Below, one piece after another: positions 1-64,000 of a DNA stretch of 64,000 nucleotides. This stretch comes from Urbifossiella limnaea (lineage in GTDB: Bacteria; Planctomycetota; Planctomycetia; Gemmatales; Gemmataceae): the NCBI RefSeq assembly GCF_007747215.1, contig NZ_CP036273.1, positions 7,052,322 to 7,116,321 on the forward strand, in the 5' to 3' direction. Every line of letters starts with the position of its first letter. Position 1 is the first letter of the stretch. The position numbers and the translations under genes are program-made. The notes beneath the pieces are model-generated. The model was not told where the DNA came from. It worked only from the letters and a program-made list of their open reading frames with translations, and searched no databases.

Positions 1-1
1 G

Positions 2-448
2 CTGGACGAGCCGACGAGCGGCCTCGACCCGGCCGGCCGCGACGCCATGCTGCGGCTGGTCCAGGCGCTCGGCGCCGACCACGGCAAGTCGGTGATCCTT
101 TCGACGCACCTGCTGGCGGACGTGGAGGCGGTGTGCGAGCGGGTGGTGATCGTGGCCGGCGGCCGGGTGCGGCGCGTCGGCACCGTCGCCGAGCTGTGCG
201 GCCGGCGCGACGACCACTACCGCGTCCGCGTGGACGGCGACCCGGCCGGGTTCCGCGACGACCTGTTGACGGAGGGCGTGCAGCTGCTCGGCGAGGTCGG
301 CCCCGGCGAGTGGCGGGTGAGCGTGCCGCGCGGGTGGACGAACCTGGCGTTCTTCAAGCTCGCCGAGGTGAACGGCGTCACCGTCCGGTCGCTGACCCGC
401 GACGACGAGACGCTGGAGGAGCTGTTCCTGCGGACGGTGAGTAGTTGA
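2..448 (+). CDS. ABC transporter ATP-binding protein, C-terminal part (cut by window edge)
   Basis: This is the last 148 residues of an ABC ATPase whose 5' end lies outside the window. The frame opens at base 2 on LDEPTSGLD, the Walker B and D-loop of an ABC nucleotide-binding domain, followed by the switch histidine in LSTHLL. The remaining roughly 100 residues match the accessory C-terminal tail common in ABC-2 type ATPases. It should hydrolyse ATP at the inner membrane to drive the permease that starts 60 bases downstream. Walker A and the LSGGQ signature are off-window, so activity cannot be judged. Exporter substrate unknown. Confidence 0.9.
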   Translation: MDEPTSGLDPAGRDAMLRLVQALGADHGKSVILSTHLLADVEAVCERVVIVAGGRVRRVGTVAELCGRRDDHYRVRVDGDPAGFRDDLLTEGVQLLGEVGPGEWRVSVPRGWTNLAFFKLAEVNGVTVRSLTRDDETLEELFLRTVSS

Positions 449-450
449 AT

Positions 451-497
451 CGCCGCTTGCGGCGTTGCGGCGTAGACCCCGCTACGCCGCAAGCGGC
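451..497. repeat. Intergenic palindromic repeat
   Basis: A dyad fills the gap between the ATPase and permease genes. A 13-bp arm at 452-464 (gccgcttgcggcg) is the exact reverse complement of 485-497, and an inner 9-bp arm pairs 467-475 with 482-490. It is GC-rich like other elements in this window. It could act as an mRNA hairpin within the operon or be a REP-like mobile repeat. No T-run follows, so a classical terminator is unlikely. Confidence 0.7.
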
Positions 498-508
498 ATG
501 GGAACCCG

Positions 509-1444
509 ATGCCCGCGCAAACCGACACTCTGCTCCGCTACCGCCCCTGGCGCGGCACCCTGCGCGGCCCCGGCTGGGCGGCGCTGGCGATGGCCCGCTC
601 GTCGCTGCTGCTGATGGCGCGCCGCCGGCTGTACTGGGGGCTGTTCGCGCTCGTGCTCCTGGTCTTCTTCTTCTTCTTCTACGGCCAGTACCTCGTCGCC
701 TGGATCCCGGGCCAGGTCGGCGACAGCGTCCTCGTCGCCGGCGTGAAGGTGCCGGTGACCAACTTCACCAAGTTCCTCGAACGGCTGAACCTGAACGGCA
801 CCGCCCACACGTTCGGCAACCTGTTCTGGTTCGAGGGGTACGTCGTCGTCATCCTGCTGGCCCTGGCCGGCTCCGTCCTGGTCGGTAACGACTTTCACCA
901 CGGCAGCCTGCCGTTCTACCTCGCCAAGCCGATCGGCCGCTGGCACTACGTGCTGGGGAAGTGCCTCGGCATCGGCGCCGTCATCAACCTGGCGACCACC
1001 GCCCCCGCGGTCGTGCTCTGGCTGGAGGCCGGGCTGCTGAACGACTGGAAGACGTACTACCTGGACAACCTGAACCTGCTCGCCGGCGTCCTCGGCTACG
1101 GGCTGGTTCTCACGGTATGCTTGAGCCTGTTGGTGGTGGCCACGGCGGTGTGGGTGCGGCAGACGGTCCCGATGGTGATGGTGTGGATGGGCGTGTTCGT
1201 GCTCATGCGGATGCTGGCCGGGTGGGTCGTGGACGGCCTCCGCGCCGACCCGGAGTGGCGGCTCCTCGACCTGTGGAACAACCTGTACCTGGTCGGCATG
1301 TGGTGCCTCCAGGTGGACCCGGCGACGGTGCGGCCGCAGCCGCAGCCGGCGTACTGGCAGGCGGCGGCGGTGGTGGTCGGCGTGTGCGTCGGGTGCTGCC
1401 TCTACCTGCGGCGGCGGGTGCAGGCGGTCGAAGTCATCGGCTGA
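509..1444 (+). CDS. ABC-2 type transporter permease
   Basis: A 311-residue inner-membrane protein. About six hydrophobic segments are visible: residues ~47-72 (with a run of six Phe), ~110-130, ~150-170, ~190-218, ~222-245 and ~285-305. This is the usual size and topology of an ABC-2 permease subunit. The large hydrophilic loop between the first two helices is typical of the NatB/YxlG-like group. It lies 60 bases after an ABC ATPase and just before a second ATPase/permease pair, so it is probably the membrane partner of the upstream ATPase. Substrate unknown; the protein family is assigned from topology and context rather than a diagnostic motif. Confidence 0.82.
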   Translation: MPAQTDTLLRYRPWRGTLRGPGWAALAMARSSLLLMARRRLYWGLFALVLLVFFFFFYGQYLVAWIPGQVGDSVLVAGVKVPVTNFTKFLERLNLNGTAHTFGNLFWFEGYVVVILLALAGSVLVGNDFHHGSLPFYLAKPIGRWHYVLGKCLGIGAVINLATTAPAVVLWLEAGLLNDWKTYYLDNLNLLAGVLGYGLVLTVCLSLLVVATAVWVRQTVPMVMVWMGVFVLMRMLAGWVVDGLRADPEWRLLDLWNNLYLVGMWCLQVDPATVRPQPQPAYWQAAAVVVGVCVGCCLYLRRRVQAVEVIG

Positions 1445-1452
1445 GGTGCGGC

Positions 1453-2484
1453 ATGCGGAGCGCGGAATTGAAGACCCGGCGAGCGGCGGGCGTTAGCCCG
1501 CTGTTACCCGACGAGGCGGGAAAACCGGGGGCTGACGCCCCCGGCTCGCCGCTCTTGCTCTTTGAGCAGGCGTCGAAGTGGTACGGCTCCGTGCTGGCGC
1601 TGAACCAGGTGACGCTCGAACTCACCGGCGGCATCACCGGCCTGGTCGGCGCCAACGGCGCCGGCAAGAGCACCCTGCTCCGCCTCGCCACCGGCCAGTT
1701 GCGGCCGACGCTCGGGCGCGTCTCGATCCGCGGCACCGACGCCTGGGACTGGCGCGCCCGCCGGCTGGTCGGCTACTGCCCCGACGCCGACGCCTTCTAC
1801 GAGGACATGACCGGCCGCGGCTTCGTGCTGGTGATGGCCCGCCTGTGCGGGTACGACCGCCGGGAGGCGCGCCGCCGCACCGAAGCGGTGCTGACCCTCG
1901 TCGGCATGGCCGACCGCGCCGACCGCCGCATCGCCGGCTACTCGAAGGGCATGCGCCAGCGCATCAAGCTGGCGCAGGCGCTGCTCCACGACCCGGCGCT
2001 GCTCGTCCTCGACGAACCGCTGTCCGGCATCGACCCGATCGGCCGGCAGGAGTTGCTCGACCTGTTCCAGCGGCTCGCCGCCCAGGGGAAGTGCCTGCTC
2101 ATCTCCAGCCACGAACTCGAAGCGCTGGAGAAGCTGACGAACCACGTCGTGATCATGGCCCGCGGCCGGGTCGCCGCCGTCGGCACGCTGCCGCAGATCC
2201 GGGAGCTGCTCGACGACCACCCGGTGTCGGTGCGCATCGACGTGGACGTGGCCCGCGAGGTGGCCCGGCGGCTGCTCGACCTGCCGGACGTGCTCGGCGT
2301 CGAGGTGGTGGCCGGCGCCGACGGCCCGGGGCTGGTGGTGAAGGCGCGGAACCCGAAGCGGTTCTTCCCGGCGGTGGGCCGCGTGCTGATCGAGGAGCAC
2401 GCCGAGGTGCGGCGGCTGGAGCCGCTGGACGAGTCGGCGCACGCCATCCTGGGGTACCTGCTCGGCGGCAGCGGACGAACCTGA
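1453..2484 (+). CDS. ABC transporter ATP-binding protein
   Basis: An ABC ATPase with all core motifs: Walker A GANGAGKST, signature YSKGMRQR (a variant of LSGGQ), Walker B LLVLDEP, D-loop SGID and the switch His in SSHELEALE. The C-terminal ~100 residues form the accessory domain seen in ABC-2 ATPases. It is the partner of the permease starting at 2551. The start is doubtful. ATG 1453 would translate a palindromic intergenic repeat (1478-1550) as residues ~9-33, whereas TTG 1555 starts right before LFEQASKWYG, where family alignments normally begin. I keep the ATG as the longest credible start, but the shorter form (about 309 residues) is at least as likely. Confidence 0.88.
   Translation: MRSAELKTRRAAGVSPLLPDEAGKPGADAPGSPLLLFEQASKWYGSVLALNQVTLELTGGITGLVGANGAGKSTLLRLATGQLRPTLGRVSIRGTDAWDWRARRLVGYCPDADAFYEDMTGRGFVLVMARLCGYDRREARRRTEAVLTLVGMADRADRRIAGYSKGMRQRIKLAQALLHDPALLVLDEPLSGIDPIGRQELLDLFQRLAAQGKCLLISSHELEALEKLTNHVVIMARGRVAAVGTLPQIRELLDDHPVSVRIDVDVAREVARRLLDLPDVLGVEVVAGADGPGLVVKARNPKRFFPAVGRVLIEEHAEVRRLEPLDESAHAILGYLLGGSGRT
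1478..1550. repeat. Palindromic repeat inside the 5' end of an ATPase gene
   Basis: Two hairpins lie side by side: 1486-1491/1496-1501 (gcgggc, loop gtta) and 1525-1532/1537-1544 (ccgggggc, loop tgac). They are enclosed by an outer pairing of 1478-1483 with 1545-1550. The cores ggcgttagcc and ggctgacgcc match the core of the repeat at 3651-3732, so these belong to one family. It overlaps the annotated 5' end of the ATPase gene. Confidence 0.65.
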
Positions 2485-2601
2485 TTGATGATTGCGGATT
2501 TCGGATTGATGAATGACGAACGCCGGGCCGTCCCCACGGGTGGAATTGTGATGCCGATCGATGCCGCCCAATCATCAATCGTCGATCATCAATCATCAAT
2601 C
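2483..2601. repeat. Low-complexity inverted repeat (gattgat / atcatca type)
   Basis: The gap between the ATPase stop and the next permease is made of short AT-richer words. The 11-mer gattgatgatt at 2483-2493 is the exact reverse complement of copies at 2570-2580 and 2591-2601. Its base composition is much less GC-rich than the genes around it. It resembles the other short-word inverted repeat at 14302-14395. The permease's possible start codons at 2485 and 2551 lie within it. Confidence 0.6.
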
Positions 2602-3651
2602 CCCCCCCGCCCGTCCCCGCTGGTCGGCTTCTTCGTCCTCGTCGCCCACTCGTTCCGCCGCCACTGGCGCGTCCGGCAGATGGGCTGGGTCAGCATCGGG
2701 CTCCTCAGCCTCACGGTGGCGTGGGTCGCGGCCGTCACCCTCAGCGCCGCCGGGTGGCGGCTCGAAGACCGTCGCAGCCGGCGCTTCGGGGGGTTGTCGC
2801 ACCGCGAGTACGCGGAGCAGCTGCGGCCGGCCGCCCGGTACAAGGCGCTCGACGCCGACCTGCGGGACGCCGTGCCGTCGCGCCACAGCTCCCGGCCGCC
2901 GGAGTCCGCCCCGGTGCGGCTGCCGCACCCGGGCGAGACGCCGACGCCGCTCGACCCCACCGCCGACGCCCTCCGCTCGCTCGTCCTGTCGGTGCCGGCG
3001 GCGGTGCTCGCGTCGGAGAAGTTCACCCACGACTGGGCGTTCACGAACTTCACCCGGAGCGTGCCGCTCGGGGCGTTCGTCGGGTTCGTGCTGCCGCTGT
3101 TCACGCTGGCGTTCGCCAGCGGGGCGCTCGGCACCGAGCGCGAGAGCCGGTCGCTGGTGTGGCTGCTGACGCGCCCCCAGCCCCGCCCCGCGATCTACGT
3201 GGCAACGTTCCTGGGGGCACTGCCGTGGTGCCTGCTGTTCGGCGTGGGCGGGTTCGCGGCCCTGTGCCTGGCCGGCGGCGACCTGGGGCGGGAGGCGTTC
3301 ACCCGGTTCTGGCCCGCGGCCGTGGGCGGCACCGCGGCCTTCGCGGCGCTGTTCCACCTGGTCGGGGCGACGTTCCGCCGGCCGGTGGTCGTCGGGTTGG
3401 TTTATGTCTTCTTTTTCGAGGCGCTGGTCGCGCTGCTGCCGGGAAGTTTGAAGTTGCTGAGCTTGAGCTTCTACGCCCGGTCGTTGATCTATAATGATGC
3501 GGTCGACGCGGGCTACCCGGCGGCGGCGCTGGAGGTGCCCGAGGCGGTGTCGGCCGGGACCGCGTGGGCGGTGCTGGCGACGGCCACGTTGGCACTCCTG
3601 GCCCTCGGGGCATGGCGGTTCGGGCGTGCGGAGTACCGCGACGATGTCTAG
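2551..3651 (+). CDS. ABC-2 type transporter permease
   Basis: An integral membrane protein (366 residues from ATG 2551). There is a helix near residues 46-70, a long extracytoplasmic loop rich in Arg and Pro, then about five hydrophobic segments in the C-terminal half, including PLGAFVGFVLPLFTLAF and PWCLLFGVGGFAALCL. The motif TERESRSLVWLLTRP between helices is typical of ABC-2 permeases, where ATPase contact occurs. It follows its ATPase directly. A start at 2485 is possible but would translate the repeat at 2483-2601. ATG 2680 (MGWVSIG) is a further option. It probably forms an exporter with the product of the preceding gene; substrate unknown. Confidence 0.82.
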   Translation: MPIDAAQSSIVDHQSSIPPRPSPLVGFFVLVAHSFRRHWRVRQMGWVSIGLLSLTVAWVAAVTLSAAGWRLEDRRSRRFGGLSHREYAEQLRPAARYKALDADLRDAVPSRHSSRPPESAPVRLPHPGETPTPLDPTADALRSLVLSVPAAVLASEKFTHDWAFTNFTRSVPLGAFVGFVLPLFTLAFASGALGTERESRSLVWLLTRPQPRPAIYVATFLGALPWCLLFGVGGFAALCLAGGDLGREAFTRFWPAAVGGTAAFAALFHLVGATFRRPVVVGLVYVFFFEALVALLPGSLKLLSLSFYARSLIYNDAVDAGYPAAALEVPEAVSAGTAWAVLATATLALLALGAWRFGRAEYRDDV

Positions 3652-3732
3652 GCGAACGGCCGGCGTCAGCCGGCTGGTGGCGAGCCCAACGACCTGGGAC
3701 AACGACCAGCCGGCTGACGCCGGCCGTTCGCC
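3651..3732. repeat. Perfect 28-bp inverted repeat after permease gene
   Basis: Arms 3651-3678 and 3705-3732 are exact reverse complements, separated by 26 bases. The arm begins ggcgaacggccggcgtcagc. It starts on the last base of the permease stop codon and ends 16 bases before the next gene. It may act as a terminator-like hairpin or be a REP-type element. It shares the core ggcgtcagcc with the element at 1478-1550. Confidence 0.75.
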
Positions 3733-3748
3733 GGTACAGAGGTGAGCG

Positions 3749-4471
3749 ATGCCGGCCTCTCCTGACGCGACGGCGATGAACGAGGTTCCGGTCCACGGGT
3801 TCCGGGGCGACGCGACCGACGACGGGCCGGCGGCACGGCCGCGCGGGCTCACCGTCGCCGTCAGCCGCGAGGCCGGCGCCCGCGGCACCACCCTCGCCCG
3901 CAAGGTCGGCGAGCTCCTCGGCTGGCAGGTGTTCGACCAGGACCACCTCGACTACCTGCAGATGAACGACGGCGAGCGCGACCAACTCCTCGCCGACATC
4001 CCGGCGTCGGCGAAGGCCTGGGCCGACGCCCACCTCGCCCGGTTGCAACAGGCCCGCCGGATCGAGACCGACGACGACACCGCCCGGCTCTACCGGCTGC
4101 TGTTCGCCGTGGCCGCGCGGGGCGACGCGGTCCTCGTCGGCCGGGCCGCCGGGCACCTGTTGCCGGTCGAATCGACGCTCCACGTCCGCGTCGCGGCGCC
4201 GCTGAACACCCGCGTCGCGTACCTCGCGCAGACGCTCCGGCTGACCCGCGACGAGGCCGCGGAAGAGGTGCGTCGGCGCGACGCGGGGCGGGCCCAGTTC
4301 GTGGCCCGCACCGTGTTCCTCGACGCCACCGACCTGTCCGGCTACGACCTCGTGGTGAACCCGGTCCGGCTCGGGCTCGAGGCCGCGGCGCAGCTGGTCG
4401 GCTGGGCGGTGCGGGTGAAGCAGCAGTTCGCCGAGTTCCGGGCCGACCGCACCGACCCGGACGCCGGTTGA
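3749..4471 (+). CDS. Cytidylate kinase-like family protein
   Basis: A 240-residue protein of the cytidylate-kinase-like P-loop family. After a 30-residue leader comes TVAVSREAGARGTTLARKVG, the family's modified P-loop strand-loop-helix. It continues with GWQVFDQDHLDYL and, further on, DAVLVGRAAGHLL and LHVRVAAPLNTRV, which match the core kinase fold. Classical CMP kinase is somewhat shorter and has a canonical GxxxxGKS/T loop, so the true substrate is not settled. The start is supported by gaggtg just upstream of ATG 3749. Its stop overlaps the next ATG (TGATG), which suggests translational coupling with the purine nucleoside phosphorylase and a nucleotide-salvage role. Confidence 0.85.
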   Translation: MPASPDATAMNEVPVHGFRGDATDDGPAARPRGLTVAVSREAGARGTTLARKVGELLGWQVFDQDHLDYLQMNDGERDQLLADIPASAKAWADAHLARLQQARRIETDDDTARLYRLLFAVAARGDAVLVGRAAGHLLPVESTLHVRVAAPLNTRVAYLAQTLRLTRDEAAEEVRRRDAGRAQFVARTVFLDATDLSGYDLVVNPVRLGLEAAAQLVGWAVRVKQQFAEFRADRTDPDAG

Positions 4472-5241
4472 TGCCCGACTACACCGCGTTTGCCGCCGCC
4501 GCCCGCGCGCTCGCCCCCCGGGCGGCCGTCGTGCTGGGCTCCGGCCTCGGCGGCGTCGTCACCGCCTTCCGCGAGCACGTCAGTATTCCGTTCGGTGACG
4601 TGCCCGGGCTCGTGCCGCCGACGGTGAGCGGCCACGGCGGCCGACTCGCACTCGGCGAGTGGGGCGCGGAGCCGGCGCTGGTCTTCTTCGGCCGGTTGCA
4701 CTTCTACGAAGGTCACCCGTGGGGCGTGGTGTGCGGCCCGGCCCGGGTCGCCGCCGAGCTCGGCGCGCGGGCGTTCATCCAGACGAACGCCGTCGGCGGG
4801 ATTCATCCGTCGCTCGGCCCCGGCAGCCTGATGGGGGTGGCGAAGCACCTCACACTACTCGACGGCTCCGCGTGGCGGACGCCGGTCGCGGCATCGCCGT
4901 ACTCGCCGCGGCTGCTCGACGTACTCGCCACGGCCAAGGCGGCCCGGGGGCGCACGCTGCTGACCGGCACGTACGCGGCCCTGACCGGCCCGAGCTACGA
5001 GACGCCGGCCGAGATCCGGGCGCTGGCGGCGATGGGCGCCGACGTGGTGGGGATGTCCACGGCGCGCGAGGCGGAGGCGGCGGCGGCGCTGGGGCTGGAG
5101 GCGGCGGCGGTGTCGTGTGTGACGAACCACGCGGCCGGGATCGGCGGCGAACCGCTCGACCACGCCGAGGTGGTCCGCAACGCCCTGCTGGCGGCGGACC
5201 GCCTCGCGGCCCTGCTGGGGGCGGCGGTCGCGGCGGTGTGA
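4471..5241 (+). CDS. Purine nucleoside phosphorylase (trimeric type)
   Basis: Cleaves purine nucleosides with phosphate to give free base and ribose-1-phosphate. The 256-residue length and motifs are those of the trimeric PNP family: VLGSGLGG near residue 21 (phosphate loop), SGHGGRL, GRLHFYEGH, QTNAVGG, LTGPSYETPAE, DVVGMST and VTNHAAG. The last carries the Asn that contacts the base in guanosine/inosine-specific enzymes. ATG 4471 overlaps the stop of the preceding kinase-like gene; a TTG at 4468 is less likely. Cytosolic. Together the pair suggests nucleoside salvage. MTA phosphorylase is related, but the TN..AG pattern fits PNP better. Confidence 0.92.
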   Translation: MPDYTAFAAAARALAPRAAVVLGSGLGGVVTAFREHVSIPFGDVPGLVPPTVSGHGGRLALGEWGAEPALVFFGRLHFYEGHPWGVVCGPARVAAELGARAFIQTNAVGGIHPSLGPGSLMGVAKHLTLLDGSAWRTPVAASPYSPRLLDVLATAKAARGRTLLTGTYAALTGPSYETPAEIRALAAMGADVVGMSTAREAEAAAALGLEAAAVSCVTNHAAGIGGEPLDHAEVVRNALLAADRLAALLGAAVAAV

Positions 5242-5361
5242 GTTCCGACCGGCCGCCGACGGTTCCGACATTTCGGACGGATTCCCGATTGCACCATCGT
5301 TCGGGCCTGACTACACTCCGGCTATCCGTTGCAGACACCGGGGCTGACTCGCACGACCGGG

Positions 5362-5619
5362 CTAACCTGCACGGGTCGTGTTGGTACGGGCGACCGGGAC
5401 CAGGTCCAGCCACACCACCGGCGGGTGGCGGTCGGCGGCGGCGATCAGCACCTCTTCCGGGGGCTGGTCGCCGCGACCGACGCGCACCCGCTGGCCGGGG
5501 TGCAACCCGAGCCGGTCCCAGTCGTCCAGCCCGAGCCGGAGCCGGCAGGCGCCGCCGCGGTCGGTCCAGTACCCGTACACCACCGACCCGTTCACCGCCA
5601 CCGGCCCCGTCCCGTCCAT
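5362..5619 (-). CDS. Small hypothetical protein (85 aa)
   Basis: I do not recognise a family. The start at 5619 (MDGTGPVAVNGSVVYGYW) is chosen because gggagg lies 6-10 bases upstream on the minus strand; an ATG at 5676 lacks this. The protein is compact and β-rich in appearance, with alternating hydrophobic and charged residues, no signal peptide and no membrane segment. The pattern LGLDDWDRLGLHPGQRVRV resembles a small β-barrel domain. It converges with the phosphorylase gene across a 120-base gap that shows nothing clear. Confidence 0.55.
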   Translation of the reverse strand: MDGTGPVAVNGSVVYGYWTDRGGACRLRLGLDDWDRLGLHPGQRVRVGRGDQPPEEVLIAAADRHPPVVWLDLVPVARTNTTRAG

Positions 5620-5868
5620 CGCCGCCTCCCGGTTGAACCCGGCGGATAGGGTGGCAACCGGTCGGCCGGTGTGCAATGTCGGAAGGGCCGCCGCTGCGGC
5701 ACCGGGCCGTGCCTCCCCCCTACCACCGGCACAGGCCGGGCGGGTGGGCGCGACGGGACGGAGGATCCGTCAGGAACTGCAACATCGGAGTGGCTCGGTT
5801 CTGTTCATCCCGCAGGATTGTTTGGACTTCCGCGAAATTCACGTCACCGCCTCGGAGGGGCATCGTCC

Positions 5869-6093
5869 ATGGCCACGATCAGTCTCGGCGAAAGCCGCTG
5901 GCGGATGCTCCGCCGCGTGCTCAAGAAAAAGCGCTTCCGGTACGAAGACGCCCGCAACATGACCCGGCACGACCAGGCCCACTTCGACTGGCTGCTGGAC
6001 CACGGCTTCTTCGCCGCAAACGGCGACAGCACGTTCAACATCACCGACACCGGCCGCGACGCGGCCGACCTCGGGTTCTACGAGATCCCGTGA
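5869..6093 (+). CDS. Small hypothetical protein (74 aa), helix-rich, basic N-terminus
   Basis: ATG 5869 is preceded by cggagggg at a good ribosome-binding distance. The translation starts MATISLGESRWRMLRRVLKK and continues with a basic helix, an acidic loop and a short ordered C-terminus ending FYEIP. The pattern of two basic helices followed by FDWLLDHGFF and a short β-turn resembles a small winged-helix protein, but no family was recognised. It has no signal or membrane segment. It overlaps the convergent methyltransferase remnant by 16 bases. An upstream in-frame start at 5671 would add non-conserved, Pro/Gly-rich sequence and is unlikely. Confidence 0.6.
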   Translation: MATISLGESRWRMLRRVLKKKRFRYEDARNMTRHDQAHFDWLLDHGFFAANGDSTFNITDTGRDAADLGFYEIP

Positions 6094-6665
6094 ACGGGGC
6101 GGCGCATGACCAGCCCCCAGTGCCACGAACAGCAGCACAGGCTCTCGCGCCGCTCGAACCGTAGCCCGGCCGCCTCGCCCCAGACCCGGCATTGCTCCGC
6201 CGTCGGACGGATCGGTGCCGGCGGCCCGCGTGGCGTCTCCACGTCCGCCCGCCAGTGGATCATGCCCGCCGCTCCCCCGGGCGCGAGCACTCGGGCAGCC
6301 TCCCGGAGCAACCCGACCGGCTCTTCGACGTGGAGGATGTTGAACAGCATCGCGTACCCGACCGACCCGTCCGGGAGGCCGCTACCGTCGGCGAGGAAGT
6401 CGCGTACCACGGCGGTCACGTTCGTCAGCCCGGCAGCCCGAGCCTTGTGGTCCGTGGCGGCGACCATGCCCGGCTCGATGTCCAGGGCAACGACGCGGCC
6501 GGTCACTGCCCGCGCGGCCGGCAGGGTGAACGTGCCGTACCCGCAGCCGAACTCGACCACGTCACCGCACGGACCCGTGCAGCCGAGGCGGTCGACGATT
6601 CAACCCGGGTTGAAGAACGAGGCCCAGTGGCCCTCGTCCGGCATTCCGCTCTCGCGCCCTTTCAT
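6078..6665 (-). pseudogene. Class I SAM-dependent methyltransferase, interrupted by one in-frame stop
   Basis: Read from ATG 6665 on the minus strand, the frame begins MKGRESGMPDEGHWASFFNP, then meets TGA at 6602-6600 and continues in the same frame with IVDRLG and the SAM-binding motif VVEFGCGYGTF. Later motifs (ALDIEPGMV, MLFNILHVEEP, AARVLAPGG) are normal for class I methyltransferases. Everything after the stop is open to 6078. The interruption is therefore one base change (for example TGG or CGA to TGA) rather than a frameshift. A GTG at 6560 could restart translation, but only directly at the SAM motif, losing the first ~35 residues. Target unknown. It could be an active short form or a recent pseudogene. 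Confidence 0.75.
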
Positions 6666-6685
6666 TCCCGGCCCCCGTTAGCGCG

Positions 6686-7279
6686 CTACGCCACCTGCAC
6701 CTCGGCCGGCTGGAGGACGAACTCGTCCGCCCCGGCCGGCGGCGGCGCCACCTTCAACTCGCGCACCTTCCAGCCCGGGTGGTTGATCGACCCGGTGAAC
6801 GGCGGCGACCCCGCCACGTTCCCCACCACCCGCACCGCCGACGGGTCGAACCCGGCCGCCACGGTGGTCGTGTCCCCCTCGTTGCCCGGCAGGATCGTCT
6901 CGATCACGGCGTGCCGCCGCAGCGCGTCCCCGGCCTTCTTGTGGACCTCGCGCACGGCCTGGCCGACCTGCTCGTCCGACGCCGCGGCAATGTCTTCGAG
7001 CAGGAAGTCCACCAGCCGCGCCTCGGCCTGGAGGACGGCGAGCATCCGCAGTGGGGCGCCGGACGGCTTCGGCGGCGCCGGCGGGGCGGCCGGCTTCGGG
7101 GCGGCGCCGCCTTCGAGAGCGGTCAGCCTGGCGTTGAACGCCGGGTCCGCGTGGGCCCGGCCGGCGACGGCGAGGCCGCGGAGGCCGTTGCCGAGGCTCC
7201 CGGCGCGGGCCGTCAGCACCACGAACCCCAGAAACATCACCAGCCCGGCCCCCAGCGCGGCCCCGATCGCGTACTCCAT
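6686..7279 (-). CDS. DUF2760 domain-containing protein
   Basis: A 197-residue protein beginning MEYAIGAALGAGLVMFLGF, a single N-terminal membrane anchor. A Pro/Ala-rich linker follows at ~50-75, then a conserved domain (LQAEARLVDFLLEDIAAASD, followed by GQAVREVHKKAGDAL and a C-terminal region containing INHPGWKVRELKVA). This is the pattern of DUF2760, a family common in planctomycetes and proteobacteria and without known function. The start at 7279 is the last ATG before the membrane segment. The gene diverges from the SDR gene, leaving a 180-base shared upstream region. Confidence 0.85.
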   Translation of the reverse strand: MEYAIGAALGAGLVMFLGFVVLTARAGSLGNGLRGLAVAGRAHADPAFNARLTALEGGAAPKPAAPPAPPKPSGAPLRMLAVLQAEARLVDFLLEDIAAASDEQVGQAVREVHKKAGDALRRHAVIETILPGNEGDTTTVAAGFDPSAVRVVGNVAGSPPFTGSINHPGWKVRELKVAPPPAGADEFVLQPAEVQVA

Positions 7280-7459
7280 CGTTCCCTCACATCCGGTGAC
7301 GGTCGGTCGTTCAGGTAAGGTACGGAAGCCCGGCCGACTGCGCCGGTCGCACCGGCAGGCAGGGCCGGCGGGGCGGCCGCGGCGGTTGGTGCGGCGGGGC
7401 GGTTCTTCTAGAATTGCCGGATACGACCGGGCGGGGCAACCGACGGGAGATGTGAGCCG

Positions 7460-8296
7460 ATGCGGCGGGACGTTCGGGGGCGGGTGGTGCTGGTCACCGG
7501 GGCGTCCCGCGGGATCGGCAAGCGGCTGGCCGGCAAACTCGCCCGGCTCGGGGCGAAGCTCGCGCTCACCGCCCGCTCCGCCGACGACCTCGCCAAGCTC
7601 GCCGCCGAGCTGCGGGCCGCCGGCGCCGAGGCCGAGACGTTCCCCGCCGACCTGACGAGCGCCGCCGACCGGCAGCGGCTCGTGGACGCGGTGGCGGCGC
7701 GATTCGGCGCGCTGGACGTGCTCGTAAACTGCGCCGGCGTTTGCAGCTTCGGCGAGTTCGGCACGTCGTCGGAGGACATCGCCCGCAAAGTGCTGGAGGT
7801 GAACTTCTTCGCCCCGACCGAGCTGACCCGGCTGTGCGTGCCGCTGCTGACGGCGAGTTACGAGGCGGGCTGGCGGCCGGCGGTGGTGAACGTGGCGAGC
7901 ATCTGCGGCCGGTCGGGCATCCCGTCGATGTCCGAGCACTGCGCCAGCAAGCACGCCTTCGTGGCGATGACGGAAGCGTTCCGCGGCGAGTTCCAGCGGT
8001 TCGGCATCGACGCCCTGCTGGTGCTGCCGGGGCTGGTCCGCAGCGACGACCTGAACCGCCACCTGCTGCGGAACGAGGGGAAGATTTACCTCGACTTCGA
8101 GGGGGCGCAGCCGTCCGACGAGGTGGCCGACGGGGTGCTGAAGACGCTGCTGCGGAACCGGACGGAGGCGGCGGTGGGGTTCGTGTCGTGGTGGGTGTGG
8201 TTCGGCAAGCGGGCGTTCCCGCGGGTGGTGCGGTTCGTGATGCAGCGGAAGGTGTGGCGGTTCGCGCGGCGGGAGCGGAAGGCGGGCGCTACATAG
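7460..8296 (+). CDS. SDR family oxidoreductase with His in place of catalytic Tyr
   Basis: A Rossmann-fold short-chain dehydrogenase/reductase of 278 residues. TGASRGIG at 13-20 binds NAD(P), VNCAG at 89-93 is the second cofactor motif, and S147 and K164 sit at the catalytic Ser and Lys positions. The YxxxK tyrosine is replaced by His160 (EHCASK), exactly 13 residues after the Ser. Since that Tyr is the usual proton donor, the enzyme may be catalytically altered or use another residue. The C-terminal 60 residues are basic and contain a Trp/Phe-rich stretch (VSWWVWFGK) that might associate with membrane. Preceded by gggag near ATG 7460. Substrate unknown. Confidence 0.88.
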   Translation: MRRDVRGRVVLVTGASRGIGKRLAGKLARLGAKLALTARSADDLAKLAAELRAAGAEAETFPADLTSAADRQRLVDAVAARFGALDVLVNCAGVCSFGEFGTSSEDIARKVLEVNFFAPTELTRLCVPLLTASYEAGWRPAVVNVASICGRSGIPSMSEHCASKHAFVAMTEAFRGEFQRFGIDALLVLPGLVRSDDLNRHLLRNEGKIYLDFEGAQPSDEVADGVLKTLLRNRTEAAVGFVSWWVWFGKRAFPRVVRFVMQRKVWRFARRERKAGAT

Positions 8297-8309
8297 ACCG
8301 GGGTCCGCG

Positions 8310-8945
8310 ATGAAGGAAGACCTACTTGCCGCGATCCGGGACTCTCTCGCATCAGGGGCAAAGACCTTCCTGGCCGAGTTCCGGGCGGCGTGGCCGAATG
8401 AGACAATGTACTCGTTCCTGTTCGAGTTGCCCCCGGAGGGTAGCTACGCTTGTGCGGCAGCGGCCACGGAAGAAGGGCTTACCCGGGTGGTGAAGAAGTA
8501 CGCCGCGAAGGGATATGCGGCCGGGCTGAAAGACGCGACAGCGGCGCTCCAAAAGTGGCTCCGATGGGCTGGTCCCGAAGACGGTTGGTTTCAGGGTCTG
8601 AACTCGGACGCCTTCGTGCCGACTAGCAAGCTGTTGGACGAAGCGTTCGCGGCGGAGTGGATCAAGCCGTTCGACGGGCAGCTTGAATCACTTGCCCAGT
8701 CAGCACTCCGACATCTCGACACCGAGGGCGTGTTCGGGACTGGTGAGGGCCGTGAAGCTGTTGTGCTCGGTGTGTGCAACATCGGCGGTGACAATAGCGA
8801 CGAGGATTTCTTCGCCTGGGCCGAAGAAGTGAACCCGCCGACGGTGATGCAACGGCTGCGGCGAGAGGTTTTGGAGAGTCGCTCGATGAGTGACCGGATA
8901 CCTTCGCCGGGCTGGAAGCCTCCGACAAGTGGAGGCGGAGCATGA
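8310..8945 (+). CDS. DUF4303 domain-containing protein
   Basis: A 211-residue soluble protein. The segment ETMYSFLFE near residue 31, followed by AAATEEGLTRV and, later, FGTGEGREAVVLGV, follows the DUF4303 pattern. These proteins are often found in scattered, toxin-immunity-like loci, but no activity is established. There is no signal peptide. It begins 13 bases after the SDR gene and its stop overlaps the next ATG by 4 bases (ATGA at 8942), so it is probably co-translated with the HicB-like gene. The last ~20 residues are Pro/Ser/Gly-rich and not conserved-looking. Confidence 0.75.
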   Translation: MKEDLLAAIRDSLASGAKTFLAEFRAAWPNETMYSFLFELPPEGSYACAAAATEEGLTRVVKKYAAKGYAAGLKDATAALQKWLRWAGPEDGWFQGLNSDAFVPTSKLLDEAFAAEWIKPFDGQLESLAQSALRHLDTEGVFGTGEGREAVVLGVCNIGGDNSDEDFFAWAEEVNPPTVMQRLRREVLESRSMSDRIPSPGWKPPTSGGGA

Positions 8946-9142
8946 CCGACGTACCGCGCTACCGGATCGAGGCGGACTGGAGCGAGCAGGACGGTGCGTA
9001 CATCGCCGAGGTGCCCGAACTCGCCGGGTGCATGGCCGACGGCGCGACCCGGCAGGAGGCCATCGCCGCGGCTGAAGTCGTAATCGCCGAGTGGATCGAG
9101 ACGGCGAAGGAGCTTGGCCGGCCGGTTCCAACTGTCCACTGA
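8942..9142 (+). CDS. HicB-like antitoxin family protein
   Basis: A 66-residue protein with the partial RNase-H-like fold of HicB: YRIEADWSEQDGAYIAEVPE, then LAGCMADGATRQEAIAAAE and a helix containing AEWIETAKELGRPVP. HicB normally neutralises the HicA mRNase, encoded next to it. No HicA (a ~60-residue dsRBD-like basic protein with an early His) is seen on either side, so this is an orphan copy. No separate DNA-binding domain is present. The 4-base overlap with the DUF4303 gene suggests co-expression. Stand-alone HicB-like proteins are common, so a toxin-antitoxin function should not be assumed. Confidence 0.82.
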   Translation: MTDVPRYRIEADWSEQDGAYIAEVPELAGCMADGATRQEAIAAAEVVIAEWIETAKELGRPVPTVH

Positions 9143-9176
9143 TCACTGCACACTGTCCACTACGAGACGACGCCTG

Positions 9177-11180
9177 ATGTGCGGAATCGCGGGGATGATC
9201 GACCTGGGCGGCAAGCGGGCAGCCCCGCACGGCGCCGTCGCGGCCATGGCCCGGGCGCTGTACCACCGCGGCCCCGACGAGGACGGCTTTCTCAGCGAAC
9301 CCGGCCTCGAACTCGCCAACACCCGGCTCTCCATCATCGGCCTCGCCGACGGTCGCCAGCCGATCAGCAACGAGGACGGCAGCGTCTGGACCGTCTTCAA
9401 CGGCGAGTTCTTCGACTACCCCGAGAAGCGGCAGGCGCTGGAGGCGAAGGGCCACCGCTTCCGCACGCACACCGACACCGAGATCATCCCGCACCTGTGG
9501 GAAGACCACCGGCACGGCCTCTTCGAGCACCTCAAGGGCCAGTTCGCGGTCTGCGTGTGGGACAAGAAGACGAACGAGGTGGTGCTCGGCCGCGACCGCT
9601 CGGGCATCTGCCCGCTGTTCACCGCCGTGCGCCGGCACGACGGCACCGACTGGCTCCTGTTCGCATCGGAAGCGAAGGCGCTGTTCGCGTCCGGGCTCGT
9701 GCAGCCGAAGGCCGACTGGCGCGGGCTCAACCACGTCTTCACCTTCTTCGCGCTCCCCGGCCCCGTCACCGTCTTCGACGGCGTCACGATCCTGCAACCG
9801 GGGCACTACCTCCACCTGAAGCTCGGCAACTGCACCCCCGCCGAGGCCGAGAAGCAGACGCACTACTGGCGCGTCAGCTACCCCGACCACGGCCAGGAGG
9901 AGTACGGCGCCGACGAGAAGAAGACGGTGGACGGCTTCGAGGAGGTGCTGCTGGCGGCGGTCAACCGCCGGCTGCGGGCCGACGTGCCGGTCGTGTCGTA
10001 CCTCAGCGGCGGCGTGGACTCGTCGCTCGTGGTGGCGATGGCGAACAAGGTGCTCGGCCGGCCCATCCCCACGTTCACCATCTCGATCCAGGGCGAGGGG
10101 CTGAACGAGGAGAACGAGGCGCTGCACGTCGCCCGCCACCTCGGCTGCACGCCGTTCGTCGTGAAGTCCGGCCACGCCGACCTGCGGGCGCGCTACCCCG
10201 AGCTGATCGGCGCCGCGGAAATCCCCGTGGTCGATACGTCGTGCCTGGCGCTGCTGCAACTGGCGCGCTCGGTTCACGAGCAGGGCTACAAGGTGGCCCT
10301 CACCGGCGAGGGGGCCGACGAGTGGCTCGGCGGCTACTCGTGGTTCAAGGTCAACAAGCTGATCGGCTTCCTCGACCGCACGCCGGTGTTCCCCGTCGGC
10401 GGGGCGCTGCGGACGCTGTTCCTCAAGGCCACCGGCCAGCCGAACTTCCCGTTCTCGAACTACAAGAAGACGCTGGCGAAGATCGGCGGCCCGAACGGCT
10501 GGCTCGACCTGTACGGGATGATGAGCCTGAACAAGCTCCGCTTCTTCACGCCGGAGCTGCGCGAGAAGGCGCTGACCACCTCGCCGTGGGACGAGATCAA
10601 CCTCCACCCCGACCTGACGCGGTGGCACCCGTTCAACCGCCAGATGTACCTCGGCAGCCGCATCATGCTGCCGGGGCACCTGCTGTCGTCGAAGGGCGAC
10701 CGGGTGGCGATGCACTCGTCGGTCGAAACCCGATACGCCTTCCTCGACGAGGACGTGATCGGGTACATGAGTAAGCTCCACCCGCGCTGGAAGCTGCGCG
10801 GCGTGATGAAGGACAAGTTCGTGGAGCGGAAGGTCGCGGAGCGGTGGCTCCCGGCGGACGTGGCGTGGCGGCGGAAGATGATGTTCCGCGCCCCGATGGA
10901 CAGCTGGAGCGCCGTGGACGGCGCCGGCGGCTGGATCGAGCAGGTGCTGTCGGCCGACAGTTTGAAGAAGGCCGGCTACTTCGACCTGGCTGCCGTCGCC
11001 GCGGCGCGGGCGAAGCTGCCGACGATGCGCCGCGGCATCGCCCGCACCGGGTTAGAGATGGGCCTGACCGCCGTCACCGCGACGCAGGTGTGGCACCACC
11101 TGTACCTCGGGGGCGGGCTGTGTGACTTGCCGACCCGTGTGGCGAACCCCGGGAGCCCGGGCCTCGCGGCCGCGGGCTGA
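9177..11180 (+). CDS. asnB: Asparagine synthetase (glutamine-hydrolysing)
   Basis: A 667-residue two-domain amidotransferase. The chain starts MCGIAG, so Cys2 becomes the N-terminal nucleophile of the class II glutaminase domain, with RGPDEDG and HTDTEIIPHLWE further in. The synthetase domain has the PP-loop SGGVDSS at ~278 and GEGADEWLGGY for ATP and aspartate binding. ATG 9177 is fixed by the need for Cys at position 2; a longer in-frame start at 9114 would only translate repeat-like sequence. The gene heads a run of five genes with gaps of 26-37 bases that encode an exporter and a squalene/phytoene synthase. In such a context it may amidate a lipid or glycan precursor rather than make free asparagine. 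Confidence 0.93.
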   Translation: MCGIAGMIDLGGKRAAPHGAVAAMARALYHRGPDEDGFLSEPGLELANTRLSIIGLADGRQPISNEDGSVWTVFNGEFFDYPEKRQALEAKGHRFRTHTDTEIIPHLWEDHRHGLFEHLKGQFAVCVWDKKTNEVVLGRDRSGICPLFTAVRRHDGTDWLLFASEAKALFASGLVQPKADWRGLNHVFTFFALPGPVTVFDGVTILQPGHYLHLKLGNCTPAEAEKQTHYWRVSYPDHGQEEYGADEKKTVDGFEEVLLAAVNRRLRADVPVVSYLSGGVDSSLVVAMANKVLGRPIPTFTISIQGEGLNEENEALHVARHLGCTPFVVKSGHADLRARYPELIGAAEIPVVDTSCLALLQLARSVHEQGYKVALTGEGADEWLGGYSWFKVNKLIGFLDRTPVFPVGGALRTLFLKATGQPNFPFSNYKKTLAKIGGPNGWLDLYGMMSLNKLRFFTPELREKALTTSPWDEINLHPDLTRWHPFNRQMYLGSRIMLPGHLLSSKGDRVAMHSSVETRYAFLDEDVIGYMSKLHPRWKLRGVMKDKFVERKVAERWLPADVAWRRKMMFRAPMDSWSAVDGAGGWIEQVLSADSLKKAGYFDLAAVAAARAKLPTMRRGIARTGLEMGLTAVTATQVWHHLYLGGGLCDLPTRVANPGSPGLAAAG

Positions 11181-11206
11181 CCTCTGACCTCTGGCCTCTG
11201 CCCGCT

Positions 11207-12349
11207 ATGTCCTACGCCCTCCTCACCCTCTGGCACGAGCGGCAACGGTACGTGTCCGGCGTGTTCGCCGTCACGTTCTCGGCGATGCTCATCGCGCTGC
11301 AGTGCGGGCTGCTCCTCGGGCTGTTCAAGATCACGTCCATCCCCATCGACCACGCCACGCCGGAGCTGCGCGACCGGGTCATCTGGGTCGGCTCGACCGG
11401 CGCCCCGAGTGTGGACCTCGGCAAGCCGATCCCGGTCGCGTTCCTGTCGCGCCTCGCCGGCCGCGAGGGGGTGTCGGCCCCGGAGCTGTACATCGCCAAC
11501 TTCGGCAACTTCACCAAGCCCGTCGGCGGCACCGAACTCTGCTTCCTGCTCGGCACCCGCCTCGACGACGACGCGCTGGCCCCCGCCGACGTGCTGACGC
11601 CGGAGCTGCGGGCCGCCCTGTCCGAGCCGTTCACCATCGTCGTGGACCAGTCCGACGTGGCCCGGCTGAAGCTCGACAGCCCCGAGGGGAAGCCGAAGAT
11701 CAACGGCAAGGAAGTCCGGGTGGTGGGCGTGGTGACGGGGCTGCGGAGCCTGGCGGCGCCGTGGGTGTTCTGCAGCACGCACACCGCCCGCCAGCTGATG
11801 GGGCCGCTCCTGCCGCCGGACCACACGACGTACCTGCTGGCCCGCGCCGACACGCCCGAGCGCGCCCGCGAGGTGGTCGCCGAGCTGCGGGCGGCACACT
11901 CCGAGGACATGACCGCCTACGTCGCCCAGGACTTCTCGTACTCCAGCCGCGAGTACTGGCTGCTCCGCACGAAGGCCGGCGTGGCGATCGGGTACGCGGC
12001 GCTGCTCGGCCTCGTGGTCGGCGCCGTCATCACCTACCAGACGCTGAAGACGGCCACCGAGGCGAGCGCCCGCGAGTTCGCCATCCTGCTGGCCCTCGGC
12101 ATCCCGCGCTGGCGGATCCAGCTGATGGTGCTGCAACAGTCGTTCTGGGTGGCGGTGATCGGCATGGGGCTCGCCTACCCGATCTGCGTGGCGCTGCGCG
12201 GGGTGGCCCGCATGGGCGGGGCCGACGTGGACCTGCGCTGGGAGGTGCTGGCCGGCACCGCGGCCGTGACGACGCTCATGTGCGCCGTCGCGGGCATCCT
12301 GGCGCTGCGCGGGGTGCGCAAGATCGAGCCGATGTCGCTGCTCCGGTAG
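11207..12349 (+). CDS. ABC transporter permease, DevC/FtsX-like
   Basis: A 380-residue inner-membrane protein. There is one N-terminal helix (~17-40), a large periplasmic domain (~45-250), and three C-terminal helices (~262-285, ~310-335, ~350-372) with the FtsX-type motif EASAREFAILLALGIPRW between them. It ends with RKIEPMSLLR, typical of DevC/MacB-family permeases. The next two genes encode the matching ATPase and periplasmic adaptor, giving the same three parts as the heterocyst glycolipid exporter DevBCA. It probably exports an envelope lipid or glycolipid across the inner membrane. Start at 11207 follows the asnB stop by 26 bases. Confidence 0.87.
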   Translation: MSYALLTLWHERQRYVSGVFAVTFSAMLIALQCGLLLGLFKITSIPIDHATPELRDRVIWVGSTGAPSVDLGKPIPVAFLSRLAGREGVSAPELYIANFGNFTKPVGGTELCFLLGTRLDDDALAPADVLTPELRAALSEPFTIVVDQSDVARLKLDSPEGKPKINGKEVRVVGVVTGLRSLAAPWVFCSTHTARQLMGPLLPPDHTTYLLARADTPERAREVVAELRAAHSEDMTAYVAQDFSYSSREYWLLRTKAGVAIGYAALLGLVVGAVITYQTLKTATEASAREFAILLALGIPRWRIQLMVLQQSFWVAVIGMGLAYPICVALRGVARMGGADVDLRWEVLAGTAAVTTLMCAVAGILALRGVRKIEPMSLLR

Positions 12350-12385
12350 CGATTTTGTTCTACCGTACTCTGTCCTCCGGGAACG

Positions 12386-13114
12386 ATGCCCGCCATCGCC
12401 ACCACGCCGACCCTGAAGGGCGTCCGCCTCACCCGCACCTACGGCGACGGGGCCAAGCGCCGGGCCGCGCTGCAGCACGTGTCGCTCGACCTGTTCCCCG
12501 GCCAGATCGCGCTGCTGATGGGGCCGAGCGGCAGCGGCAAGTCCACGCTCCTCGCCGTGCTCTCCGGCCTGCTCGAACCGGACGAGGGCCAGGTGCTCGC
12601 GGACGACGGCGGCGAGCTGCGCGACGTGTGGGCGATGACGCAAAAGCAGCGCGAGGAGTACCGTCTCCGCACCACCGGGTTCGTGTTCCAGGGGTTCAAC
12701 CTGTTCCCGGCGCTCAACGCCCGGCAGCAGCTGGAGATCGTCCTGAACTGGGGCGGCTACGCCCACGGCGGCGAGGCCCGGCGGCAGGCCGACGACATGC
12801 TCGACCGCCTCGGCCTGACGCCGAACCGGCACAAGAAGCCGGCGCAGCTGTCCGGCGGCGAGAAGCAGCGGGTGGCGATCGGCCGGGCGCTGGTGAAGAA
12901 CCCGAGCTTCGTCTTCGCCGACGAGCCGACCAGCGCCCTGGACTGGGAGAACGGCCAGAAGGTGATGGAGCTCTTGCGCGACGGCGCCCACGAGCGCGGG
13001 GCCAGCATCCTGGTCGTGAGCCACGACCATCGATTGCTGCCGTACGTGGACGTATATTACCATTTGGAAGACGGCCACCTCGAAGAACGGCCGTTGACCC
13101 CGCCCGGGCACTGA
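12386..13114 (+). CDS. ABC transporter ATP-binding protein, DevA/LolD-like
   Basis: A 242-residue ABC ATPase of the MacB/LolD/DevA group. Walker A GPSGSGKST is near residue 46, the Q-loop is in TGFVFQGFNLF, and the signature LSGGEKQRVAIGRAL is followed by Walker B VFADEPTSALDWENG and the switch His in VSHDHRL. The region before Walker A (RTYGDGAKRRAALQHVSLDL) is the usual β-strand pair of the family. It lies between its permease and adaptor genes with gaps of 36 and 37 bases. Cytoplasmic, bound to the DevC-like permease. Confidence 0.92.
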   Translation: MPAIATTPTLKGVRLTRTYGDGAKRRAALQHVSLDLFPGQIALLMGPSGSGKSTLLAVLSGLLEPDEGQVLADDGGELRDVWAMTQKQREEYRLRTTGFVFQGFNLFPALNARQQLEIVLNWGGYAHGGEARRQADDMLDRLGLTPNRHKKPAQLSGGEKQRVAIGRALVKNPSFVFADEPTSALDWENGQKVMELLRDGAHERGASILVVSHDHRLLPYVDVYYHLEDGHLEERPLTPPGH

Positions 13115-13151
13115 CGCCCGCCGCCCGCCGCCCACTGGGGAGGACCGTGCC

Positions 13152-14297
13152 ATGACCCGGCTTCGCATGATGCGCCCGCTGCTGCTGACGGCGGCGGTGG
13201 TGGTCGTCGTCGGCAGCCTGTTGGGCGCCCGGCTGCTCGGGCCGGGCGGCGGCGGGGGCACCGACTCGTCCGTCAAGTCGCCGGCGCCCCCGGCCGCGAA
13301 GGACACCATCGGCACCGTCGTCATCGGCGACGCCGACAGCGACCCGCCGCCGGCCCGGTACGGGCTGCCGCCGGTGTTGCAGTCCGGGCAGGTGGCCGAG
13401 GTGTTCGTGAAGCAGGGCGACACCGTCAAGGTGGGCGAAAAGCTGTACAAGTTCGACTCCCGCCCGCTGGAGCGGAAGCTGGCCGAGGCGGAGGCGGCGG
13501 TGGGCACCGCCCGGGCCAAGTTGGCCGAGGCTCAGGGCGAGGCCGACCTCCACGCCACGTACGTCGTCCTCGCCGAGCAGGACGTGAAGGCCGCGCAGCG
13601 GAGCGTCGAACTCGCGTTCCAGGCGCGGCAGGTCGCGGAGTGGAACAAGAAGGACTCCTACAGCCGGCAGGGCATCGAGGCCGCGAGGTGGCCCGAGCTG
13701 CTGAAGAACGACGCCGACCTGTTCAAGCTGTACACCGACCACGCCAAGACCGAGATCGCGAGTGAACTAGCGAAGGCCAAACTCGGTGCGGTGAAGTCCG
13801 CCCAGGACAAGAAGTTGGCGAAGGTGGTGGCGGTGGCCGAGGCGGTGGTGAAGCAGGCCGAGTCGAACGTCGAGGAGGCCAAGTCGGCGGTCGACATGTG
13901 CACCGTGACCGCCCGCCGCGACGGCACCGTGGAGCGCGTGTCGGTCAGCCCCGGGGACGTGATGGGAATCAGCTCGGTGGTGCCGGCGCTGGTGCTCATT
14001 CCATCCGGGCCGCGGGTGGTGCGGGCGCGGGTGGAGGCCGAGTTCGCGTCGAAGATCGGCCCGAACCAGATCGGCCGGCAGGTCACGATCCAGGACTTCA
14101 CCGACCCGAAGGTGACGTGGCAGGGGAAGGTCCGCGGCCTCGGCGGCAGCTTCCTGCCGCGCCGCGCCAACGAGGGCGCCATCGTGACGAACGAGACGCG
14201 CTCGCTGGAGGTGGTGGTGGAGGTTCTCGACGCCGCCCCGCCGGGCAAGCCGCCGCTGCGGGTCGGGCAGCAGGTGCGCGTCACGTTCGCCCCCTGA
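13152..14297 (+). CDS. HlyD-family periplasmic adaptor (DevB-like)
   Basis: A 381-residue membrane fusion protein. Residues ~8-32 form the single inner-membrane helix. A lipoyl-like half-motif follows (QSGQVAEVFVKQGDTVKVGE), then a long helical hairpin (~110-230) rich in Ala, Glu and Lys, the second lipoyl half (VTARRDGTVERVSVSPGDV), and a β-barrel tail. The protein would bridge the DevC-like permease to an outer-membrane channel. No outer-membrane TolC-like gene is present in this run. It ends 32 bases before the synthase gene start. Confidence 0.9.
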   Translation: MTRLRMMRPLLLTAAVVVVVGSLLGARLLGPGGGGGTDSSVKSPAPPAAKDTIGTVVIGDADSDPPPARYGLPPVLQSGQVAEVFVKQGDTVKVGEKLYKFDSRPLERKLAEAEAAVGTARAKLAEAQGEADLHATYVVLAEQDVKAAQRSVELAFQARQVAEWNKKDSYSRQGIEAARWPELLKNDADLFKLYTDHAKTEIASELAKAKLGAVKSAQDKKLAKVVAVAEAVVKQAESNVEEAKSAVDMCTVTARRDGTVERVSVSPGDVMGISSVVPALVLIPSGPRVVRARVEAEFASKIGPNQIGRQVTIQDFTDPKVTWQGKVRGLGGSFLPRRANEGAIVTNETRSLEVVVEVLDAAPPGKPPLRVGQQVRVTFAP

Positions 14298-14301
14298 GCG
14301 G

Positions 14302-14395
14302 GGAATGACCAATAACCAATGACCCACCAATGACCAAGGACGGAACCGGGCGGTCTTCCTTGGTCGTTGGTGGGTCATTGGTCCTTGGTCATTCC
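14302..14395. repeat. 39-bp inverted repeat of short words (tgaccaa/ttggtca)
   Basis: Arms 14302-14340 and 14357-14395 pair at 36 of 39 positions around a 16-base loop. Each arm is built from 7-base words such as tgaccaa and caatgac. The composition is clearly lower in GC than the coding sequence around it. It covers the start codon at 14330 of the next gene. It may be a stable mRNA hairpin between adaptor and synthase genes, or a proliferating repeat. Compare the shorter word repeats at 2483-2601. Confidence 0.75.
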
Positions 14396-15232
14396 GCGTC
14401 CTACGCGCACTGCCGCGCCCTCACCCGCGCCGCGAAGAGCTCCTTCCCCCTCGCCTTCCGCCTGCTGCCCCCGCCGAAGCGGCGCGCGATGGACGCCCTG
14501 TACGCCTTCATGCGCGTGTCCGACGACCTGGCCGACGGCCCCGGCGCCGACGCCGCGGCGCTCGCCGCCTGGCGCGCGGCACTCACCGCCGCGCTCGCCG
14601 GCCGGTACTCGCACCCCGTCCACCCGGCGCTGCACCACGCCGTCGAGCGCTACGCGATCCCGCCGCGGTTCCTGTACGACGTGCTCGACGGCGTCGCGGC
14701 CGACGTGGAGCCGGTGCGCGTCGGCACGTTCGCGGAGCTGTACCCGTACTGCTACCGGGTGGCGTCGGCGGTGGGGCTGGCGTGCGTCCGCGTGTGGGGC
14801 CTGCGGCCCGGCGCGACGTGGGCGGAGGCCGACACGCCGGCCGAGGCCGCGGGGATCGCGTTCCAGCTCACGAACATCCTCCGCGACGTGGGCGAGGACG
14901 CCGCCCGCGGCCGCGTCTACCTCCCGGCCGACGAGCTGGCGGCGTTCGGCGTCGACCCGCGGGCGTGGTCGTCGCGGGCGCCGGCGTTCGTGGCGATGAT
15001 GCGCTTCCAGGCGGCGCGGGCGCGGGCGTACTACGCCGCGGCGGAAGGGTTGAACCGCTACCTCACGCCGGACGGCCGGGCGATCTACGGGCTGATGTGC
15101 GCCACGTACCGCGGCCTGCTGGACGAGATCGAGCGGCGCGGGTTCGACGTGTTCGCCGGCCGGGCGCGACTGCCGCGGTGGCGGAAGGCGGCGGCCCTGC
15201 TGGCGGCGTGGCCGGCGAGCATGGGATGGTGA
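14330..15232 (+). CDS. Squalene/phytoene synthase family protein (HpnD-like)
   Basis: A head-to-head prenyl synthase. SDDLAD at 64-69 and NILRDVGEDAARGR at ~182-195 are the two Asp-rich, Mg-diphosphate-binding motifs. LLPPPKRRAMDALYAFMR is the classic squalene/phytoene synthase start. In planctomycetes this family (HpnC/HpnD) makes squalene for hopanoids through presqualene diphosphate; phytoene synthesis is the main alternative. The first ~20 residues from ATG 14330 are encoded inside the inverted repeat and are unlikely to be native. A GTG or TTG around 14365-14390, just before SASYAHCRAL, is the more probable start. Last gene of the asnB-exporter run; convergent with the tam gene 10 bases away. 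Confidence 0.88.
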   Translation: MTKDGTGRSSLVVGGSLVLGHSASYAHCRALTRAAKSSFPLAFRLLPPPKRRAMDALYAFMRVSDDLADGPGADAAALAAWRAALTAALAGRYSHPVHPALHHAVERYAIPPRFLYDVLDGVAADVEPVRVGTFAELYPYCYRVASAVGLACVRVWGLRPGATWAEADTPAEAAGIAFQLTNILRDVGEDAARGRVYLPADELAAFGVDPRAWSSRAPAFVAMMRFQAARARAYYAAAEGLNRYLTPDGRAIYGLMCATYRGLLDEIERRGFDVFAGRARLPRWRKAAALLAAWPASMGW

Positions 15233-15242
15233 CAGTGGGCTG

Positions 15243-16019
15243 TCACCCGGCGCGGTGCGCGACGACGAACAGCCGCGGGAACGGGAGCAGCACGCGCCCG
15301 TCGACCTGCGGCGGGTACGCGACGGCGAGCCGGTCCGTGAGCACCCTCTCGAAGTGGCCCCGCGTCGCGTCGTCGGGGAGCGCCGCGAGGATCGGCCGCA
15401 GCCGGGTGGCGCGGAGCCACGTCACGATCGCGTGGGCGTCGGCCAGCACGTGCGCGTACTCCGTCTCCCACACGTCGAGCCGCGCCGCCGACTCGCACAG
15501 CGCGTCGTAGTAGAAGCCGGGCTCGTGACAGACCGCCGAGTCGTACCCCAGGGTGTGTGCGGCCCACTCGGGCAGCGCCGCCACGTCGTGAACGAGCAGG
15601 TGGAGCGGCGAGCGGAGGTGCGCCACCGGCAGCTGCACCGCGAGCGTCCCGCCGGGGGCGACGGCCGCGAACCAGCGCCGCAGCACGGCCGCGTGGTCGG
15701 GGAGCCACTGGAGCGCGGCGTTCGAGAAGACCACGTCGTACGACCTGTCCGCGGTCCACGCGGCCGCGTCGGCGTCCACCCAGGTCACGCCGCTGTCGGT
15801 GGCGCGGGCGGCGGCGAGCATCGCGGGGTCGTTGTCGAGGCCGGTCACGTCCGCCGCCGGCCAGCGGGCGCGGAGCAGGGCCGTGCTGTTGCCGGCGCCG
15901 CAGCCGAGGTCGACCACCCGGGCCGGCTCCGACAGCCCGACGCGGGCCAACAGGTCCGCCGCGGCGCGGGTTCGCTCGCCGCCGAACCTCAAGTACAACT
16001 CGGGGTTCCAGGTCGCCAT
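15243..16019 (-). CDS. tam: Trans-aconitate 2-methyltransferase
   Basis: A 258-residue class I methyltransferase with the full Tam pattern: MATWNPELYLRFGGERTRAA at the N-terminus, SAM motif VVDLGCGAGNST at ~40-51, LDNDPAMLAAA for the adenosine ribose, and VFSNAALQWLPDH, which is strongly diagnostic of Tam. The usual reaction is methylation of trans-aconitate, a by-product of the citrate cycle, to a monomethyl ester. Cytosolic. It is transcribed alone, convergent with the synthase gene. A few related small-molecule methyltransferases look similar, so the substrate is inferred. Confidence 0.88.
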   Translation of the reverse strand: MATWNPELYLRFGGERTRAAADLLARVGLSEPARVVDLGCGAGNSTALLRARWPAADVTGLDNDPAMLAAARATDSGVTWVDADAAAWTADRSYDVVFSNAALQWLPDHAAVLRRWFAAVAPGGTLAVQLPVAHLRSPLHLLVHDVAALPEWAAHTLGYDSAVCHEPGFYYDALCESAARLDVWETEYAHVLADAHAIVTWLRATRLRPILAALPDDATRGHFERVLTDRLAVAYPPQVDGRVLLPFPRLFVVAHRAG

Positions 16020-16114
16020 GCCGGCATTCTAGCCCGCCGCAGGTCGCGGTTGACACGCCGCCGCCCTTCGTGCCACCATGGCCCCCGTCGCCTCACCCAC
16101 GGACGGGAACCGGC

Positions 16115-17443
16115 ATGACCGACGCCGCCACCACGCTCATCGACAAGATTCGGCACCGCACCGCCCGGGTCGGCATCATCGGCCTCGGGTACGTCGGCCT
16201 GCCGCTGGCCCGGGCCTTCGCGCGCACCGGGTTCCGCGTCCTCGGCTTCGACATCGACCCGCACAAGGTCGCCAAGCTGAACGCCGGCAAGTCGTACATC
16301 AAACAGTTCCCCGACGCCACCATCGCCGGCATGCGCGAGAAGGGCTTCGAGGCCACCGACCGGTTCGACCGGCTGGGCGAAGCGGACGCGGTGCTCATCT
16401 GCGTCCCCACGCCGCTCACGGACGCGCGCGAGCCCGACTTGCGCTACGTCGAGGAGTCGGCCCACGCCGTCGCCGCGCAGCTGCGGCCGGGGCAGCTCGT
16501 CGTCCTTGAGAGCACCACCTACCCGACCACCACCCGCGGCGTCGTGCTGCCGATCCTGGAGCGCACCGGCCTCGAACCCGGCAAGGACTTCCTGCTGGCG
16601 TTCAGCCCGGAGCGCGAGGACCCGGGGAACGCGACGTTCTCGGTCAACAACATCCCCAAGGTGGTCGGGGGGCTCGACGCCGGCAGCGGCGACGCCGCGT
16701 GCGCGCTCTACTCGGCGGTGGTGCCGCAGGTGGTCCGCGTCAACAGCCCGGAGACAGCCGAGGCGTGCAAGATCCTGGAGAACACGTACCGCGCCGTGAA
16801 CATCGCGCTGGTGAACGAGCTGAAGGTGCTCTACGACCGCATGGGCATCGACGTGTGGGAGGTGATCGACGCCGCGAAGACGAAGCCGTTCGGCTTCCAG
16901 GCGTTCTACCCCGGGCCGGGCCTCGGCGGGCACTGCATCCCGGTGGACCCGTTCTACCTGACGTGGGTGGCCCGCAAGTACGGCTGCAACACGCGGTTCA
17001 TCGAGCTGGCCGGCGAGGTGAACACCGGGATGCCGGCGTTCGTCGTGACGAAGCTCGCCGACGCGCTCAACGACGCCGGCAAGGCGGTGAAGGGGAGCAA
17101 GGTGGCGATGCTCGGCGTGGCGTACAAGAAGGACGTGGACGACCCGCGCGAGAGCCCGTCGTTCGAGCTGCTGGACAAGCTCATCGGCAAGGGCGCGAAG
17201 GTGACGTACAACGACCCGCACGTTCCGGAGCTGCCGCGGATGCGGCACTGGCCGCAGCTGCCGGCGATGGCGAGTCAGGCGATCACGCCGGAATACCTGG
17301 CGGCGCAGGACGCGGTGCTGATCGCCACCGACCACACGGCCTACGACTACGATCAGATCGTGCGGCACAGCCGGCTGGTGATCGACACCCGCAACGCCAC
17401 GCGGAACGTGCGCGACGGGCGTGACAAGGTGGTGCGGGCGTAG
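16115..17443 (+). CDS. wbpA: Nucleotide sugar dehydrogenase (UDP-GlcNAc 6-dehydrogenase-like)
   Basis: A 442-residue NAD-dependent enzyme that oxidises the C6 of a UDP-sugar to the uronic acid. VGIIGLGYVGLPLARAF near residue 17 is the Rossmann motif. VPTPLTDAREPDL and LESTTYPTTT follow, and the catalytic Cys lies in GGHCIPVDPFYL near residue 274. A C-terminal domain (VAYKKDVDDPRESPS) completes the three-domain UDPGDH fold. GKSYIKQ after the cofactor motif favours the N-acetylhexosamine subgroup (WbpA/WecC) over UDP-glucose dehydrogenase. The product would feed surface polysaccharide synthesis. Stand-alone gene; ATG 16115 follows gacgggaac. Confidence 0.88.
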   Translation: MTDAATTLIDKIRHRTARVGIIGLGYVGLPLARAFARTGFRVLGFDIDPHKVAKLNAGKSYIKQFPDATIAGMREKGFEATDRFDRLGEADAVLICVPTPLTDAREPDLRYVEESAHAVAAQLRPGQLVVLESTTYPTTTRGVVLPILERTGLEPGKDFLLAFSPEREDPGNATFSVNNIPKVVGGLDAGSGDAACALYSAVVPQVVRVNSPETAEACKILENTYRAVNIALVNELKVLYDRMGIDVWEVIDAAKTKPFGFQAFYPGPGLGGHCIPVDPFYLTWVARKYGCNTRFIELAGEVNTGMPAFVVTKLADALNDAGKAVKGSKVAMLGVAYKKDVDDPRESPSFELLDKLIGKGAKVTYNDPHVPELPRMRHWPQLPAMASQAITPEYLAAQDAVLIATDHTAYDYDQIVRHSRLVIDTRNATRNVRDGRDKVVRA

Positions 17444-17478
17444 CCCCGGCAGAGTGCGACTTCGGCTTTCGTCAAACT

Positions 17479-17545
17479 CGTTAGGCCGGGGCGCGAGCCC
17501 CGTCGGGTTCCCAAAACCCGACGGGGCTCGCGCCCCGGCCTAACG
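17479..17545. terminator. Perfect 31-bp inverted repeat, terminator-like
   Basis: Arms 17479-17509 and 17515-17545 are exact reverse complements with a 5-base loop (cccaa). The arm starts cgttaggccggggcgcgagc. It begins 36 bases after the dehydrogenase stop codon and would form a very strong hairpin. No T-run follows, so termination may be Rho-independent only in a loose sense, or this may be a repeat element of the same sort as that at 3651-3732. Confidence 0.7.
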
Positions 17546-17648
17546 GTTGATCACCCCGGTCCGCCGCCCCCCGCCAACCGTCCGGTACGCAGCGGTCGAA
17601 CTCTCGGGTAGACTGAACGGACGCCCGCCGGGCTGACGGGGGAGTCTG

Positions 17649-18851
17649 ATGTCAGGAGCGCGACGCTGTCGGTGCGGGGAACGACTCCCGTCCGCGGTGG
17701 GCACGTTCGTTTGCCGGGAGTGCGGCCGCACCCACGCCCGCCGCTCGGCCGGTCCCGTGCTGGTGCTGGCCGGGCTGTGCGCCCTCTCGGCCGCCGGCGG
17801 CGCCGCCACCGCCCTCTTCGTCCGCCCGCGCCCGACCGAACCCGTCGCCGCATTCGAACCCGTCGCTGTGACGCCGCCCGCCCGCCCGTCGGCCCGTGCG
17901 CCCGAATCGGTCACTCCTCCCCCGCGGCCGGTTGACCGGCCCCCGACACCCGCCGCCGCCCCACCGCCGGCAGCACCGCCGGTGCAAGCGCCTACCGGCG
18001 TCCTGGCTCCTGCGGTCGTGGGGCGCTACCGGGTCGGCGAGGCGTTCGACCAGGAGGTGACCCTGTCGCGGCGGTCGGTGCTGCACGTCCTCGGGTCCGG
18101 CGCCCCGCGCGCCGCCGAGTACACCTTTACCTCGCGCCTCACCGTCACGGCCGTCGGGCCCGACGGGACTCTCGCCGTCCGGCAGCGGGTGGAGGCGGCG
18201 CGACTCGTCACCGCCGACCCGGCCGTCCGCGGCGAGTTGGAAGCCGCCCTGCGGGCGGCGCGCGGGACGACGTTCGATTTGACCGTCGGCCCGACCGGCG
18301 AGGTGACCGGCTTGAAGGGGCTGGCGGACCCGCTGCGGGTGGCGGAGGCCAACGACCCGCGCGGCGACCAGACCTTCCGCGTGTGGTCGCTTCTCGACGC
18401 CGACGGGTGGAAGGAATTGGCGGGCCTCACGTTCTTCCAGCCGGGCCGGCCGCTCGCCGCCGGCGCGACGTGGGCCCGCCCGTTCGCCCACAGTTGGGGG
18501 CCGCTCGGCAGTTGGGCCGGGCGGACCCGCTACACCGCCGTCGGGCCGCGCGACGGCGCGGAGCGCGTCGAGTACGCCCACGAGTTGACGTACCGGCCGC
18601 CGACCGCCGCCGGCGGGCTGCCGTTTCGCGTCCTCCGCGGTGACTTCCGGGTGGACGCCGCCGGCGGCTCGATCCGGTACGACGCGGCGCGCGGCCGGGT
18701 GGCGGCCGCCGAGGAGTCGTTCCGCGTGCGTGGGGCGCTGGCCGTGTCGGTCGGCGGCGTCGAGGCCACGGCCGGCGTCGAGGAGGCACAACACTTCCGA
18801 CTCGTCATCCGGCCGCCCGGCGACCGGCAGCTCGACGGCGGCCGTCGATAG
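17649..18851 (+). CDS. Zinc-ribbon membrane protein of unknown function
   Basis: A 400-residue protein I cannot assign. C7, C9, C22 and C25 form a short zinc-ribbon-like cluster at the N-terminus. A single membrane helix spans ~36-58, a Pro-rich linker ~60-120, and a β-rich extracytoplasmic domain the rest. This domain contains YTFTSRLTVTAVGPDGTLAVR and TVGPTGEVTGLKGL, an arrangement like DUF6263-type envelope lipoproteins. The topology (cytoplasmic zinc ribbon, periplasmic sensor-like domain) is common in planctomycete envelope proteins. Transcribed alone. The 165-base gap after it holds no clear feature. Confidence 0.75.
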   Translation: MSGARRCRCGERLPSAVGTFVCRECGRTHARRSAGPVLVLAGLCALSAAGGAATALFVRPRPTEPVAAFEPVAVTPPARPSARAPESVTPPPRPVDRPPTPAAAPPPAAPPVQAPTGVLAPAVVGRYRVGEAFDQEVTLSRRSVLHVLGSGAPRAAEYTFTSRLTVTAVGPDGTLAVRQRVEAARLVTADPAVRGELEAALRAARGTTFDLTVGPTGEVTGLKGLADPLRVAEANDPRGDQTFRVWSLLDADGWKELAGLTFFQPGRPLAAGATWARPFAHSWGPLGSWAGRTRYTAVGPRDGAERVEYAHELTYRPPTAAGGLPFRVLRGDFRVDAAGGSIRYDAARGRVAAAEESFRVRGALAVSVGGVEATAGVEEAQHFRLVIRPPGDRQLDGGRR

Positions 18852-19017
18852 GGGTGCGCGCCGCAATACCGGTGTATCCCACAGCCCTTACCCAACTTTC
18901 GGAATCCCACCGCGACGCATCCGCGATCGGGTCAGCCCCCGACCCACGCCATCCGATCAGGTCATACGGCCCGCGTGTCCCCGAGCGCCTCAGGCGGACA
19001 GCATCCGGGGGAAGGCC

Positions 19018-20370
19018 ATGCCACCCAGACCGTTCGAAACGCTCCTCTCAGCCGCGCTGTTTCTGGCGGGCGGTTCGGTCGCATGCGGGCAGGAACCGGC
19101 GGCGGTCGCGGCACCCGTCGCCGAGGCGGTTTCGACCGCCGACCCCGTGCCGCCAAACCCCTACAGCGGTGACCTCCTCACCCGGCTGCGCGCCACCGGC
19201 GATTGGTGGGGGCACCGCTCGGCGCTCGCCGACAGCGGGCTGACGTTCGACCTCTTCGCCACGCAGTTCTACCAGGGGGTCGCGAGCGGCGGGCGCGAGC
19301 AGCAGTTCGAATTCGGCGGGAAGCTCGACTACCTGTTCAACCTCGACACCGGCAAGCTCGGGTGGTGGCAGGGCGGGTTCCTGAACCTCCACGCCGAGAC
19401 CCGGTACGGCCGGTCGGTGAACGCCCTCGACGGGCTCCTCACCCCGTCCAACATCCCGCTCAGCTTCCCCGAGCCCGAGGGCTCGATCAGCTCGATCACC
19501 GGGCTCAAGCTCACCCAGGCGCTGAGCGAGGAGGTGGTCGTGTTCGCCGGGAAGATCAACACGCTCGACGAGTACGGCTTCCGGTACGCCCCCGGGCTCG
19601 GCACGAACCGCCCCGGGCTGGAAGGGTTCATGAACACCTCGCTGGTGTTCAACCCGATCGTCGGCCGGACCGTGCCGTACTCGGCGGCAGGCGTCGGCGG
19701 TGCGGTCCTCAAGGACGGCGAGCCGCTGTTCGCCGTCACCGTGTTCGACCCGGAGGAGCGGTCCACGAAGGGGCTCGAAGACCTGTTCGTCCGCGGCGTC
19801 ACCGTCGTCACCGACCTGACGCTTGACGTGAAGCCGCTCGGCCGGCCGGGGCGGTACAACTTCGGCGGCACCTACAGCAACTCACAATACCGCTCCTTCG
19901 ACCCGGCCGCGTACCTCCGCATCCCGCCCGCCCTCGTCCGCGACGAGGCCGCGTCGCCGAAGGAAACTGGGTCGTGGTCGGTGTACGCGAACTTCTTCCA
20001 GTCGGTGTGGGTGGACGCGGCGGACGAGAAGCGGCACTGGGGCGTGTTCGGGCAGTTCGGCGTCGCCGACGGGAACCCGAACCCGGTGCGGTTCGTGGCT
20101 AACGGCGGCGTGGGCGGGCGGAGCATGATCCCCGGGCGGACCTACGACACGTTCGGCGTGGGGTACTTCTACCTCGGGCTGAGCGACAACTTCAAGGCGC
20201 TGGCCGGCCCGCTCCTGCCGCAGCGCGACGAGTACGGGGTCGAGGTCTTCTACAACCTCGCGGTGACGCCGTGGGCGCGGTTCACGACCGACCTCCAGGT
20301 CGCCCGCCCGAGCACCGTCGGGCTCGACACTGCGATCATCCCGGGCTTCCGCTTCCAGCTCCTGTTCTGA
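19018..20370 (+). CDS. Carbohydrate porin, OprB family
   Basis: An outer-membrane β-barrel of 450 residues. A signal peptide spans ~1-25 (FETLLSAALFLAGGSVACG). The mature part has the OprB features: TGDWWGHRSALADSGLTFDL, then alternating β-strands ending in FRFQLLF, where the C-terminal Phe is the usual barrel-assembly signal. OprB porins pass sugars. ATG 19018 follows gggggaagg. It is convergent with the sulfatase gene (52 bases apart) with a hairpin between. A joint role, taking up sugars freed from sulfated polysaccharides, is plausible but only inferred. Confidence 0.85.
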   Translation: MPPRPFETLLSAALFLAGGSVACGQEPAAVAAPVAEAVSTADPVPPNPYSGDLLTRLRATGDWWGHRSALADSGLTFDLFATQFYQGVASGGREQQFEFGGKLDYLFNLDTGKLGWWQGGFLNLHAETRYGRSVNALDGLLTPSNIPLSFPEPEGSISSITGLKLTQALSEEVVVFAGKINTLDEYGFRYAPGLGTNRPGLEGFMNTSLVFNPIVGRTVPYSAAGVGGAVLKDGEPLFAVTVFDPEERSTKGLEDLFVRGVTVVTDLTLDVKPLGRPGRYNFGGTYSNSQYRSFDPAAYLRIPPALVRDEAASPKETGSWSVYANFFQSVWVDAADEKRHWGVFGQFGVADGNPNPVRFVANGGVGGRSMIPGRTYDTFGVGYFYLGLSDNFKALAGPLLPQRDEYGVEVFYNLAVTPWARFTTDLQVARPSTVGLDTAIIPGFRFQLLF

Positions 20371-20383
20371 CGCCCGTGGGGGT

Positions 20384-20409
20384 CCGCGTGCGGGTCGCCC
20401 CGCACGCGG
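20384..20409. terminator. Hairpin between convergent porin and sulfatase genes
   Basis: The 10-bp arms ccgcgtgcgg (20384-20393) and ccgcacgcgg (20400-20409) pair exactly over a 6-base loop. The hairpin lies in the 51-base gap between the two stop codons and could terminate both genes. No T-run is present. Confidence 0.5.
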
Positions 20410-20421
20410 GCGCCGGGGCGG

Positions 20422-22812
20422 CTACGGCTTCGGCTCGATCGTCACCCGCTCGATCCGGCCGGTGTAGCGGAACGGCAGGCGGTAAGTGAAGTCCACGGCC
20501 GAGCCCGTGTCCATCCCCACGTCGATCCCCTCGCCGAGCGACAGCGAGAGCGGGATCGTCCGCGGCAGCTGTCCCTCGCCGACCTTCTTGCCGTTGGCCG
20601 TCAGCGTCACCGTCGCGCCCTTCCCGCGCTCGCCGGCCTTCCCCTCGTAGGTGAGGTTCATCGCCAGCGCCACGTTCCCCCGCGGCAGTTCCTCGGACGT
20701 GATCGTGAACCGCTCGGTGGCGAGCATGTTGTACACGAAGTGGGCCTTCCCCTCGCGCAGGTACAGGCCGTACCCGCCGGTCAGCCCGCCCTGCGTCAGC
20801 ACCATTCCCTCGGCCCCCTTCTCGGGGACCTCGATGTCCGCGGTCACGGAGAACGACTTGTTCAGCACCGGCGGGCACGCGCCGTCAGGCAGGGCGATCT
20901 GGCCGGGGTAGTACACGTACTTGTCGCGCTTCCCGGCGAGGTTCGGGCGGCCCTGCAACTCGCCGTTGAGCCGCTCCACGCCGCGCCAGTCGAGTGGCAG
21001 AACCTTGTACCGCTCCGCCTCTTGCCAGAACCGGCCTTCGAGCTCCCGCACTTTCTCCGGGTGCTTCGCCGCCAGGTCGGTCGCCTGCGAGAAGTCCTGC
21101 TCCAGGTTGTACAGCTCCCACTTGGCCGTGAACGGGTCGAAGGCGCCGCGGATCGGGCTCCACGGCACGAAGCTGCGGCTCGACGCCATCCACCCGTCGT
21201 GGTAGATGCCGCGGTTCACGAACATCTCGAAGTACTGCGTCCGCCGCGTCGCCGGGGCGTTCTTGTCGGCGAACGTGCCGAGGAAGCTCGCCCCCTCGAT
21301 CGGCTGCTGGGCGATGCCGTTCAGCATCGTCGGCGGGGTGATGCCGATCGCCTCGTACAGCGTCGGCACGATGTCGATGACGTGCAGGAACTGGGTGCGG
21401 AGGCCGCCGCGGTCGCGGATGCGGCCCGGCCACGACACGATCATCGGGTTGCGGGTGCCGCCGAGGTGGCTGGCCACCTGCTTGGTCCACTGGAACGGGG
21501 TCGACATGGCGTGCGCCCACGCGGCCGGGAAGTGGTTGAACCACCGCGGCCCGCCGAGTTCGTCGAGGTGGGGGAGGGCGGCCTGCCACCGCTCCGGGAA
21601 GCCGTTGAAGAACAAGTTCTCGTTCAGGCTCCCCTCGAGCCCGCCCTCGGCGCTGGCGCCGTTGTCGCCGACGACGTAGAGGAAGATGGTGTTGTCGCCG
21701 CCGGGCATCTTCTTCACCTCGTCGATGACGCGGCCCATGTGGTGATCGACGTGGGCCGCGAACCCGGCGAACACCTCCATCATGCGGGCGTAGACGCGCT
21801 TCTGGTCGGGGGCCAGCGTGTCCCACGCCGGCAACCCCTCGCTGCGGGCGGTGAGCTGCGTGCCCGGCGGGACGACGCCGAGCTTGATCTGCCGCGCGAG
21901 GGTCGCCTCGCGGTAGGCGTCCCAGCCCTGGTCGAACTGCCCGCGGAACTTGTCGATCCACTCCTTCGGGGCGTGGTGCGGGGCGTGGTTCGCCCCCGGC
22001 GCGACGTACAGGAAGAACGGCTTGTCCGGCGAGATGCTCGTGGACCGCCGCACCCACTGGATGGCCTTGTCAGCGAGGTCCTCGGTCAGGTGGTAGTTCG
22101 GGTCGGTGCTCGCCGGCACGAGGTTACGGTTCTCGAACAGGGTCGGGTTCCACTGGTTCATGTCGCCGGCGTTAAACCCGTAGAAGTAGTCGAACCCGAG
22201 GCCGTTGGCCCAGCGGTCGAACGGCCCGATCGCGCTCGTCTCCCAGGTCGGCGTGTTGTGGTTCTTGCCGAGCCACGCGGTCATGTACCCGTTCTGCCGG
22301 AGCACCTCGCCGATCGACCCGCAGCTGCGCGGCAGCACGCAGGTGTAGCCGTCGTACCCGGTCGCGGCCTCGGTGATGCACCCGAACGTCGCCGAGTGGT
22401 GGTTGCGGCCGGTGATGAGCGCCGCCCGCGTCGGGCTGCACAGCGCGGTCGTGTGGAACCGGGTGTACCGCAGCCCCTCGGCGGCGAGCCGGTCGAGGGT
22501 CGGCGACGGGACGCCGCCGCCGAACGTTGAGTACTGCCCGAAGCCGGTGTCGTCGAGGAGGATGAGCACGACGTTCGGCGCCCCCTTCGGCGCCTTCACC
22601 GGCTGCGGGAACTGCGGCGGGTCGGAGTCCTTGTAGGTCTTGCCGACCTTCCCCTTGAACTGGAAATCGGGCCGCGGGAGCACCTTCGGGGTACCGCCGG
22701 TCGGGGGCGGCTCCTGGGCGAGCGCCGTCCCGAGCCGGCCGGCGGCGGTGAACCAGCCGGCCGCGCCACTCGCCGCGAACAGCGCGGCGGCAATCAGGCA
22801 TCGAGAGAGCAT
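20422..22812 (-). CDS. Arylsulfatase (type I, formylglycine-dependent)
   Basis: A 796-residue secreted sulfatase. A signal peptide lies at ~1-32 (ALFAASGAAGWFTAAG). LLDDTGFGQYS at ~85-95 carries the metal-binding Asp pair. CSPTRAALITGR has Cys125, which is oxidised to formylglycine, the catalytic residue. VVGDNGASAEGG supplies the later DN metal ligands. The C-terminal ~150 residues form a β-sandwich extension ending in VTIEPKP. The start at 22812 follows gggagg on the minus strand. A dedicated maturase (anSME or FGE) is required and is not in this window. It hydrolyses sulfate esters, probably of an algal-type polysaccharide. Confidence 0.93.
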   Translation of the reverse strand: MLSRCLIAAALFAASGAAGWFTAAGRLGTALAQEPPPTGGTPKVLPRPDFQFKGKVGKTYKDSDPPQFPQPVKAPKGAPNVVLILLDDTGFGQYSTFGGGVPSPTLDRLAAEGLRYTRFHTTALCSPTRAALITGRNHHSATFGCITEAATGYDGYTCVLPRSCGSIGEVLRQNGYMTAWLGKNHNTPTWETSAIGPFDRWANGLGFDYFYGFNAGDMNQWNPTLFENRNLVPASTDPNYHLTEDLADKAIQWVRRSTSISPDKPFFLYVAPGANHAPHHAPKEWIDKFRGQFDQGWDAYREATLARQIKLGVVPPGTQLTARSEGLPAWDTLAPDQKRVYARMMEVFAGFAAHVDHHMGRVIDEVKKMPGGDNTIFLYVVGDNGASAEGGLEGSLNENLFFNGFPERWQAALPHLDELGGPRWFNHFPAAWAHAMSTPFQWTKQVASHLGGTRNPMIVSWPGRIRDRGGLRTQFLHVIDIVPTLYEAIGITPPTMLNGIAQQPIEGASFLGTFADKNAPATRRTQYFEMFVNRGIYHDGWMASSRSFVPWSPIRGAFDPFTAKWELYNLEQDFSQATDLAAKHPEKVRELEGRFWQEAERYKVLPLDWRGVERLNGELQGRPNLAGKRDKYVYYPGQIALPDGACPPVLNKSFSVTADIEVPEKGAEGMVLTQGGLTGGYGLYLREGKAHFVYNMLATERFTITSEELPRGNVALAMNLTYEGKAGERGKGATVTLTANGKKVGEGQLPRTIPLSLSLGEGIDVGMDTGSAVDFTYRLPFRYTGRIERVTIEPKP

Positions 22813-23579
22813 GCGGATCCTCCCTTGCAGCAGGTCAACGGGGTCTATGGGTCTGGTCGCGGGCGACGCCCCGGCCGCGGCGTCGGGTTCGACCAGGCGG
22901 GCTGGTCGATGCGGACCAGCCGCGTCTGCGCGGTTCGATTTCCGCCCGCGCGGGCGAGGTTGGCGTCGCTGGCGTCCAGGCGGCTGAGGTTGAGTCGCAC
23001 TCGCAGGTTCCGGCGGGGCACGCCGCGGCTCCGGTCGCGGACCGTCGATTGGGGAAAAACTGTCCGATTCGCCCGGCACCACTGTCATACCCGATCACAT
23101 CGTCGGTGTCGCCGGCGCTGTGATGAAATGCCTTGCCAGAGGGTGAGTTCAGATCACCGCGCCGGACAAGCTGACCGCGGGCGCGGGGCCAGGCTGTGCT
23201 TCAGCACCCACGCCACCCGGGTCGAGAACCCGAGCATCTGCGGCGCGGTCATCAGTACCCGCTCGTTCGCTCAGGTAAGCGGCGCGACCCGTTCGACGGT
23301 GAGGCCGGTCAGCGTGCTCTCCCCGGAGATCGTCGGGTACCGCCGGACCGCCACGCGCGTCGGTAAGGTCATCTGGCGGGAGTGGCAGGTGGACTTCAAC
23401 CACCTCTCCCTCAACGCCCGGCTCGCCCGACGCGTCAGCACACCCCCTGAACCCGCAGGCGAGTACCCCGCACGGTGATCGAGGGCCGAGGAGCGGCGGG
23501 AAAACCAGTGGCACGAGTGGGGGAAGGGGTGCGAAGATGACTCGCCAGGGAACGCCTCGTCACCACCAGGAACCGACCC
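22813..23579. other. Non-coding stretch with no supported gene
   Basis: No reading frame in these 767 bases looks like a real protein. Both strands stay open for long stretches only because of high GC. A short minus-strand frame at 23154-23252 (starting MTAPQMLGFSTRV) and a plus-strand frame ending at 23478 were read and not recognised. The region could hold decayed sequence. It contains the divergent promoters of the sulfatase and amine oxidase genes. Confidence 0.5.
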
Positions 23580-25505
23580 GTGACCGACCACGCCCGCCAT
23601 CCCCTGGAACCGCTCAGCGCCGCGGAGGTGCAGCAAACCGTGCGATTGCTCCGGACCGACGGCAAAGTCACCCCGACGACGCGGGTCGTGTCGGTCAGCC
23701 TGAAGGAGCCGTCGAAGGAACTGGTCCACGGCTTCACCGGCCGCGAGGCGGTCCGGCGCGAGGCCTTCGCCGTGCTGTTCGACAACGCCACCAACGCCTG
23801 TCACGAGGCCACCGTCTGCCTCACACGGAGCCAGGTGCTCGCGGTCCGGCACGTGCCCGGCGTCCAGCCGACCATGACCATCGACGAGCAGATCGAGTGC
23901 GAACACGCGGTGCTGGCCAGCGCGGAGTTCAAGGCCGCGCTCAAGGCGCACTACGGCGTCGAGGACACCCGGCTGGTCATGGTCGACATCTGGAGTGCGG
24001 GCAACTACGGCAGCGAGGAGGACCGCACCCGCCGGCTGGCCCGCCCCCTCTGCTTCCTCCGTGAGGACCCCACCGACAACGGCTACGTCCGGCCGATCGA
24101 GGGGCTCCGGCCGGTCGTCGATCTGAACACCATGACGGTCCTCCGCGTCGAGGAGCACGGCCACTGGCCGCTCCCCCCGGGGAGTGGCAACTACGCCGCC
24201 GACCGCGTGGGCCGCCTCCGCACGGACATCAAGAAGCTGGAGATCACCCAGCCGGAGGGGCCGAGCTTCGAGGTCGAGGGCCACAGCGTCCGCTGGCAGA
24301 AGTGGCGGTTCGTGATCGGGTTCAACGCCCGCGAGGGGCTGACGCTCCACCACCTCCGCTACGACGACGACGGCCGGGAGCGCTCCGTCCTGTACCGCGC
24401 GTCGCTCACCGAGATGGTCGTCCCGTACGGGGACCCGGGCCCGACGCAGCGGCGGAAGAACGCCTTCGACGTGGGCGAGTACGGCATGGGCGCCTGCGCC
24501 AACAGCCTGGAGCTGGGCTGCGACTGCCTCGGCCTGATCCGCTACTTCGACGCGCACCTCTGCGACAGCCGGGGGAAGCCGCTCACCATCAAGAACGCGG
24601 TCTGCATGCACGAGGAGGACTACGGCATCCTCTGGAAGCACACCGACCGCCGCCTCCCGGACGCGCCCGAGGTCCGGCGGTCGCGCCGGCTGGTGGTCTC
24701 GTCGGTGTCCACCGTCGAGAACTACGAGTACGGCTTCTTCTGGTACCTCTACCAGGACGGCAGCATCCAGTTCGAAATCAAGCTGACGGGCATCCTCTCG
24801 CTCGGGGCGTTTCCCCCGGGCGAGAAGCCGAAGTACGGCAACCTGGTCGCCCCGCAGCTGTACGCCCCGAACCACCAGCACTTCTTCAACATGCGCCTCG
24901 ACTTCGACCTCGACGGCACGGCCAACACGGTCCAGCAACACGACGTGGTGGCCGACGCGATCGACGACGAGAACCCGTTCGAGAACGCCTTCCACACGCG
25001 GGTGACGCCGCTCACGTCCGAGAAGCAGGCGCGCGGGCACCTGAACCTGGAGACGGCCCGGACGTGGAAGGTGGTCAACCCGACCGTGACCAACGCCGTG
25101 GGCGAGCCGGTCGGCTACAAGCTCTTACCCGGCGACAATTCGTTCCCGTTCGCCTCGCCGAACGCGTGGTGGCGGAAGCGGGCGGGCTTCGTGAACCACC
25201 ACGTCTGGGTGACACCGTACCACGAGGACGAGAAGTACGGGGCCGGCGACTACCCCAACCAGAGCGCCGGCGGCGACGGCCTGGCGCGCTGGACCGAGCG
25301 GGACCGGCCGATCGAGAACACCGACGTCGTGCTGTGGTACACCTTCGGGCACACTCACATCCCGCGGCCCGAGGACTACCCGGTGATGCCGACGGCCTAC
25401 ATCGGCTTCGTGCTCAAGCCGAACGGGTTCTTCGCCCGGAACCCGGCGAACGACGTCCCGCCCTCCTCGAAGCCGAGTACCGCGGCCGGATCGTGCTGCC
25501 ACTGA
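23580..25505 (+). CDS. Copper amine oxidase (primary-amine oxidase)
   Basis: Oxidises primary amines to aldehydes, ammonia and H2O2 with copper and a self-made topaquinone. All active-site residues are present: Y382 in NYE (topaquinone precursor), the base D297 in AFDVGEYGMG, and the copper ligands H432 and H434 in NHQHFFNMRLDFD with a third His at ~593 in HTHIPRPEDYPVMP. The 641-residue length and numbering closely follow the Arthrobacter globiformis enzyme. No signal peptide, so it is probably cytosolic. The C-terminus ends CCH, as in many actinobacterial members. GTG 23580 is the only plausible start. Monocistronic. Confidence 0.93.
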   Translation: MTDHARHPLEPLSAAEVQQTVRLLRTDGKVTPTTRVVSVSLKEPSKELVHGFTGREAVRREAFAVLFDNATNACHEATVCLTRSQVLAVRHVPGVQPTMTIDEQIECEHAVLASAEFKAALKAHYGVEDTRLVMVDIWSAGNYGSEEDRTRRLARPLCFLREDPTDNGYVRPIEGLRPVVDLNTMTVLRVEEHGHWPLPPGSGNYAADRVGRLRTDIKKLEITQPEGPSFEVEGHSVRWQKWRFVIGFNAREGLTLHHLRYDDDGRERSVLYRASLTEMVVPYGDPGPTQRRKNAFDVGEYGMGACANSLELGCDCLGLIRYFDAHLCDSRGKPLTIKNAVCMHEEDYGILWKHTDRRLPDAPEVRRSRRLVVSSVSTVENYEYGFFWYLYQDGSIQFEIKLTGILSLGAFPPGEKPKYGNLVAPQLYAPNHQHFFNMRLDFDLDGTANTVQQHDVVADAIDDENPFENAFHTRVTPLTSEKQARGHLNLETARTWKVVNPTVTNAVGEPVGYKLLPGDNSFPFASPNAWWRKRAGFVNHHVWVTPYHEDEKYGAGDYPNQSAGGDGLARWTERDRPIENTDVVLWYTFGHTHIPRPEDYPVMPTAYIGFVLKPNGFFARNPANDVPPSSKPSTAAGSCCH

Positions 25506-25767
25506 TCCCGGCCGGCGGGTCATTCACGGTGGCGCAGTCCGGTCGTTCGGGGCCGCGGTCGTCGGCAGGTGGAAGGCGTAGTCGGCGTAGCGGTCCTTGA
25601 GGTGCTGGTGTAGGCGGGGCCGGGGCCGGCCCCGTTGGAGCCGGCGCCCCCGCGCCGGGGCGGGCTCGCGGGTGGCGGGTGGCATTGCGTCCGACTACCC
25701 TGTCCTGCGGGGCACGCCCCGCCACCTCTCCGCGTCCCGACTCGCACCCACGCTGCAGGGGGTTCTG

Positions 25768-28515
25768 ATGCGCCGCGCCGGCCTCGTCTGTTTGCTCCTC
25801 GTCCTGGCCGCGCCCCCCGCACCGGCCCAGGAGAAGGTCGCGTCCGTCGAGGGCGTGACCGAGTACCGGCTCGCCAACGGCGCCCGCGTGCTCCTCTACC
25901 CCGAGCCGTCGCGGCCGACCGTCACCGTGAACATGACCGTGCTCGTCGGCAGCCGCCACGAGGGGTACGGCGAGAGCGGCATGGCCCACCTGTTGGAGCA
26001 CATGGTGTTCAAGGGGACGCCGCGGTTCCCGAACGTGCCGAAGGAGCTGCGCGACCACGGCGCCAGCTTCAACGGCACCACCAACGTGGACCGCACCAAC
26101 TACTTCGAGACGCTCCCGGCGACCGACGAGAACCTCGACTTCGCCATCCACCTGGAGTCCGACCGGCTCGTGAACAGCTTCGTGAAGCGGGAAGACCTGG
26201 TGAGCGAGTTCACGGTCGTGCGGAACGAGTTCGAGCGCGGCGAGAACAGCCCGGCGGGCGTGCTCGGGCAGCGCGTCCACGCCGCCGCCTACGAGTGGCA
26301 CAACTACGGCAAGTCCACCATCGGCAACCGCTCCGACATCGAGCGCGTGCCGATCGACAACCTGCAGGCCTTCTACAAGAAGTACTACCAGCCCGACAAC
26401 TGCGTGCTCATCGTCGCCGGCAAGTTCGACGAGCCGAAGGCGCTGGCGCTCTGCCAAAAGTACCTCGGGTCGATCCCCAGGCCCGAACGCAAGCTCGACG
26501 CGACGTACACCGAGGAGCCGCCGCAGGACGGCGAGCGCACGGTCGTGCTGCGCCGCGTCGGCACCGTCGGGGCGGTCGCGGCGGCGTACCACATCCCGAG
26601 CGCGTCGCACCCCGACTGGGCGCCGCTGAGCCTGATGGCCGGCATCATCTCGCAGTCGCCGAACGGCCGGCTCCACAAGGCGCTCGTCGAGAGCAAGCTC
26701 ACCACCGGCGCGTTCGCCCGCGCCGACAACGCCCACGACCCCGGTCTGTTCTTCGCGTCCGCCCAGACCGAGGCGGCGCAGCTCGACGCCGCCCGCGACA
26801 CGCTCCTGAAGGTGCTCGAGTCGCTCGGCGACGTGCCGTTCACCGCCGACGAGGTGGAGAAGGCGAAGCTCCGCAGCAAGCGCAACTCCGAAGGCCTGCC
26901 GGCGAACGCCTCCGGGATGGCGATGGCGCTCAGCTCGGCGTCGGCGCTCGGCGACTGGCGGCTGCTGTTCGTGCAGCGCGACCGCCTCGCGGCCGTCACC
27001 GTGGACGACGTGAACCGCGTGGCGAAGACGTACTTCCCGAAGCACAACCGCACGGTCGGCGTGTTCATCCCCGAGACGGAGCCGAAGCGCCTCGCGGTGC
27101 CGGCCGCGCCGCCGATCGCCACCATCGTGAAGGACTTCAAGGGCGGCGCCACCGTCGCCGCCGGGGAGGCGTTCGACCCCACGCCCGCGAACCTCGACGC
27201 CCGCGTGAAGGTGATCGAGGACGGCGGCTTCAAGGCCGGGCTCCTGGCGAAGAAGAACCGCGGCGAGACGGTGTCGCTGGTGCTGACGCTGCACTACGGC
27301 AACGAGGACTCGCTGAAGGGGCAGGAGGCCGCGGCCGGGATGCTGCCGCGATTGATGGCGGCCGGTACCAAGAAGCACGACCGGCAGGCGCTGCGCGAGG
27401 AGATGGAGTCGCTCGGCGTGCGTATCTCAACAGGCGGCGGCGGGGGCGGCGGCGGGAAGGGTGGCAAGGGCGGCGGCGGCGCCCCCGGCGTGCCCGGCCA
27501 GCTCACGTTCTCCGTCGAGGCGAAGCGCGACACGCTCCCGAAGGCGATCGACCTGCTCGGCGAAATCCTCCGCGAGCCGGCGTTCCCGGCCGACGAGTTC
27601 GAGACGATGAAGCGCGCCGGCCGCGCCGCGCTGGCGGGCTCGGCCGGCGACCCGGCGACGCTCGCCAACAACAAGCTCGCCCGCGCCCTGTCGTCGTACC
27701 CGAAGGGCGACGTGCGCTACGTCCCCACGCTGGAGGAGAGTTTGGCCCGCGCCGACGCCCTGACGCTGGCGCAGGTGCGCACCCTGTACGAGACGCAGGT
27801 CGGCGCGAGCCAGGTCGAGCTGGCCGTGGTCGGCGACTTCGACCCGGACGCGGCCGTCGCCAAGGTGCGGGGCGTGCTGCGCGAGTGGGAGTCGAAGGTG
27901 CCGGTGCGGCGGATCGCCCGCGACGCGCCGGCGGCGCGGCCGGGGTCGAAGGAGGACATCCTGACGCCGGACCGGGCGAACGCGGTGTTCCTGGCGGCGG
28001 TGGCGTTCCCGGCGAAGGAGGGCGACGCCGACTACGCGGCGATGCGGCTCGGCAACTTCATCCTCGGCGGCGGCACGCTCTCGTCGCGGCTCGGCGACCG
28101 CATCCGCCAGAAGGAGGGGCTGTCGTACGGCGTCACGTCGGCGTTCACCGCGTCGGCGCGCGACCCGGTGGCGAGCCTGACGATCAACGCCATCACGAAC
28201 CCGCAGAACATCGACAAGGTGGAGAAGGCCGCGGTCGAGGAACTGACCAAGTTCCTGACCGACGGCCCGACGTCGGAGGAGTTGGCTGGCGCGCAGCGGG
28301 CGTTCCTGGAGGCGGCGAAGGTGGGCCGGACCGGCGACGCAGCCATCGCCGGGCAGATCGCGTCGAACCTGAGTCTGGGACGGACGTTCGCCCACGTCGC
28401 CGAGGCCGAGAAGAAGATCGCCGAGCTGACGCCGCAGGCGATCACCGCGGCGTTCCGCCGGCACGTCGATCCGGCGCGGCTGGTCATCATCCGCGCCGGC
28501 GACTTCAAGAAGTGA
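25768..28515 (+). CDS. M16 family metallopeptidase (two-lobed, secreted)
   Basis: A 915-residue insulinase/pitrilysin-type zinc protease. A signal peptide covers ~1-20 (LVCLLLVLAAPPAPAQ). The inverted zinc motif HLLEH is at 74-78, and the third ligand Glu is in VVRNEFERGEN. The second half repeats the M16 fold without a zinc site, as is normal for these proteins. The two halves are joined by a region with a Gly-rich loop near 552-572 (GGGGGGGGKGGKGGGG). ATG 25768 fits the signal peptide; longer in-frame starts upstream translate non-coding sequence. Likely periplasmic peptide degradation. Separate transcription unit. Confidence 0.92.
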   Translation: MRRAGLVCLLLVLAAPPAPAQEKVASVEGVTEYRLANGARVLLYPEPSRPTVTVNMTVLVGSRHEGYGESGMAHLLEHMVFKGTPRFPNVPKELRDHGASFNGTTNVDRTNYFETLPATDENLDFAIHLESDRLVNSFVKREDLVSEFTVVRNEFERGENSPAGVLGQRVHAAAYEWHNYGKSTIGNRSDIERVPIDNLQAFYKKYYQPDNCVLIVAGKFDEPKALALCQKYLGSIPRPERKLDATYTEEPPQDGERTVVLRRVGTVGAVAAAYHIPSASHPDWAPLSLMAGIISQSPNGRLHKALVESKLTTGAFARADNAHDPGLFFASAQTEAAQLDAARDTLLKVLESLGDVPFTADEVEKAKLRSKRNSEGLPANASGMAMALSSASALGDWRLLFVQRDRLAAVTVDDVNRVAKTYFPKHNRTVGVFIPETEPKRLAVPAAPPIATIVKDFKGGATVAAGEAFDPTPANLDARVKVIEDGGFKAGLLAKKNRGETVSLVLTLHYGNEDSLKGQEAAAGMLPRLMAAGTKKHDRQALREEMESLGVRISTGGGGGGGGKGGKGGGGAPGVPGQLTFSVEAKRDTLPKAIDLLGEILREPAFPADEFETMKRAGRAALAGSAGDPATLANNKLARALSSYPKGDVRYVPTLEESLARADALTLAQVRTLYETQVGASQVELAVVGDFDPDAAVAKVRGVLREWESKVPVRRIARDAPAARPGSKEDILTPDRANAVFLAAVAFPAKEGDADYAAMRLGNFILGGGTLSSRLGDRIRQKEGLSYGVTSAFTASARDPVASLTINAITNPQNIDKVEKAAVEELTKFLTDGPTSEELAGAQRAFLEAAKVGRTGDAAIAGQIASNLSLGRTFAHVAEAEKKIAELTPQAITAAFRRHVDPARLVIIRAGDFKK

Positions 28516-28682
28516 GCGGCGGGTAACGGGGGAAAGGCGGTGGCGGAGCAGGCCGGCGCCCCGCTCGCCGGGGTCATCTCCCGGGGCGGGACTTATTGGC
28601 CGGACGATTTTTCCTGGTGCGAATCGCTCACGGCCTGCGCATGGTAGGGGCAAGCCCCTGACCCGCCCGCGGAGGCCCGACC

Positions 28683-31600
28683 GTGACCGACGAATCGCTC
28701 TTCGCCGCCGCCGTCGCCATCGGCAGTTCGTCCGAGCGGCGAGCGTACCTCGACCGCGCCTGCGCCGGCAACCCGGCGCTGCGCCAGGAGATCGACGAAC
28801 TTCTCGCCGCGCACGCCGTCAGCAACCCCCTCGACCACCCGCCCGCCGACCTCGCCCGCACCGGCGCCTACGCCGCCGACGACGGCCCGCCGGCCGCGGC
28901 GGTCGGCGACCGCGTCGGGCCGTACCGGCTGATGGAGCAGATCGGCGAGGGCGGCATGGGCCTCGTGTTCGTCGCCGAGCAGACCGAGCCGGTCCGCCGC
29001 AAGGTGGCGCTGAAGGTCATCAAGCCGGGCATGGACACGCGCCAGGTCGTCGCCCGGTTCGAGGCCGAGCGGCAGGCGTTGGCGCTGATGGACCACCCGC
29101 ACATCGCCCGCGTGCTCGACGCCGGGGCCACGCCCGAGGGCCGCCCGTACTTCGTGATGGAACTCGTCCGCGGCCTGCCGATCACCGACTACTGCGACCA
29201 GCAGAAGCTCCCCCCGCGCGAGCGCCTCGCCCTGTTCGTGCAGGTGTGCCAGGCGGTTCAGCACGCCCACCAGAAGGGCGTCATCCACCGCGACATCAAG
29301 CCGAGCAACGTGCTCGTGGCCCCGCACGACGGCGTGCCCGTGGTGAAGGTGATCGACTTCGGCGTGGCGAAGGCGGTGGGCCAGTCGCTGACCGACAAGA
29401 CGATCTACACCCGGTTCGCCCAGATGATCGGGACGCCGCTGTACATGAGCCCCGAGCAGGCCGAGGTGAACCAGCTCGACGTGGACACCCGCGCCGACGT
29501 GTACGCCCTCGGCGTGCTGCTGTACGAACTGCTGACCGGCACCACGCCGTTCGACGGCGACCGGTTCCGCAAGGCGGCGTTCGACGAGATCCGCCGCATC
29601 CTCCGCGAGGAGGACCCGCCGAAGCCGAGCACCCGCCTCACCTCGCTGGGGGAGACGCTGACCGGCGTGTCGGCGCGCCGCGGCACCGACCCCGCGCGGC
29701 TGGCCGGGCTCGTCCGCGGGGAGCTGGACTGGATCGTGATGCGCTGCCTGGAGAAGGACCGCAACCGCCGCTACGACACCGCCGCGGGGCTGGCGAAGGA
29801 CGTGCAGCGCTACCTCATCGGCGACGCCGTGGAAGCGTGCCCGCCGACGCTCGGCTACCGCGTCGGGAAGTTCCTTCAGAAGAACAAAGCGGCGGTGCGA
29901 GTGGGGAGCGCGTTCGTGTGCATGGGCCTCGGCGCCGTGGCGGCGGGCGCGTACCTCGCGGTGCAGGCGAAGCGGGCCGAAGCCGTTGCCGAGCGCCAGC
30001 GGCTCGTCGCGGAACAGCGGTCGCAGGAGGCCGAAGCCGAGCGGGCGGCGGCCGTGCTCGCCCGGAACCGGGCCGTGGCCGCCCTCCGCACCTCCACCGA
30101 CGACGTCGTCGAGAAGCTGATCGGGTCGAAGGCCGCGCTCGGCGCGGCCGAGCGGGCGTACCTCGACGCCGCGCTCGCCCGCTGGCAGGAGTTCGCCGCG
30201 ACGGAGGGGAACGGGGAACAGGCTCGGAGCATCCGGGCGGAGGGGTTCGTCCAGGTCGCGAAGCTGCGCTACCGCCTGGGCCAGCGGGCGGAGGCTGTCG
30301 AGGGGTACCGGGCGGCGCTCGCCGAGTACGCGACCCTGGTGGCCGACCACCCGGGCACCGGCGACTACCGGCACAAGATGGCCGACGTCCACCAGATGAT
30401 CGCGTACCGCCTCTTCGCCACGGCCCGACCCGAGGCGGACCGCCACTGGGAAACGTGTCACGCCCTGCTGCGCGGGCTCACGGCCGAGTTCCCGTCCGCC
30501 CCGGAGTACTGGGAGAGCCTTGTCATGTGCATCGGGGGGATGCCCGACCCGGTGCGAGACGCCGCCGACCCGCAGTGGAGGTTCCGCGAGCAGGCTACGA
30601 TCTACCGGCAACTGGCCGGCGCCAACCCCGGCGACCCGCGTCACCTGGTGTCCCTCAACCGCGCCCTCGGTGGTCTGGCCCACGCCCTCGCCGAGCGGCA
30701 CGACGATGAGGGATCGATCGGGCTCCGGCGCGATCAGGTCGGAGTCCTCGAACGACTCGTGCGGCTCGACGGGAAGAACCCCGAGCACCGGCGGGAACTC
30801 GCCGGGGTCCACCGGGAACTCTGGTACGCCCTCCGGCGGACGGGGAACGCCCTCGAGGCGGAGCGGCACTACCAGGCCTCGCTCGCGGTCCGCGGCGCGC
30901 TGGCGGCCGAGTTCCGGGACGAGTTCGGGGACCGGGCCTCGTTGGACGACCTGCGGGCCTGGCACGACGGCCGGGTGCCGCCGCCCCGGTCGGTCGACGG
31001 GTACCTGAAGACGCTCGCGGCGGCCGAGGAGACCGCCCGGGCCTACCCGGGCATTCCCTTCCACCAACTCCGATCGGTTCAGAGTAACTTGTTCCTGGCG
31101 GAAGCCCTCCTAGACGGGGAGCGGTTTCACGACGCCCTCGAACAGTTCGAGCTCGCCGCGGCCCGGCACCAGGAGTTCGCCGCGGCCTACGCCTCGCCCA
31201 CCTACGCCGAACTCCTTGGCGCCCGGATCGAGCGCGGCCTCGGCCGGGCGTACGCGGGGCTCCGCATCCGCCCGGCGGCCGAGGAACACCTGCGCAAGGC
31301 GCTGGACGTGTTCGAGCGGCGGGTGGCGGCGGGGACGGACGGGTTCGACAGGCTCGATCTGGGCCGCGCGTACGGCGCGTACACGCTCCTCCTGCGGAGT
31401 GTCAACGACCACGCGGCCGCCCTGCCGTGGCACGACAAGGAGGTCGCCGCCTTGACGGCGGTCTGGGACAAGGAGCCGAACCGGCCCGGGAAGCAGCAGC
31501 TCCGCGACGCCCTTTGGTACCGGGCCATGACCCTCCACACCCTCGGGCAGGACGACCGCGCGGTCCCCGAGTGGGACCGGGTGATCGACCTCACCCCGGC

Positions 31601-31955
31601 GGGCGAGAAGGCGCGCCCGCGGGCCAACCGGGCCCTCTCGCTCGCCGCTGCCGGGCGGGTGGACGAGGCCGTGGCCGAAGTCGCCGCCGTGCTTGCCGCC
31701 CCGGACCTCATCACCGCGAAGTTCACCGTCGCCGGAGTGTACGCGATCGCCAGCTCGAAGGTGCCGGACCGGCGGGAGGAGTACGCCGCCCGCGCGGTCG
31801 GCCTCCTGCGGGAGTGGGGCCGGGCGGGGTGGCACGACCTGAGAACGCTTCGGACGGACCCGGACTTGGCCCCGCTCCGCGGCCGCGCGGACTTCCGGGA
31901 GGTGCTCGGTGAGGTGGAGCGGACTGCCCCGCCGCCGCGGGAGGTGACGCGGTGA
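28683..31955 (+). CDS. Membrane Ser/Thr protein kinase with TPR-like C-terminus
   Basis: A 1090-residue planctomycete STK. The kinase domain (~81-380) has Gly loop GEGGMG (88-93), K111, HRD at 202-204 and DFG at 225-227, all intact. The segment VEKDR/CLEKDRNRRYDTA closes it. A membrane helix at ~407-427 is followed by a coiled coil (~430-470), then ~620 residues rich in Ala, Arg and helix, with TPR-like units. The kinase would phosphorylate cytoplasmic targets while the helical part acts as a sensor or scaffold. GTG 28683 starts the frame. The stop overlaps the GTG of the ECF sigma gene by 4 bases, indicating co-expression, as in known planctomycete sigma/kinase pairs. Confidence 0.93.
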   Translation: MTDESLFAAAVAIGSSSERRAYLDRACAGNPALRQEIDELLAAHAVSNPLDHPPADLARTGAYAADDGPPAAAVGDRVGPYRLMEQIGEGGMGLVFVAEQTEPVRRKVALKVIKPGMDTRQVVARFEAERQALALMDHPHIARVLDAGATPEGRPYFVMELVRGLPITDYCDQQKLPPRERLALFVQVCQAVQHAHQKGVIHRDIKPSNVLVAPHDGVPVVKVIDFGVAKAVGQSLTDKTIYTRFAQMIGTPLYMSPEQAEVNQLDVDTRADVYALGVLLYELLTGTTPFDGDRFRKAAFDEIRRILREEDPPKPSTRLTSLGETLTGVSARRGTDPARLAGLVRGELDWIVMRCLEKDRNRRYDTAAGLAKDVQRYLIGDAVEACPPTLGYRVGKFLQKNKAAVRVGSAFVCMGLGAVAAGAYLAVQAKRAEAVAERQRLVAEQRSQEAEAERAAAVLARNRAVAALRTSTDDVVEKLIGSKAALGAAERAYLDAALARWQEFAATEGNGEQARSIRAEGFVQVAKLRYRLGQRAEAVEGYRAALAEYATLVADHPGTGDYRHKMADVHQMIAYRLFATARPEADRHWETCHALLRGLTAEFPSAPEYWESLVMCIGGMPDPVRDAADPQWRFREQATIYRQLAGANPGDPRHLVSLNRALGGLAHALAERHDDEGSIGLRRDQVGVLERLVRLDGKNPEHRRELAGVHRELWYALRRTGNALEAERHYQASLAVRGALAAEFRDEFGDRASLDDLRAWHDGRVPPPRSVDGYLKTLAAAEETARAYPGIPFHQLRSVQSNLFLAEALLDGERFHDALEQFELAAARHQEFAAAYASPTYAELLGARIERGLGRAYAGLRIRPAAEEHLRKALDVFERRVAAGTDGFDRLDLGRAYGAYTLLLRSVNDHAAALPWHDKEVAALTAVWDKEPNRPGKQQLRDALWYRAMTLHTLGQDDRAVPEWDRVIDLTPAGEKARPRANRALSLAAAGRVDEAVAEVAAVLAAPDLITAKFTVAGVYAIASSKVPDRREEYAARAVGLLREWGRAGWHDLRTLRTDPDLAPLRGRADFREVLGEVERTAPPPREVTR

Positions 31956-32506
31956 CCGACGTGACACGGCTCCTCGAAGCGGCACACCGCGGCGACCGGC
32001 AGGCCGCCGCCGACCTGCTGCCGCTCGTGTACGACGAGCTCCGCAGGCTCGCCGCCGCGCGGCTGGCGCAGGAGAAGCCGGGGCAGACGCTCGACGCCAC
32101 GGCGCTCGTCCACGAGGCGTACCTGCGGCTCGTCGGCGACCAGCGGTTCGACGGCCGCGGCCACTTCTTCGCCGCCGCGGCCGAGGCCATCCGCCGCATC
32201 CTGGTCGAGCAGGCCCGCCGCCGGCAGGCCGCGAAGCGCGGGGGCGACCGCGGCCGCGCCGCGCTCGACCCGGACGCCGTCCCCGCGCCGGTGCCCGACG
32301 ACGAGCTGCTGGCGCTGCACGAGGCGCTGGACGCGCTCGCGGCGGCGCACCCGGAGAAGGCCGAGCTGGTGAAGCTCCGCTACTTCGCCGGCCTCACCGC
32401 CGACGAGGCGGCGGCCGCGCTTGGCCTCTCGCCGAGCACCGCCGACCGTCACTGGGCCTACGCCCGCGCCTGGCTCGGGCGGGCGCTCGGTGGTGGCCGG
32501 GCGTAG
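31952..32506 (+). CDS. ECF-type RNA polymerase sigma factor
   Basis: A 184-residue sigma factor. Region 2 (LLPLVYDELRRLAAARLA and DATALVHEAYLRLVG) binds the -10 element, and region 4 near 135-175 (LVKLRYFAGLTADEAAAALG with STADRHWAYARAWL) is a helix-turn-helix for the -35 element. The pattern is that of the TIGR02999 subgroup, frequent in planctomycetes. GTG 31952 overlaps the kinase stop. No anti-sigma factor gene is seen; control by the linked kinase is the likely alternative. Confidence 0.92.
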   Translation: MTDVTRLLEAAHRGDRQAAADLLPLVYDELRRLAAARLAQEKPGQTLDATALVHEAYLRLVGDQRFDGRGHFFAAAAEAIRRILVEQARRRQAAKRGGDRGRAALDPDAVPAPVPDDELLALHEALDALAAAHPEKAELVKLRYFAGLTADEAAAALGLSPSTADRHWAYARAWLGRALGGGRA

Positions 32507-32522
32507 CGACCCGCCTCCTAGC

Positions 32523-32735
32523 TCACCGGCGCGCGGGGGGCCCCGGGAGCATCTCCTTGATCCGGACAAGGGCGCGGAGGTACCGGGGGGCGAACCTCCC
32601 GATCCCGCCGACGTGGCGGGGGAGCACCCGATCAAGGTGGTACACGAGGAATCGCCGGGCGACCCCGGCCACGGAGAGCTTCTGCTCGGTGATCATCCTC
32701 ACAGCCTGGAGCTTGAAATCCGGCGTGTAGACCTT
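32523..32735 (-). pseudogene. IS3-family transposase OrfA remnant
   Basis: The minus strand reads KVYTPDFKLQAVRMITEQKL followed by SVAGVARR, the N-terminal helix-turn-helix of IS3-type OrfA. No start codon lies in frame before it (a TAG precedes), and after about 30 residues the sequence no longer resembles OrfA. It ends at TGA 32523. OrfB and terminal repeats are absent, so this is a dead fragment. It lies between the sigma gene and the broken TIGR03032 gene. Confidence 0.7.
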
Positions 32736-32812
32736 TTCGTGGGGAGCTCCGCCGCCGGCGAAGCCCTCGCCCGAGGTATAGCCGCACCCGCGCCCGGCCT
32801 ACTCCCGATCGC

Positions 32813-33442
32813 TCAAGAACCCATCCCCTCGGCTCTCGTGGTCACCTGCGTGGGCGGCGGTTGCGGTGGCACGACGAACGTGTGGTGAAGCGACTCCTTC
32901 TGGAACCCGACCACCTCCGGGAAGCGCGCCCCGGGCAGCAGTTGAACGTCGAAAATCTCCTCGACGGCTGTCTGGAACTCCAGCAGCCCGACGACCCGCC
33001 CGGCGGCCAGGTCCACCGCCGCCACCCCGCACTTCAGCTCGGCCCGCCGGGCGGCCAGCGGCACCCCGTCCATGGCCGACGTCGGGCGGATCTTCGACAG
33101 CCCCAGGAACGCGTACCGGCCGGCGGCCGCCAGCCCGCGTGCGAACCCCGGGAGCCCGGCGACGACCTCCGTCGCGCCGCCCGCGGCGTCGATGAGCAGG
33201 ACCCGGCCGGACCCCGACTCGAGTACCCACCGCCGGCCGTCGTGCCACCGCGGGGAGTGCGGCATCGACAGCCCGCTGGCGAGCACCTCGTCGCCCGCCA
33301 CGTCGAGCAGGACGCCCCCCCCGGGGCTTGTCGGCGCGCCACCGGTCCGACGGCCTGACCCACGGTGTCTCGTTCCAGACCTGCACCCAGCCCCCGCGCG
33401 GTAGCAGCTGGGCGAGGCCAACCACCTGCCGTCTGGGCTCAA
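32813..33442 (-). pseudogene. TIGR03032/DUF4915-like gene, 5'-truncated and frameshifted
   Basis: The minus-strand frame contains VLLDVAGDEVLASGLSMPH, SPRWHDGRRWVLESGSGR, LPGFARGLAAAGRYAFLGLS and EEIFDVQLLPGARFPEVVGF, which are strongly characteristic of the TIGR03032 family of unknown function. Upstream, the matching segment RWRADKPRGG is in another frame. The frames join at a run of eight G (minus strand, ~33315-33322); seven G would restore RADKPRGGVLLDV. The first half of the family (about 150 residues or more) is missing. It may be a true pseudogene or a base-call error in the G run, but the missing 5' end argues for decay. Confidence 0.72.
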
Positions 33443-33803
33443 CCCGGCTGGCGTGGTGGGCGGGGGAGGGCCGATGACCGTGCGCGGGCAGCCGGAGCGG
33501 TTAAGGCCGGCGGTCGGCGGTATGACATTGCCGGGTCAGTTTGACCTCGTCGTCGCCGTGCCGGTCGGCTGTTGTACGGCTGACGACCTCACGCCGTGTG
33601 CTCACCTCACAGCGGAAAGGCGAGTGGCAACGGTGGAGTTCGAGGGGGCGAAGGCGGACCTGGATGGAGTAGCGGGGCTGGAGGCGAGATACCCTGGATG
33701 AAGCCCGATCCTCACCGCGTGTCGAACAACGCCCGACCTCCCAGCAGTGCACGCCGCCGGGTGACGAGATCGGACGCCGTGCTTCACAGAACCGGTAGAC
33801 CTT
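33443..33803. other. Non-coding stretch with no supported gene
   Basis: These 361 bases between the TIGR03032 remnant and the P-type ATPase contain only short open frames without recognisable sequence. On the minus strand just above 33442 the frame reads LSPDGRWLAS, a WD40-like scrap. No promoter could be identified with confidence. Confidence 0.45.
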
Positions 33804-35693
33804 TCAGCTGGCATAATCCGTGAGCACACGCGGCGTCAACGACGCGCGCAGGGCGTTCAAGACGGCGAGGACGTCGATCACTTCCTGGGTCACCGCGCCG
33901 GCGACCGGGGGTAGGTAACCCGCCGCCGCGACGACCATCCCGATCAGACTCAGTGCCATCCCGCCGATAGCCGTTTGCAGGGCGATCGCGCGCATCCGCT
34001 TGCCGATGTGAAGCAACTCGTCCACCCGCTCGAGGGAACTCTCCAGAATGACCGCGCCGGCGGCTTCGGCGGTCACGTCGCTCCCCTGGCCGAAGGCGAT
34101 GCCGACCGTCGCGGCCGTCAGTGCCGGCGAGTCGTTGATCCCGTCGCCCATGAACACGGTGCCCGCCTTCCGGCTCTCCTCGCGCACGAGTGCCAGCTTC
34201 TGTTCGGGGCTTTGCCCCGCGTGGACTTCAGTGATCCCGACTTTCTCGGCCAGGTACCGGACCTCCGACTCGCGGTCGCCGGACACCAGCATGACGCGCT
34301 CGAACCCGTGGTGCGGCTTCAGGTGGCCGATGAACGCCTTCCCTTCGGCCCGCGGCTCGTCGCGGTAGCGGAACGTCGCCGCGTACCGCCCGTCGATCAG
34401 TGCGACGCACTCCAGCCCGCCCGCGAGCGGCGGGAGCAGCCCCGCGGACGCGGGCAGCTGCGCGACTAACTTCTTGCGACTGGTCACCTGCACGGCGCGT
34501 CCGCCGATGGTGCCGCGCAGCCCTTCCCCGGGGCGCTCACTCACCTCCGCGGCGGCCGCGGGCGCGAGACCGGCGTCGTCCGCCGCGGCGACCGTCGCGG
34601 CGGCCAGCGGGTGCCGCGAGTACCGCTCCAGGCTGGCGACCGCGCCCAGCACGTCCTCCTTGGTGAAGCCCTCGCCCGGGAGGACGTCGGTGAGTTCCGG
34701 GCGCCCGTAGGTGAGTGTCCCGGTCTTGTCGAAGATCGCGGTGCGGCACGTGTCGATCTTCTCGAGCACGGCCGGGTCCTTGATGATGATGCCGCGCCGG
34801 GCCGCGAGCGACACGGACCCGATGATCGCCACCGGGATGCCGATCAGGAGCGGGCACGGGGTGGCGACCACCAGCACGGCCAGGAACCGCAGGGCGTCGC
34901 CGCTCGCCGCCCAGGCGACCAGCGCGACGGCCACCGCGACCGGCGTGTACACCGCGCCGAGCTGGTCGCCGAGGCGCCGCAGCGCGGGCCGCCGCTGCTC
35001 CGACTCGCGCATCACCTGCATGATCTTCGCGTACCGCGAGTCGACCGCCGTCTTCTCCGCGCGAATCGTCAGCGCGCCCTCGCCGTTGATGGCACCGGAC
35101 AGGACCCCCGAGCCCACGACCTTGGACAGGACGTACGGTTCCCCGGTGAGGTACGATTCGTCCATCGTGGTGTGCCCCTCCACCACGACCGCGTCGACCG
35201 GGCACGTCTCGTGCGGGAACACGACGAGCAGGTCGCCGACCACGACCTCGGCCAGCGCGATCTCGGCGACCTGCCCGTCCCGCTTGCGGTGCGCCCGCGA
35301 CGGCATCCGCCGGGCGAGGGCCAGCAGGGCGGACGACGCCCGGCGCACGGCGTAGGCCTCGAGCGCCTGCCCCCCCGACAGCATGAGCACGACGAGCGTG
35401 CCCGCGAGGTATTCGCCGAGAACGGCGGCCGTGACGATGGAGATGCCCGCGAGCAGGTCCGACCCGAAGTCCAGCCGCACCAGTCGGAGCACCAGCCCGG
35501 CGACGAGGGGAATGCCGCCGACGGTCAGGGCGGCGAGCAGCGGAACCGCCGGCGTGGGAAACCCGAGCAGCGTTCCCCCAGTGTCGAGGGCGAAGCGCAG
35601 TACCAGGTGAGTCGCGATGGCCGCGAGGGCGACCCCGGCGATGACCGGCTCCTTGGAGAGCCACCGGTAGCCGTCGGGCGCGGGGCCGTTCAT
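33804..35693 (-). CDS. P1B-type heavy-metal-transporting ATPase
   Basis: A 629-residue metal-exporting P-type ATPase. TGE at 183-185 belongs to the actuator domain. The membrane metal site is TPCPLLIG at 278-285 (CPL instead of the more common CPC). D322 in DKTGTLT is the phosphorylated Asp, SRHPLA is the P1B HP motif, and [10 protein letters not shown] completes the P domain. About six to seven hydrophobic segments are seen and no N-terminal metal-binding domain. The CPL form does not settle Cu versus Zn/Cd specificity. The start at 35693 follows aaagg; a longer start at 35741 is weaker. No metalloregulator gene is adjacent. Confidence 0.92.
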
Positions 35694-35837
35694 GGTGCCT
35701 TTCGAATTCGTCGAACGGGCCGACCGCACCCGTGCAGCCACGGGTGCGGTCGTGATCGGGCTTGACCGTGGGTCCTCCGATCACGTTGCACGTTCCGCGC
35801 CCGGAGAAGGCGGCTGCGGCACGCCCGGCCGCGCCCG

Positions 35838-36336
35838 TCAGATCGAGTTCAGCCCACGGAACAACTCCTTGGCAGCGTCAAGCAGGCTGCCGTTGCCATT
35901 GTAGAGCAGCCCGCGTCGGGCCAGGTTGTTCACCGCCAAGATGAGCTGGTACACGTTCCGCGTCGAGCCGTTCGCCACCCCGACCGCGGCGCCGCACCCG
36001 CGGACGTTGTACGACCGCGCGCCGAGCACCGCGGCCGACGCCTGGAAGCCGGCGGCCGCGCCCTGGGTGCCGCCGAGTGACGCAGCCGTCGCGTACACGT
36101 TCAGGGCGGTGGCGAGCACCCCGGGTGGCCGCGCCGTCGCCGACCGCGAGCCCGAGTCGCTGGAACAGCGCGGCAACGTCCGCGTTCGTCTTCCCGGTCA
36201 GGTCGTTTGCCGCGGAGTAGGCCGCCACGGAGACGAGCGCGTTCACGACCGTCGCCACGGCTCGCGTGACCAGGGCGCCGGCGTCCGCAGTCACGTTGAA
36301 GCCGGTGGCCTCGGTGCCGTGCGGGGCCGGGATCAC
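35838..36336 (-). pseudogene. Surface-protein C-terminal region, frameshifted
   Basis: Two overlapping minus-strand frames form one protein segment. The first (from 36336) reads FNVTADAGALVTRAVATVVN with DLTGKTNADVAALFQRLGL. The second continues VLATALNVYATAASLGG and SYNVRGCGAAVGVANGS to LFRGLNSI. They join at ~36119-36124, where a run GGGG should be GGG to keep frame. The second part resembles a C-terminal region seen at the end of large Gemmataceae surface proteins. No signal peptide and no large upstream domain are attached, so this is a fragment. As at 33.3 kb, the break is one extra G. Confidence 0.6.
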
Positions 36337-36639
36337 GGTCGGCGCGGCGCCACCGGCGGTGGCACACCTGTGTCATCGCCGCACACCCCACACACGGCTC
36401 CGACCCCGGCCGCCGGCATCGGGGGGCGGTGATCGACGGAGTGACGGCTGCGAAGCCACAGGAATGCAGGGGAAACGACGACCAAATATATCGGTTTCTC
36501 GCGATGTGTCGGAATTCTTTCGCGCCGGCACGACCGCTGCGTTTGCTCACCACCGATTGCTTACCCGGCCTCCCGCGATTGCCCAACCCGCCGACCCGGT
36601 CGGTGGCCCGGGGTCGCCCATTCTCCTGAGGACGCAACG
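36337..36639. other. Upstream region of surface-protein gene
   Basis: No gene is visible in these 303 bases. An AT-richer stretch at ~36480-36530 (accaaatatatcgg, then ggaattcttt) stands out against the GC-rich background and is the best candidate for the promoter of the surface gene at 36640. No specific -10/-35 pair could be fixed. Confidence 0.4.
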
Positions 36640-39600
36640 ATGTCGAACAACCTGCGTGCGTTTCGCACCCGAACCGCCCGTCGGTCGGCCGCGAGTCTGG
36701 CCCTGACCCAGCTCGAAGACCGCTCGACGCCCGCTGCCCTGCCGCTCGCGCCGCAGTTCACCGTCGCCGGGGTCACCGGGTCGGAGGCCGGCCCGCCCGT
36801 CGTCGCCGTGGTCAACCCGGCCGGCGACTTCGTCGCGGCGTGGGAAAGTCTTGAAACCGACGGCAGCGGCGTCGGGGTGTACACCCAGGCGTTCCTGGCG
36901 GACGGGACGCCGGTCGGCACGCCGTCCCTGGCGAACCAGACGACCGCCGGGAACCAGTCCCGCCCGACGATCGCGACGGACGGGAGTGGGCACGTCGTGC
37001 TCGCCTGGCAGAGCGAGTCGGCCGGCGGCGGGGCGTACGACGTGTACTACCGGACCGCGGCCCTCGACACCGGCGGGGCGACACCGGTCTTCACGCTGTC
37101 GTCCACCGAGCTGCCGGCGAACCTGACCACCGCCGGCAGCCAGACCAACCCGGCGGCGGCGATGGACGCGAACGGCGTCATGAGCCTCGTCTGGCAAACC
37201 GACCAGAACCTCGCGACCACCGGCCTCGACATCTACGGCCGGTACGGCACGTACGCGGCCGGCCTGCTCGGTACGGTGGACAGCGAGATCTCGATCGCCA
37301 CCGGCGACCAGCGGAACCCGACGTCGGCGATGGCCGCGACGGGCGTTCCGGCGGCCGGCGACGGGCGAGCCGTCGTCGCCTGGACCGGCCCGGGGCCGAT
37401 CAGCTCCGAGGGTGAGGCGACGAACGTCGTCGTCGGGACCGTCTTCGCGTACAACGCCGCGCTGACCTTGGTCGGCCCGACCGACGCCGCCCACACCGAG
37501 TACCAGCTCACGGCGGCGGCCCAGCACGACCAGGTGAACGCGGCGGTCGCCATGACCCCGGACGGGCGGTTCGTCCTCGTCTGGCAGGCCGAGGGGCAGC
37601 AGGGGAGCGGGTCGGACGTGTTCTCCCGCCGGTTCGACGCGAACGGCGACGGGCTGGACGCCACGAACGTCCTGGTCAACACCGTCACCTCGCAGCCGCA
37701 GCGGGGGCCGGCGGTCGGGATCGACGCCGGCGGGAACTACTTCGTCACCTGGCAGAGCCAGGGGGCGGACAGCAAGAGTTGGGGGATCGTCGGCCGGGCG
37801 TTCCTGGCGGACGGGACCGAGCTCCGGGCCGACTTCATCGTCAACGTGAACGAGCAGGGGCCGCAGACCAGCCCGGCCGTCGCGGTCGGCCCGAACGGGA
37901 ACGCGGTCGCGGTGTGGGCCGGGCCGTTCGTCCCGAGCCACGGCGGGACGGAAGGCGAGGAGGGCGTCGAGGGCGAGGGCGGCCACCAGCCGTCGCTGTT
38001 CGCCCGCCGGTTCGGCGCGACCGGCTCGACCGACGTGGCCCCGGGAATCGGTGCGGTCAACGTGAACGGGCTGGAGTTCCAGTTGGCCGTGGTCGGGGCC
38101 GGCGAGGACGTACCGGCCGCCGCCGCGATCCTGTCAGACGGCACCTACGTCGTCGTGTGGCAGGCGTTCGAGGAGGCCGACGACGCGAGCGGGTTCGGAG
38201 TCTACGGCCAGCGGGTCGCCGCCGACGGCACCCTGATCGGGGCGAAGTTTCTGGTCAACACCACGACGCTCGGCTACCAGAGCCACCCGGCCGTCGCGGC
38301 CTTGCCGGGCAACGGCTTCGTGGTGGTGTGGCAGACCGAGACGCGGACCGCGAACGGCTACGACGTCGTCGGCCGGGTCTTCACCCAGGACGGGGCCGGC
38401 GCCCTCGTTCCGGGGGCCGAGTTCGTGGTGAATGAGGCCACCCTGACCGGACATCAGACCGCCCCGGCGGTCGCCTCGGACGCGGCCGGCAACTTCGTCG
38501 TGGTCTGGCAGTCGGACGCCCAGGACGCGACCGAGGACTTGACCGAGATCTACGGCCGCCGGTTCGCGACGAGCGGCACCACCGCGACCCCGCTCGCGGC
38601 GGAGTTCCGGGTGAACACCGAGACGGCCACGACCCAGTACTCGCCGCAGGTGGCGATGAACGCGGCCGGCCAGTTCGCCGTCGCGTGGGTGAGCGACCAC
38701 AACGTCGTCAACGACCCGACGGACACCGAGAAGAGCGTCTTCGTCCGCTGGTACGGGGCCGACGGGGTGGCCCCGAACCCCGAATTCCTGGCGAACGTGT
38801 ACACCAAGGACGCGCAGGAGCACCCGGCCATCGGGATCGACGCGGCCGGCGACCTCGTGGTTGCCTGGCAGAGCATCAACCAGGCGACCGGCACGGGCGT
38901 GTCGTGGGACGTGTTCGCCCGCCAGTTCCGCCCGGACGGCACCTCCCCGCAGGCCCAGGAGTTCCAGGTCAACGAGACGGTCGCCGCCCCGCAGCGGTTC
39001 CCGGCGGTCGGCGTGGACGGGGCCGGCCGGTTCGCGATCGCCTGGCAGACGATCAACCAGGACGGGTCGAGCTGGGCGGTGTTCCAGCGGCAGTACCGGG
39101 CGGACGGCACCCCGGAGACCGGCGAGCAGGTCGTCAACACGGTGACCAGCGGGCCGCAGATCGAGCCGGTGTACGCCCGCGGGGTGCTCGGGAACTACGA
39201 CCTGTTCTGGTCCGGGACGATGGCCGAACACGTGGACGGGATCGGCGGCCGGGCGTTCGGGATCAACGCCGTCCCGACGGCGCCGAACATGACCGGGCCG
39301 GGCGGCCCGGTCGACGGGAACGAGCGGGCCCCGCTCGTCCTGCCGGTCACGATCGCCGCCGCCGACCTCGACGTGTTCGAGACCCTCTCGGTCGTGATCA
39401 CCGGCGTGCCGGACTACGCCACCCTGTCGGCCGGGGTGAAGCAACCGGACGGGTCGTGGGTCCTCGCGCCGGGCGACCTGGCGGGGCTCACCGTCCAGTT
39501 CTCCCACGAGGGGACCGCGACGCTGACCATCACCGGCGTCGCGACGGAGGACAAGACCGGCCGGGAGGCGACCACGGTTCTGACCGTGCCCATGACCGCC

Positions 39601-40836
39601 GCGAACGTCGACTCGTTCGCGGTCGATGCCGGGTCGGTGGCCGGGATCGAGCGGAAGCTGCTCCCACTCCCGATCGGGATCGTCGAATCGACTCCGGGGA
39701 TCTACGAGGTCCTGTCCGTGGTCGTCGCGGGCCTCCCCGCCGACGCCACGCTCTCCGGCGGGATCCGGCGGACCGACGGGAGCTGGGAACTGACCGCGGC
39801 GCAGCTTCCGGGGCTGACGGTCCGGGCGGCGCGCGAGGGCGCGGCCACCCTCGGAATCACCATCACCGCCCGCGACCGCGACTCCGACCGGCTCGAGATC
39901 CGGACCCGGCTGGTGACCTTCACCGCCGCCAACGTGGACGTCTACGCGGTGGGTGGCGGGGGGAGCGGCCTCGTCCGGCAGTACGGGCTGGACGGGGCGT
40001 TGATCCGCGAGATCGACGCCTTCCCCGGGTTCACCGGCGGCGTCCACGTGGCGACGGGTGACCTGACCGGCGACGGGGTGCCGGACCTGATCGTCGGGGC
40101 CGGCCCGGGCGGCGGGCCGCACGTCAAGGCGTACGACGGGGCGACCGGGGCCCAGGTCCGCAGCTTCTTCGCCTACGACCCGACGTTCCGCGGCGGGGTG
40201 ATCGTGGCCGCGGGGGACCTGGACGGCGACGGCGTCGCGGAGATCGTGACCTCCCCGACCGAGGGCGGCGGCCCGCACATCCGGGCGTTCGACGGGGTCA
40301 CCGGGGCCGAGGTGCGGTCGTTCTTCGCCTACGACTCGAGCCTCCGGAACGGGGCGAGCGTGGCGGTCGGGGACGTGACCGGGGACGGGAAGGCGGACAT
40401 CATCACCGCCCCGCTGGCCGGCGGCGGGCCGCACGTCAAGGTGTTCGACGGGATCACCCAGGCGGTGGTTCAGTCGTTCCAGGCGTTCGAGGAGTCGTTC
40501 CGGGGCGGGGTCTACCTGGCCGTCGGGAACGTGGTCGGGGACGGGCGGATGGACATCATCGCCGGCCCCGGCGACGGCGGCGGGAGCCGGGCCCGAGTGT
40601 TCGACGGGCACGACCTGTCGTCGGTCACCGACGTGTTCGCGTTCGGTGACGCGTCCCGGGCCGGCGTGCGGGTCGGGGCGATCGACCGGGACGGGGACGG
40701 CCGGAGCGAATTGCTGCTCGGGGCCGGCCCGGGCGACGGGCCGGTGGTCAAGATCCTGGAGCCGATCTCCCTCGACGTGCTCGACACCTTCCTGGCGTTC
40801 GACCCGGCCGACCGGAGCGGCGTCTGGGTCGGGTAG
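36640..40836 (+). CDS. Large LEDR-type surface protein with β-repeats and FG-GAP tail
   Basis: A 1398-residue secreted protein. The N-terminus carries LALTQLEDRSTPA (LEDR at 25-28), a motif recurring in large planctomycete exported proteins. Residues ~40-860 hold about 13 repeats of ~50-60 residues of the type GNFVVVWQS...GRRF...ADGT...FRVNT, probably a β-propeller-like array. Two similar ~95-residue domains follow (~885-1080, each with TLSxGxxxxDGSW). The last ~290 residues are five or six FG-GAP-like units with Ca-binding-type loops (DLTGDGVPDL, DLDGDGVAEI, DVTGDGKADI). It ends GVWVG, as does the protein at 49651. Cell-surface adhesion or binding is the likely role. Downstream hairpin at 40851. 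Confidence 0.85.
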   Translation: MSNNLRAFRTRTARRSAASLALTQLEDRSTPAALPLAPQFTVAGVTGSEAGPPVVAVVNPAGDFVAAWESLETDGSGVGVYTQAFLADGTPVGTPSLANQTTAGNQSRPTIATDGSGHVVLAWQSESAGGGAYDVYYRTAALDTGGATPVFTLSSTELPANLTTAGSQTNPAAAMDANGVMSLVWQTDQNLATTGLDIYGRYGTYAAGLLGTVDSEISIATGDQRNPTSAMAATGVPAAGDGRAVVAWTGPGPISSEGEATNVVVGTVFAYNAALTLVGPTDAAHTEYQLTAAAQHDQVNAAVAMTPDGRFVLVWQAEGQQGSGSDVFSRRFDANGDGLDATNVLVNTVTSQPQRGPAVGIDAGGNYFVTWQSQGADSKSWGIVGRAFLADGTELRADFIVNVNEQGPQTSPAVAVGPNGNAVAVWAGPFVPSHGGTEGEEGVEGEGGHQPSLFARRFGATGSTDVAPGIGAVNVNGLEFQLAVVGAGEDVPAAAAILSDGTYVVVWQAFEEADDASGFGVYGQRVAADGTLIGAKFLVNTTTLGYQSHPAVAALPGNGFVVVWQTETRTANGYDVVGRVFTQDGAGALVPGAEFVVNEATLTGHQTAPAVASDAAGNFVVVWQSDAQDATEDLTEIYGRRFATSGTTATPLAAEFRVNTETATTQYSPQVAMNAAGQFAVAWVSDHNVVNDPTDTEKSVFVRWYGADGVAPNPEFLANVYTKDAQEHPAIGIDAAGDLVVAWQSINQATGTGVSWDVFARQFRPDGTSPQAQEFQVNETVAAPQRFPAVGVDGAGRFAIAWQTINQDGSSWAVFQRQYRADGTPETGEQVVNTVTSGPQIEPVYARGVLGNYDLFWSGTMAEHVDGIGGRAFGINAVPTAPNMTGPGGPVDGNERAPLVLPVTIAAADLDVFETLSVVITGVPDYATLSAGVKQPDGSWVLAPGDLAGLTVQFSHEGTATLTITGVATEDKTGREATTVLTVPMTAANVDSFAVDAGSVAGIERKLLPLPIGIVESTPGIYEVLSVVVAGLPADATLSGGIRRTDGSWELTAAQLPGLTVRAAREGAATLGITITARDRDSDRLEIRTRLVTFTAANVDVYAVGGGGSGLVRQYGLDGALIREIDAFPGFTGGVHVATGDLTGDGVPDLIVGAGPGGGPHVKAYDGATGAQVRSFFAYDPTFRGGVIVAAGDLDGDGVAEIVTSPTEGGGPHIRAFDGVTGAEVRSFFAYDSSLRNGASVAVGDVTGDGKADIITAPLAGGGPHVKVFDGITQAVVQSFQAFEESFRGGVYLAVGNVVGDGRMDIIAGPGDGGGSRARVFDGHDLSSVTDVFAFGDASRAGVRVGAIDRDGDGRSELLLGAGPGDGPVVKILEPISLDVLDTFLAFDPADRSGVWVG

Positions 40837-40850
40837 TATCCGGTCGTCAC

Positions 40851-40888
40851 CCGCACCCCGCCGAGCCGACGACGGCGGCGGGGTGCGG
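40851..40888 (+). terminator. Hairpin downstream of surface-protein gene
   Basis: The 13-bp arms ccgcaccccgccg (40851-40863) and cggcggggtgcgg (40876-40888) pair exactly over a 12-base loop, 14 bases after the stop codon. It is a good candidate for the end of the surface-protein transcript, though it lacks a T-run. Confidence 0.55.
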
Positions 40889-40913
40889 AGCCATTCGGGT
40901 CGGCGGTGCACCG

Positions 40914-41012
40914 ATGACCCGTGACCAGGCGCGGGCCGAGATCTTCGAGCACCTGGAGGCGTTCTACAGCCGCGTCCGCTTAACTCCGTGTCCACTTTTC
41001 GTGGGGAAGGCC
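40914..41012 (+). pseudogene. IS3-family transposase end fragment
   Basis: The frame from ATG 40914 reads MTRDQARAEIFEHLEAFYS, like the last part of an IS3 OrfB (xRAEIFEHLEAFYxRxRRHS). It breaks after RVR into gtgtccacttttcgtgggg, which looks like an IS3 terminal repeat. The words ccccacgaaaag also occur before the OrfA remnant at 32.7 kb. It is a dead piece, 3' of the convergent kinase-PilZ gene. The assignment rests on a short match. Confidence 0.45.
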
Positions 41013-41062
41013 CGACTGCCTTCGCGTTGCTGGCAACACCCCGTGGACACCTGTGGTCGGCT

Positions 41063-42772
41063 CTACGACATGAACCGGCAAGCGAGGCGGTGGCCTCCGG
41101 ACCCGGGCTCGGAGCGAACCACGGCCGCGAGCAGCGCGTTGCCGGCCACCCCCTCGATGCTCCGGAACTCGAGGTACACCTGCCGCCACGTGGCGGCCGC
41201 ACGGGTCAGGATTCGCACGCCCCCCGCGGACACGTCCTCGCTCACCCCGTCCTCCGCCGCCCCGATCGACCCGTCGGCGCCGACCGGGTGGAGGCGGACG
41301 GGGAGCCCCACGGCGTACCGCGGGTGAGCCCGGCGGTCGCGCAGGGTCTCGACCGCCCCGCGGACCGCGGCCAGCACCCCGGGTAGGGCCGCCAGGTACG
41401 TTCGCTGGTCGGCCGCGGTCAGCTCGCCGGCCAGCCCCGCGGTGGCGACCGTCTCGGGGCCCGGCGCGGCCCGCTGGACCAGCACCCACAACTCGCCCGC
41501 GGCCGCGCCGGAGGAGCCCCGCCCGCTCGGCCCGAGCGGCCGGCGCAGGACCGCCCCCGACTCCCACTCCTCCACGGTCATGCCGAACTGTCGGGCCACG
41601 CCGGCCAACTTCGACGGGAGCACCGCCGCCGACGTCGTACACAGGAACCGGCACGACCGCGTCCCGTCCGCCGCCGGCTCGCCCGCGCCGCTCTCGTACC
41701 GGGCAGCCGCAACGACCGCCTCGATAAACTCGGCCGCCGACAGGTCGCCGGCGCGGCCCGGCCGCGGCCGCAGCCGCGGGACGAAGGCCACGACCGGCAG
41801 GTCGGCCGGCGCCGCGGCCGGCGCGCGGGGGGCGACCCGTGTCTCGGCCGGCGCCGGGGTCACCACAGTGCTGACGGGCGCGGTGCGCGTCTCGGCGCCG
41901 AGTTGCAGGTCGGCTACGGTCGTCGGGAACGACAGGACGCCCGACCCCGGGTTCCCACCCCCCGCCGTCGCCACCGCCCGGACGAAGTCGGAGCAACTCG
42001 GGAACCGGTCGGCCGGCTCCTTCGCGAGTGCCCGGCCGACCGCCGCCCGGTCGGTCGCCGGGAGCGCCGTCAGGTCCGGCGCACTGCTCACGTGCTGGAG
42101 CATCAACTGCTGGGCGGTCCGCCCGGGGTAGGGGAACGCCCCCGTGAGTAGCTCGTAGTAGACGAGCGCGAGGCTGTACTGGTCGGACCGCGCGTCGGCG
42201 CTGCCCCGGAGGACCTCGGGGGCGGCGTACTTCGGAGTCAGCCCGGCCTCGGTCGGGCCGGCACCCAGCGCCCGGACGAGGCCGTAGTCGCCGACCTTGA
42301 CGTGCCCGTCGATGAGGAACAGGTTGGCCGGCTTCACGTCGAGGTGCTGGAGCCCGTACCGGGCCGCGATCACGTCGAGGGCTTCGGCGGCGTCCGCGAG
42401 GTAGCGCAGCAGTTCGTCCCGCGGGATGCCGCACCGGCCCCGGCGGCGGCACTCGTCGAACCGGTCCTGGAGCTGGGCGTCGGCCAGCTCCATCACCATG
42501 ACGAGGTCGCCGCCGATGAGCTCGACCCGCTCCAGCGACAGGAGGAAGGCGTGGCGGAGCGCCCGGACGCGCTCGAACGCGGCCGCCTCCTGACGGAGTT
42601 GGTCGCCGCCGCCGGGGACGAACTTGACGGCCTTGTGGAGCCCCCCGGGGGCGACGCACTTCCACACCTCCCCGAACCCGCCCCGGCCGAGCGGCTCGAC
42701 GAGGACGTACCCGGGGACCGGCTCGTCGCCGGCCTGGCGGTTGGCGGACACGGACGGGTCGATGGCTGGCAC
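41063..42772 (-). CDS. Ser/Thr protein kinase fused to a PilZ domain
   Basis: A 569-residue cytoplasmic kinase without membrane helix. The kinase domain (~20-265) has GRGGFG, K50 in AVKFV, HLD at 143-145 instead of HRD, DYG at 162-164 instead of DFG, and APE at 184-186. Catalytic Lys and both Asp are kept, so activity is likely. A Pro/Ala-rich linker and an unassigned middle domain (~340-460) follow. The last ~95 residues are a PilZ domain with RAHPR (RxxxR) and DVSAGG (DxSxxG), the two motifs that bind c-di-GMP. The protein may be a c-di-GMP-controlled kinase. It is convergent with the surface gene at 36640, not next to a sigma gene. Confidence 0.88.
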   Translation of the reverse strand: MPAIDPSVSANRQAGDEPVPGYVLVEPLGRGGFGEVWKCVAPGGLHKAVKFVPGGGDQLRQEAAAFERVRALRHAFLLSLERVELIGGDLVMVMELADAQLQDRFDECRRRGRCGIPRDELLRYLADAAEALDVIAARYGLQHLDVKPANLFLIDGHVKVGDYGLVRALGAGPTEAGLTPKYAAPEVLRGSADARSDQYSLALVYYELLTGAFPYPGRTAQQLMLQHVSSAPDLTALPATDRAAVGRALAKEPADRFPSCSDFVRAVATAGGGNPGSGVLSFPTTVADLQLGAETRTAPVSTVVTPAPAETRVAPRAPAAAPADLPVVAFVPRLRPRPGRAGDLSAAEFIEAVVAAARYESGAGEPAADGTRSCRFLCTTSAAVLPSKLAGVARQFGMTVEEWESGAVLRRPLGPSGRGSSGAAAGELWVLVQRAAPGPETVATAGLAGELTAADQRTYLAALPGVLAAVRGAVETLRDRRAHPRYAVGLPVRLHPVGADGSIGAAEDGVSEDVSAGGVRILTRAAATWRQVYLEFRSIEGVAGNALLAAVVRSEPGSGGHRLACRFMS

Positions 42773-42881
42773 GGCCGCTCGGTTACTTCGGGAGGACGAA
42801 CACGACGCCGCGACCGGGGGAGGAGGGAGGGTCGGTGGATGCCGGCATGGGAACCTCGGGCGGCGCGGGCGCCCTGGAAGC

Positions 42882-43090
42882 CTAGCTCACCGCGGCCGGC
42901 CGCGGGCGGTTCCGGCGGGCATTACGTCCCGCCCTGAGCGAGTTTAAGAGCCCGGAAGAATTCGCCGCCTCCGGCGGCGTGACTGCGCACCACACCAGCA
43001 GCGTGCCGTCGCCGGACGCCGACATCAGCCGCGACCCGTCTGCGGCAAAGGCCAGCCCGTGAACCACCTCCGTGGGGCCGCGGTTCCGCC
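42882..43090 (-). pseudogene. WD40 repeat remnant
   Basis: The minus strand reads TEVVHGLAFAADGSRLMSAS followed by GDGTLLVW, one clean WD40 repeat, then ~30 unrelated residues to TAG 42882. No complete gene is attached on either side. It is probably the end of a lost WD40 or kinase-WD40 gene. It sits upstream of the kinase-PilZ gene and 58 bases before the divergent methyltransferase gene. The rest of 42773-43147 shows nothing else. Confidence 0.45.
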
Positions 43091-43147
43091 CGCCGGGCCG
43101 GGTGGCCGACCTAGAATGACGCTTCGCCGTTATCGTCCGCGGAAGGA

Positions 43148-44167
43148 ATGCCGATGCCGCCCGCCCCGCCGTCCCCGGCTGCGTTCTTCGACCTCGCCAA
43201 CGCCTACCAGCGGACCGAGGCGCTGAAGGCGGCGGTGGAACTCGACCTGTTCACCCACGTCGCCGCCGGCCGCACCGCGACCGCCGACCTCGCCGCGGCG
43301 ACCGGCGCGTCCCCGCGCGGCGTCCGCATCCTGGCCGACTACCTGACCGTCGTCGGGCTTCTGCACAAGTCGGCCGACCGCTACGCCCTCACCCCCGACG
43401 CCGACGCCTTCCTGAACCGCGCCTCCCCCGCCTACCTCGGCGGGGCGCTCGAGTTCCTCCTCACGCCCCAGCTGCGCGAGTGCTTCCAGTCCCTCACGGC
43501 GGCCGTCCGCAAGGGCGGGACGGCGACCTCCGCCGAGGGGACGGTGTCGCACGACAACCCGGTGTGGGTGGCGTTCGCCCGGGCGATGGCCCCGATGATG
43601 AGCCTCCCGGCGCGGATCCTCGCCGACCTGGTCGGCGACGGCGAAGAGACCCGGCTGCGCGTGCTCGACGTGGCCGCCGGGCACGGGCTGTTCGGGATCG
43701 CCGTCGCCCGCCGCTGCCCGGCCGCCCGCGTCACGGCGCTGGACTGGCCGAACGTGCTGGTGGTGGCGGCCGAGAACGCCGCGCGGGAGGGCGTGGCCGA
43801 CCGGGTGGCGTTGCTCCCGGGGAGCGCGTTCGAGTTGGACTGGGGCGGGCCGTACGACGTGGTCCTGCTGACGAACTTCCTCCACCACTTCGACCTGCCG
43901 ACGTGCGAGCGGCTGGCGGCAAAGGCCCACGCGGCCCTCGCCCCGGGCGGCCGGGCCGTTACGCTGGAGTTCGTCCCGGAGCCGGACCGGGTGACGCCGC
44001 CGGCGACGGCCGCGTTCGCCCTGACGATGCTCGCCACGACCGCGGCCGGCGACGCGTACACGTTCGCCGAGTACGAGCGGGTGTTCGCCGCGGCCGGGTT
44101 CGTGCGGAGCGTGTTCCAGCCCCTCCCGCCGACCACCCAGCAGGCGGTCGTGTCCTACCGGGATTGA
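43148..44167 (+). CDS. SAM-dependent O-methyltransferase (Methyltransf_2 type)
   Basis: A 339-residue two-domain methyltransferase. The N-terminal ~100 residues form the winged-helix dimerisation domain (AAFFDLANAYQRTEALKAAV, LDLFTHVAAG, GVRILADYLTVVGLL). The catalytic domain has LDVAAGHGLFGIAVAR (SAM site) at ~176-191, TALDWPNVL for the ribose, and NFLHHFDLPTCERLAAKAHA. This pattern is shared by O-methyltransferases of phenolic or polyketide substrates and by many bacterial homologues of unknown substrate. ATG 43148 is followed closely by a second Met at residue 3. Monocistronic, between kinase genes; nothing links it functionally to them. Confidence 0.88.
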   Translation: MPMPPAPPSPAAFFDLANAYQRTEALKAAVELDLFTHVAAGRTATADLAAATGASPRGVRILADYLTVVGLLHKSADRYALTPDADAFLNRASPAYLGGALEFLLTPQLRECFQSLTAAVRKGGTATSAEGTVSHDNPVWVAFARAMAPMMSLPARILADLVGDGEETRLRVLDVAAGHGLFGIAVARRCPAARVTALDWPNVLVVAAENAAREGVADRVALLPGSAFELDWGGPYDVVLLTNFLHHFDLPTCERLAAKAHAALAPGGRAVTLEFVPEPDRVTPPATAAFALTMLATTAAGDAYTFAEYERVFAAAGFVRSVFQPLPPTTQQAVVSYRD

Positions 44168-44181
44168 ACCCCGGTTCGTCT

Positions 44182-44220
44182 GCCCGACTCGACCCGCCCA
44201 CGTGGCGGCCCGGGTCGGGC
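44182..44220 (+). terminator. Imperfect hairpin after methyltransferase gene
   Basis: gcccgac (44182-44188) pairs with gtcgggc (44214-44220), and the inner segments gacccgcc and ggcggcccgg pair partly around a cacgt loop. It starts 15 bases after the stop codon. A weak terminator candidate. Confidence 0.3.
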
Positions 44221-44382
44221 GTCAGGTCGGCAGCGTAGCGCGCGTCGTCGCCCGAGCGGCAGACCGTCAACGCCCGGGCCGCTCGCGTCGTGACCTCCGT
44301 GACAGCGCCAAAAAGACGTTGAGACCGATTCGGGCTACCTTAACCGCACTCGCGATCGGTTCCGAATCCCGACACCGCAACC

Positions 44383-44997
44383 ATGTCTCCATCACCGGAG
44401 TCCGCCGTTTCGGGGCTGGCTGCCGCACGGGCCGGAGACACGGCCGCCCTCGGCCGACTCCTGGAATCGTACCGGAGCTATCTTCTCCTCCTCGCCAGAA
44501 TCCAAATCGGCCGACGACTCCAGAGCAAAGCCGACCCGGCCGACGTCGTGCAGGACACCTTCCTCGACGCCCACCGGCAATTCCCGGCGTTCCGGGGGGA
44601 GACGGCCGACGCACTCGCCGCCTGGCTCCGTCGCGTCCTTGCCGGCCAGCTCGCCCACCTGGTTCGCCGGTACTTCGGGACGGAGGCCCGGGACGTCCGG
44701 CTGGAACAATCCATCGAGCAGGAGCTGGACTCGTCCTCGCAGTCGATCGCCCGCGGGCTGTCGCACCCGGGCACGTCGCCGAGCGAGTCCGCCGCCCGAC
44801 GGGAAGATCTGGCCCGGCTCGGCGACGCCCTCGAGCGGCTTACCCCGGACTACCGCGACGTGATCCTCCTTCGCCAGCTCGAAGGGCTGCCGTTCGCCGA
44901 GGTGGCCCGGCGGATGGGGCGGACCGAGGACGCCGTCCAGAAACTCTGGGTCCGCGGGCTGGTCGCCCTCCGACGCGCCCTCGACGGCAGCCCCTGA
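44383..44997 (+). CDS. ECF-type RNA polymerase sigma factor
   Basis: A 204-residue planctomycete ECF sigma factor. Region 2 includes LLLLARIQIGRRLQSKADPA and DVVQDTFLDAHRQFPAFRG; region 4 is at ~150-195 (LTPDYRDVILLRQLEGLPFA, EVARRMGRTEDAVQKLWVRG). The pattern resembles the TIGR02984 planctomycete-specific group. It lies 65 bases before the kinase-WD40 gene in the same direction, so the two are probably co-transcribed. No anti-sigma gene is nearby. The linked membrane kinase is the likely regulator. Confidence 0.92.
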   Translation: MSPSPESAVSGLAAARAGDTAALGRLLESYRSYLLLLARIQIGRRLQSKADPADVVQDTFLDAHRQFPAFRGETADALAAWLRRVLAGQLAHLVRRYFGTEARDVRLEQSIEQELDSSSQSIARGLSHPGTSPSESAARREDLARLGDALERLTPDYRDVILLRQLEGLPFAEVARRMGRTEDAVQKLWVRGLVALRRALDGSP

Positions 44998-45062
44998 CCG
45001 GTGGCGGATTCCGCCGGCCGGCGGAACTACTGGTGGTGTCACGGCTCGACGCCTGGTGCCCG

Positions 45063-48000
45063 ATGCCCGACCCGACCCCCGACCCCGAATCGGCCGCGGC
45101 CGCCGTCGTGGCCGCGTTCCAGGCCGAGTACGACGCCGGCCGGCGGCCGGACCGGGCCGCGTACCTCGCCCGCCACCCGCACCTCGCGGGCGTGCTCGAC
45201 GACTGCCTGCGGGCGGTCGAGTTCGTCCACGGGGCGGTCCACGGCCCGCCCCCGGCCGCGGTCGGCTCCGGGGCCGTGCTCGGCGACTTCCGGCTCGGGC
45301 GGGAACTCGGCCGGGGCGGGATGGGGGTGGTGTTCGAGGCCGAGCAGGTGTCGCTCGGCCGGCGGGTGGCGGTGAAGGTGCTCCTGGCGGCGACCGGGCT
45401 CGACGACCGGGCGCGGCGGCGGTTCCGGCACGAGGCGATGGCGGCCGCCGCCCTCCACCACCCGCACATCGTTCCGGTGTACGCGGTCGGGGAGGCGGCC
45501 GGCGTCCCATTCCTGGCGATGCATCTGGTGGACGGCCGCTCGCTCGCCGACGTGGTCGCCGGGCTGCGGGCCGGGGCCGCCACCCCGGCCGCCACCACCG
45601 CCCCGCCGGCCGCCGACACGGCCCCGCCCGCCACCCCGGCGCCGGGCCGCCCGTTCGCCGCCCCGGCCGGCACCCCCGCGTACTACCGCGAGGTCGCCCG
45701 ACTGGTCGCCCAGGCGGCCGACGCCCTCCACCACGCCCACGAGTGCGGCATCGTCCACCGCGACGTGAAGCCCGGGAACCTGCTCCTCGACGCCGCCGGC
45801 GGCGTGTGGGTGGCCGACTTCGGGCTCGCCAAGCTCCCGGGCAGTGACCTGACCGGCACCGCCGACCTGATGGGCACCGTCCGGTACATGAGCCCCGAAC
45901 AGGCGGGCGGGCGGGCGGTCGCACTCGACGCCCGCGCGGACGTGTACTCGCTCGGGGTCACGCTGTACGAGCTCCTCACCCTGGAGCCGGCGTTCGCGGC
46001 CGACGACCGCCGGGCGCTGCTGCGGAAGGTGCTGGAGGAGGAGCCGCCGCCGCCGCGGACGCGGGCCGCCGGGCTCCCGCCCGAACTGGAGACGATCACC
46101 CTCACGGCGATGGCGAAGGAGCCGGCCGAGCGGTACCAGACGGCCGCGGCGTTCGCCGCCGACCTGCGGCTGTTCCTGGCCGACCGGCCGATCACCGCCC
46201 GCCCCCCGACCCCGCTCGACCGCGGGCGTAAGTGGGTGCGGCGGAACCGGCCGCTCGTGGTGACGACGACCGCGGCGGCCGTGCTCGGGCTGGCCGCGAC
46301 GGTCGGGGTGCTGCTGGCGAGCAACGCGGCGATCGAGGCCCGGCGGGGCGAGACCGAGGCGGCGCTCGGCCGGGAGACCGCGGCGTTGGGGAAGGAGACC
46401 GACGCCCGCCGCGCCGCCGACGCCGCCCTCGCCGCCGAACAGGCCGCACGGACGGCCGCCCAGCGGACCGTCACGTTGCACACCGTCGCGCACGCCTTCC
46501 GGGAGTGGCAGGTGGGGAACCTCGGCCGGGCCGCCGCGCTCCTGGCCGACTGCCCGCCCGAACACCGCCGCTGGGATTGGTATCACCTCGACCACCTCGC
46601 CCGGGCGGACGACGGCCGGGTCCCGGGGCTCAGCGGGTTCGAGGTCCGCGGGTTCGGGTTCGACCCCGCCGGCCGGCTCGTCGTCGCCGACACCCGCGGG
46701 CTGTCCCGCTTCACGGACTCCGACCCCGCCGTCGTGCCGGTGCGGGTGCCGGCGAACCGGGCCGAGATCGGCCCCGGTGGCACGGTCGCCTTCTACCAGT
46801 TGCATGCGCAGCCGGGCAAGGGCCGCGACGGGTTCACCCTGCACGACGTGGACACCCTGGCCGAGAGGGTCCGGTTCGCCGGCCACACCGGCGGGACCGA
46901 GGCGGTCGCGTTCGACCCGTCCGGCCGGTGGGTCGTGTCCGGGGGGCGGGACAAGGCGGTCCGGCTGTGGGACGCGGCCACCGCCGCTCCGACGGCGACG
47001 ATGACCGGGCACGCGAAGATGGTAAGCCAGGTGGCGTTCCACCCGACCCGGCCGGTCGTCGCCTCGGTCGCCGCGGACGGCACGCTCCGGCTGTGGGCGG
47101 CGGACACCGGCAAGAGCCTCCGCGTGATCCGGGACGACGGCTTCCGCGTGGCCGGCGGGGAGGTGTCGGTCCACCAGCTCCGCGGCCTCGCCTTCCGCCC
47201 GGACGGCCGGCTCGTTGCCGCCGGTCTGGCCGACGGCACGGTCAAGTTCTGGGACACCGACACCGGGGAACTCCGGCTTCAAGTCGCCGCCCACCCCGGC
47301 CCGGTGACGGCCGTCGCGTTCAGCCCGGACGGGCGGTGGGTGGCGACGACCGGGATTCACGACAAGGTGATCCGGGTGTGGGACGCGGACTCGGGGCGGC
47401 CGGTCCGCGCGCTCCGCGGGCACGACCGGGTGCCGGAGGTCGTCGCCTTCGACCCGACCGGGCGGGCGCTCGTCTCGGCCAGCACCGACACGCCCAGCGC
47501 CGTCCGGGCGTGGGACTTGACCACCGCCCCGGAGGCCCGGCCCGTCGGCCGCCAGACGGTGATGGCGGCGAGCCCGACCGGGCTCCCGCCGAACGCCGCC
47601 GCCCGGTTCGACCCCACCGGCGACCGGCTGCTCGTGACGGCCGGGACCGGACTGAGCCTGTGGAACCCGGCGACCGGCGAGCGGCTCGGGGCCGGGGCCG
47701 CCAGGCCGGAGCCGACGAAGTCGATCGGCCGGTACGTCCTCGGGGCCGGTTTCGCGCCGGACGGCGGGGAGGTGGTGCTCGTGACTCCGACCGGCGGGTG
47801 CCGGTGGGCGGCGAGCGACCGCAACCCACGGGAGGCGTTCCCGTTCGTGTCCGTCCAGGGTCGGGGTGCCGCCGGCGTACCCGCCCCGACAATCCCCGAC
47901 CCGCGGCAGACCTTCAGCGCCCCGTTCACCGGGCAGGCGTCGTTCGCTCGCGACGGCTCCCGTTTCGCCGCCATCGACTGGACCGGCACCGCCCGGCTAT

Positions 48001-49313
48001 ACGACGCGGCCGGCACCGCGCTCGCCGAGTTCAAGAGCCCCACCGCGCTGACCCAGTTCGTGACCCTCGCCCCGGGCGGCACCTGGGTGGCGACGGCGGA
48101 CGTGAAGAAGGTGGTCGGGGTGTGGGACGCGGCCGGCGGCAAGCGGTGGGAGCGGGCGTTCCCGACCCAGGTGATCGTGGCCGCGATCGACCCGGCCGGC
48201 GGGCGGCTCGCCGTGAGCACGACCGACGGCGTGGTCGGGCTGTACGACGCCGCCGATGGCCGCCCGCTGCGGGCGCTCCAGGGGGCGGGGCAGTGGGTGC
48301 GGAGTCTGGCGTTCAGCCCGGACGGCGAGCGGGTGGTCGGCGGGCTCGGGGACGAGGACGCCCGGGCCGTCGGGCTGCGGGTGTGGGACGCCGACACCGG
48401 GCTCGAACTGTTCACCGTCCCGCTCCCGGCGGCGGCCGTCGGGCTCGACTTCCACCCGTCCGGCCGGTCGCTGGCGGTGGTGTCGCGGACCGGCCGGGTG
48501 TGGGTGCTCGACGGCGGGCCGCCCGCCCCCGCGGTCGCGGCCGAGGCCCGGCGGCGGCGGCTCGAGTTCTGGCACGACCTGCACGCCACCGAGGCCCAGG
48601 CCGAGGGCCGGCTCGGGGCCGCGCTGTGGCACGTCGGGAAGATGCTGGCCGAGAACCCCGGCGACGTCGAGCTCCAGGCCCGCCGCGGCGACCTGATCGC
48701 CAAGACCGGCCGGCTCGACGACCTCACCCCCGCCGAGGCGGCGGCGCTGGCCGGGCGGGCGAAGGCGGACGACTTCGCGGTCGCGTTCCCCCTCGCCGCC
48801 CGGCTCCTCCGCGACGGCGACCGCGCCTCGTACCGCCGGCTCTGCGACCGCGTCACCGCCCCGGTCGGCGGGCGGGTGCTCGGCCCGCTCACGGCGGCCC
48901 ACGTCTACCGGCGGTCGCTCGCCTGCCGGCTCGCACTGATGGCCCCCGGCGGGTGCGACCCGGCGGCCATGACGAAGCTCGTCGAAACCGCCATCCCGGC
49001 CGAGCTGAACCCGTTCGCCCAATTCTGGCTGCGGGGCATGGCCCGCTACCGGGCGGGCGACGACGCCGGGGCGGTCCGCGACCTGACCGAGGCCGCGCGG
49101 CACGACCCGACCGCCCCGTCGCACGCCGTCGCCGACCTGTTCCTGGCGATGGCCCACCACCGGCTCGGGGACGCGGCGACGGCCCGCCGGTGCCTCGCCC
49201 GGGCGGACGAGCGGCACCGGGCGACCGGCGCGAACCGCCCGCCGGACGACCCGGTGACGATCGTATTCGCTACCGTCCGTCGGGAGGCGGCGGAGGTGCT
49301 CGGCGTGCCGTGA
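45063..49313 (+). CDS. Membrane Ser/Thr kinase with WD40 propeller and TPR-like tail
   Basis: A 1416-residue kinase. The kinase domain (~74-375) has GRGGMG (83-88), K105, HRD 232-234 and DFG 252-254. It is unusual in carrying an Ala/Pro-rich insert at ~166-204 between the N-lobe hinge and the catalytic loop. A membrane helix lies at ~398-419, a coiled coil at ~423-470, about 14 WD40-like units at ~520-1155 (for example DKAVRLWDAATAAP, DGTLRLWAAD, DGTVKFWDTD), and a helical TPR-like tail. The propeller and tail would be extracytoplasmic. Starts after the ECF sigma gene and precedes the surface gene at 49651. ATG 45063 chosen over a longer frame without coding character. Confidence 0.92.
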   Translation: MPDPTPDPESAAAAVVAAFQAEYDAGRRPDRAAYLARHPHLAGVLDDCLRAVEFVHGAVHGPPPAAVGSGAVLGDFRLGRELGRGGMGVVFEAEQVSLGRRVAVKVLLAATGLDDRARRRFRHEAMAAAALHHPHIVPVYAVGEAAGVPFLAMHLVDGRSLADVVAGLRAGAATPAATTAPPAADTAPPATPAPGRPFAAPAGTPAYYREVARLVAQAADALHHAHECGIVHRDVKPGNLLLDAAGGVWVADFGLAKLPGSDLTGTADLMGTVRYMSPEQAGGRAVALDARADVYSLGVTLYELLTLEPAFAADDRRALLRKVLEEEPPPPRTRAAGLPPELETITLTAMAKEPAERYQTAAAFAADLRLFLADRPITARPPTPLDRGRKWVRRNRPLVVTTTAAAVLGLAATVGVLLASNAAIEARRGETEAALGRETAALGKETDARRAADAALAAEQAARTAAQRTVTLHTVAHAFREWQVGNLGRAAALLADCPPEHRRWDWYHLDHLARADDGRVPGLSGFEVRGFGFDPAGRLVVADTRGLSRFTDSDPAVVPVRVPANRAEIGPGGTVAFYQLHAQPGKGRDGFTLHDVDTLAERVRFAGHTGGTEAVAFDPSGRWVVSGGRDKAVRLWDAATAAPTATMTGHAKMVSQVAFHPTRPVVASVAADGTLRLWAADTGKSLRVIRDDGFRVAGGEVSVHQLRGLAFRPDGRLVAAGLADGTVKFWDTDTGELRLQVAAHPGPVTAVAFSPDGRWVATTGIHDKVIRVWDADSGRPVRALRGHDRVPEVVAFDPTGRALVSASTDTPSAVRAWDLTTAPEARPVGRQTVMAASPTGLPPNAAARFDPTGDRLLVTAGTGLSLWNPATGERLGAGAARPEPTKSIGRYVLGAGFAPDGGEVVLVTPTGGCRWAASDRNPREAFPFVSVQGRGAAGVPAPTIPDPRQTFSAPFTGQASFARDGSRFAAIDWTGTARLYDAAGTALAEFKSPTALTQFVTLAPGGTWVATADVKKVVGVWDAAGGKRWERAFPTQVIVAAIDPAGGRLAVSTTDGVVGLYDAADGRPLRALQGAGQWVRSLAFSPDGERVVGGLGDEDARAVGLRVWDADTGLELFTVPLPAAAVGLDFHPSGRSLAVVSRTGRVWVLDGGPPAPAVAAEARRRRLEFWHDLHATEAQAEGRLGAALWHVGKMLAENPGDVELQARRGDLIAKTGRLDDLTPAEAAALAGRAKADDFAVAFPLAARLLRDGDRASYRRLCDRVTAPVGGRVLGPLTAAHVYRRSLACRLALMAPGGCDPAAMTKLVETAIPAELNPFAQFWLRGMARYRAGDDAGAVRDLTEAARHDPTAPSHAVADLFLAMAHHRLGDAATARRCLARADERHRATGANRPPDDPVTIVFATVRREAAEVLGVP

Positions 49314-49404
49314 CGGCGCACAAACCTCGGCCTGAGTAACGGTCGCGGGTGCAACCGCTGACTAGCTCGGCGGTTCGGGCGGATCCGCGGGCGGCTCTCA
49401 TTGG

Positions 49405-49435
49405 TTCTTGGGACGGAGACACCCCGTCCCAAGAA
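49405..49435 (+). terminator. Hairpin after kinase-WD40 gene
   Basis: ttcttgggacgg (49405-49416) and ccgtcccaagaa (49424-49435) pair exactly over a 7-base loop, 91 bases downstream of the kinase stop. It lies in the 337-base gap before the surface gene at 49651, so it may separate the two transcripts. Confidence 0.5.
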
Positions 49436-49530
49436 GCATTAACTCTCCAATAAGAAATACTGTTGGACCGACGGCCCGGGACCGCGACAGCTTCCCGCCC
49501 GCGGCAGCGGGCGCCGGCTGGACCGGTTCT

Positions 49531-49550
49531 GCGGAATAATCGGATTCCGC
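49531..49550. promoter_or_regulatory. Dyad upstream of surface-protein gene, possible operator
   Basis: gcggaat (49531-49537) and attccgc (49544-49550) form a 7+7 bp dyad with a 6-base centre, about 100 bases before the GTG start at 49651. It is within an AT-richer part of the gap (aataagaaatact lies at ~49450). It could be a protein-binding site, but no regulator is known. Confidence 0.3.
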
Positions 49551-49650
49551 GGCGGATTTCGCCCACCGCCGGAACATCACCTTTCGGACGCCGCCCCGGA
49601 CTCGCACCGGCCGCCCCGTCTACCCCCCCTCACGTTCCACGGAGCCCACC

Positions 49651-52600
49651 GTGACCGCACCGCGCCGCGCACTCGCTCTCACCCAGTTGGAAGACCGCAC
49701 CACCCCCGCCACGCTCGGCGCGTTCAGCGTCGTGCCCCAACTCGGTTCGCTCGTCTACGAGGCGAGCGGGACCGGGTTCGTTGGCACCACCGTCGCCGCC
49801 GACGGGTTCGAGTCCGGCGACCTCGGGCCGGCGTGGTCCACCTACTCGTCCGACGCCCAGGGCCGCGTCCGGGTGACCGGCTCGTCCGGCACCGCGGCCG
49901 GGGCGTTCGCCCTGGTCATGGACCGCACCCCTTCCGGGGCGAACACCCTGAACGAGGCCGTCTGGCACGTCGAGACGCCCGGGGTGGCGAGCCCGTTACT
50001 CCGCTTCTCGCACGCCCAGTTCAACGACGAGTTCACGTCCATCGGGACGACGCCGTTCACCGGCCACCGGAACGCGGACGGGATCGCGGTCAGCAACGAC
50101 GGGGTGACGTGGTACCCGATCTGGAGCCCGCCGGGCCAGGCGGCCGAGGCGTGGGTCGAGTACACGCTCGACGTGGCGGCCCGGGTGGGGCTGGCGGGCG
50201 GGACGCTCGACCCGGCGAGCTACTTCGTCAAGTTCCAGCAGTTCGACAACTTCCCGGTCCCGACCGACGGCCGCGGCTGGGACTCGATCGCCGTGGTCGG
50301 CCCCGGCGCCGCTGACACGACCACCTTCACCGTCGATCCCGGGCAAACGCTCACCATCCAGGTGGACGGCGGCGCCATCCTCCAGCCCGACATCCGGTTG
50401 ACGACCGGCGGGGCGACCGTGGCGACCGCCACCGCCCCGGCGCCCGGCGGCATCGCCGAGTTGCACACCGTCCGCGTCCCGGGCCGGCTGGCCGACGGCA
50501 CCCCGGGGCCGGTGACGTATACCCTCGAAGTCGGCGGCGTGACCGGGAACCTCGGGGCGTACTCGGTGCGGGTCGTGCTGAACGCCGCGCTGGAGGCGGA
50601 AGGCAGCGGCGGCACCCGGAACGACACCCCGGCCGGGGCGCAGAGCCTCGACCCGGTGTTCCTCCAGTTGAACCGCGCCGGCACCGCCGACCCGAGCGGC
50701 CGGCAGCCGCAGCGGGCGGCGGTGCTGGGCCGGACCGACGTGAGCCCGTCGAGTGGGCTCGTCGCCGAGGCCGAGCCGAACGAGCCGACCGACCTGCCGC
50801 CGCTGCCGACCGCCGACACGTTCGCCCAGGACGTGGACGCCGCCGAGTGGGTGGACGGGATCGACCCCTTCGAGGGCGTGCCGGCGGCGCAGCTGACGAT
50901 CGACGGCACCAGCGACGGGACGTTCGACTACTACCGGTTCACGCTCCCCGCCGACGGATTGATGACGGCCACCATCTTCAGCGACTTCGTGGACGTGAGC
51001 GACGGCGCGTACGGGGCGGCGGCGTACGTGTTCGACGACACCGGGGCCGTCGTCGGCTTCTGGGACGACTTCGGGTCCGCGACGTGGGGGAGCTTCCCGG
51101 CCGGCACCTACACCGCCGCCGTGGGCACCTGGTATTCCGACGGGTACACCCTTCCCGGGCTCCTCGGCGGGGAGGCGCCGCCGGCCGGCGGGACGTACCA
51201 GCTCGTTCTCTTCGCCGAGGGCCACGCCGTCACCGCCGGCGGGTCCGGGGTCGCGATCGAGGCCGAGCCGAACCACCCGGTCGCGGGTCCGGTGGACCTG
51301 GCCGCCGTCGCGCAAGACCTGGACACCGAGACGTGGGTCATCAACACCGACCCGTTCGTGCCGGACGCCACCCTCCCGCACGTCGTGATCGCGGGAACCG
51401 GGGACGGGACGTTCGACTACTACCGGTTCACCGTCCCGGCCGGCGGCGGGCTGGTGAACTTCGGGTTCAACCCGGACGGCATCGCGGCCCTCGGGCGGAT
51501 CTTCCTGTACGACGCGGCCGGGCGGGTGGTCGCCACCGCGGACGAATTCTTGCAGTTCGGCCCGTTCTTCGGCACGCTCCCGGGCGGCGTGTACTACCTG
51601 GGCGTCGGCACGTTTGGGGCCGCCACCGACCCCGGCTTCGGGGCGCTCTACGGCCTGCCGCCGGAGGCCGGCGACGTGTACCGGATGTACGTGTCGGTCG
51701 AGGGGCACGCGGCCGAGCTCCCGACGCCGGACCTGTACGCCCTGCGGCTCAAGAAGGGCGAGTCGGTCGCCGCCGCGGTGACGGAGCTGGCCGGCGGGGC
51801 GGTCCAGGTCGAGATCGTCGGGCCGGGCGGGGCGGTGCTGGCGGCCGGCAGCCCGGACCCGACGAACGTCGGGGCGGCGATCCCGGCGTTCACGGCCCCG
51901 GCAAACGGCATCTACTACGTCCGGGTGACCGGCACCCCGGACGCCGGTTACAACCTGGTCGTCACCCGGAACGTCACCCTCGACCTGGAGCGGAACAGCT
52001 CGATCGCCACCGCCCAGCCGCTGACCGGCGGACAGGTGGCCGGGCGGCGGTGGGTGCTCGGGGCGATCGACCCGACGGTCGTACTCGACCTGGCGGACTC
52101 CGGCTGGTACACCGCGGAAGGGTACCACGACCCGTCGAACACGAACTACATCACCGGCCGCTACACCAGCTTCTCGCCGCTGGAATACCGGTCGTTCTTC
52201 GTGGCCGACCTGTCCGAAGTGGACGGGGAGGTGCTGGCCGCTCAGCTCCGGATCCAGAACCCGAACTACAACAGCCCCGACCCGAGCGAGACGTTTTCGC
52301 TGTTCGACGTGAACACACCGGTCGGGGTGCTCACCGCGGGCGGGTTCGGGCTCACCGGCGTGTTCGACGACCTGGGGACCGGCAGCGCGTACGGGTCGGC
52401 CACCGTGTCCGCCGCGGGCACGCCCGGGCTGGTGACCGTGGACCTGAACGCGGCCGGCCGGGCCGCCCTCCAGGCCAGTGCGGGCGGGCTATTCGCCATG
52501 GGCGGGGGGCTGACCACGCTCCGCCCGGACTCGATTTCCGAGTTCGCGTTCGGTGGCTCCGGCAACGGCACCCGGCAGATCGAGATCACCACCCGGACCT

Positions 52601-53241
52601 CGGACTTCTACCAGATCACCGCCGACGCCCGGGCGATGCTGGAGATCGAGACGGCGACGCCGGGCGGCGGGGCCGGGGCGTTCGGGAACACGTTCGACCC
52701 GATCGTCCGGCTGTACGACGCGGCCGGGAACCTGGTCGCGTCGAACGACAACGGCGGGGGCGACGGGCGGAACGCCGTGCTGCGGTACAAGGTGCCGGCC
52801 GGGGCCGGCGGGGCGTACTACGTCGAGGTCACGTCCTCGCCGCTGACCGCGGTGCCGACCCGCGGGGAGTACATGCTGTCGGTGAAGGGCGACCGGGAGG
52901 AGCATCGCGACCACGACCGCCGAGGAGACGACCATTCGGACAAGGGCGACCGGGAGGAGCATCGCGACCACGACCGCCGAGGAGACGACCATCACAGTCG
53001 AGAGTACGTCCTGTCGGTCACGGGAGACCGGGCGGGGCCCCCGCCGGGCCTCGCGACCGCCGCGGCGGCGCCCGGTCATGCGGCGCCCGCCAAGAGTCTG
53101 CCGCCGGGACGGGCTTCGGCCGTCGGTCTCGTCGCCCGCGGGTTCGCCGCCCCGCCCCCGCTCCAGCGCGGGTGGTCCGCACCCGCTGCCCCGGCCGACC
53201 CGTTCGCCGACCCACTCGGGCTCGGCGTCTGGGTCGGCTGA
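49651..53241 (+). CDS. Large LEDR-type surface protein with PPC-like domains
   Basis: A 1196-residue secreted protein. The N-terminus has ALTQLEDRTTPA (LEDR 13-16), nearly the same as the protein at 36640. A jelly-roll-like region follows (~30-220), then several pre-peptidase C-terminal-type β-domains. Two closely similar units near 420-690 share DGTFDYYRFTxPA and ETWV/DAAEWV. A later domain has FDPIVRLYDAAGNLVASND, typical of PPC domains. Near 1079-1114 a His/Asp/Arg-rich motif is repeated twice. The protein ends LGLGVWVG. GTG 49651 is the start. It lies 337 bases after the kinase-WD40 gene in the same direction. Likely cell-surface adhesion or binding. Confidence 0.82.
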   Translation: MTAPRRALALTQLEDRTTPATLGAFSVVPQLGSLVYEASGTGFVGTTVAADGFESGDLGPAWSTYSSDAQGRVRVTGSSGTAAGAFALVMDRTPSGANTLNEAVWHVETPGVASPLLRFSHAQFNDEFTSIGTTPFTGHRNADGIAVSNDGVTWYPIWSPPGQAAEAWVEYTLDVAARVGLAGGTLDPASYFVKFQQFDNFPVPTDGRGWDSIAVVGPGAADTTTFTVDPGQTLTIQVDGGAILQPDIRLTTGGATVATATAPAPGGIAELHTVRVPGRLADGTPGPVTYTLEVGGVTGNLGAYSVRVVLNAALEAEGSGGTRNDTPAGAQSLDPVFLQLNRAGTADPSGRQPQRAAVLGRTDVSPSSGLVAEAEPNEPTDLPPLPTADTFAQDVDAAEWVDGIDPFEGVPAAQLTIDGTSDGTFDYYRFTLPADGLMTATIFSDFVDVSDGAYGAAAYVFDDTGAVVGFWDDFGSATWGSFPAGTYTAAVGTWYSDGYTLPGLLGGEAPPAGGTYQLVLFAEGHAVTAGGSGVAIEAEPNHPVAGPVDLAAVAQDLDTETWVINTDPFVPDATLPHVVIAGTGDGTFDYYRFTVPAGGGLVNFGFNPDGIAALGRIFLYDAAGRVVATADEFLQFGPFFGTLPGGVYYLGVGTFGAATDPGFGALYGLPPEAGDVYRMYVSVEGHAAELPTPDLYALRLKKGESVAAAVTELAGGAVQVEIVGPGGAVLAAGSPDPTNVGAAIPAFTAPANGIYYVRVTGTPDAGYNLVVTRNVTLDLERNSSIATAQPLTGGQVAGRRWVLGAIDPTVVLDLADSGWYTAEGYHDPSNTNYITGRYTSFSPLEYRSFFVADLSEVDGEVLAAQLRIQNPNYNSPDPSETFSLFDVNTPVGVLTAGGFGLTGVFDDLGTGSAYGSATVSAAGTPGLVTVDLNAAGRAALQASAGGLFAMGGGLTTLRPDSISEFAFGGSGNGTRQIEITTRTSDFYQITADARAMLEIETATPGGGAGAFGNTFDPIVRLYDAAGNLVASNDNGGGDGRNAVLRYKVPAGAGGAYYVEVTSSPLTAVPTRGEYMLSVKGDREEHRDHDRRGDDHSDKGDREEHRDHDRRGDDHHSREYVLSVTGDRAGPPPGLATAAAAPGHAAPAKSLPPGRASAVGLVARGFAAPPPLQRGWSAPAAPADPFADPLGLGVWVG
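52885..52992 (+). repeat. In-frame tandem repeat encoding KGDREEHRDHDRRGDDH
   Basis: A 51-base unit (52885-52935) is repeated exactly at 52942-52992 with a 6-base spacer, a period of 57. Each copy encodes KGDREEHRDHDRRGDDH, which is strongly charged with several His and Asp. The identity at DNA level points to recent duplication. It is a candidate metal-binding or flexible segment of the surface protein. Confidence 0.9.
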
Positions 53242-53406
53242 CCGGCCCGTCGCCGGGGGGAGTGAACGGCGGTCACCCCGAGGTGGTGCCGCGCCGGGTC
53301 GGCCGCCGGCGCCGCCCGGACGGCCGGCGCCGGGTCGGCCGGCCCGACACCCACGTCACTCGCGCGTCGCGTACCGGGTGCGGTCGTAGGCCGCCGGCGG
53401 CGTCGA

Positions 53407-56400
53407 TCACGGCTTGGCGGCGAAGGCGGCCTGTGCTTCGGACAGGTAGAACGCGGTCTGCTGGTGCCGCTGGTCGCCGCGCTGGTAGGCGCGCACGCGC
53501 GGGAGGATGCGGTCGAACTCGGCCGCGGCCCCGGGCTCGCCGAGCCGGTGCATGCACACCGGCACGTACAACGCGGCGTACACCCAGAACGAGTGCCCGG
53601 ACGTGCGCCGGGCGGTCGCGCCCAGTACCGCCAGCGCCCCCAGATGGTCGCCGGTGCGGTACAGCGCGAGCCCGTGGGCGAACTGGGAGACGTTGTCCCA
53701 CCCGCGCCCCGCGGAGTTCCGTCTCGTCAGCCGGACGACGTGGTCGTCGGCGCACCACGCCGCCGGACGGGTGAGCAGGTAGATCGGGAGATCGGTGCTG
53801 TACCCCGGCGAGCCGGGCGCCGTCGCGGCGGACTCGTCGGCGGCCGCTTCCGCCACCCGCCCGAGCGCCCGCAGACTCAACACCCGGCAGTTCCGCGCCC
53901 ACGGGTCGCGCGGGTGGGCCGCCAACTCCGCGGTGAACGCGGCGACCGCCTCCTGGTGCCGGCCGGTGTTCTGAAGCGCCTGCCCGAGGTGGAAGCTGGC
54001 CCCGGTCGTCCGCGGGGCCAGTCGCAGCGCCGCCCGCGCCGACGCCTCCGCGTCGGTCCACCGCTCCAGCGCCACCGCGGCCCGTGCGCGGGCCGCCCAC
54101 GCCGCCGCGTTGTCCGGCGTCTGCACCACGGCCAACGTGGCGCGGGCGAACGCGTCGCCGCACCGGTAGTTGGTCCGCTCGGCGAAGCGGGCGTTCGCGG
54201 CCGGGTCGAACGGGTTCCCGAGGAGGGTCAGCGCGTCCCGCTCGAACTGCGCTGCCTCCCACGCCTTGTCGTTCGCCATCTCTACCCCGACGACCTCGAC
54301 CCGGTCCGGCGGGGCGTCGTCGGGCGGGAGCGGTGGGGCGTCCCAGTCGAGCCCGAGTGCGGCAAGCTCGGACCGGATGAGCCGCAGGTTCCAGGTGCGG
54401 AGCCCCTTGTTCGCCCGGGCGTGGCTCACCAACTCGCCGCCGCCTGCGGTGAAGTGGAGGCCGCGGTTGAAGAACGTCGCCTCGCCCAGCGGCGCGTCCA
54501 GCCGCGCGAGCACGTCGCCCGTCGGGTACGCGCGCAGGGTGATCGTGCCCGACACCTCCTCCGCCGCCATCACGGTGCCGGTGGGGTCGAACGCCACCGC
54601 CGCCGGCTGCGTCGCCCCGGTGCGGTCGATCGTCTTCACCACGGCCCACGTCGCCGTGTCGCGGAACGTCAGCCCGTCGCCGCGCGAGGTGACGAGGTGC
54701 TTGCCGTCGGGCGCGAAGACCACGGCCGTCATGTCGCCGGTTTCGAGCCGCCGGACGCGCGTGCCGGTGTCGGTCGCCCACACGTCCACGAAGCGGTCGA
54801 ACCACGTCGTCTCGGCCATCAGCCGGCCGTCCGGCGACAGCGCAACATACCCACTCGACGCGACGTGCCCCGTCGCGGCCGGGGGGCGCCGCCCGCTCGG
54901 GTCCGCGAACGCGGCGCCCCGCCCGTCGGCCCGGCGGATCAACCGCCCGTCCGGGTGGTAGCCGACGAAATCGACCCCCCGGCCGCGCTGGTCGAGCCGG
55001 TCCGGCGGGCCGATCCGCAGCACGCCGCCGGCCTGTGCCACCGGCCAGCGCCACCAGTACCCGGCTTCCGACGCGGCGACGAGTTCCCGCCCGTCGGCCG
55101 CCCACTCCACCGTCGTGTTCTCCGGCGCCCCCGGGCCGACGGTGGCGAGCCAGCGCGCCGCGCGGCGGTCGAAGACGTGGAGGCCGGTGGGGGTGTGTTC
55201 GAGGATCAGGTGCCCGTCCGGGTCCACCGACGCGGCCGGGAACCCGCCGGCCCGGTCGGCGCGGAGGCGGTGGTACTCGGCCGGGCGGACGAGTTCGAGC
55301 ACTCGCACCGTCCGCGGGCCGGGCTGGTACCCGAAGTAGCGGCCGTCGCGGCTGAACCGCGGGTGCCCGACCTGGGCCGGCAGCAGCAGGTACGGGATGC
55401 CGTTGAGGCCGTCGAACACGCGCGACGTGTTGTCGTAGGAGAACGTGACGAGGAACTCGCCCGTCGGGTCGTAGCTCAGCGACGCGACGGTCGTGCCGTG
55501 GCCGTGGTACAGGCAGATCGGGTGGCCGAGGTCCACGTCCCGCAGTTGCGGGTAGTCGTTCCCGCCGCCGTTGAGTCCGAGCCAGCGGTTGTGCGGGTGC
55601 GGGTGCCACGCCAGAGCGTGCGGCCAGTTCGACTTCCCGTCCACCCTCAAGTTCACGAACCGGGCCGGGTCCGCCGTCTGGAAGACGTGGACGTAGTTGA
55701 CGCCGTCGCCCCACACCGCCGCCCGCGTCCCGTCCCACGACAGCGCCGCGGCCAGCACCGGCCCGCCGACCGCCACCCGGCGCAGCTCGCGCGCGTCCGG
55801 CAGCGCCAGCAGCCGCGCCGTCCCGTCCCGGCAGCCGACCAGCAGCGTCGTCCCGTCCTTCGCGACGTCCACCGCGTCGCCCCGCGTGACGCCGGCGACC
55901 CGGCCGGTGACCGCCCCGGTGTGGGTGTCGAGGACCAGCAGTTCGTTGTTCGCGGCGAGGACGGTGAGGTGCCTGCCGTCGGGGGTGAAGCGGATGCCGC
56001 CGAGCGCGCCGTTCGGCACTCCCCCCTTCATCGGCACCGCGAGCCGGCGGACGAGCCGCCCGTCGGTCGTGGCGTGGAGCCGTAGCCCGTCCGGCTCGGG
56101 CACTGCGACGGTCTCGTAGTCGGCGTCGAACGCGAGCCGCCCCTGCTCGACCTCGAGCTCGGGCGGGACTGTCGGAACCACGCCGTCGGGGCCGGTGCGA
56201 ACGTCGCACAGGGCGAGCGCGGCGATCACCTCGTCGCGGAGCGCGGCGCGCTCGGCGGCGGTGGCGCCGCGGCGGCGGGCGAGTTCGGCGGCCTGCTTGA
56301 GTGCCTCTAGCGCCCGTAGCCGTTGTCCGGCCCGGCCGCTCACTCGCGCCGCCTTCGCCTCGGCGAGCAGCGCCGCTTTCAGCCGGTCCTCTGCCTCGCC

Positions 56401-57648
56401 CTCGGCGAGTTCCGCGCGCTGCTGGCTCGCGCGGAACTGGACTGCCGCGACGGCCGACCCGACCGCCACCGCCACGAGGGCCGCGACCGCGCCGCCGACG
56501 AGGGCCGCCGGCCGCGGGTTCCGCCGGCACCACCGCGCCAGCCGCCCGGCCGGGCCGACCGGGCGGGCGACGGTCGGGTGGCCGGCGAGGAAGCGGTCGA
56601 GGTCGTCGGCCAGCGCGGCGGCCGACGGGTAGCGTGCGGCCGCGTCCTTCTCCAGGCACTTGAGCGCGACGGTTTCGAGGTCGGCGGGAACGGCGGGTTG
56701 CAGCGCCCGGACCGGCACCGGGGCGGCGCGGCGGACGAGGTCGAGGGTGTCGAGGGCGGTGGCGCCGCGGAACGGCGGGCGGCCGGTCAGGCACTCGTAC
56801 AGGATGGCGCCGAGCGCGTACACGTCGGCGGCGGGCGTGGCCGGGCGGCCGGCGGCCTGCTCGGGGGCCATGTAGTTCGGCGTGCCGAGGACCGAGCCGG
56901 TCGTGGTCGGCCCGGCGGCGGCGTCGGCGAGCTTGGCGAGGCCGAAGTCGGCCACCTTCGGGACGGCGCCCGGCCAGAGGAGCACGTTCGCCGGCTTCAG
57001 GTCGCGGTGGAGGACGCCGCGCTCGTGGGCGTGCGCCGCGCCGCGCGCCAGGTCGCGGGCGAGGCGGGCGGCGTCGCGCGCGGGGAGCGGGCCGGCGGCG
57101 AGGAGCCGGTCGAGCCCGCCGTCCGGCGCGAACTCCAGCGCGAAGAACGGGCGGCCGTCGTGCTCCCCGAACTCGTGGACCCGGACGATGTGCGGGTGGT
57201 CGAGCCGGGCCACGATCTCGGCCTCGGCCAGGAACCGGGTCCGGGCGTCCGCCCCCGCGTGGTCCCCGGCCAGGATCATCTTCAGGGCCACGACGCGGCT
57301 CAGCGACACCTGCCGCGCCCGGTACACGACGCCCATCCCGCCGCGCCCGATCTCGTCCAGGATCTCGAACCCGGGAACGTGCGGCAGTTCGCCGCTCCCC
57401 GCCGCGGACGCGGCCGGGGTGACGCCCCCGCCCGGCGGCACCGTGCCCCCCGCCATCACTGCCGAGCGGAGCGGTCGCAGGGCGGCGAGCATGGCGAGCA
57501 GGCCGCGGAGGTCCCCGGCCCGGCCCGGGCGGCGCGCGACGTACTCCTCGACCGCCGGGCACTCGCCGCGGTTCAGCCGGTCGGTGAACTCGTCCACCAG
57601 TTCGTAGAGGTCGTCCTCGGCGGTGGTACTCATGGGCGTTGTCGTCAT
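53407..57648 (-). CDS. Membrane Ser/Thr kinase with WD40-type C-terminal domain
   Basis: A 1413-residue kinase. The kinase domain (~94-355) has GRGGMG (101-106), K123, HRD 214-216 and DFG 234-236. A membrane helix is at ~380-402, followed by a coiled coil. The ~1000-residue C-terminal part contains WD40-like blades (GTVASLSYDPTGEFLVTFS, GVDFVGYHPDGRLIRR, SSGYVALSPDGRLMAETTW) and a helical TPR-like end (~1190-1413). A second Met at residue 6 (MSTTAEDDLYELVDEF) is an alternative start. It lies 71 bases after the ECF sigma gene in the same direction and ends 165 bases from the convergent surface gene at 49651. Confidence 0.92.
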   Translation of the reverse strand: MTTTPMSTTAEDDLYELVDEFTDRLNRGECPAVEEYVARRPGRAGDLRGLLAMLAALRPLRSAVMAGGTVPPGGGVTPAASAAGSGELPHVPGFEILDEIGRGGMGVVYRARQVSLSRVVALKMILAGDHAGADARTRFLAEAEIVARLDHPHIVRVHEFGEHDGRPFFALEFAPDGGLDRLLAAGPLPARDAARLARDLARGAAHAHERGVLHRDLKPANVLLWPGAVPKVADFGLAKLADAAAGPTTTGSVLGTPNYMAPEQAAGRPATPAADVYALGAILYECLTGRPPFRGATALDTLDLVRRAAPVPVRALQPAVPADLETVALKCLEKDAAARYPSAAALADDLDRFLAGHPTVARPVGPAGRLARWCRRNPRPAALVGGAVAALVAVAVGSAVAAVQFRASQQRAELAEGEAEDRLKAALLAEAKAARVSGRAGQRLRALEALKQAAELARRRGATAAERAALRDEVIAALALCDVRTGPDGVVPTVPPELEVEQGRLAFDADYETVAVPEPDGLRLHATTDGRLVRRLAVPMKGGVPNGALGGIRFTPDGRHLTVLAANNELLVLDTHTGAVTGRVAGVTRGDAVDVAKDGTTLLVGCRDGTARLLALPDARELRRVAVGGPVLAAALSWDGTRAAVWGDGVNYVHVFQTADPARFVNLRVDGKSNWPHALAWHPHPHNRWLGLNGGGNDYPQLRDVDLGHPICLYHGHGTTVASLSYDPTGEFLVTFSYDNTSRVFDGLNGIPYLLLPAQVGHPRFSRDGRYFGYQPGPRTVRVLELVRPAEYHRLRADRAGGFPAASVDPDGHLILEHTPTGLHVFDRRAARWLATVGPGAPENTTVEWAADGRELVAASEAGYWWRWPVAQAGGVLRIGPPDRLDQRGRGVDFVGYHPDGRLIRRADGRGAAFADPSGRRPPAATGHVASSGYVALSPDGRLMAETTWFDRFVDVWATDTGTRVRRLETGDMTAVVFAPDGKHLVTSRGDGLTFRDTATWAVVKTIDRTGATQPAAVAFDPTGTVMAAEEVSGTITLRAYPTGDVLARLDAPLGEATFFNRGLHFTAGGGELVSHARANKGLRTWNLRLIRSELAALGLDWDAPPLPPDDAPPDRVEVVGVEMANDKAWEAAQFERDALTLLGNPFDPAANARFAERTNYRCGDAFARATLAVVQTPDNAAAWAARARAAVALERWTDAEASARAALRLAPRTTGASFHLGQALQNTGRHQEAVAAFTAELAAHPRDPWARNCRVLSLRALGRVAEAAADESAATAPGSPGYSTDLPIYLLTRPAAWCADDHVVRLTRRNSAGRGWDNVSQFAHGLALYRTGDHLGALAVLGATARRTSGHSFWVYAALYVPVCMHRLGEPGAAAEFDRILPRVRAYQRGDQRHQQTAFYLSEAQAAFAAKP

Positions 57649-57719
57649 GCGAGGCGCGGCCGGGCACCGCTGACGTACCTGCGGTCCGCGGCCGCCGCCG
57701 ACACGGAATCCGCACCGCG

Positions 57720-58328
57720 TCAGGCGCCGTCCGCGAGGGACTGCCGGAGCCGGAGCAGCGCCCGCGTGTACCGCTTGCTCGCCGCGTCGGGTTCCAGGTC
57801 CAGCACGTGGGCCGCCTCCTTGTTCGTCAGCCCCTCGAACGTCCGCAGCAGGATCACCTCGAGGTCCACGCCCGACAGGTCGGCGAGCGCGGCCCGGACG
57901 CGGTGGACCGTCTCGCTCCGGGCCAGCGCCTGGTGCGGGCCGTGGGCCTGCTCCGCCAGCCGCGACGCCAGGAGCAGCGAGGCGTTGTCCGACAGCGGCA
58001 CCTCCTGCTCGGTGGACCGCCGCGCCGCCTCGACGTGGAACCGCCGGAGCCGGAGCAGCTGCTGGTGCGCGGTCTTGAGGAGCCAGACCCGGAACGCCAT
58101 CGGCTCGCGGGCCAGGAAGTCGTGGATGCGGAGCGCCACTTCGAGGTGCGTCTCCTGGACCACGTCCGACACCCCGACCCGCTTCCGTAGTCGCGGGTCC
58201 ATCCGCAGCTCGACGAACCGGTGGACCACGTCCCGGTGGGCGGCCAGCAACTCGTCCAGGGCGGCGCGGTCCCCCGCACGGATCCGGTCGAACAGCCTGG
58301 TTAGGGTCGGGTCCGGGGGGTGAGACAT
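57720..58328 (-). CDS. ECF-type RNA polymerase sigma factor
   Basis: A 202-residue ECF sigma factor of planctomycete type. Region 2 includes RFVELRMDPRLRKRVGVSDV and VQETHLEVALRIHDFL; region 4 holds DLEVILLRTFEGLTNKEAAH and SKRYTRALLRLRQ. The start at 58328 (MSHPPDPTLTRLFDRIRAG) matches the usual beginning of the group. It is probably the first gene of a transcript with the kinase-WD40 gene. It diverges from the surface gene at 58519, with 190 bases between them, so one regulator could act on both. Confidence 0.92.
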   Translation of the reverse strand: MSHPPDPTLTRLFDRIRAGDRAALDELLAAHRDVVHRFVELRMDPRLRKRVGVSDVVQETHLEVALRIHDFLAREPMAFRVWLLKTAHQQLLRLRRFHVEAARRSTEQEVPLSDNASLLLASRLAEQAHGPHQALARSETVHRVRAALADLSGVDLEVILLRTFEGLTNKEAAHVLDLEPDAASKRYTRALLRLRQSLADGA

Positions 58329-58518
58329 GTCGTGCCGAGATCGCGGAACGAGTGTGCCGGAGCCGAACTTAGCACCCCTCGTGAGCGGAATCAACCACCT
58401 CGACGTGCGGGCGGGTCCGCGGTGGTAACTTTCTCGGCCGCACCCTGTCCGCGTCTGCGCCCGAGCGCAGGTAGTTCTGTACCCCCTTGTCTTCGGCTTC
58501 ACCCCTGGGATCGCCCCG

Positions 58519-61500
58519 ATGCCCGATCCGACTCCCCGCCGGACGCGCCGCCCGTTCCGAACGTTGAACTTCGAGCCGCTCGAAGACCGCACCGCCCCGG
58601 CCGTCTTCACCGTCACCACGACGGCAGATACCGGCCCTGGGTCGCTTCGGCAGGCGATCGCGGACGCGAACGCGGCGGCCGGCGCGGACGAGATTCGGTT
58701 CAACATCCCCGGCGGCGGGGTGCACACGATCCGCCCGACGACGTCGCTCCCGGACATCCTCGACACGGTCGTGATCGACGGTTACACGCAGCCCGGGGCG
58801 AGCCCGAACACGAACCCACTGGCCCTCGGGTCGGGCGCGCTCGGGACCAACGCCGTGCTGAAGATCGAGATCGACGGCAGCCTGCGGACGAGCGGCGGGA
58901 ACGGCCTCCTCACCGTCGGCCAGATGTTCACCACCGCGGCGCGGGGCACCGTGATCCGCGGGCTCGTGGTGAACAACTCCAACAGCGACGGGATCGCGGC
59001 CTACGACCCGGAGGTCCGCATCGAGGGGAACTTCATCGGCACCGACCCGACCGGTACGATCGCGCGGCCGAACCGCACGAACGGCGTCGGGAACGCCTAC
59101 TGGACCGTGGGCACCGTCGTCGGCGGCACGACCCCGGCCGCCCGGAACCTGATCTCGGGCAACACCGGGGCCGGGGTCTACCTGCAGTACTCGCACAACC
59201 GCGTTCTGGGCAACTTCATCGGCACGGATGCGACCGGGATGGCGAAGCTCGCCAACGGCGCGAACGGGGTCTTTTCCGGCGGGTTGGGCACCCCGACCAA
59301 CGACAACCGCATCCTCGGCAACCTCATCTCAGGGAATTTCTACGCCGGCATCTCCGCCAACTGGGAACTGAACGGAGTCATCCAGGGGAACTACGTCGGC
59401 ACCGACCGGACTGGCACGGCGGCGATCGGGAACGGGGCCAACGGGGTCTTCAGCGCGGGCATCCAGATCGACGCGGGCGACGCCGCCTCGTCGATCCTGA
59501 TCGGCGGGCCGAACCCGGCGGACCGGAACGTCGTCTCCGGCAACGGCGGGACCGGGATCTTCTTCCGGTCGGTCGGGGGGACCGGGCACACGCTGACGAT
59601 CGAGAACAACTTCGTCGGCCTCCAGGCCGACGGGGTGTCGCCGCTCGGAAACACGCATTACGGCCTCTGGGACGGCATCGTGGCCGGGGGCGGCACCTGG
59701 GCGAACGGCATCGCCACGATCCGGGGTAACCGGATCGCCCACAACGGGTACAACGGCGTCTTCGCCGGAACGCCCGGCGTCACCATCACCCAGAATTCGC
59801 TCTACTCGAACGGCGGCATCGGCGTCGACCACGGGTCGCCCGGCGTGACTCCGCAACCGCACACCCCGCACCCGGTCCTCGAATCGGTCGTCCGCAACGG
59901 CGGCAACCTCGACATCAGCGGGCGGATCCAGGGCCAGGCGAACACCGAGTACACCGCGGAGTTCTTCAGCAGCGCCGCCCGGGACCCGAGCGGGTACGGC
60001 GAGGGGCAGACGTACCTCGGGTCCGTCACCGTGACGACGGACGCGAGCGGCCTCGCCACCTTCACCGGGGTCAGCGTCCCGAACGTCGAGGCGCAGCAAC
60101 TCTTCATCACCGCCACGGCCACGAACACCACCACGAAGGCCACGTTCGAGTTCTCCCAGGCGCACGAACTCCCCCCGGACGCCCGCGTGAGCGGCTGGAG
60201 CGCCGAACTGTTCAACGGCGTCTCGCTCACGTTCGACGGCCTGCCGCGCTGGGCGGGCCTGTTCGACGCCTCCGGGCTCCCGACCCCGTCGTTCGAGCTA
60301 CCGGTGCTCACCAGCGACATCGGCTCGCTGTTCGGGATCCCGGGCGCGCTGGCCACCCTGTACGGCGACCTCGCAGACTTCACCTCCGACACCACCGAGG
60401 CGCTGCGGACCAAGCTGGAGGCGGCCGGGTTCACCATCGACCACATCTACCTCGGCCTCGGCGGCATCCCCGCGTCGCCGATGGGGAAGTACATCCAGGT
60501 GCGGTACCGCAAGGAGATCGCCACCCTCGCCGTGAACCCCGAGTTCAACCGCCCGCTGCTCGACAACATCGGCGAGGTGCTGGAAGGCGTCGGCGACGAC
60601 ACCGAACTGAGCGACGACGAACTCCAGATCGAGGCGAAGCTCGTCCTCGAACTGGTGATGGGTGTGGACGAGGACGGCGGGTTCTACCTGAGCGACGACA
60701 GCTCGGTCCTGGTCGAGATCGACAACGACGTGGACGACGACGGCGTGGCCGAGGGCGCGTTCACCGGCACCTCGAAGCTGCTCGACAACAACGGCGCGGC
60801 GGTCGGCGAGGCGCTGGAGGGCACCGTCGTCGTCGGCAAGGACACCGGCGACGAAATCGTTCCGTTCGTGGTCCGCGTGCGGCCGGACGAGATCGGGCCG
60901 ATCCGCGTCGCACAACTCGCGGGCATCGCCGGCCAGCTCCACGTGCGGCTCGACGGGGACGTGGTCGTCGACGTCGCGGTGCAGACCTCGAACGTCAAGC
61001 TGGACTGGCACGGCGTCTGGGTATTTACGCCCGGCGTCGAGCCGCCCGCGCACACCACGAGCCTCGAAGGGCGGCTGACCGTTCCGGCGCTGACCCGCAA
61101 CAACAACGGCGAGCCGGCGCCGGCGGAGTTCGTGCTGGTCGGCGCGTACGGCGGCGCCGGGTGGCACCTCGAAGGCGAGGGCGAGGTCGACGCCGGGTAC
61201 AAGCTCCACGGCTACGAGGTGAAGGAACTCTCCTTCGAGATGGACATCACGGACGCGGGGGTCGATGCGTTCGGGGCCGGCATTCTGTCCGTGATCCTGG
61301 CCGGATCGCTCGAACCGACCGAGATCGGCTTGGGGTTCTTCCTTGACAACGAGTTATTGGTCATCGACAGCGAGATCGACCTGCCGACGTCGCAGTACGT
61401 CGGCCCCGACCACCTGCTCTGGGTGAGTGAGGGGTTCCTCTCCTTCCACGCCGAGGCAAACTTCGCCATCGGGGATGAGTCGTTCGCGGGCGGCGTGACG

Positions 61501-64000
61501 TTCCGGGCGGACGAGGCGATCCTGCTCCCCGAAGTGCCGTTGGGCAGTGCCGCCCCGAGTACCGGGAAGGTCCGCATCTTCTCCACCGAGGCCGGGGAGC
61601 CGGCGATTACCGGGTCGGTGGACACCGGGGGCCGGTTCGCGCTGACGGCGGCGAACGTCACGGCGACGGTCGGCCCACTCACCGTCACGGGCACGGGCGT
61701 CGCGGTGAACGTCCGCGACTTCGGCGTCGGCGACATCACCCCGTACCTGTTCGTGGAAGACGCGGCCGTCGCGCTGCCGGTCGGTGGGCAGACGATCACC
61801 CTCACCGCCACCGACCTCACGTTGTCCCAGGCCGAGAAGTTCACCATCACCAGCGCGGAACTGTCTGCCGACGAGGACCTGTTGCGGACGGTCGGCCTCG
61901 GCGGGCTGCTACCCCTCACGGTCCGGTCAGTGAGCATCTCCGGCGGAGAGGTGATCGACCTGGACGACTTCTACATCACGGTCACCGGCACGTTCGACTT
62001 CTCGGTCTTCGACGGCCTGCCCGCGAGGCCCGTGATCGGCGTCGGCGGGCGCGACTACTCGGCCGTCGTGAACCCCAACGAGCCGTTCGCGCTCGCGGTC
62101 CGCGTGGACGACGGGCGGGCGCAGGTGATCGTGCCCGGCCCGATCACCCTGGGGTTCGAGGACTGGCACGCCGGCCCGCTGACCCTCGGCGCGACCGTCA
62201 CCCTCGGCGAGTACGTCAACGGCGAGTTCGTCTCTTCGGTCGGCGCCACGGTGCGGGTCGAGTCTTCCTCCGGCCCGGTGACGGCGGCGCAACTGGACTT
62301 TACCGGTGCCCTGGAGCCGAACAGCCGGGGCGGCGTCGATCTCGACCTGCGGTTCGTCGGCACCGTGTCAGCGACGCTTCCCGGCGACGTGCTGAGCGTC
62401 GAGAACCTGACCCTCACCGCCGACCTGAACCTGAGTTTCGACGGCGACATGATGCTGCTCGCGCCGCCGGCGCTCACGCTCCGGAACGGCTCGGTGGACC
62501 GGCTCACGGTGACGCTCGGCGAGTTCATGACGTTCGAGGCGACGGCGGGTATCGACTTCCAGGCGGAGGGGGCGGAGGCGTTCTTCACGCTGGAGCGGGG
62601 GTCGATCGCGTTCCCCTCGCTGGAGGTGCTCCCCGGCGGCGCGGTGGAGAACGTCGCGATCACCGCCGACGGCGACCTGAAGTTGCTCCCGGGCGCCACG
62701 TTCGAGCTGACCATCCCGGACGAGTTGACGGAGTTGGTCGGCCTCGGCAAGCTGCCGTTCACGGTGGACGCACTCGGGGTTCAGTTCAACGACGTGGTGG
62801 ACGGCGTCGTCCGGGACCTCGCCGACTTCTCGGTGCTGTTCAGCGGAATGATCGGCGACAGCGAGGCCGAGGACGGCAAGTGGCCGTTCACCCTGAGCGT
62901 GGAGAACCTGGAGATCGACCTCGGGGCGCTGAGGGACGGCGAGTACCCGATCAAGCCCGAGAGCCTGACCGGGGTCAGCATCACTGTCCCGAAGTTCAAG
63001 CTCGGCGACCAGCTCGAAATCGGCGGGACGCTGTCGTTCGACGTGGCCGAGGCGGCGGACGGCCGGAAGGCGGTGTACGTCGTGATCGGCGGGGAGTTCA
63101 CGGTCGGCGGCATCGGGGCCGGACTGACGCTGGCGATCGGCGAGCGCGGCCCGGTGGCGGCTACCGTCTCCGCCCCGCTCGCGGTCCCGCTCGGGCCGAG
63201 CGGCCTGATCCTCACCGGCGTGGACGGCGGTCTCTTCTTCGGCCAGACCATCGGCATCGACACGTCGCTCCCGGCGAACGATTTGCTGGAGACGGCCGCG
63301 GTGCCGGACTTCTTCGAGTCGGTCGTGGACCTGGACGCGGCGGTGCTCGCGGCGCTGGACGGCGAGGGGTTCACCTGGACGCTCCCGCTCACGGTCGTGC
63401 TGCGGGGTACGCTCACCATCGCCATCGCCCCGGGAATCGTGAGCGGGTCGGTGGCGCTCGGCGCGACGATCGATCCCGCAACGCCGATCGACAGTTTGAG
63501 GCTGTTCGGCACCGTGGACGCGACGCTCTTCGGGATGGCCGACATCGCGGCCGGGCTGGCGGTGCTGGACTTCACCTCGCTCTCGGAGCCGGTGTTGTTC
63601 GCGAAGTTGGAGCTCCCGCCGCCGGGCAGTTTGCTCCAGTACGTCCTGCCACTGTCGTCGTCGGTCGTGCTGAAGATCGACACGAAGGGGCTCGCTCCGG
63701 CGCTGGCCGAGGGGCTGAAGGTGTTCGTGAACCGGGCCGTGGGCGGAACCCTCGACCTGTTCTTCCGCGACGCGCTGGAGCAGGTCCGGGCCGACGTCGC
63801 GTCGAGCCCGAACGGCGTGCTCGGCACACTGCTCGAGGTCGGGCCGGTCCCGCCGGCCACGGTGGGCGCGCTCGCCGATCTCATCCTGGACGCGCTCGAC
63901 GACGCGGACCGGGTCGGCGCGGTCGCGCAACAACTCCTCGCCGACCTGTTCGGCGCGATGGATCGACTCCTCCGCGAGCCGGGCGCGCCGCCGGTGCCGG
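58519..64000 (+). CDS. Very large LEDR-type surface protein, β-helix N-terminal part (3' end outside window)
   Basis: An open frame of at least 1827 residues running off the window. ATG 58519 gives NFEPLEDRTAPAVFTVTTTA (LEDR at 21-24). The first ~440 residues are a right-handed parallel β-helix (TGPGSLRQAIADANAAAG, then repeats such as VIRGLVVNNS, NFIGTD, NLISGNTGAGV). The next ~1400 residues hold many Val/Thr/Asp-rich β-repeats of unknown fold (for example AVALPVGGQTITLTATDLTL). No signal peptide of standard type is visible. It may bind polysaccharide or act as an adhesin. Divergent from the ECF sigma gene at 57720-58328. Confidence 0.85.
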   Translation, partial: MPDPTPRRTRRPFRTLNFEPLEDRTAPAVFTVTTTADTGPGSLRQAIADANAAAGADEIRFNIPGGGVHTIRPTTSLPDILDTVVIDGYTQPGASPNTNPLALGSGALGTNAVLKIEIDGSLRTSGGNGLLTVGQMFTTAARGTVIRGLVVNNSNSDGIAAYDPEVRIEGNFIGTDPTGTIARPNRTNGVGNAYWTVGTVVGGTTPAARNLISGNTGAGVYLQYSHNRVLGNFIGTDATGMAKLANGANGVFSGGLGTPTNDNRILGNLISGNFYAGISANWELNGVIQGNYVGTDRTGTAAIGNGANGVFSAGIQIDAGDAASSILIGGPNPADRNVVSGNGGTGIFFRSVGGTGHTLTIENNFVGLQADGVSPLGNTHYGLWDGIVAGGGTWANGIATIRGNRIAHNGYNGVFAGTPGVTITQNSLYSNGGIGVDHGSPGVTPQPHTPHPVLESVVRNGGNLDISGRIQGQANTEYTAEFFSSAARDPSGYGEGQTYLGSVTVTTDASGLATFTGVSVPNVEAQQLFITATATNTTTKATFEFSQAHELPPDARVSGWSAELFNGVSLTFDGLPRWAGLFDASGLPTPSFELPVLTSDIGSLFGIPGALATLYGDLADFTSDTTEALRTKLEAAGFTIDHIYLGLGGIPASPMGKYIQVRYRKEIATLAVNPEFNRPLLDNIGEVLEGVGDDTELSDDELQIEAKLVLELVMGVDEDGGFYLSDDSSVLVEIDNDVDDDGVAEGAFTGTSKLLDNNGAAVGEALEGTVVVGKDTGDEIVPFVVRVRPDEIGPIRVAQLAGIAGQLHVRLDGDVVVDVAVQTSNVKLDWHGVWVFTPGVEPPAHTTSLEGRLTVPALTRNNNGEPAPAEFVLVGAYGGAGWHLEGEGEVDAGYKLHGYEVKELSFEMDITDAGVDAFGAGILSVILAGSLEPTEIGLGFFLDNELLVIDSEIDLPTSQYVGPDHLLWVSEGFLSFHAEANFAIGDESFAGGVTFRADEAILLPEVPLGSAAPSTGKVRIFSTEAGEPAITGSVDTGGRFALTAANVTATVGPLTVTGTGVAVNVRDFGVGDITPYLFVEDAAVALPVGGQTITLTATDLTLSQAEKFTITSAELSADEDLLRTVGLGGLLPLTVRSVSISGGEVIDLDDFYITVTGTFDFSVFDGLPARPVIGVGGRDYSAVVNPNEPFALAVRVDDGRAQVIVPGPITLGFEDWHAGPLTLGATVTLGEYVNGEFVSSVGATVRVESSSGPVTAAQLDFTGALEPNSRGGVDLDLRFVGTVSATLPGDVLSVENLTLTADLNLSFDGDMMLLAPPALTLRNGSVDRLTVTLGEFMTFEATAGIDFQAEGAEAFFTLERGSIAFPSLEVLPGGAVENVAITADGDLKLLPGATFELTIPDELTELVGLGKLPFTVDALGVQFNDVVDGVVRDLADFSVLFSGMIGDSEAEDGKWPFTLSVENLEIDLGALRDGEYPIKPESLTGVSITVPKFKLGDQLEIGGTLSFDVAEAADGRKAVYVVIGGEFTVGGIGAGLTLAIGERGPVAATVSAPLAVPLGPSGLILTGVDGGLFFGQTIGIDTSLPANDLLETAAVPDFFESVVDLDAAVLAALDGEGFTWTLPLTVVLRGTLTIAIAPGIVSGSVALGATIDPATPIDSLRLFGTVDATLFGMADIAAGLAVLDFTSLSEPVLFAKLELPPPGSLLQYVLPLSSSVVLKIDTKGLAPALAEGLKVFVNRAVGGTLDLFFRDALEQVRADVASSPNGVLGTLLEVGPVPPATVGALADLILDALDDADRVGAVAQQLLADLFGAMDRLLREPGAPPVP

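Follow-up and report, generated by a model that had tools for sequence, protein, structure and literature searches.

PilZ receptors of the YcgR type carry an N-terminal domain joined to PilZ by the RxxxR loop, which shifts when ligand binds, and in known PilZ proteins this loop wraps the ligand and shifts the upstream domain. Fusion of PilZ to a protein kinase is not new in kind: it is preceded by Pkn1 of Myxococcus xanthus (MXAN_1467), a protein needed for development, whose PilZ domain is reported to be without c-di-GMP motifs and whose binding was not studied (PMC8316039, PMC8844925). PilZ domains that have the motifs can still fail to bind, as with PlpA of M. xanthus (PMC8316039). In our literature search, whose open-access coverage was partial, Pkn1 was the only studied kinase–PilZ protein found; the architecture has probably been mentioned before, for instance in domain databases. 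The accessory domains of planctomycete kinases have been surveyed, with tubulin-like domains already reported on these kinases and the word PilZ absent from the main text (PMC11032199).

Here we describe a kinase–PilZ gene in a 64,000-nucleotide window of the Urbifossiella limnaea genome, a single contig of 7.8 Mb. The list of open reading frames (ORFs) and the translation give a protein of 569 aa from a GTG start, whose kinase and PilZ domains flank a third one, as yet undescribed:

41063..42772, minus strand: whole gene, kinase - linker - middle domain - PilZ (ORF, Pfam, 12-member alignment)
41954..42709, minus strand: Hanks-type kinase domain, residues 22-273 (Pfam Pkinase, PDB relatives PknA/PknB, catalytic residues)
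42338..42346, minus strand: HLD of the catalytic loop, residues 143-145, non-RD (common to the whole HLD clade)
42281..42289, minus strand: DYG motif, residues 162-164 (sequence)
41774..41953, minus strand: Pro/Ala-rich linker, residues 274-333 (pLDDT <50 at residues 273-323; length varies among relatives)
41339..41737, minus strand: undescribed middle domain, residues ~346-478, core 367-478 (AlphaFold2 model; other protein contexts)
41066..41338, minus strand: PilZ domain, residues 479-569 (Pfam over cut-off, whole-genome PilZ search, weak 4i86 match)
41318..41335, minus strand: RRAHPR, first c-di-GMP motif, residues 480-485 (R480, R481 and R485 in 35/35 relatives)
41219..41236, minus strand: DVSAGG, second c-di-GMP motif, residues 513-518 (S515 and G518 in 35/35, D513 in 34/35)

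A convergent gene for an FG-GAP protein (36640-40836, +) and, on the other side, a divergent gene for an O-methyltransferase (43148-44167, +) flank the gene, which stands by itself; a scan for promoters and terminators found none. The FG-GAP product comprises 1398 aa with FG-GAP repeats; an operon with this neighbour was dropped as a candidate, the two genes being convergent in the window and tandem in a second genome of the genus (G001). Elsewhere in the window, an ECF sigma factor gene (44383-44997, +) is followed by one for a Ser/Thr kinase with WD40 repeats (45003-49313, +), and a second WD40 kinase lies at 53407-57648 (−). Among the matches listed in a plasmid search, only the kinase domain was covered (coverage ≤58%), with no record at 80% of the query. 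The full-length structure model (pTM 0.49) gives no information on domain contacts or arrangement.

The kinase domain is a Hanks-type Ser/Thr kinase by profile (Pfam Pkinase over cut-off at residues 22-230, E 1.9e-27) and by residues, with the Lys (K50), the αC Glu (E62), HxDxxxxN (D145, N150), DxG (D162), APE, the αF Asp (D197) and the Arg (R256) all present. An earlier note on this DNA, made from the sequence alone, had described a kinase core with K50, HLD (143-145) and DYG (162-164), held that these variants keep the essential Asp residues, and placed a PilZ domain with intact RxxxR and DxSxxG at the C terminus. Its numbering is correct, D145 and D162 are in place, and the domain search that it proposed returned both Pkinase and PilZ over the Pfam cut-offs. 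A kinase made dead by HLD or DYG was rejected as a reading, since every catalytic residue is kept. The Arg that precedes the catalytic Asp in RD kinases (HRD) is absent, residues 143-145 reading HLD. As marks of this protein, the two motifs fared differently: HLD is a feature of the entire kinase clade, including kinase–tubulin-like paralogs, whereas DYG, a few exceptions aside, marks the PilZ subclade and hardly occurs outside it, all but three single-kinase PilZ members having DYG and the tubulin-type paralogs DFG.

At 26.3 bits, the PilZ match (residues 479-568, E 1e-5) clears the cut-off of 22.5, and the PilZ domain of 4i86, a cellulose synthase chain of solved structure, gave a weak profile match (E 0.044) with both motifs in register. 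The sequence carries both motifs of PilZ receptors, RxxxR and [DN]xSxxG. Among 35 distinct single-kinase members, PilZ identity averages 40% and falls to 16% in the lowest pair, while the motif residues rank among the most conserved PilZ columns, their sole deviation being one D to E exchange at D513. The Pfam score and motif conservation over these 35 sequences rule out a chance PilZ-like tail. Strong conservation of every motif residue supports c-di-GMP as the putative ligand, although the protein could respond to another dinucleotide instead.

The closest named relatives are Gemmataceae. Twelve relatives were aligned first, and genome scans added dozens, mostly metagenome-assembled genomes, plus Gemmata sp. 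IIL30 and Limnoglobus roseus. The kinase–PilZ architecture recurs in dozens of Gemmataceae contigs, with two or three copies in several genomes, and this recurrence, together with the high conservation of the motif columns within PilZ, makes the fusion more than chance; judged by sequence, it is a genuine family in Gemmataceae. In a tree of 135 kinase domains, the protein falls in a 38-row clade (SH-aLRT 99) comprising 33 of the 35 single-kinase PilZ members, four double-kinase proteins (with PilZ or the middle domain) and one truncated contig end. RD kinases with PilZ form a separate, distant clade (support 92), so PilZ joined to kinases, on this tree, at least twice. In two relatives, an HLD and an unrelated HRD kinase–PilZ gene lie within ~3 kb of each other (L030:5501-11756; L032:238-4105), divergently in one case. 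L102, a contig filed under a Bacteroidales metagenome-assembled genome, bears Gemmataceae-type kinases of the tubulin-kinase clade and is probably a binning error.

Some relatives carry two kinase domains ahead of the same tail (kinase-pseudokinase-middle-PilZ; L074-L077, L080, L082, L083, L094, L095, L099, L117, L135 and L162, with the ORF of L076 reaching the contig end and its PilZ not seen there). The first kinase domain retains the Asp and Lys; in the second, where checked, the catalytic Asp is gone (for example, HLGLNPRx or HLALNPRT), and often the Lys too. Further proteins in Gemmatales have a pseudokinase, the middle domain and PilZ with no active kinase (L133, L134, L137, L138, L140 and L143). 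Middle domain and PilZ stay together as a module in both versions. One double-kinase PilZ gene is divided between two ORFs that overlap in different reading frames (L158:152-2499), probably by a frameshift or assembly error.

A whole-genome search found five PilZ domains in this genome, four of them on Ser/Thr kinases of two separate lineages. Besides the protein described here, these are two paralogs of its family (G000:7014147 and 288397) and an RD kinase of 437 aa (G000:4122041; Pkinase E 3e-55, PilZ E 1e-8); the fifth PilZ has no kinase and has N for D in its second motif. Three GGDEF proteins occur in this genome, one an FHA-GGDEF, one a REC-GGDEF and the third hydrophobic and membrane-like over its N-terminal half; together with a single EAL protein, they could make and break c-di-GMP. 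A search of 19 Gemmataceae genomes found FHA-GGDEF proteins in 15. Because FHA domains read phosphothreonine, feedback from the kinases to c-di-GMP through FHA-GGDEF is conceivable. In the second genome of the genus, a PilZ match immediately follows an FHA-GGDEF gene (G001:C332:55-1448).

The middle domain, which the earlier note had missed, belongs to no Pfam or NCBIfam family that we could find. No convincing Pfam family was recovered in 47 + 13 members, no NCBIfam family was found for the segment, and a PDB sequence search gave chance-level matches only. An AlphaFold2 model from a 47-row alignment (mean pLDDT 86) has a beta-alpha-beta4-alpha order after a preceding helix. Foldseek returned nothing below E 0.001 for this model (best, BamC at 1.2e-3). 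In VIA alignments, the TBP-like folds included the spermine synthase N-domain (Z 8.7), the phosphoglucomutase C-domain (Z 8.6) and the adaptin appendage (Z 8.2), with KA1 domains at Z 7.8 (4yom; 97 aligned, 3.6 Å), 7.7 (5iri), 7.1 (2zfd; 91 aligned, 3.5 Å), 6.7 (5wi2; 88 aligned, 3.8 Å) and 6.7 (2v8q; 95 aligned, 4.0 Å). KA1 of the eukaryotic AMPK-related kinases (SAD, Chk1, AMPK alpha, CIPK/SOS2) has the beta-alpha-beta4-alpha order seen in the model and likewise lies on the C-terminal side of a kinase, and it binds membranes in eukaryotes. The two differ in sequence, with 3-12% identity and no Pfam KA1 match at E ≤ 1 in the 47 + 13 members. The modelled fold thus resembles KA1 among other TBP-like folds; given this identity and scores that do not single KA1 out, kinship is left undecided and homology is not declared, unrelated TBP-like folds scoring equal or higher.

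The middle domain also occurs elsewhere. We searched 248 genomes of the class with a profile of the domain and inspected the matches. It precedes PilZ in kinase, kinase-pseudokinase and pseudokinase-only proteins, forms the tail of PilZ-free RD kinases (this genome has two, G000:2285072 and G000:4150776), and ends HD-GYP (HD) - PAS - GGDEF proteins of ~720-820 aa from other families of the class (L144, L148, L149, L154, L155, L166 and L170-L173). Short ORFs of 137-163 aa consist almost solely of it (L167:790-1200, L168:819-1307 and L169:603-1013). A profile–profile comparison of the pre-PilZ set with the RD-kinase and HD-GYP-PAS-GGDEF set gave 98.5% (E 3.5e-15); because the second set had itself been found with the pre-PilZ profile, the relation was checked in another way. 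A profile made from nothing but c-di-GMP-enzyme tails and stand-alone ORFs matched RD kinases at the position expected (best 9e-10), as well as pseudokinase–PilZ (1e-7) and some kinase–PilZ proteins (1e-4), against a best of 2.2 in 800 shuffled sequences; the subclade of the window protein was reached through intermediates only. Among 246 genomes spread over the phylum, matches were confined to the window's class.

We consider it probable that the protein is a Ser/Thr kinase, soluble and competent in catalysis, and that c-di-GMP sets its activity, with ligand binding and the switch both inferred. In favour stand the intact catalytic and ligand residues and their conservation, the GGDEF and EAL proteins of the genome, the placement of four of its five PilZ domains on kinases of two lineages, and the pairing of middle domain and PilZ as one module. 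Direct switching of a kinase by c-di-GMP, as the earlier note had suggested, is plausible and must also include the middle domain. The regulatory module would be the C-terminal half, middle domain plus PilZ, with c-di-GMP bound by the RRxxxR loop and DxSxxG. That loop falls precisely where helix 453-474, the last of the middle domain, meets the PilZ barrel, and its residues 479-481 have pLDDT <50 in the ligand-free model. Ordering of the loop by ligand could rotate the middle domain relative to PilZ, and the rotated domain might meet the kinase differently, so that inhibition is released or imposed, or the protein relocates. As a non-RD kinase, it is probably independent of activation-loop phosphorylation via the usual RD pocket, in which case the tail would be the main switch.

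The same tail could instead serve targeting, with c-di-GMP or the membrane recruiting a constitutively active kinase whose catalysis is unchanged. Occurrence of the middle domain without PilZ, on HD-GYP-PAS-GGDEF enzymes and alone, is as expected of a localization or interaction domain, and its likeness to membrane-binding KA1 points the same way, whereas the invariant ligand residues indicate only that the ligand matters; we regard targeting as rather unlikely. That pseudokinase-middle-PilZ proteins keep both PilZ motifs, though no phosphotransfer is expected of them, would suit an inverse wiring, in which the kinase domain or its autophosphorylation controls ligand or partner binding by a middle-PilZ module that is the real output. 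This reading is improbable for the window family, where the catalytic residues are retained without exception and the gene is present two or three times in several genomes, a pattern that suits an active enzyme. A degenerate or structural PilZ with no c-di-GMP binding, the prediction for Pkn1, whose PilZ is without motifs (PMC8316039, PMC8844925), appears very improbable here, the motif residues being invariant in the window family while the remainder diverges.

A broader proposal, which we hold as doubtful, is that the middle domain is a new planctomycete KA1-like signalling domain placed at both ends of a circuit, on HD-GYP-PAS-GGDEF enzymes that make or break c-di-GMP, on Ser/Thr kinases and on kinase–PilZ receptors. 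In this genus, FHA-GGDEF could then read kinase phosphorylation back, closing a loop between c-di-GMP and Ser/Thr phosphorylation with the domain as a shared autoinhibitory or membrane element.

The preferred reading, a kinase set by c-di-GMP, would make this family a candidate direct wire from c-di-GMP to eukaryote-style protein phosphorylation. With intact PilZ motifs on active-looking kinases and several copies per genome, the family makes direct c-di-GMP drive of a eukaryote-type kinase testable with one purified protein. Of wider interest, the analysis brings to light an unnamed domain common to kinases, PilZ receptors and c-di-GMP enzymes of Planctomycetia. The Gemmataceae kinase–tubulin-like proteins (~1200 aa), whose kinase domains are some of the nearest beyond the PilZ clades (roughly 50-59% identity), have HLD and APGG.xKA.KFV as the window kinase does, but differ in DFG and in a C-terminal tubulin-like region (GGTGGG) that replaces the middle domain and PilZ. 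Like YcgR-type receptors, the window protein has a domain N-terminal to PilZ with the RxxxR loop between them; its upstream domain is alpha/beta, and a kinase is also present. Pkn1, compared by description, likewise combines an N-terminal Ser/Thr kinase with a C-terminal PilZ in one chain, whereas the window protein has a non-RD kinase and, unlike the reportedly motif-free PilZ of Pkn1, both PilZ motifs intact.
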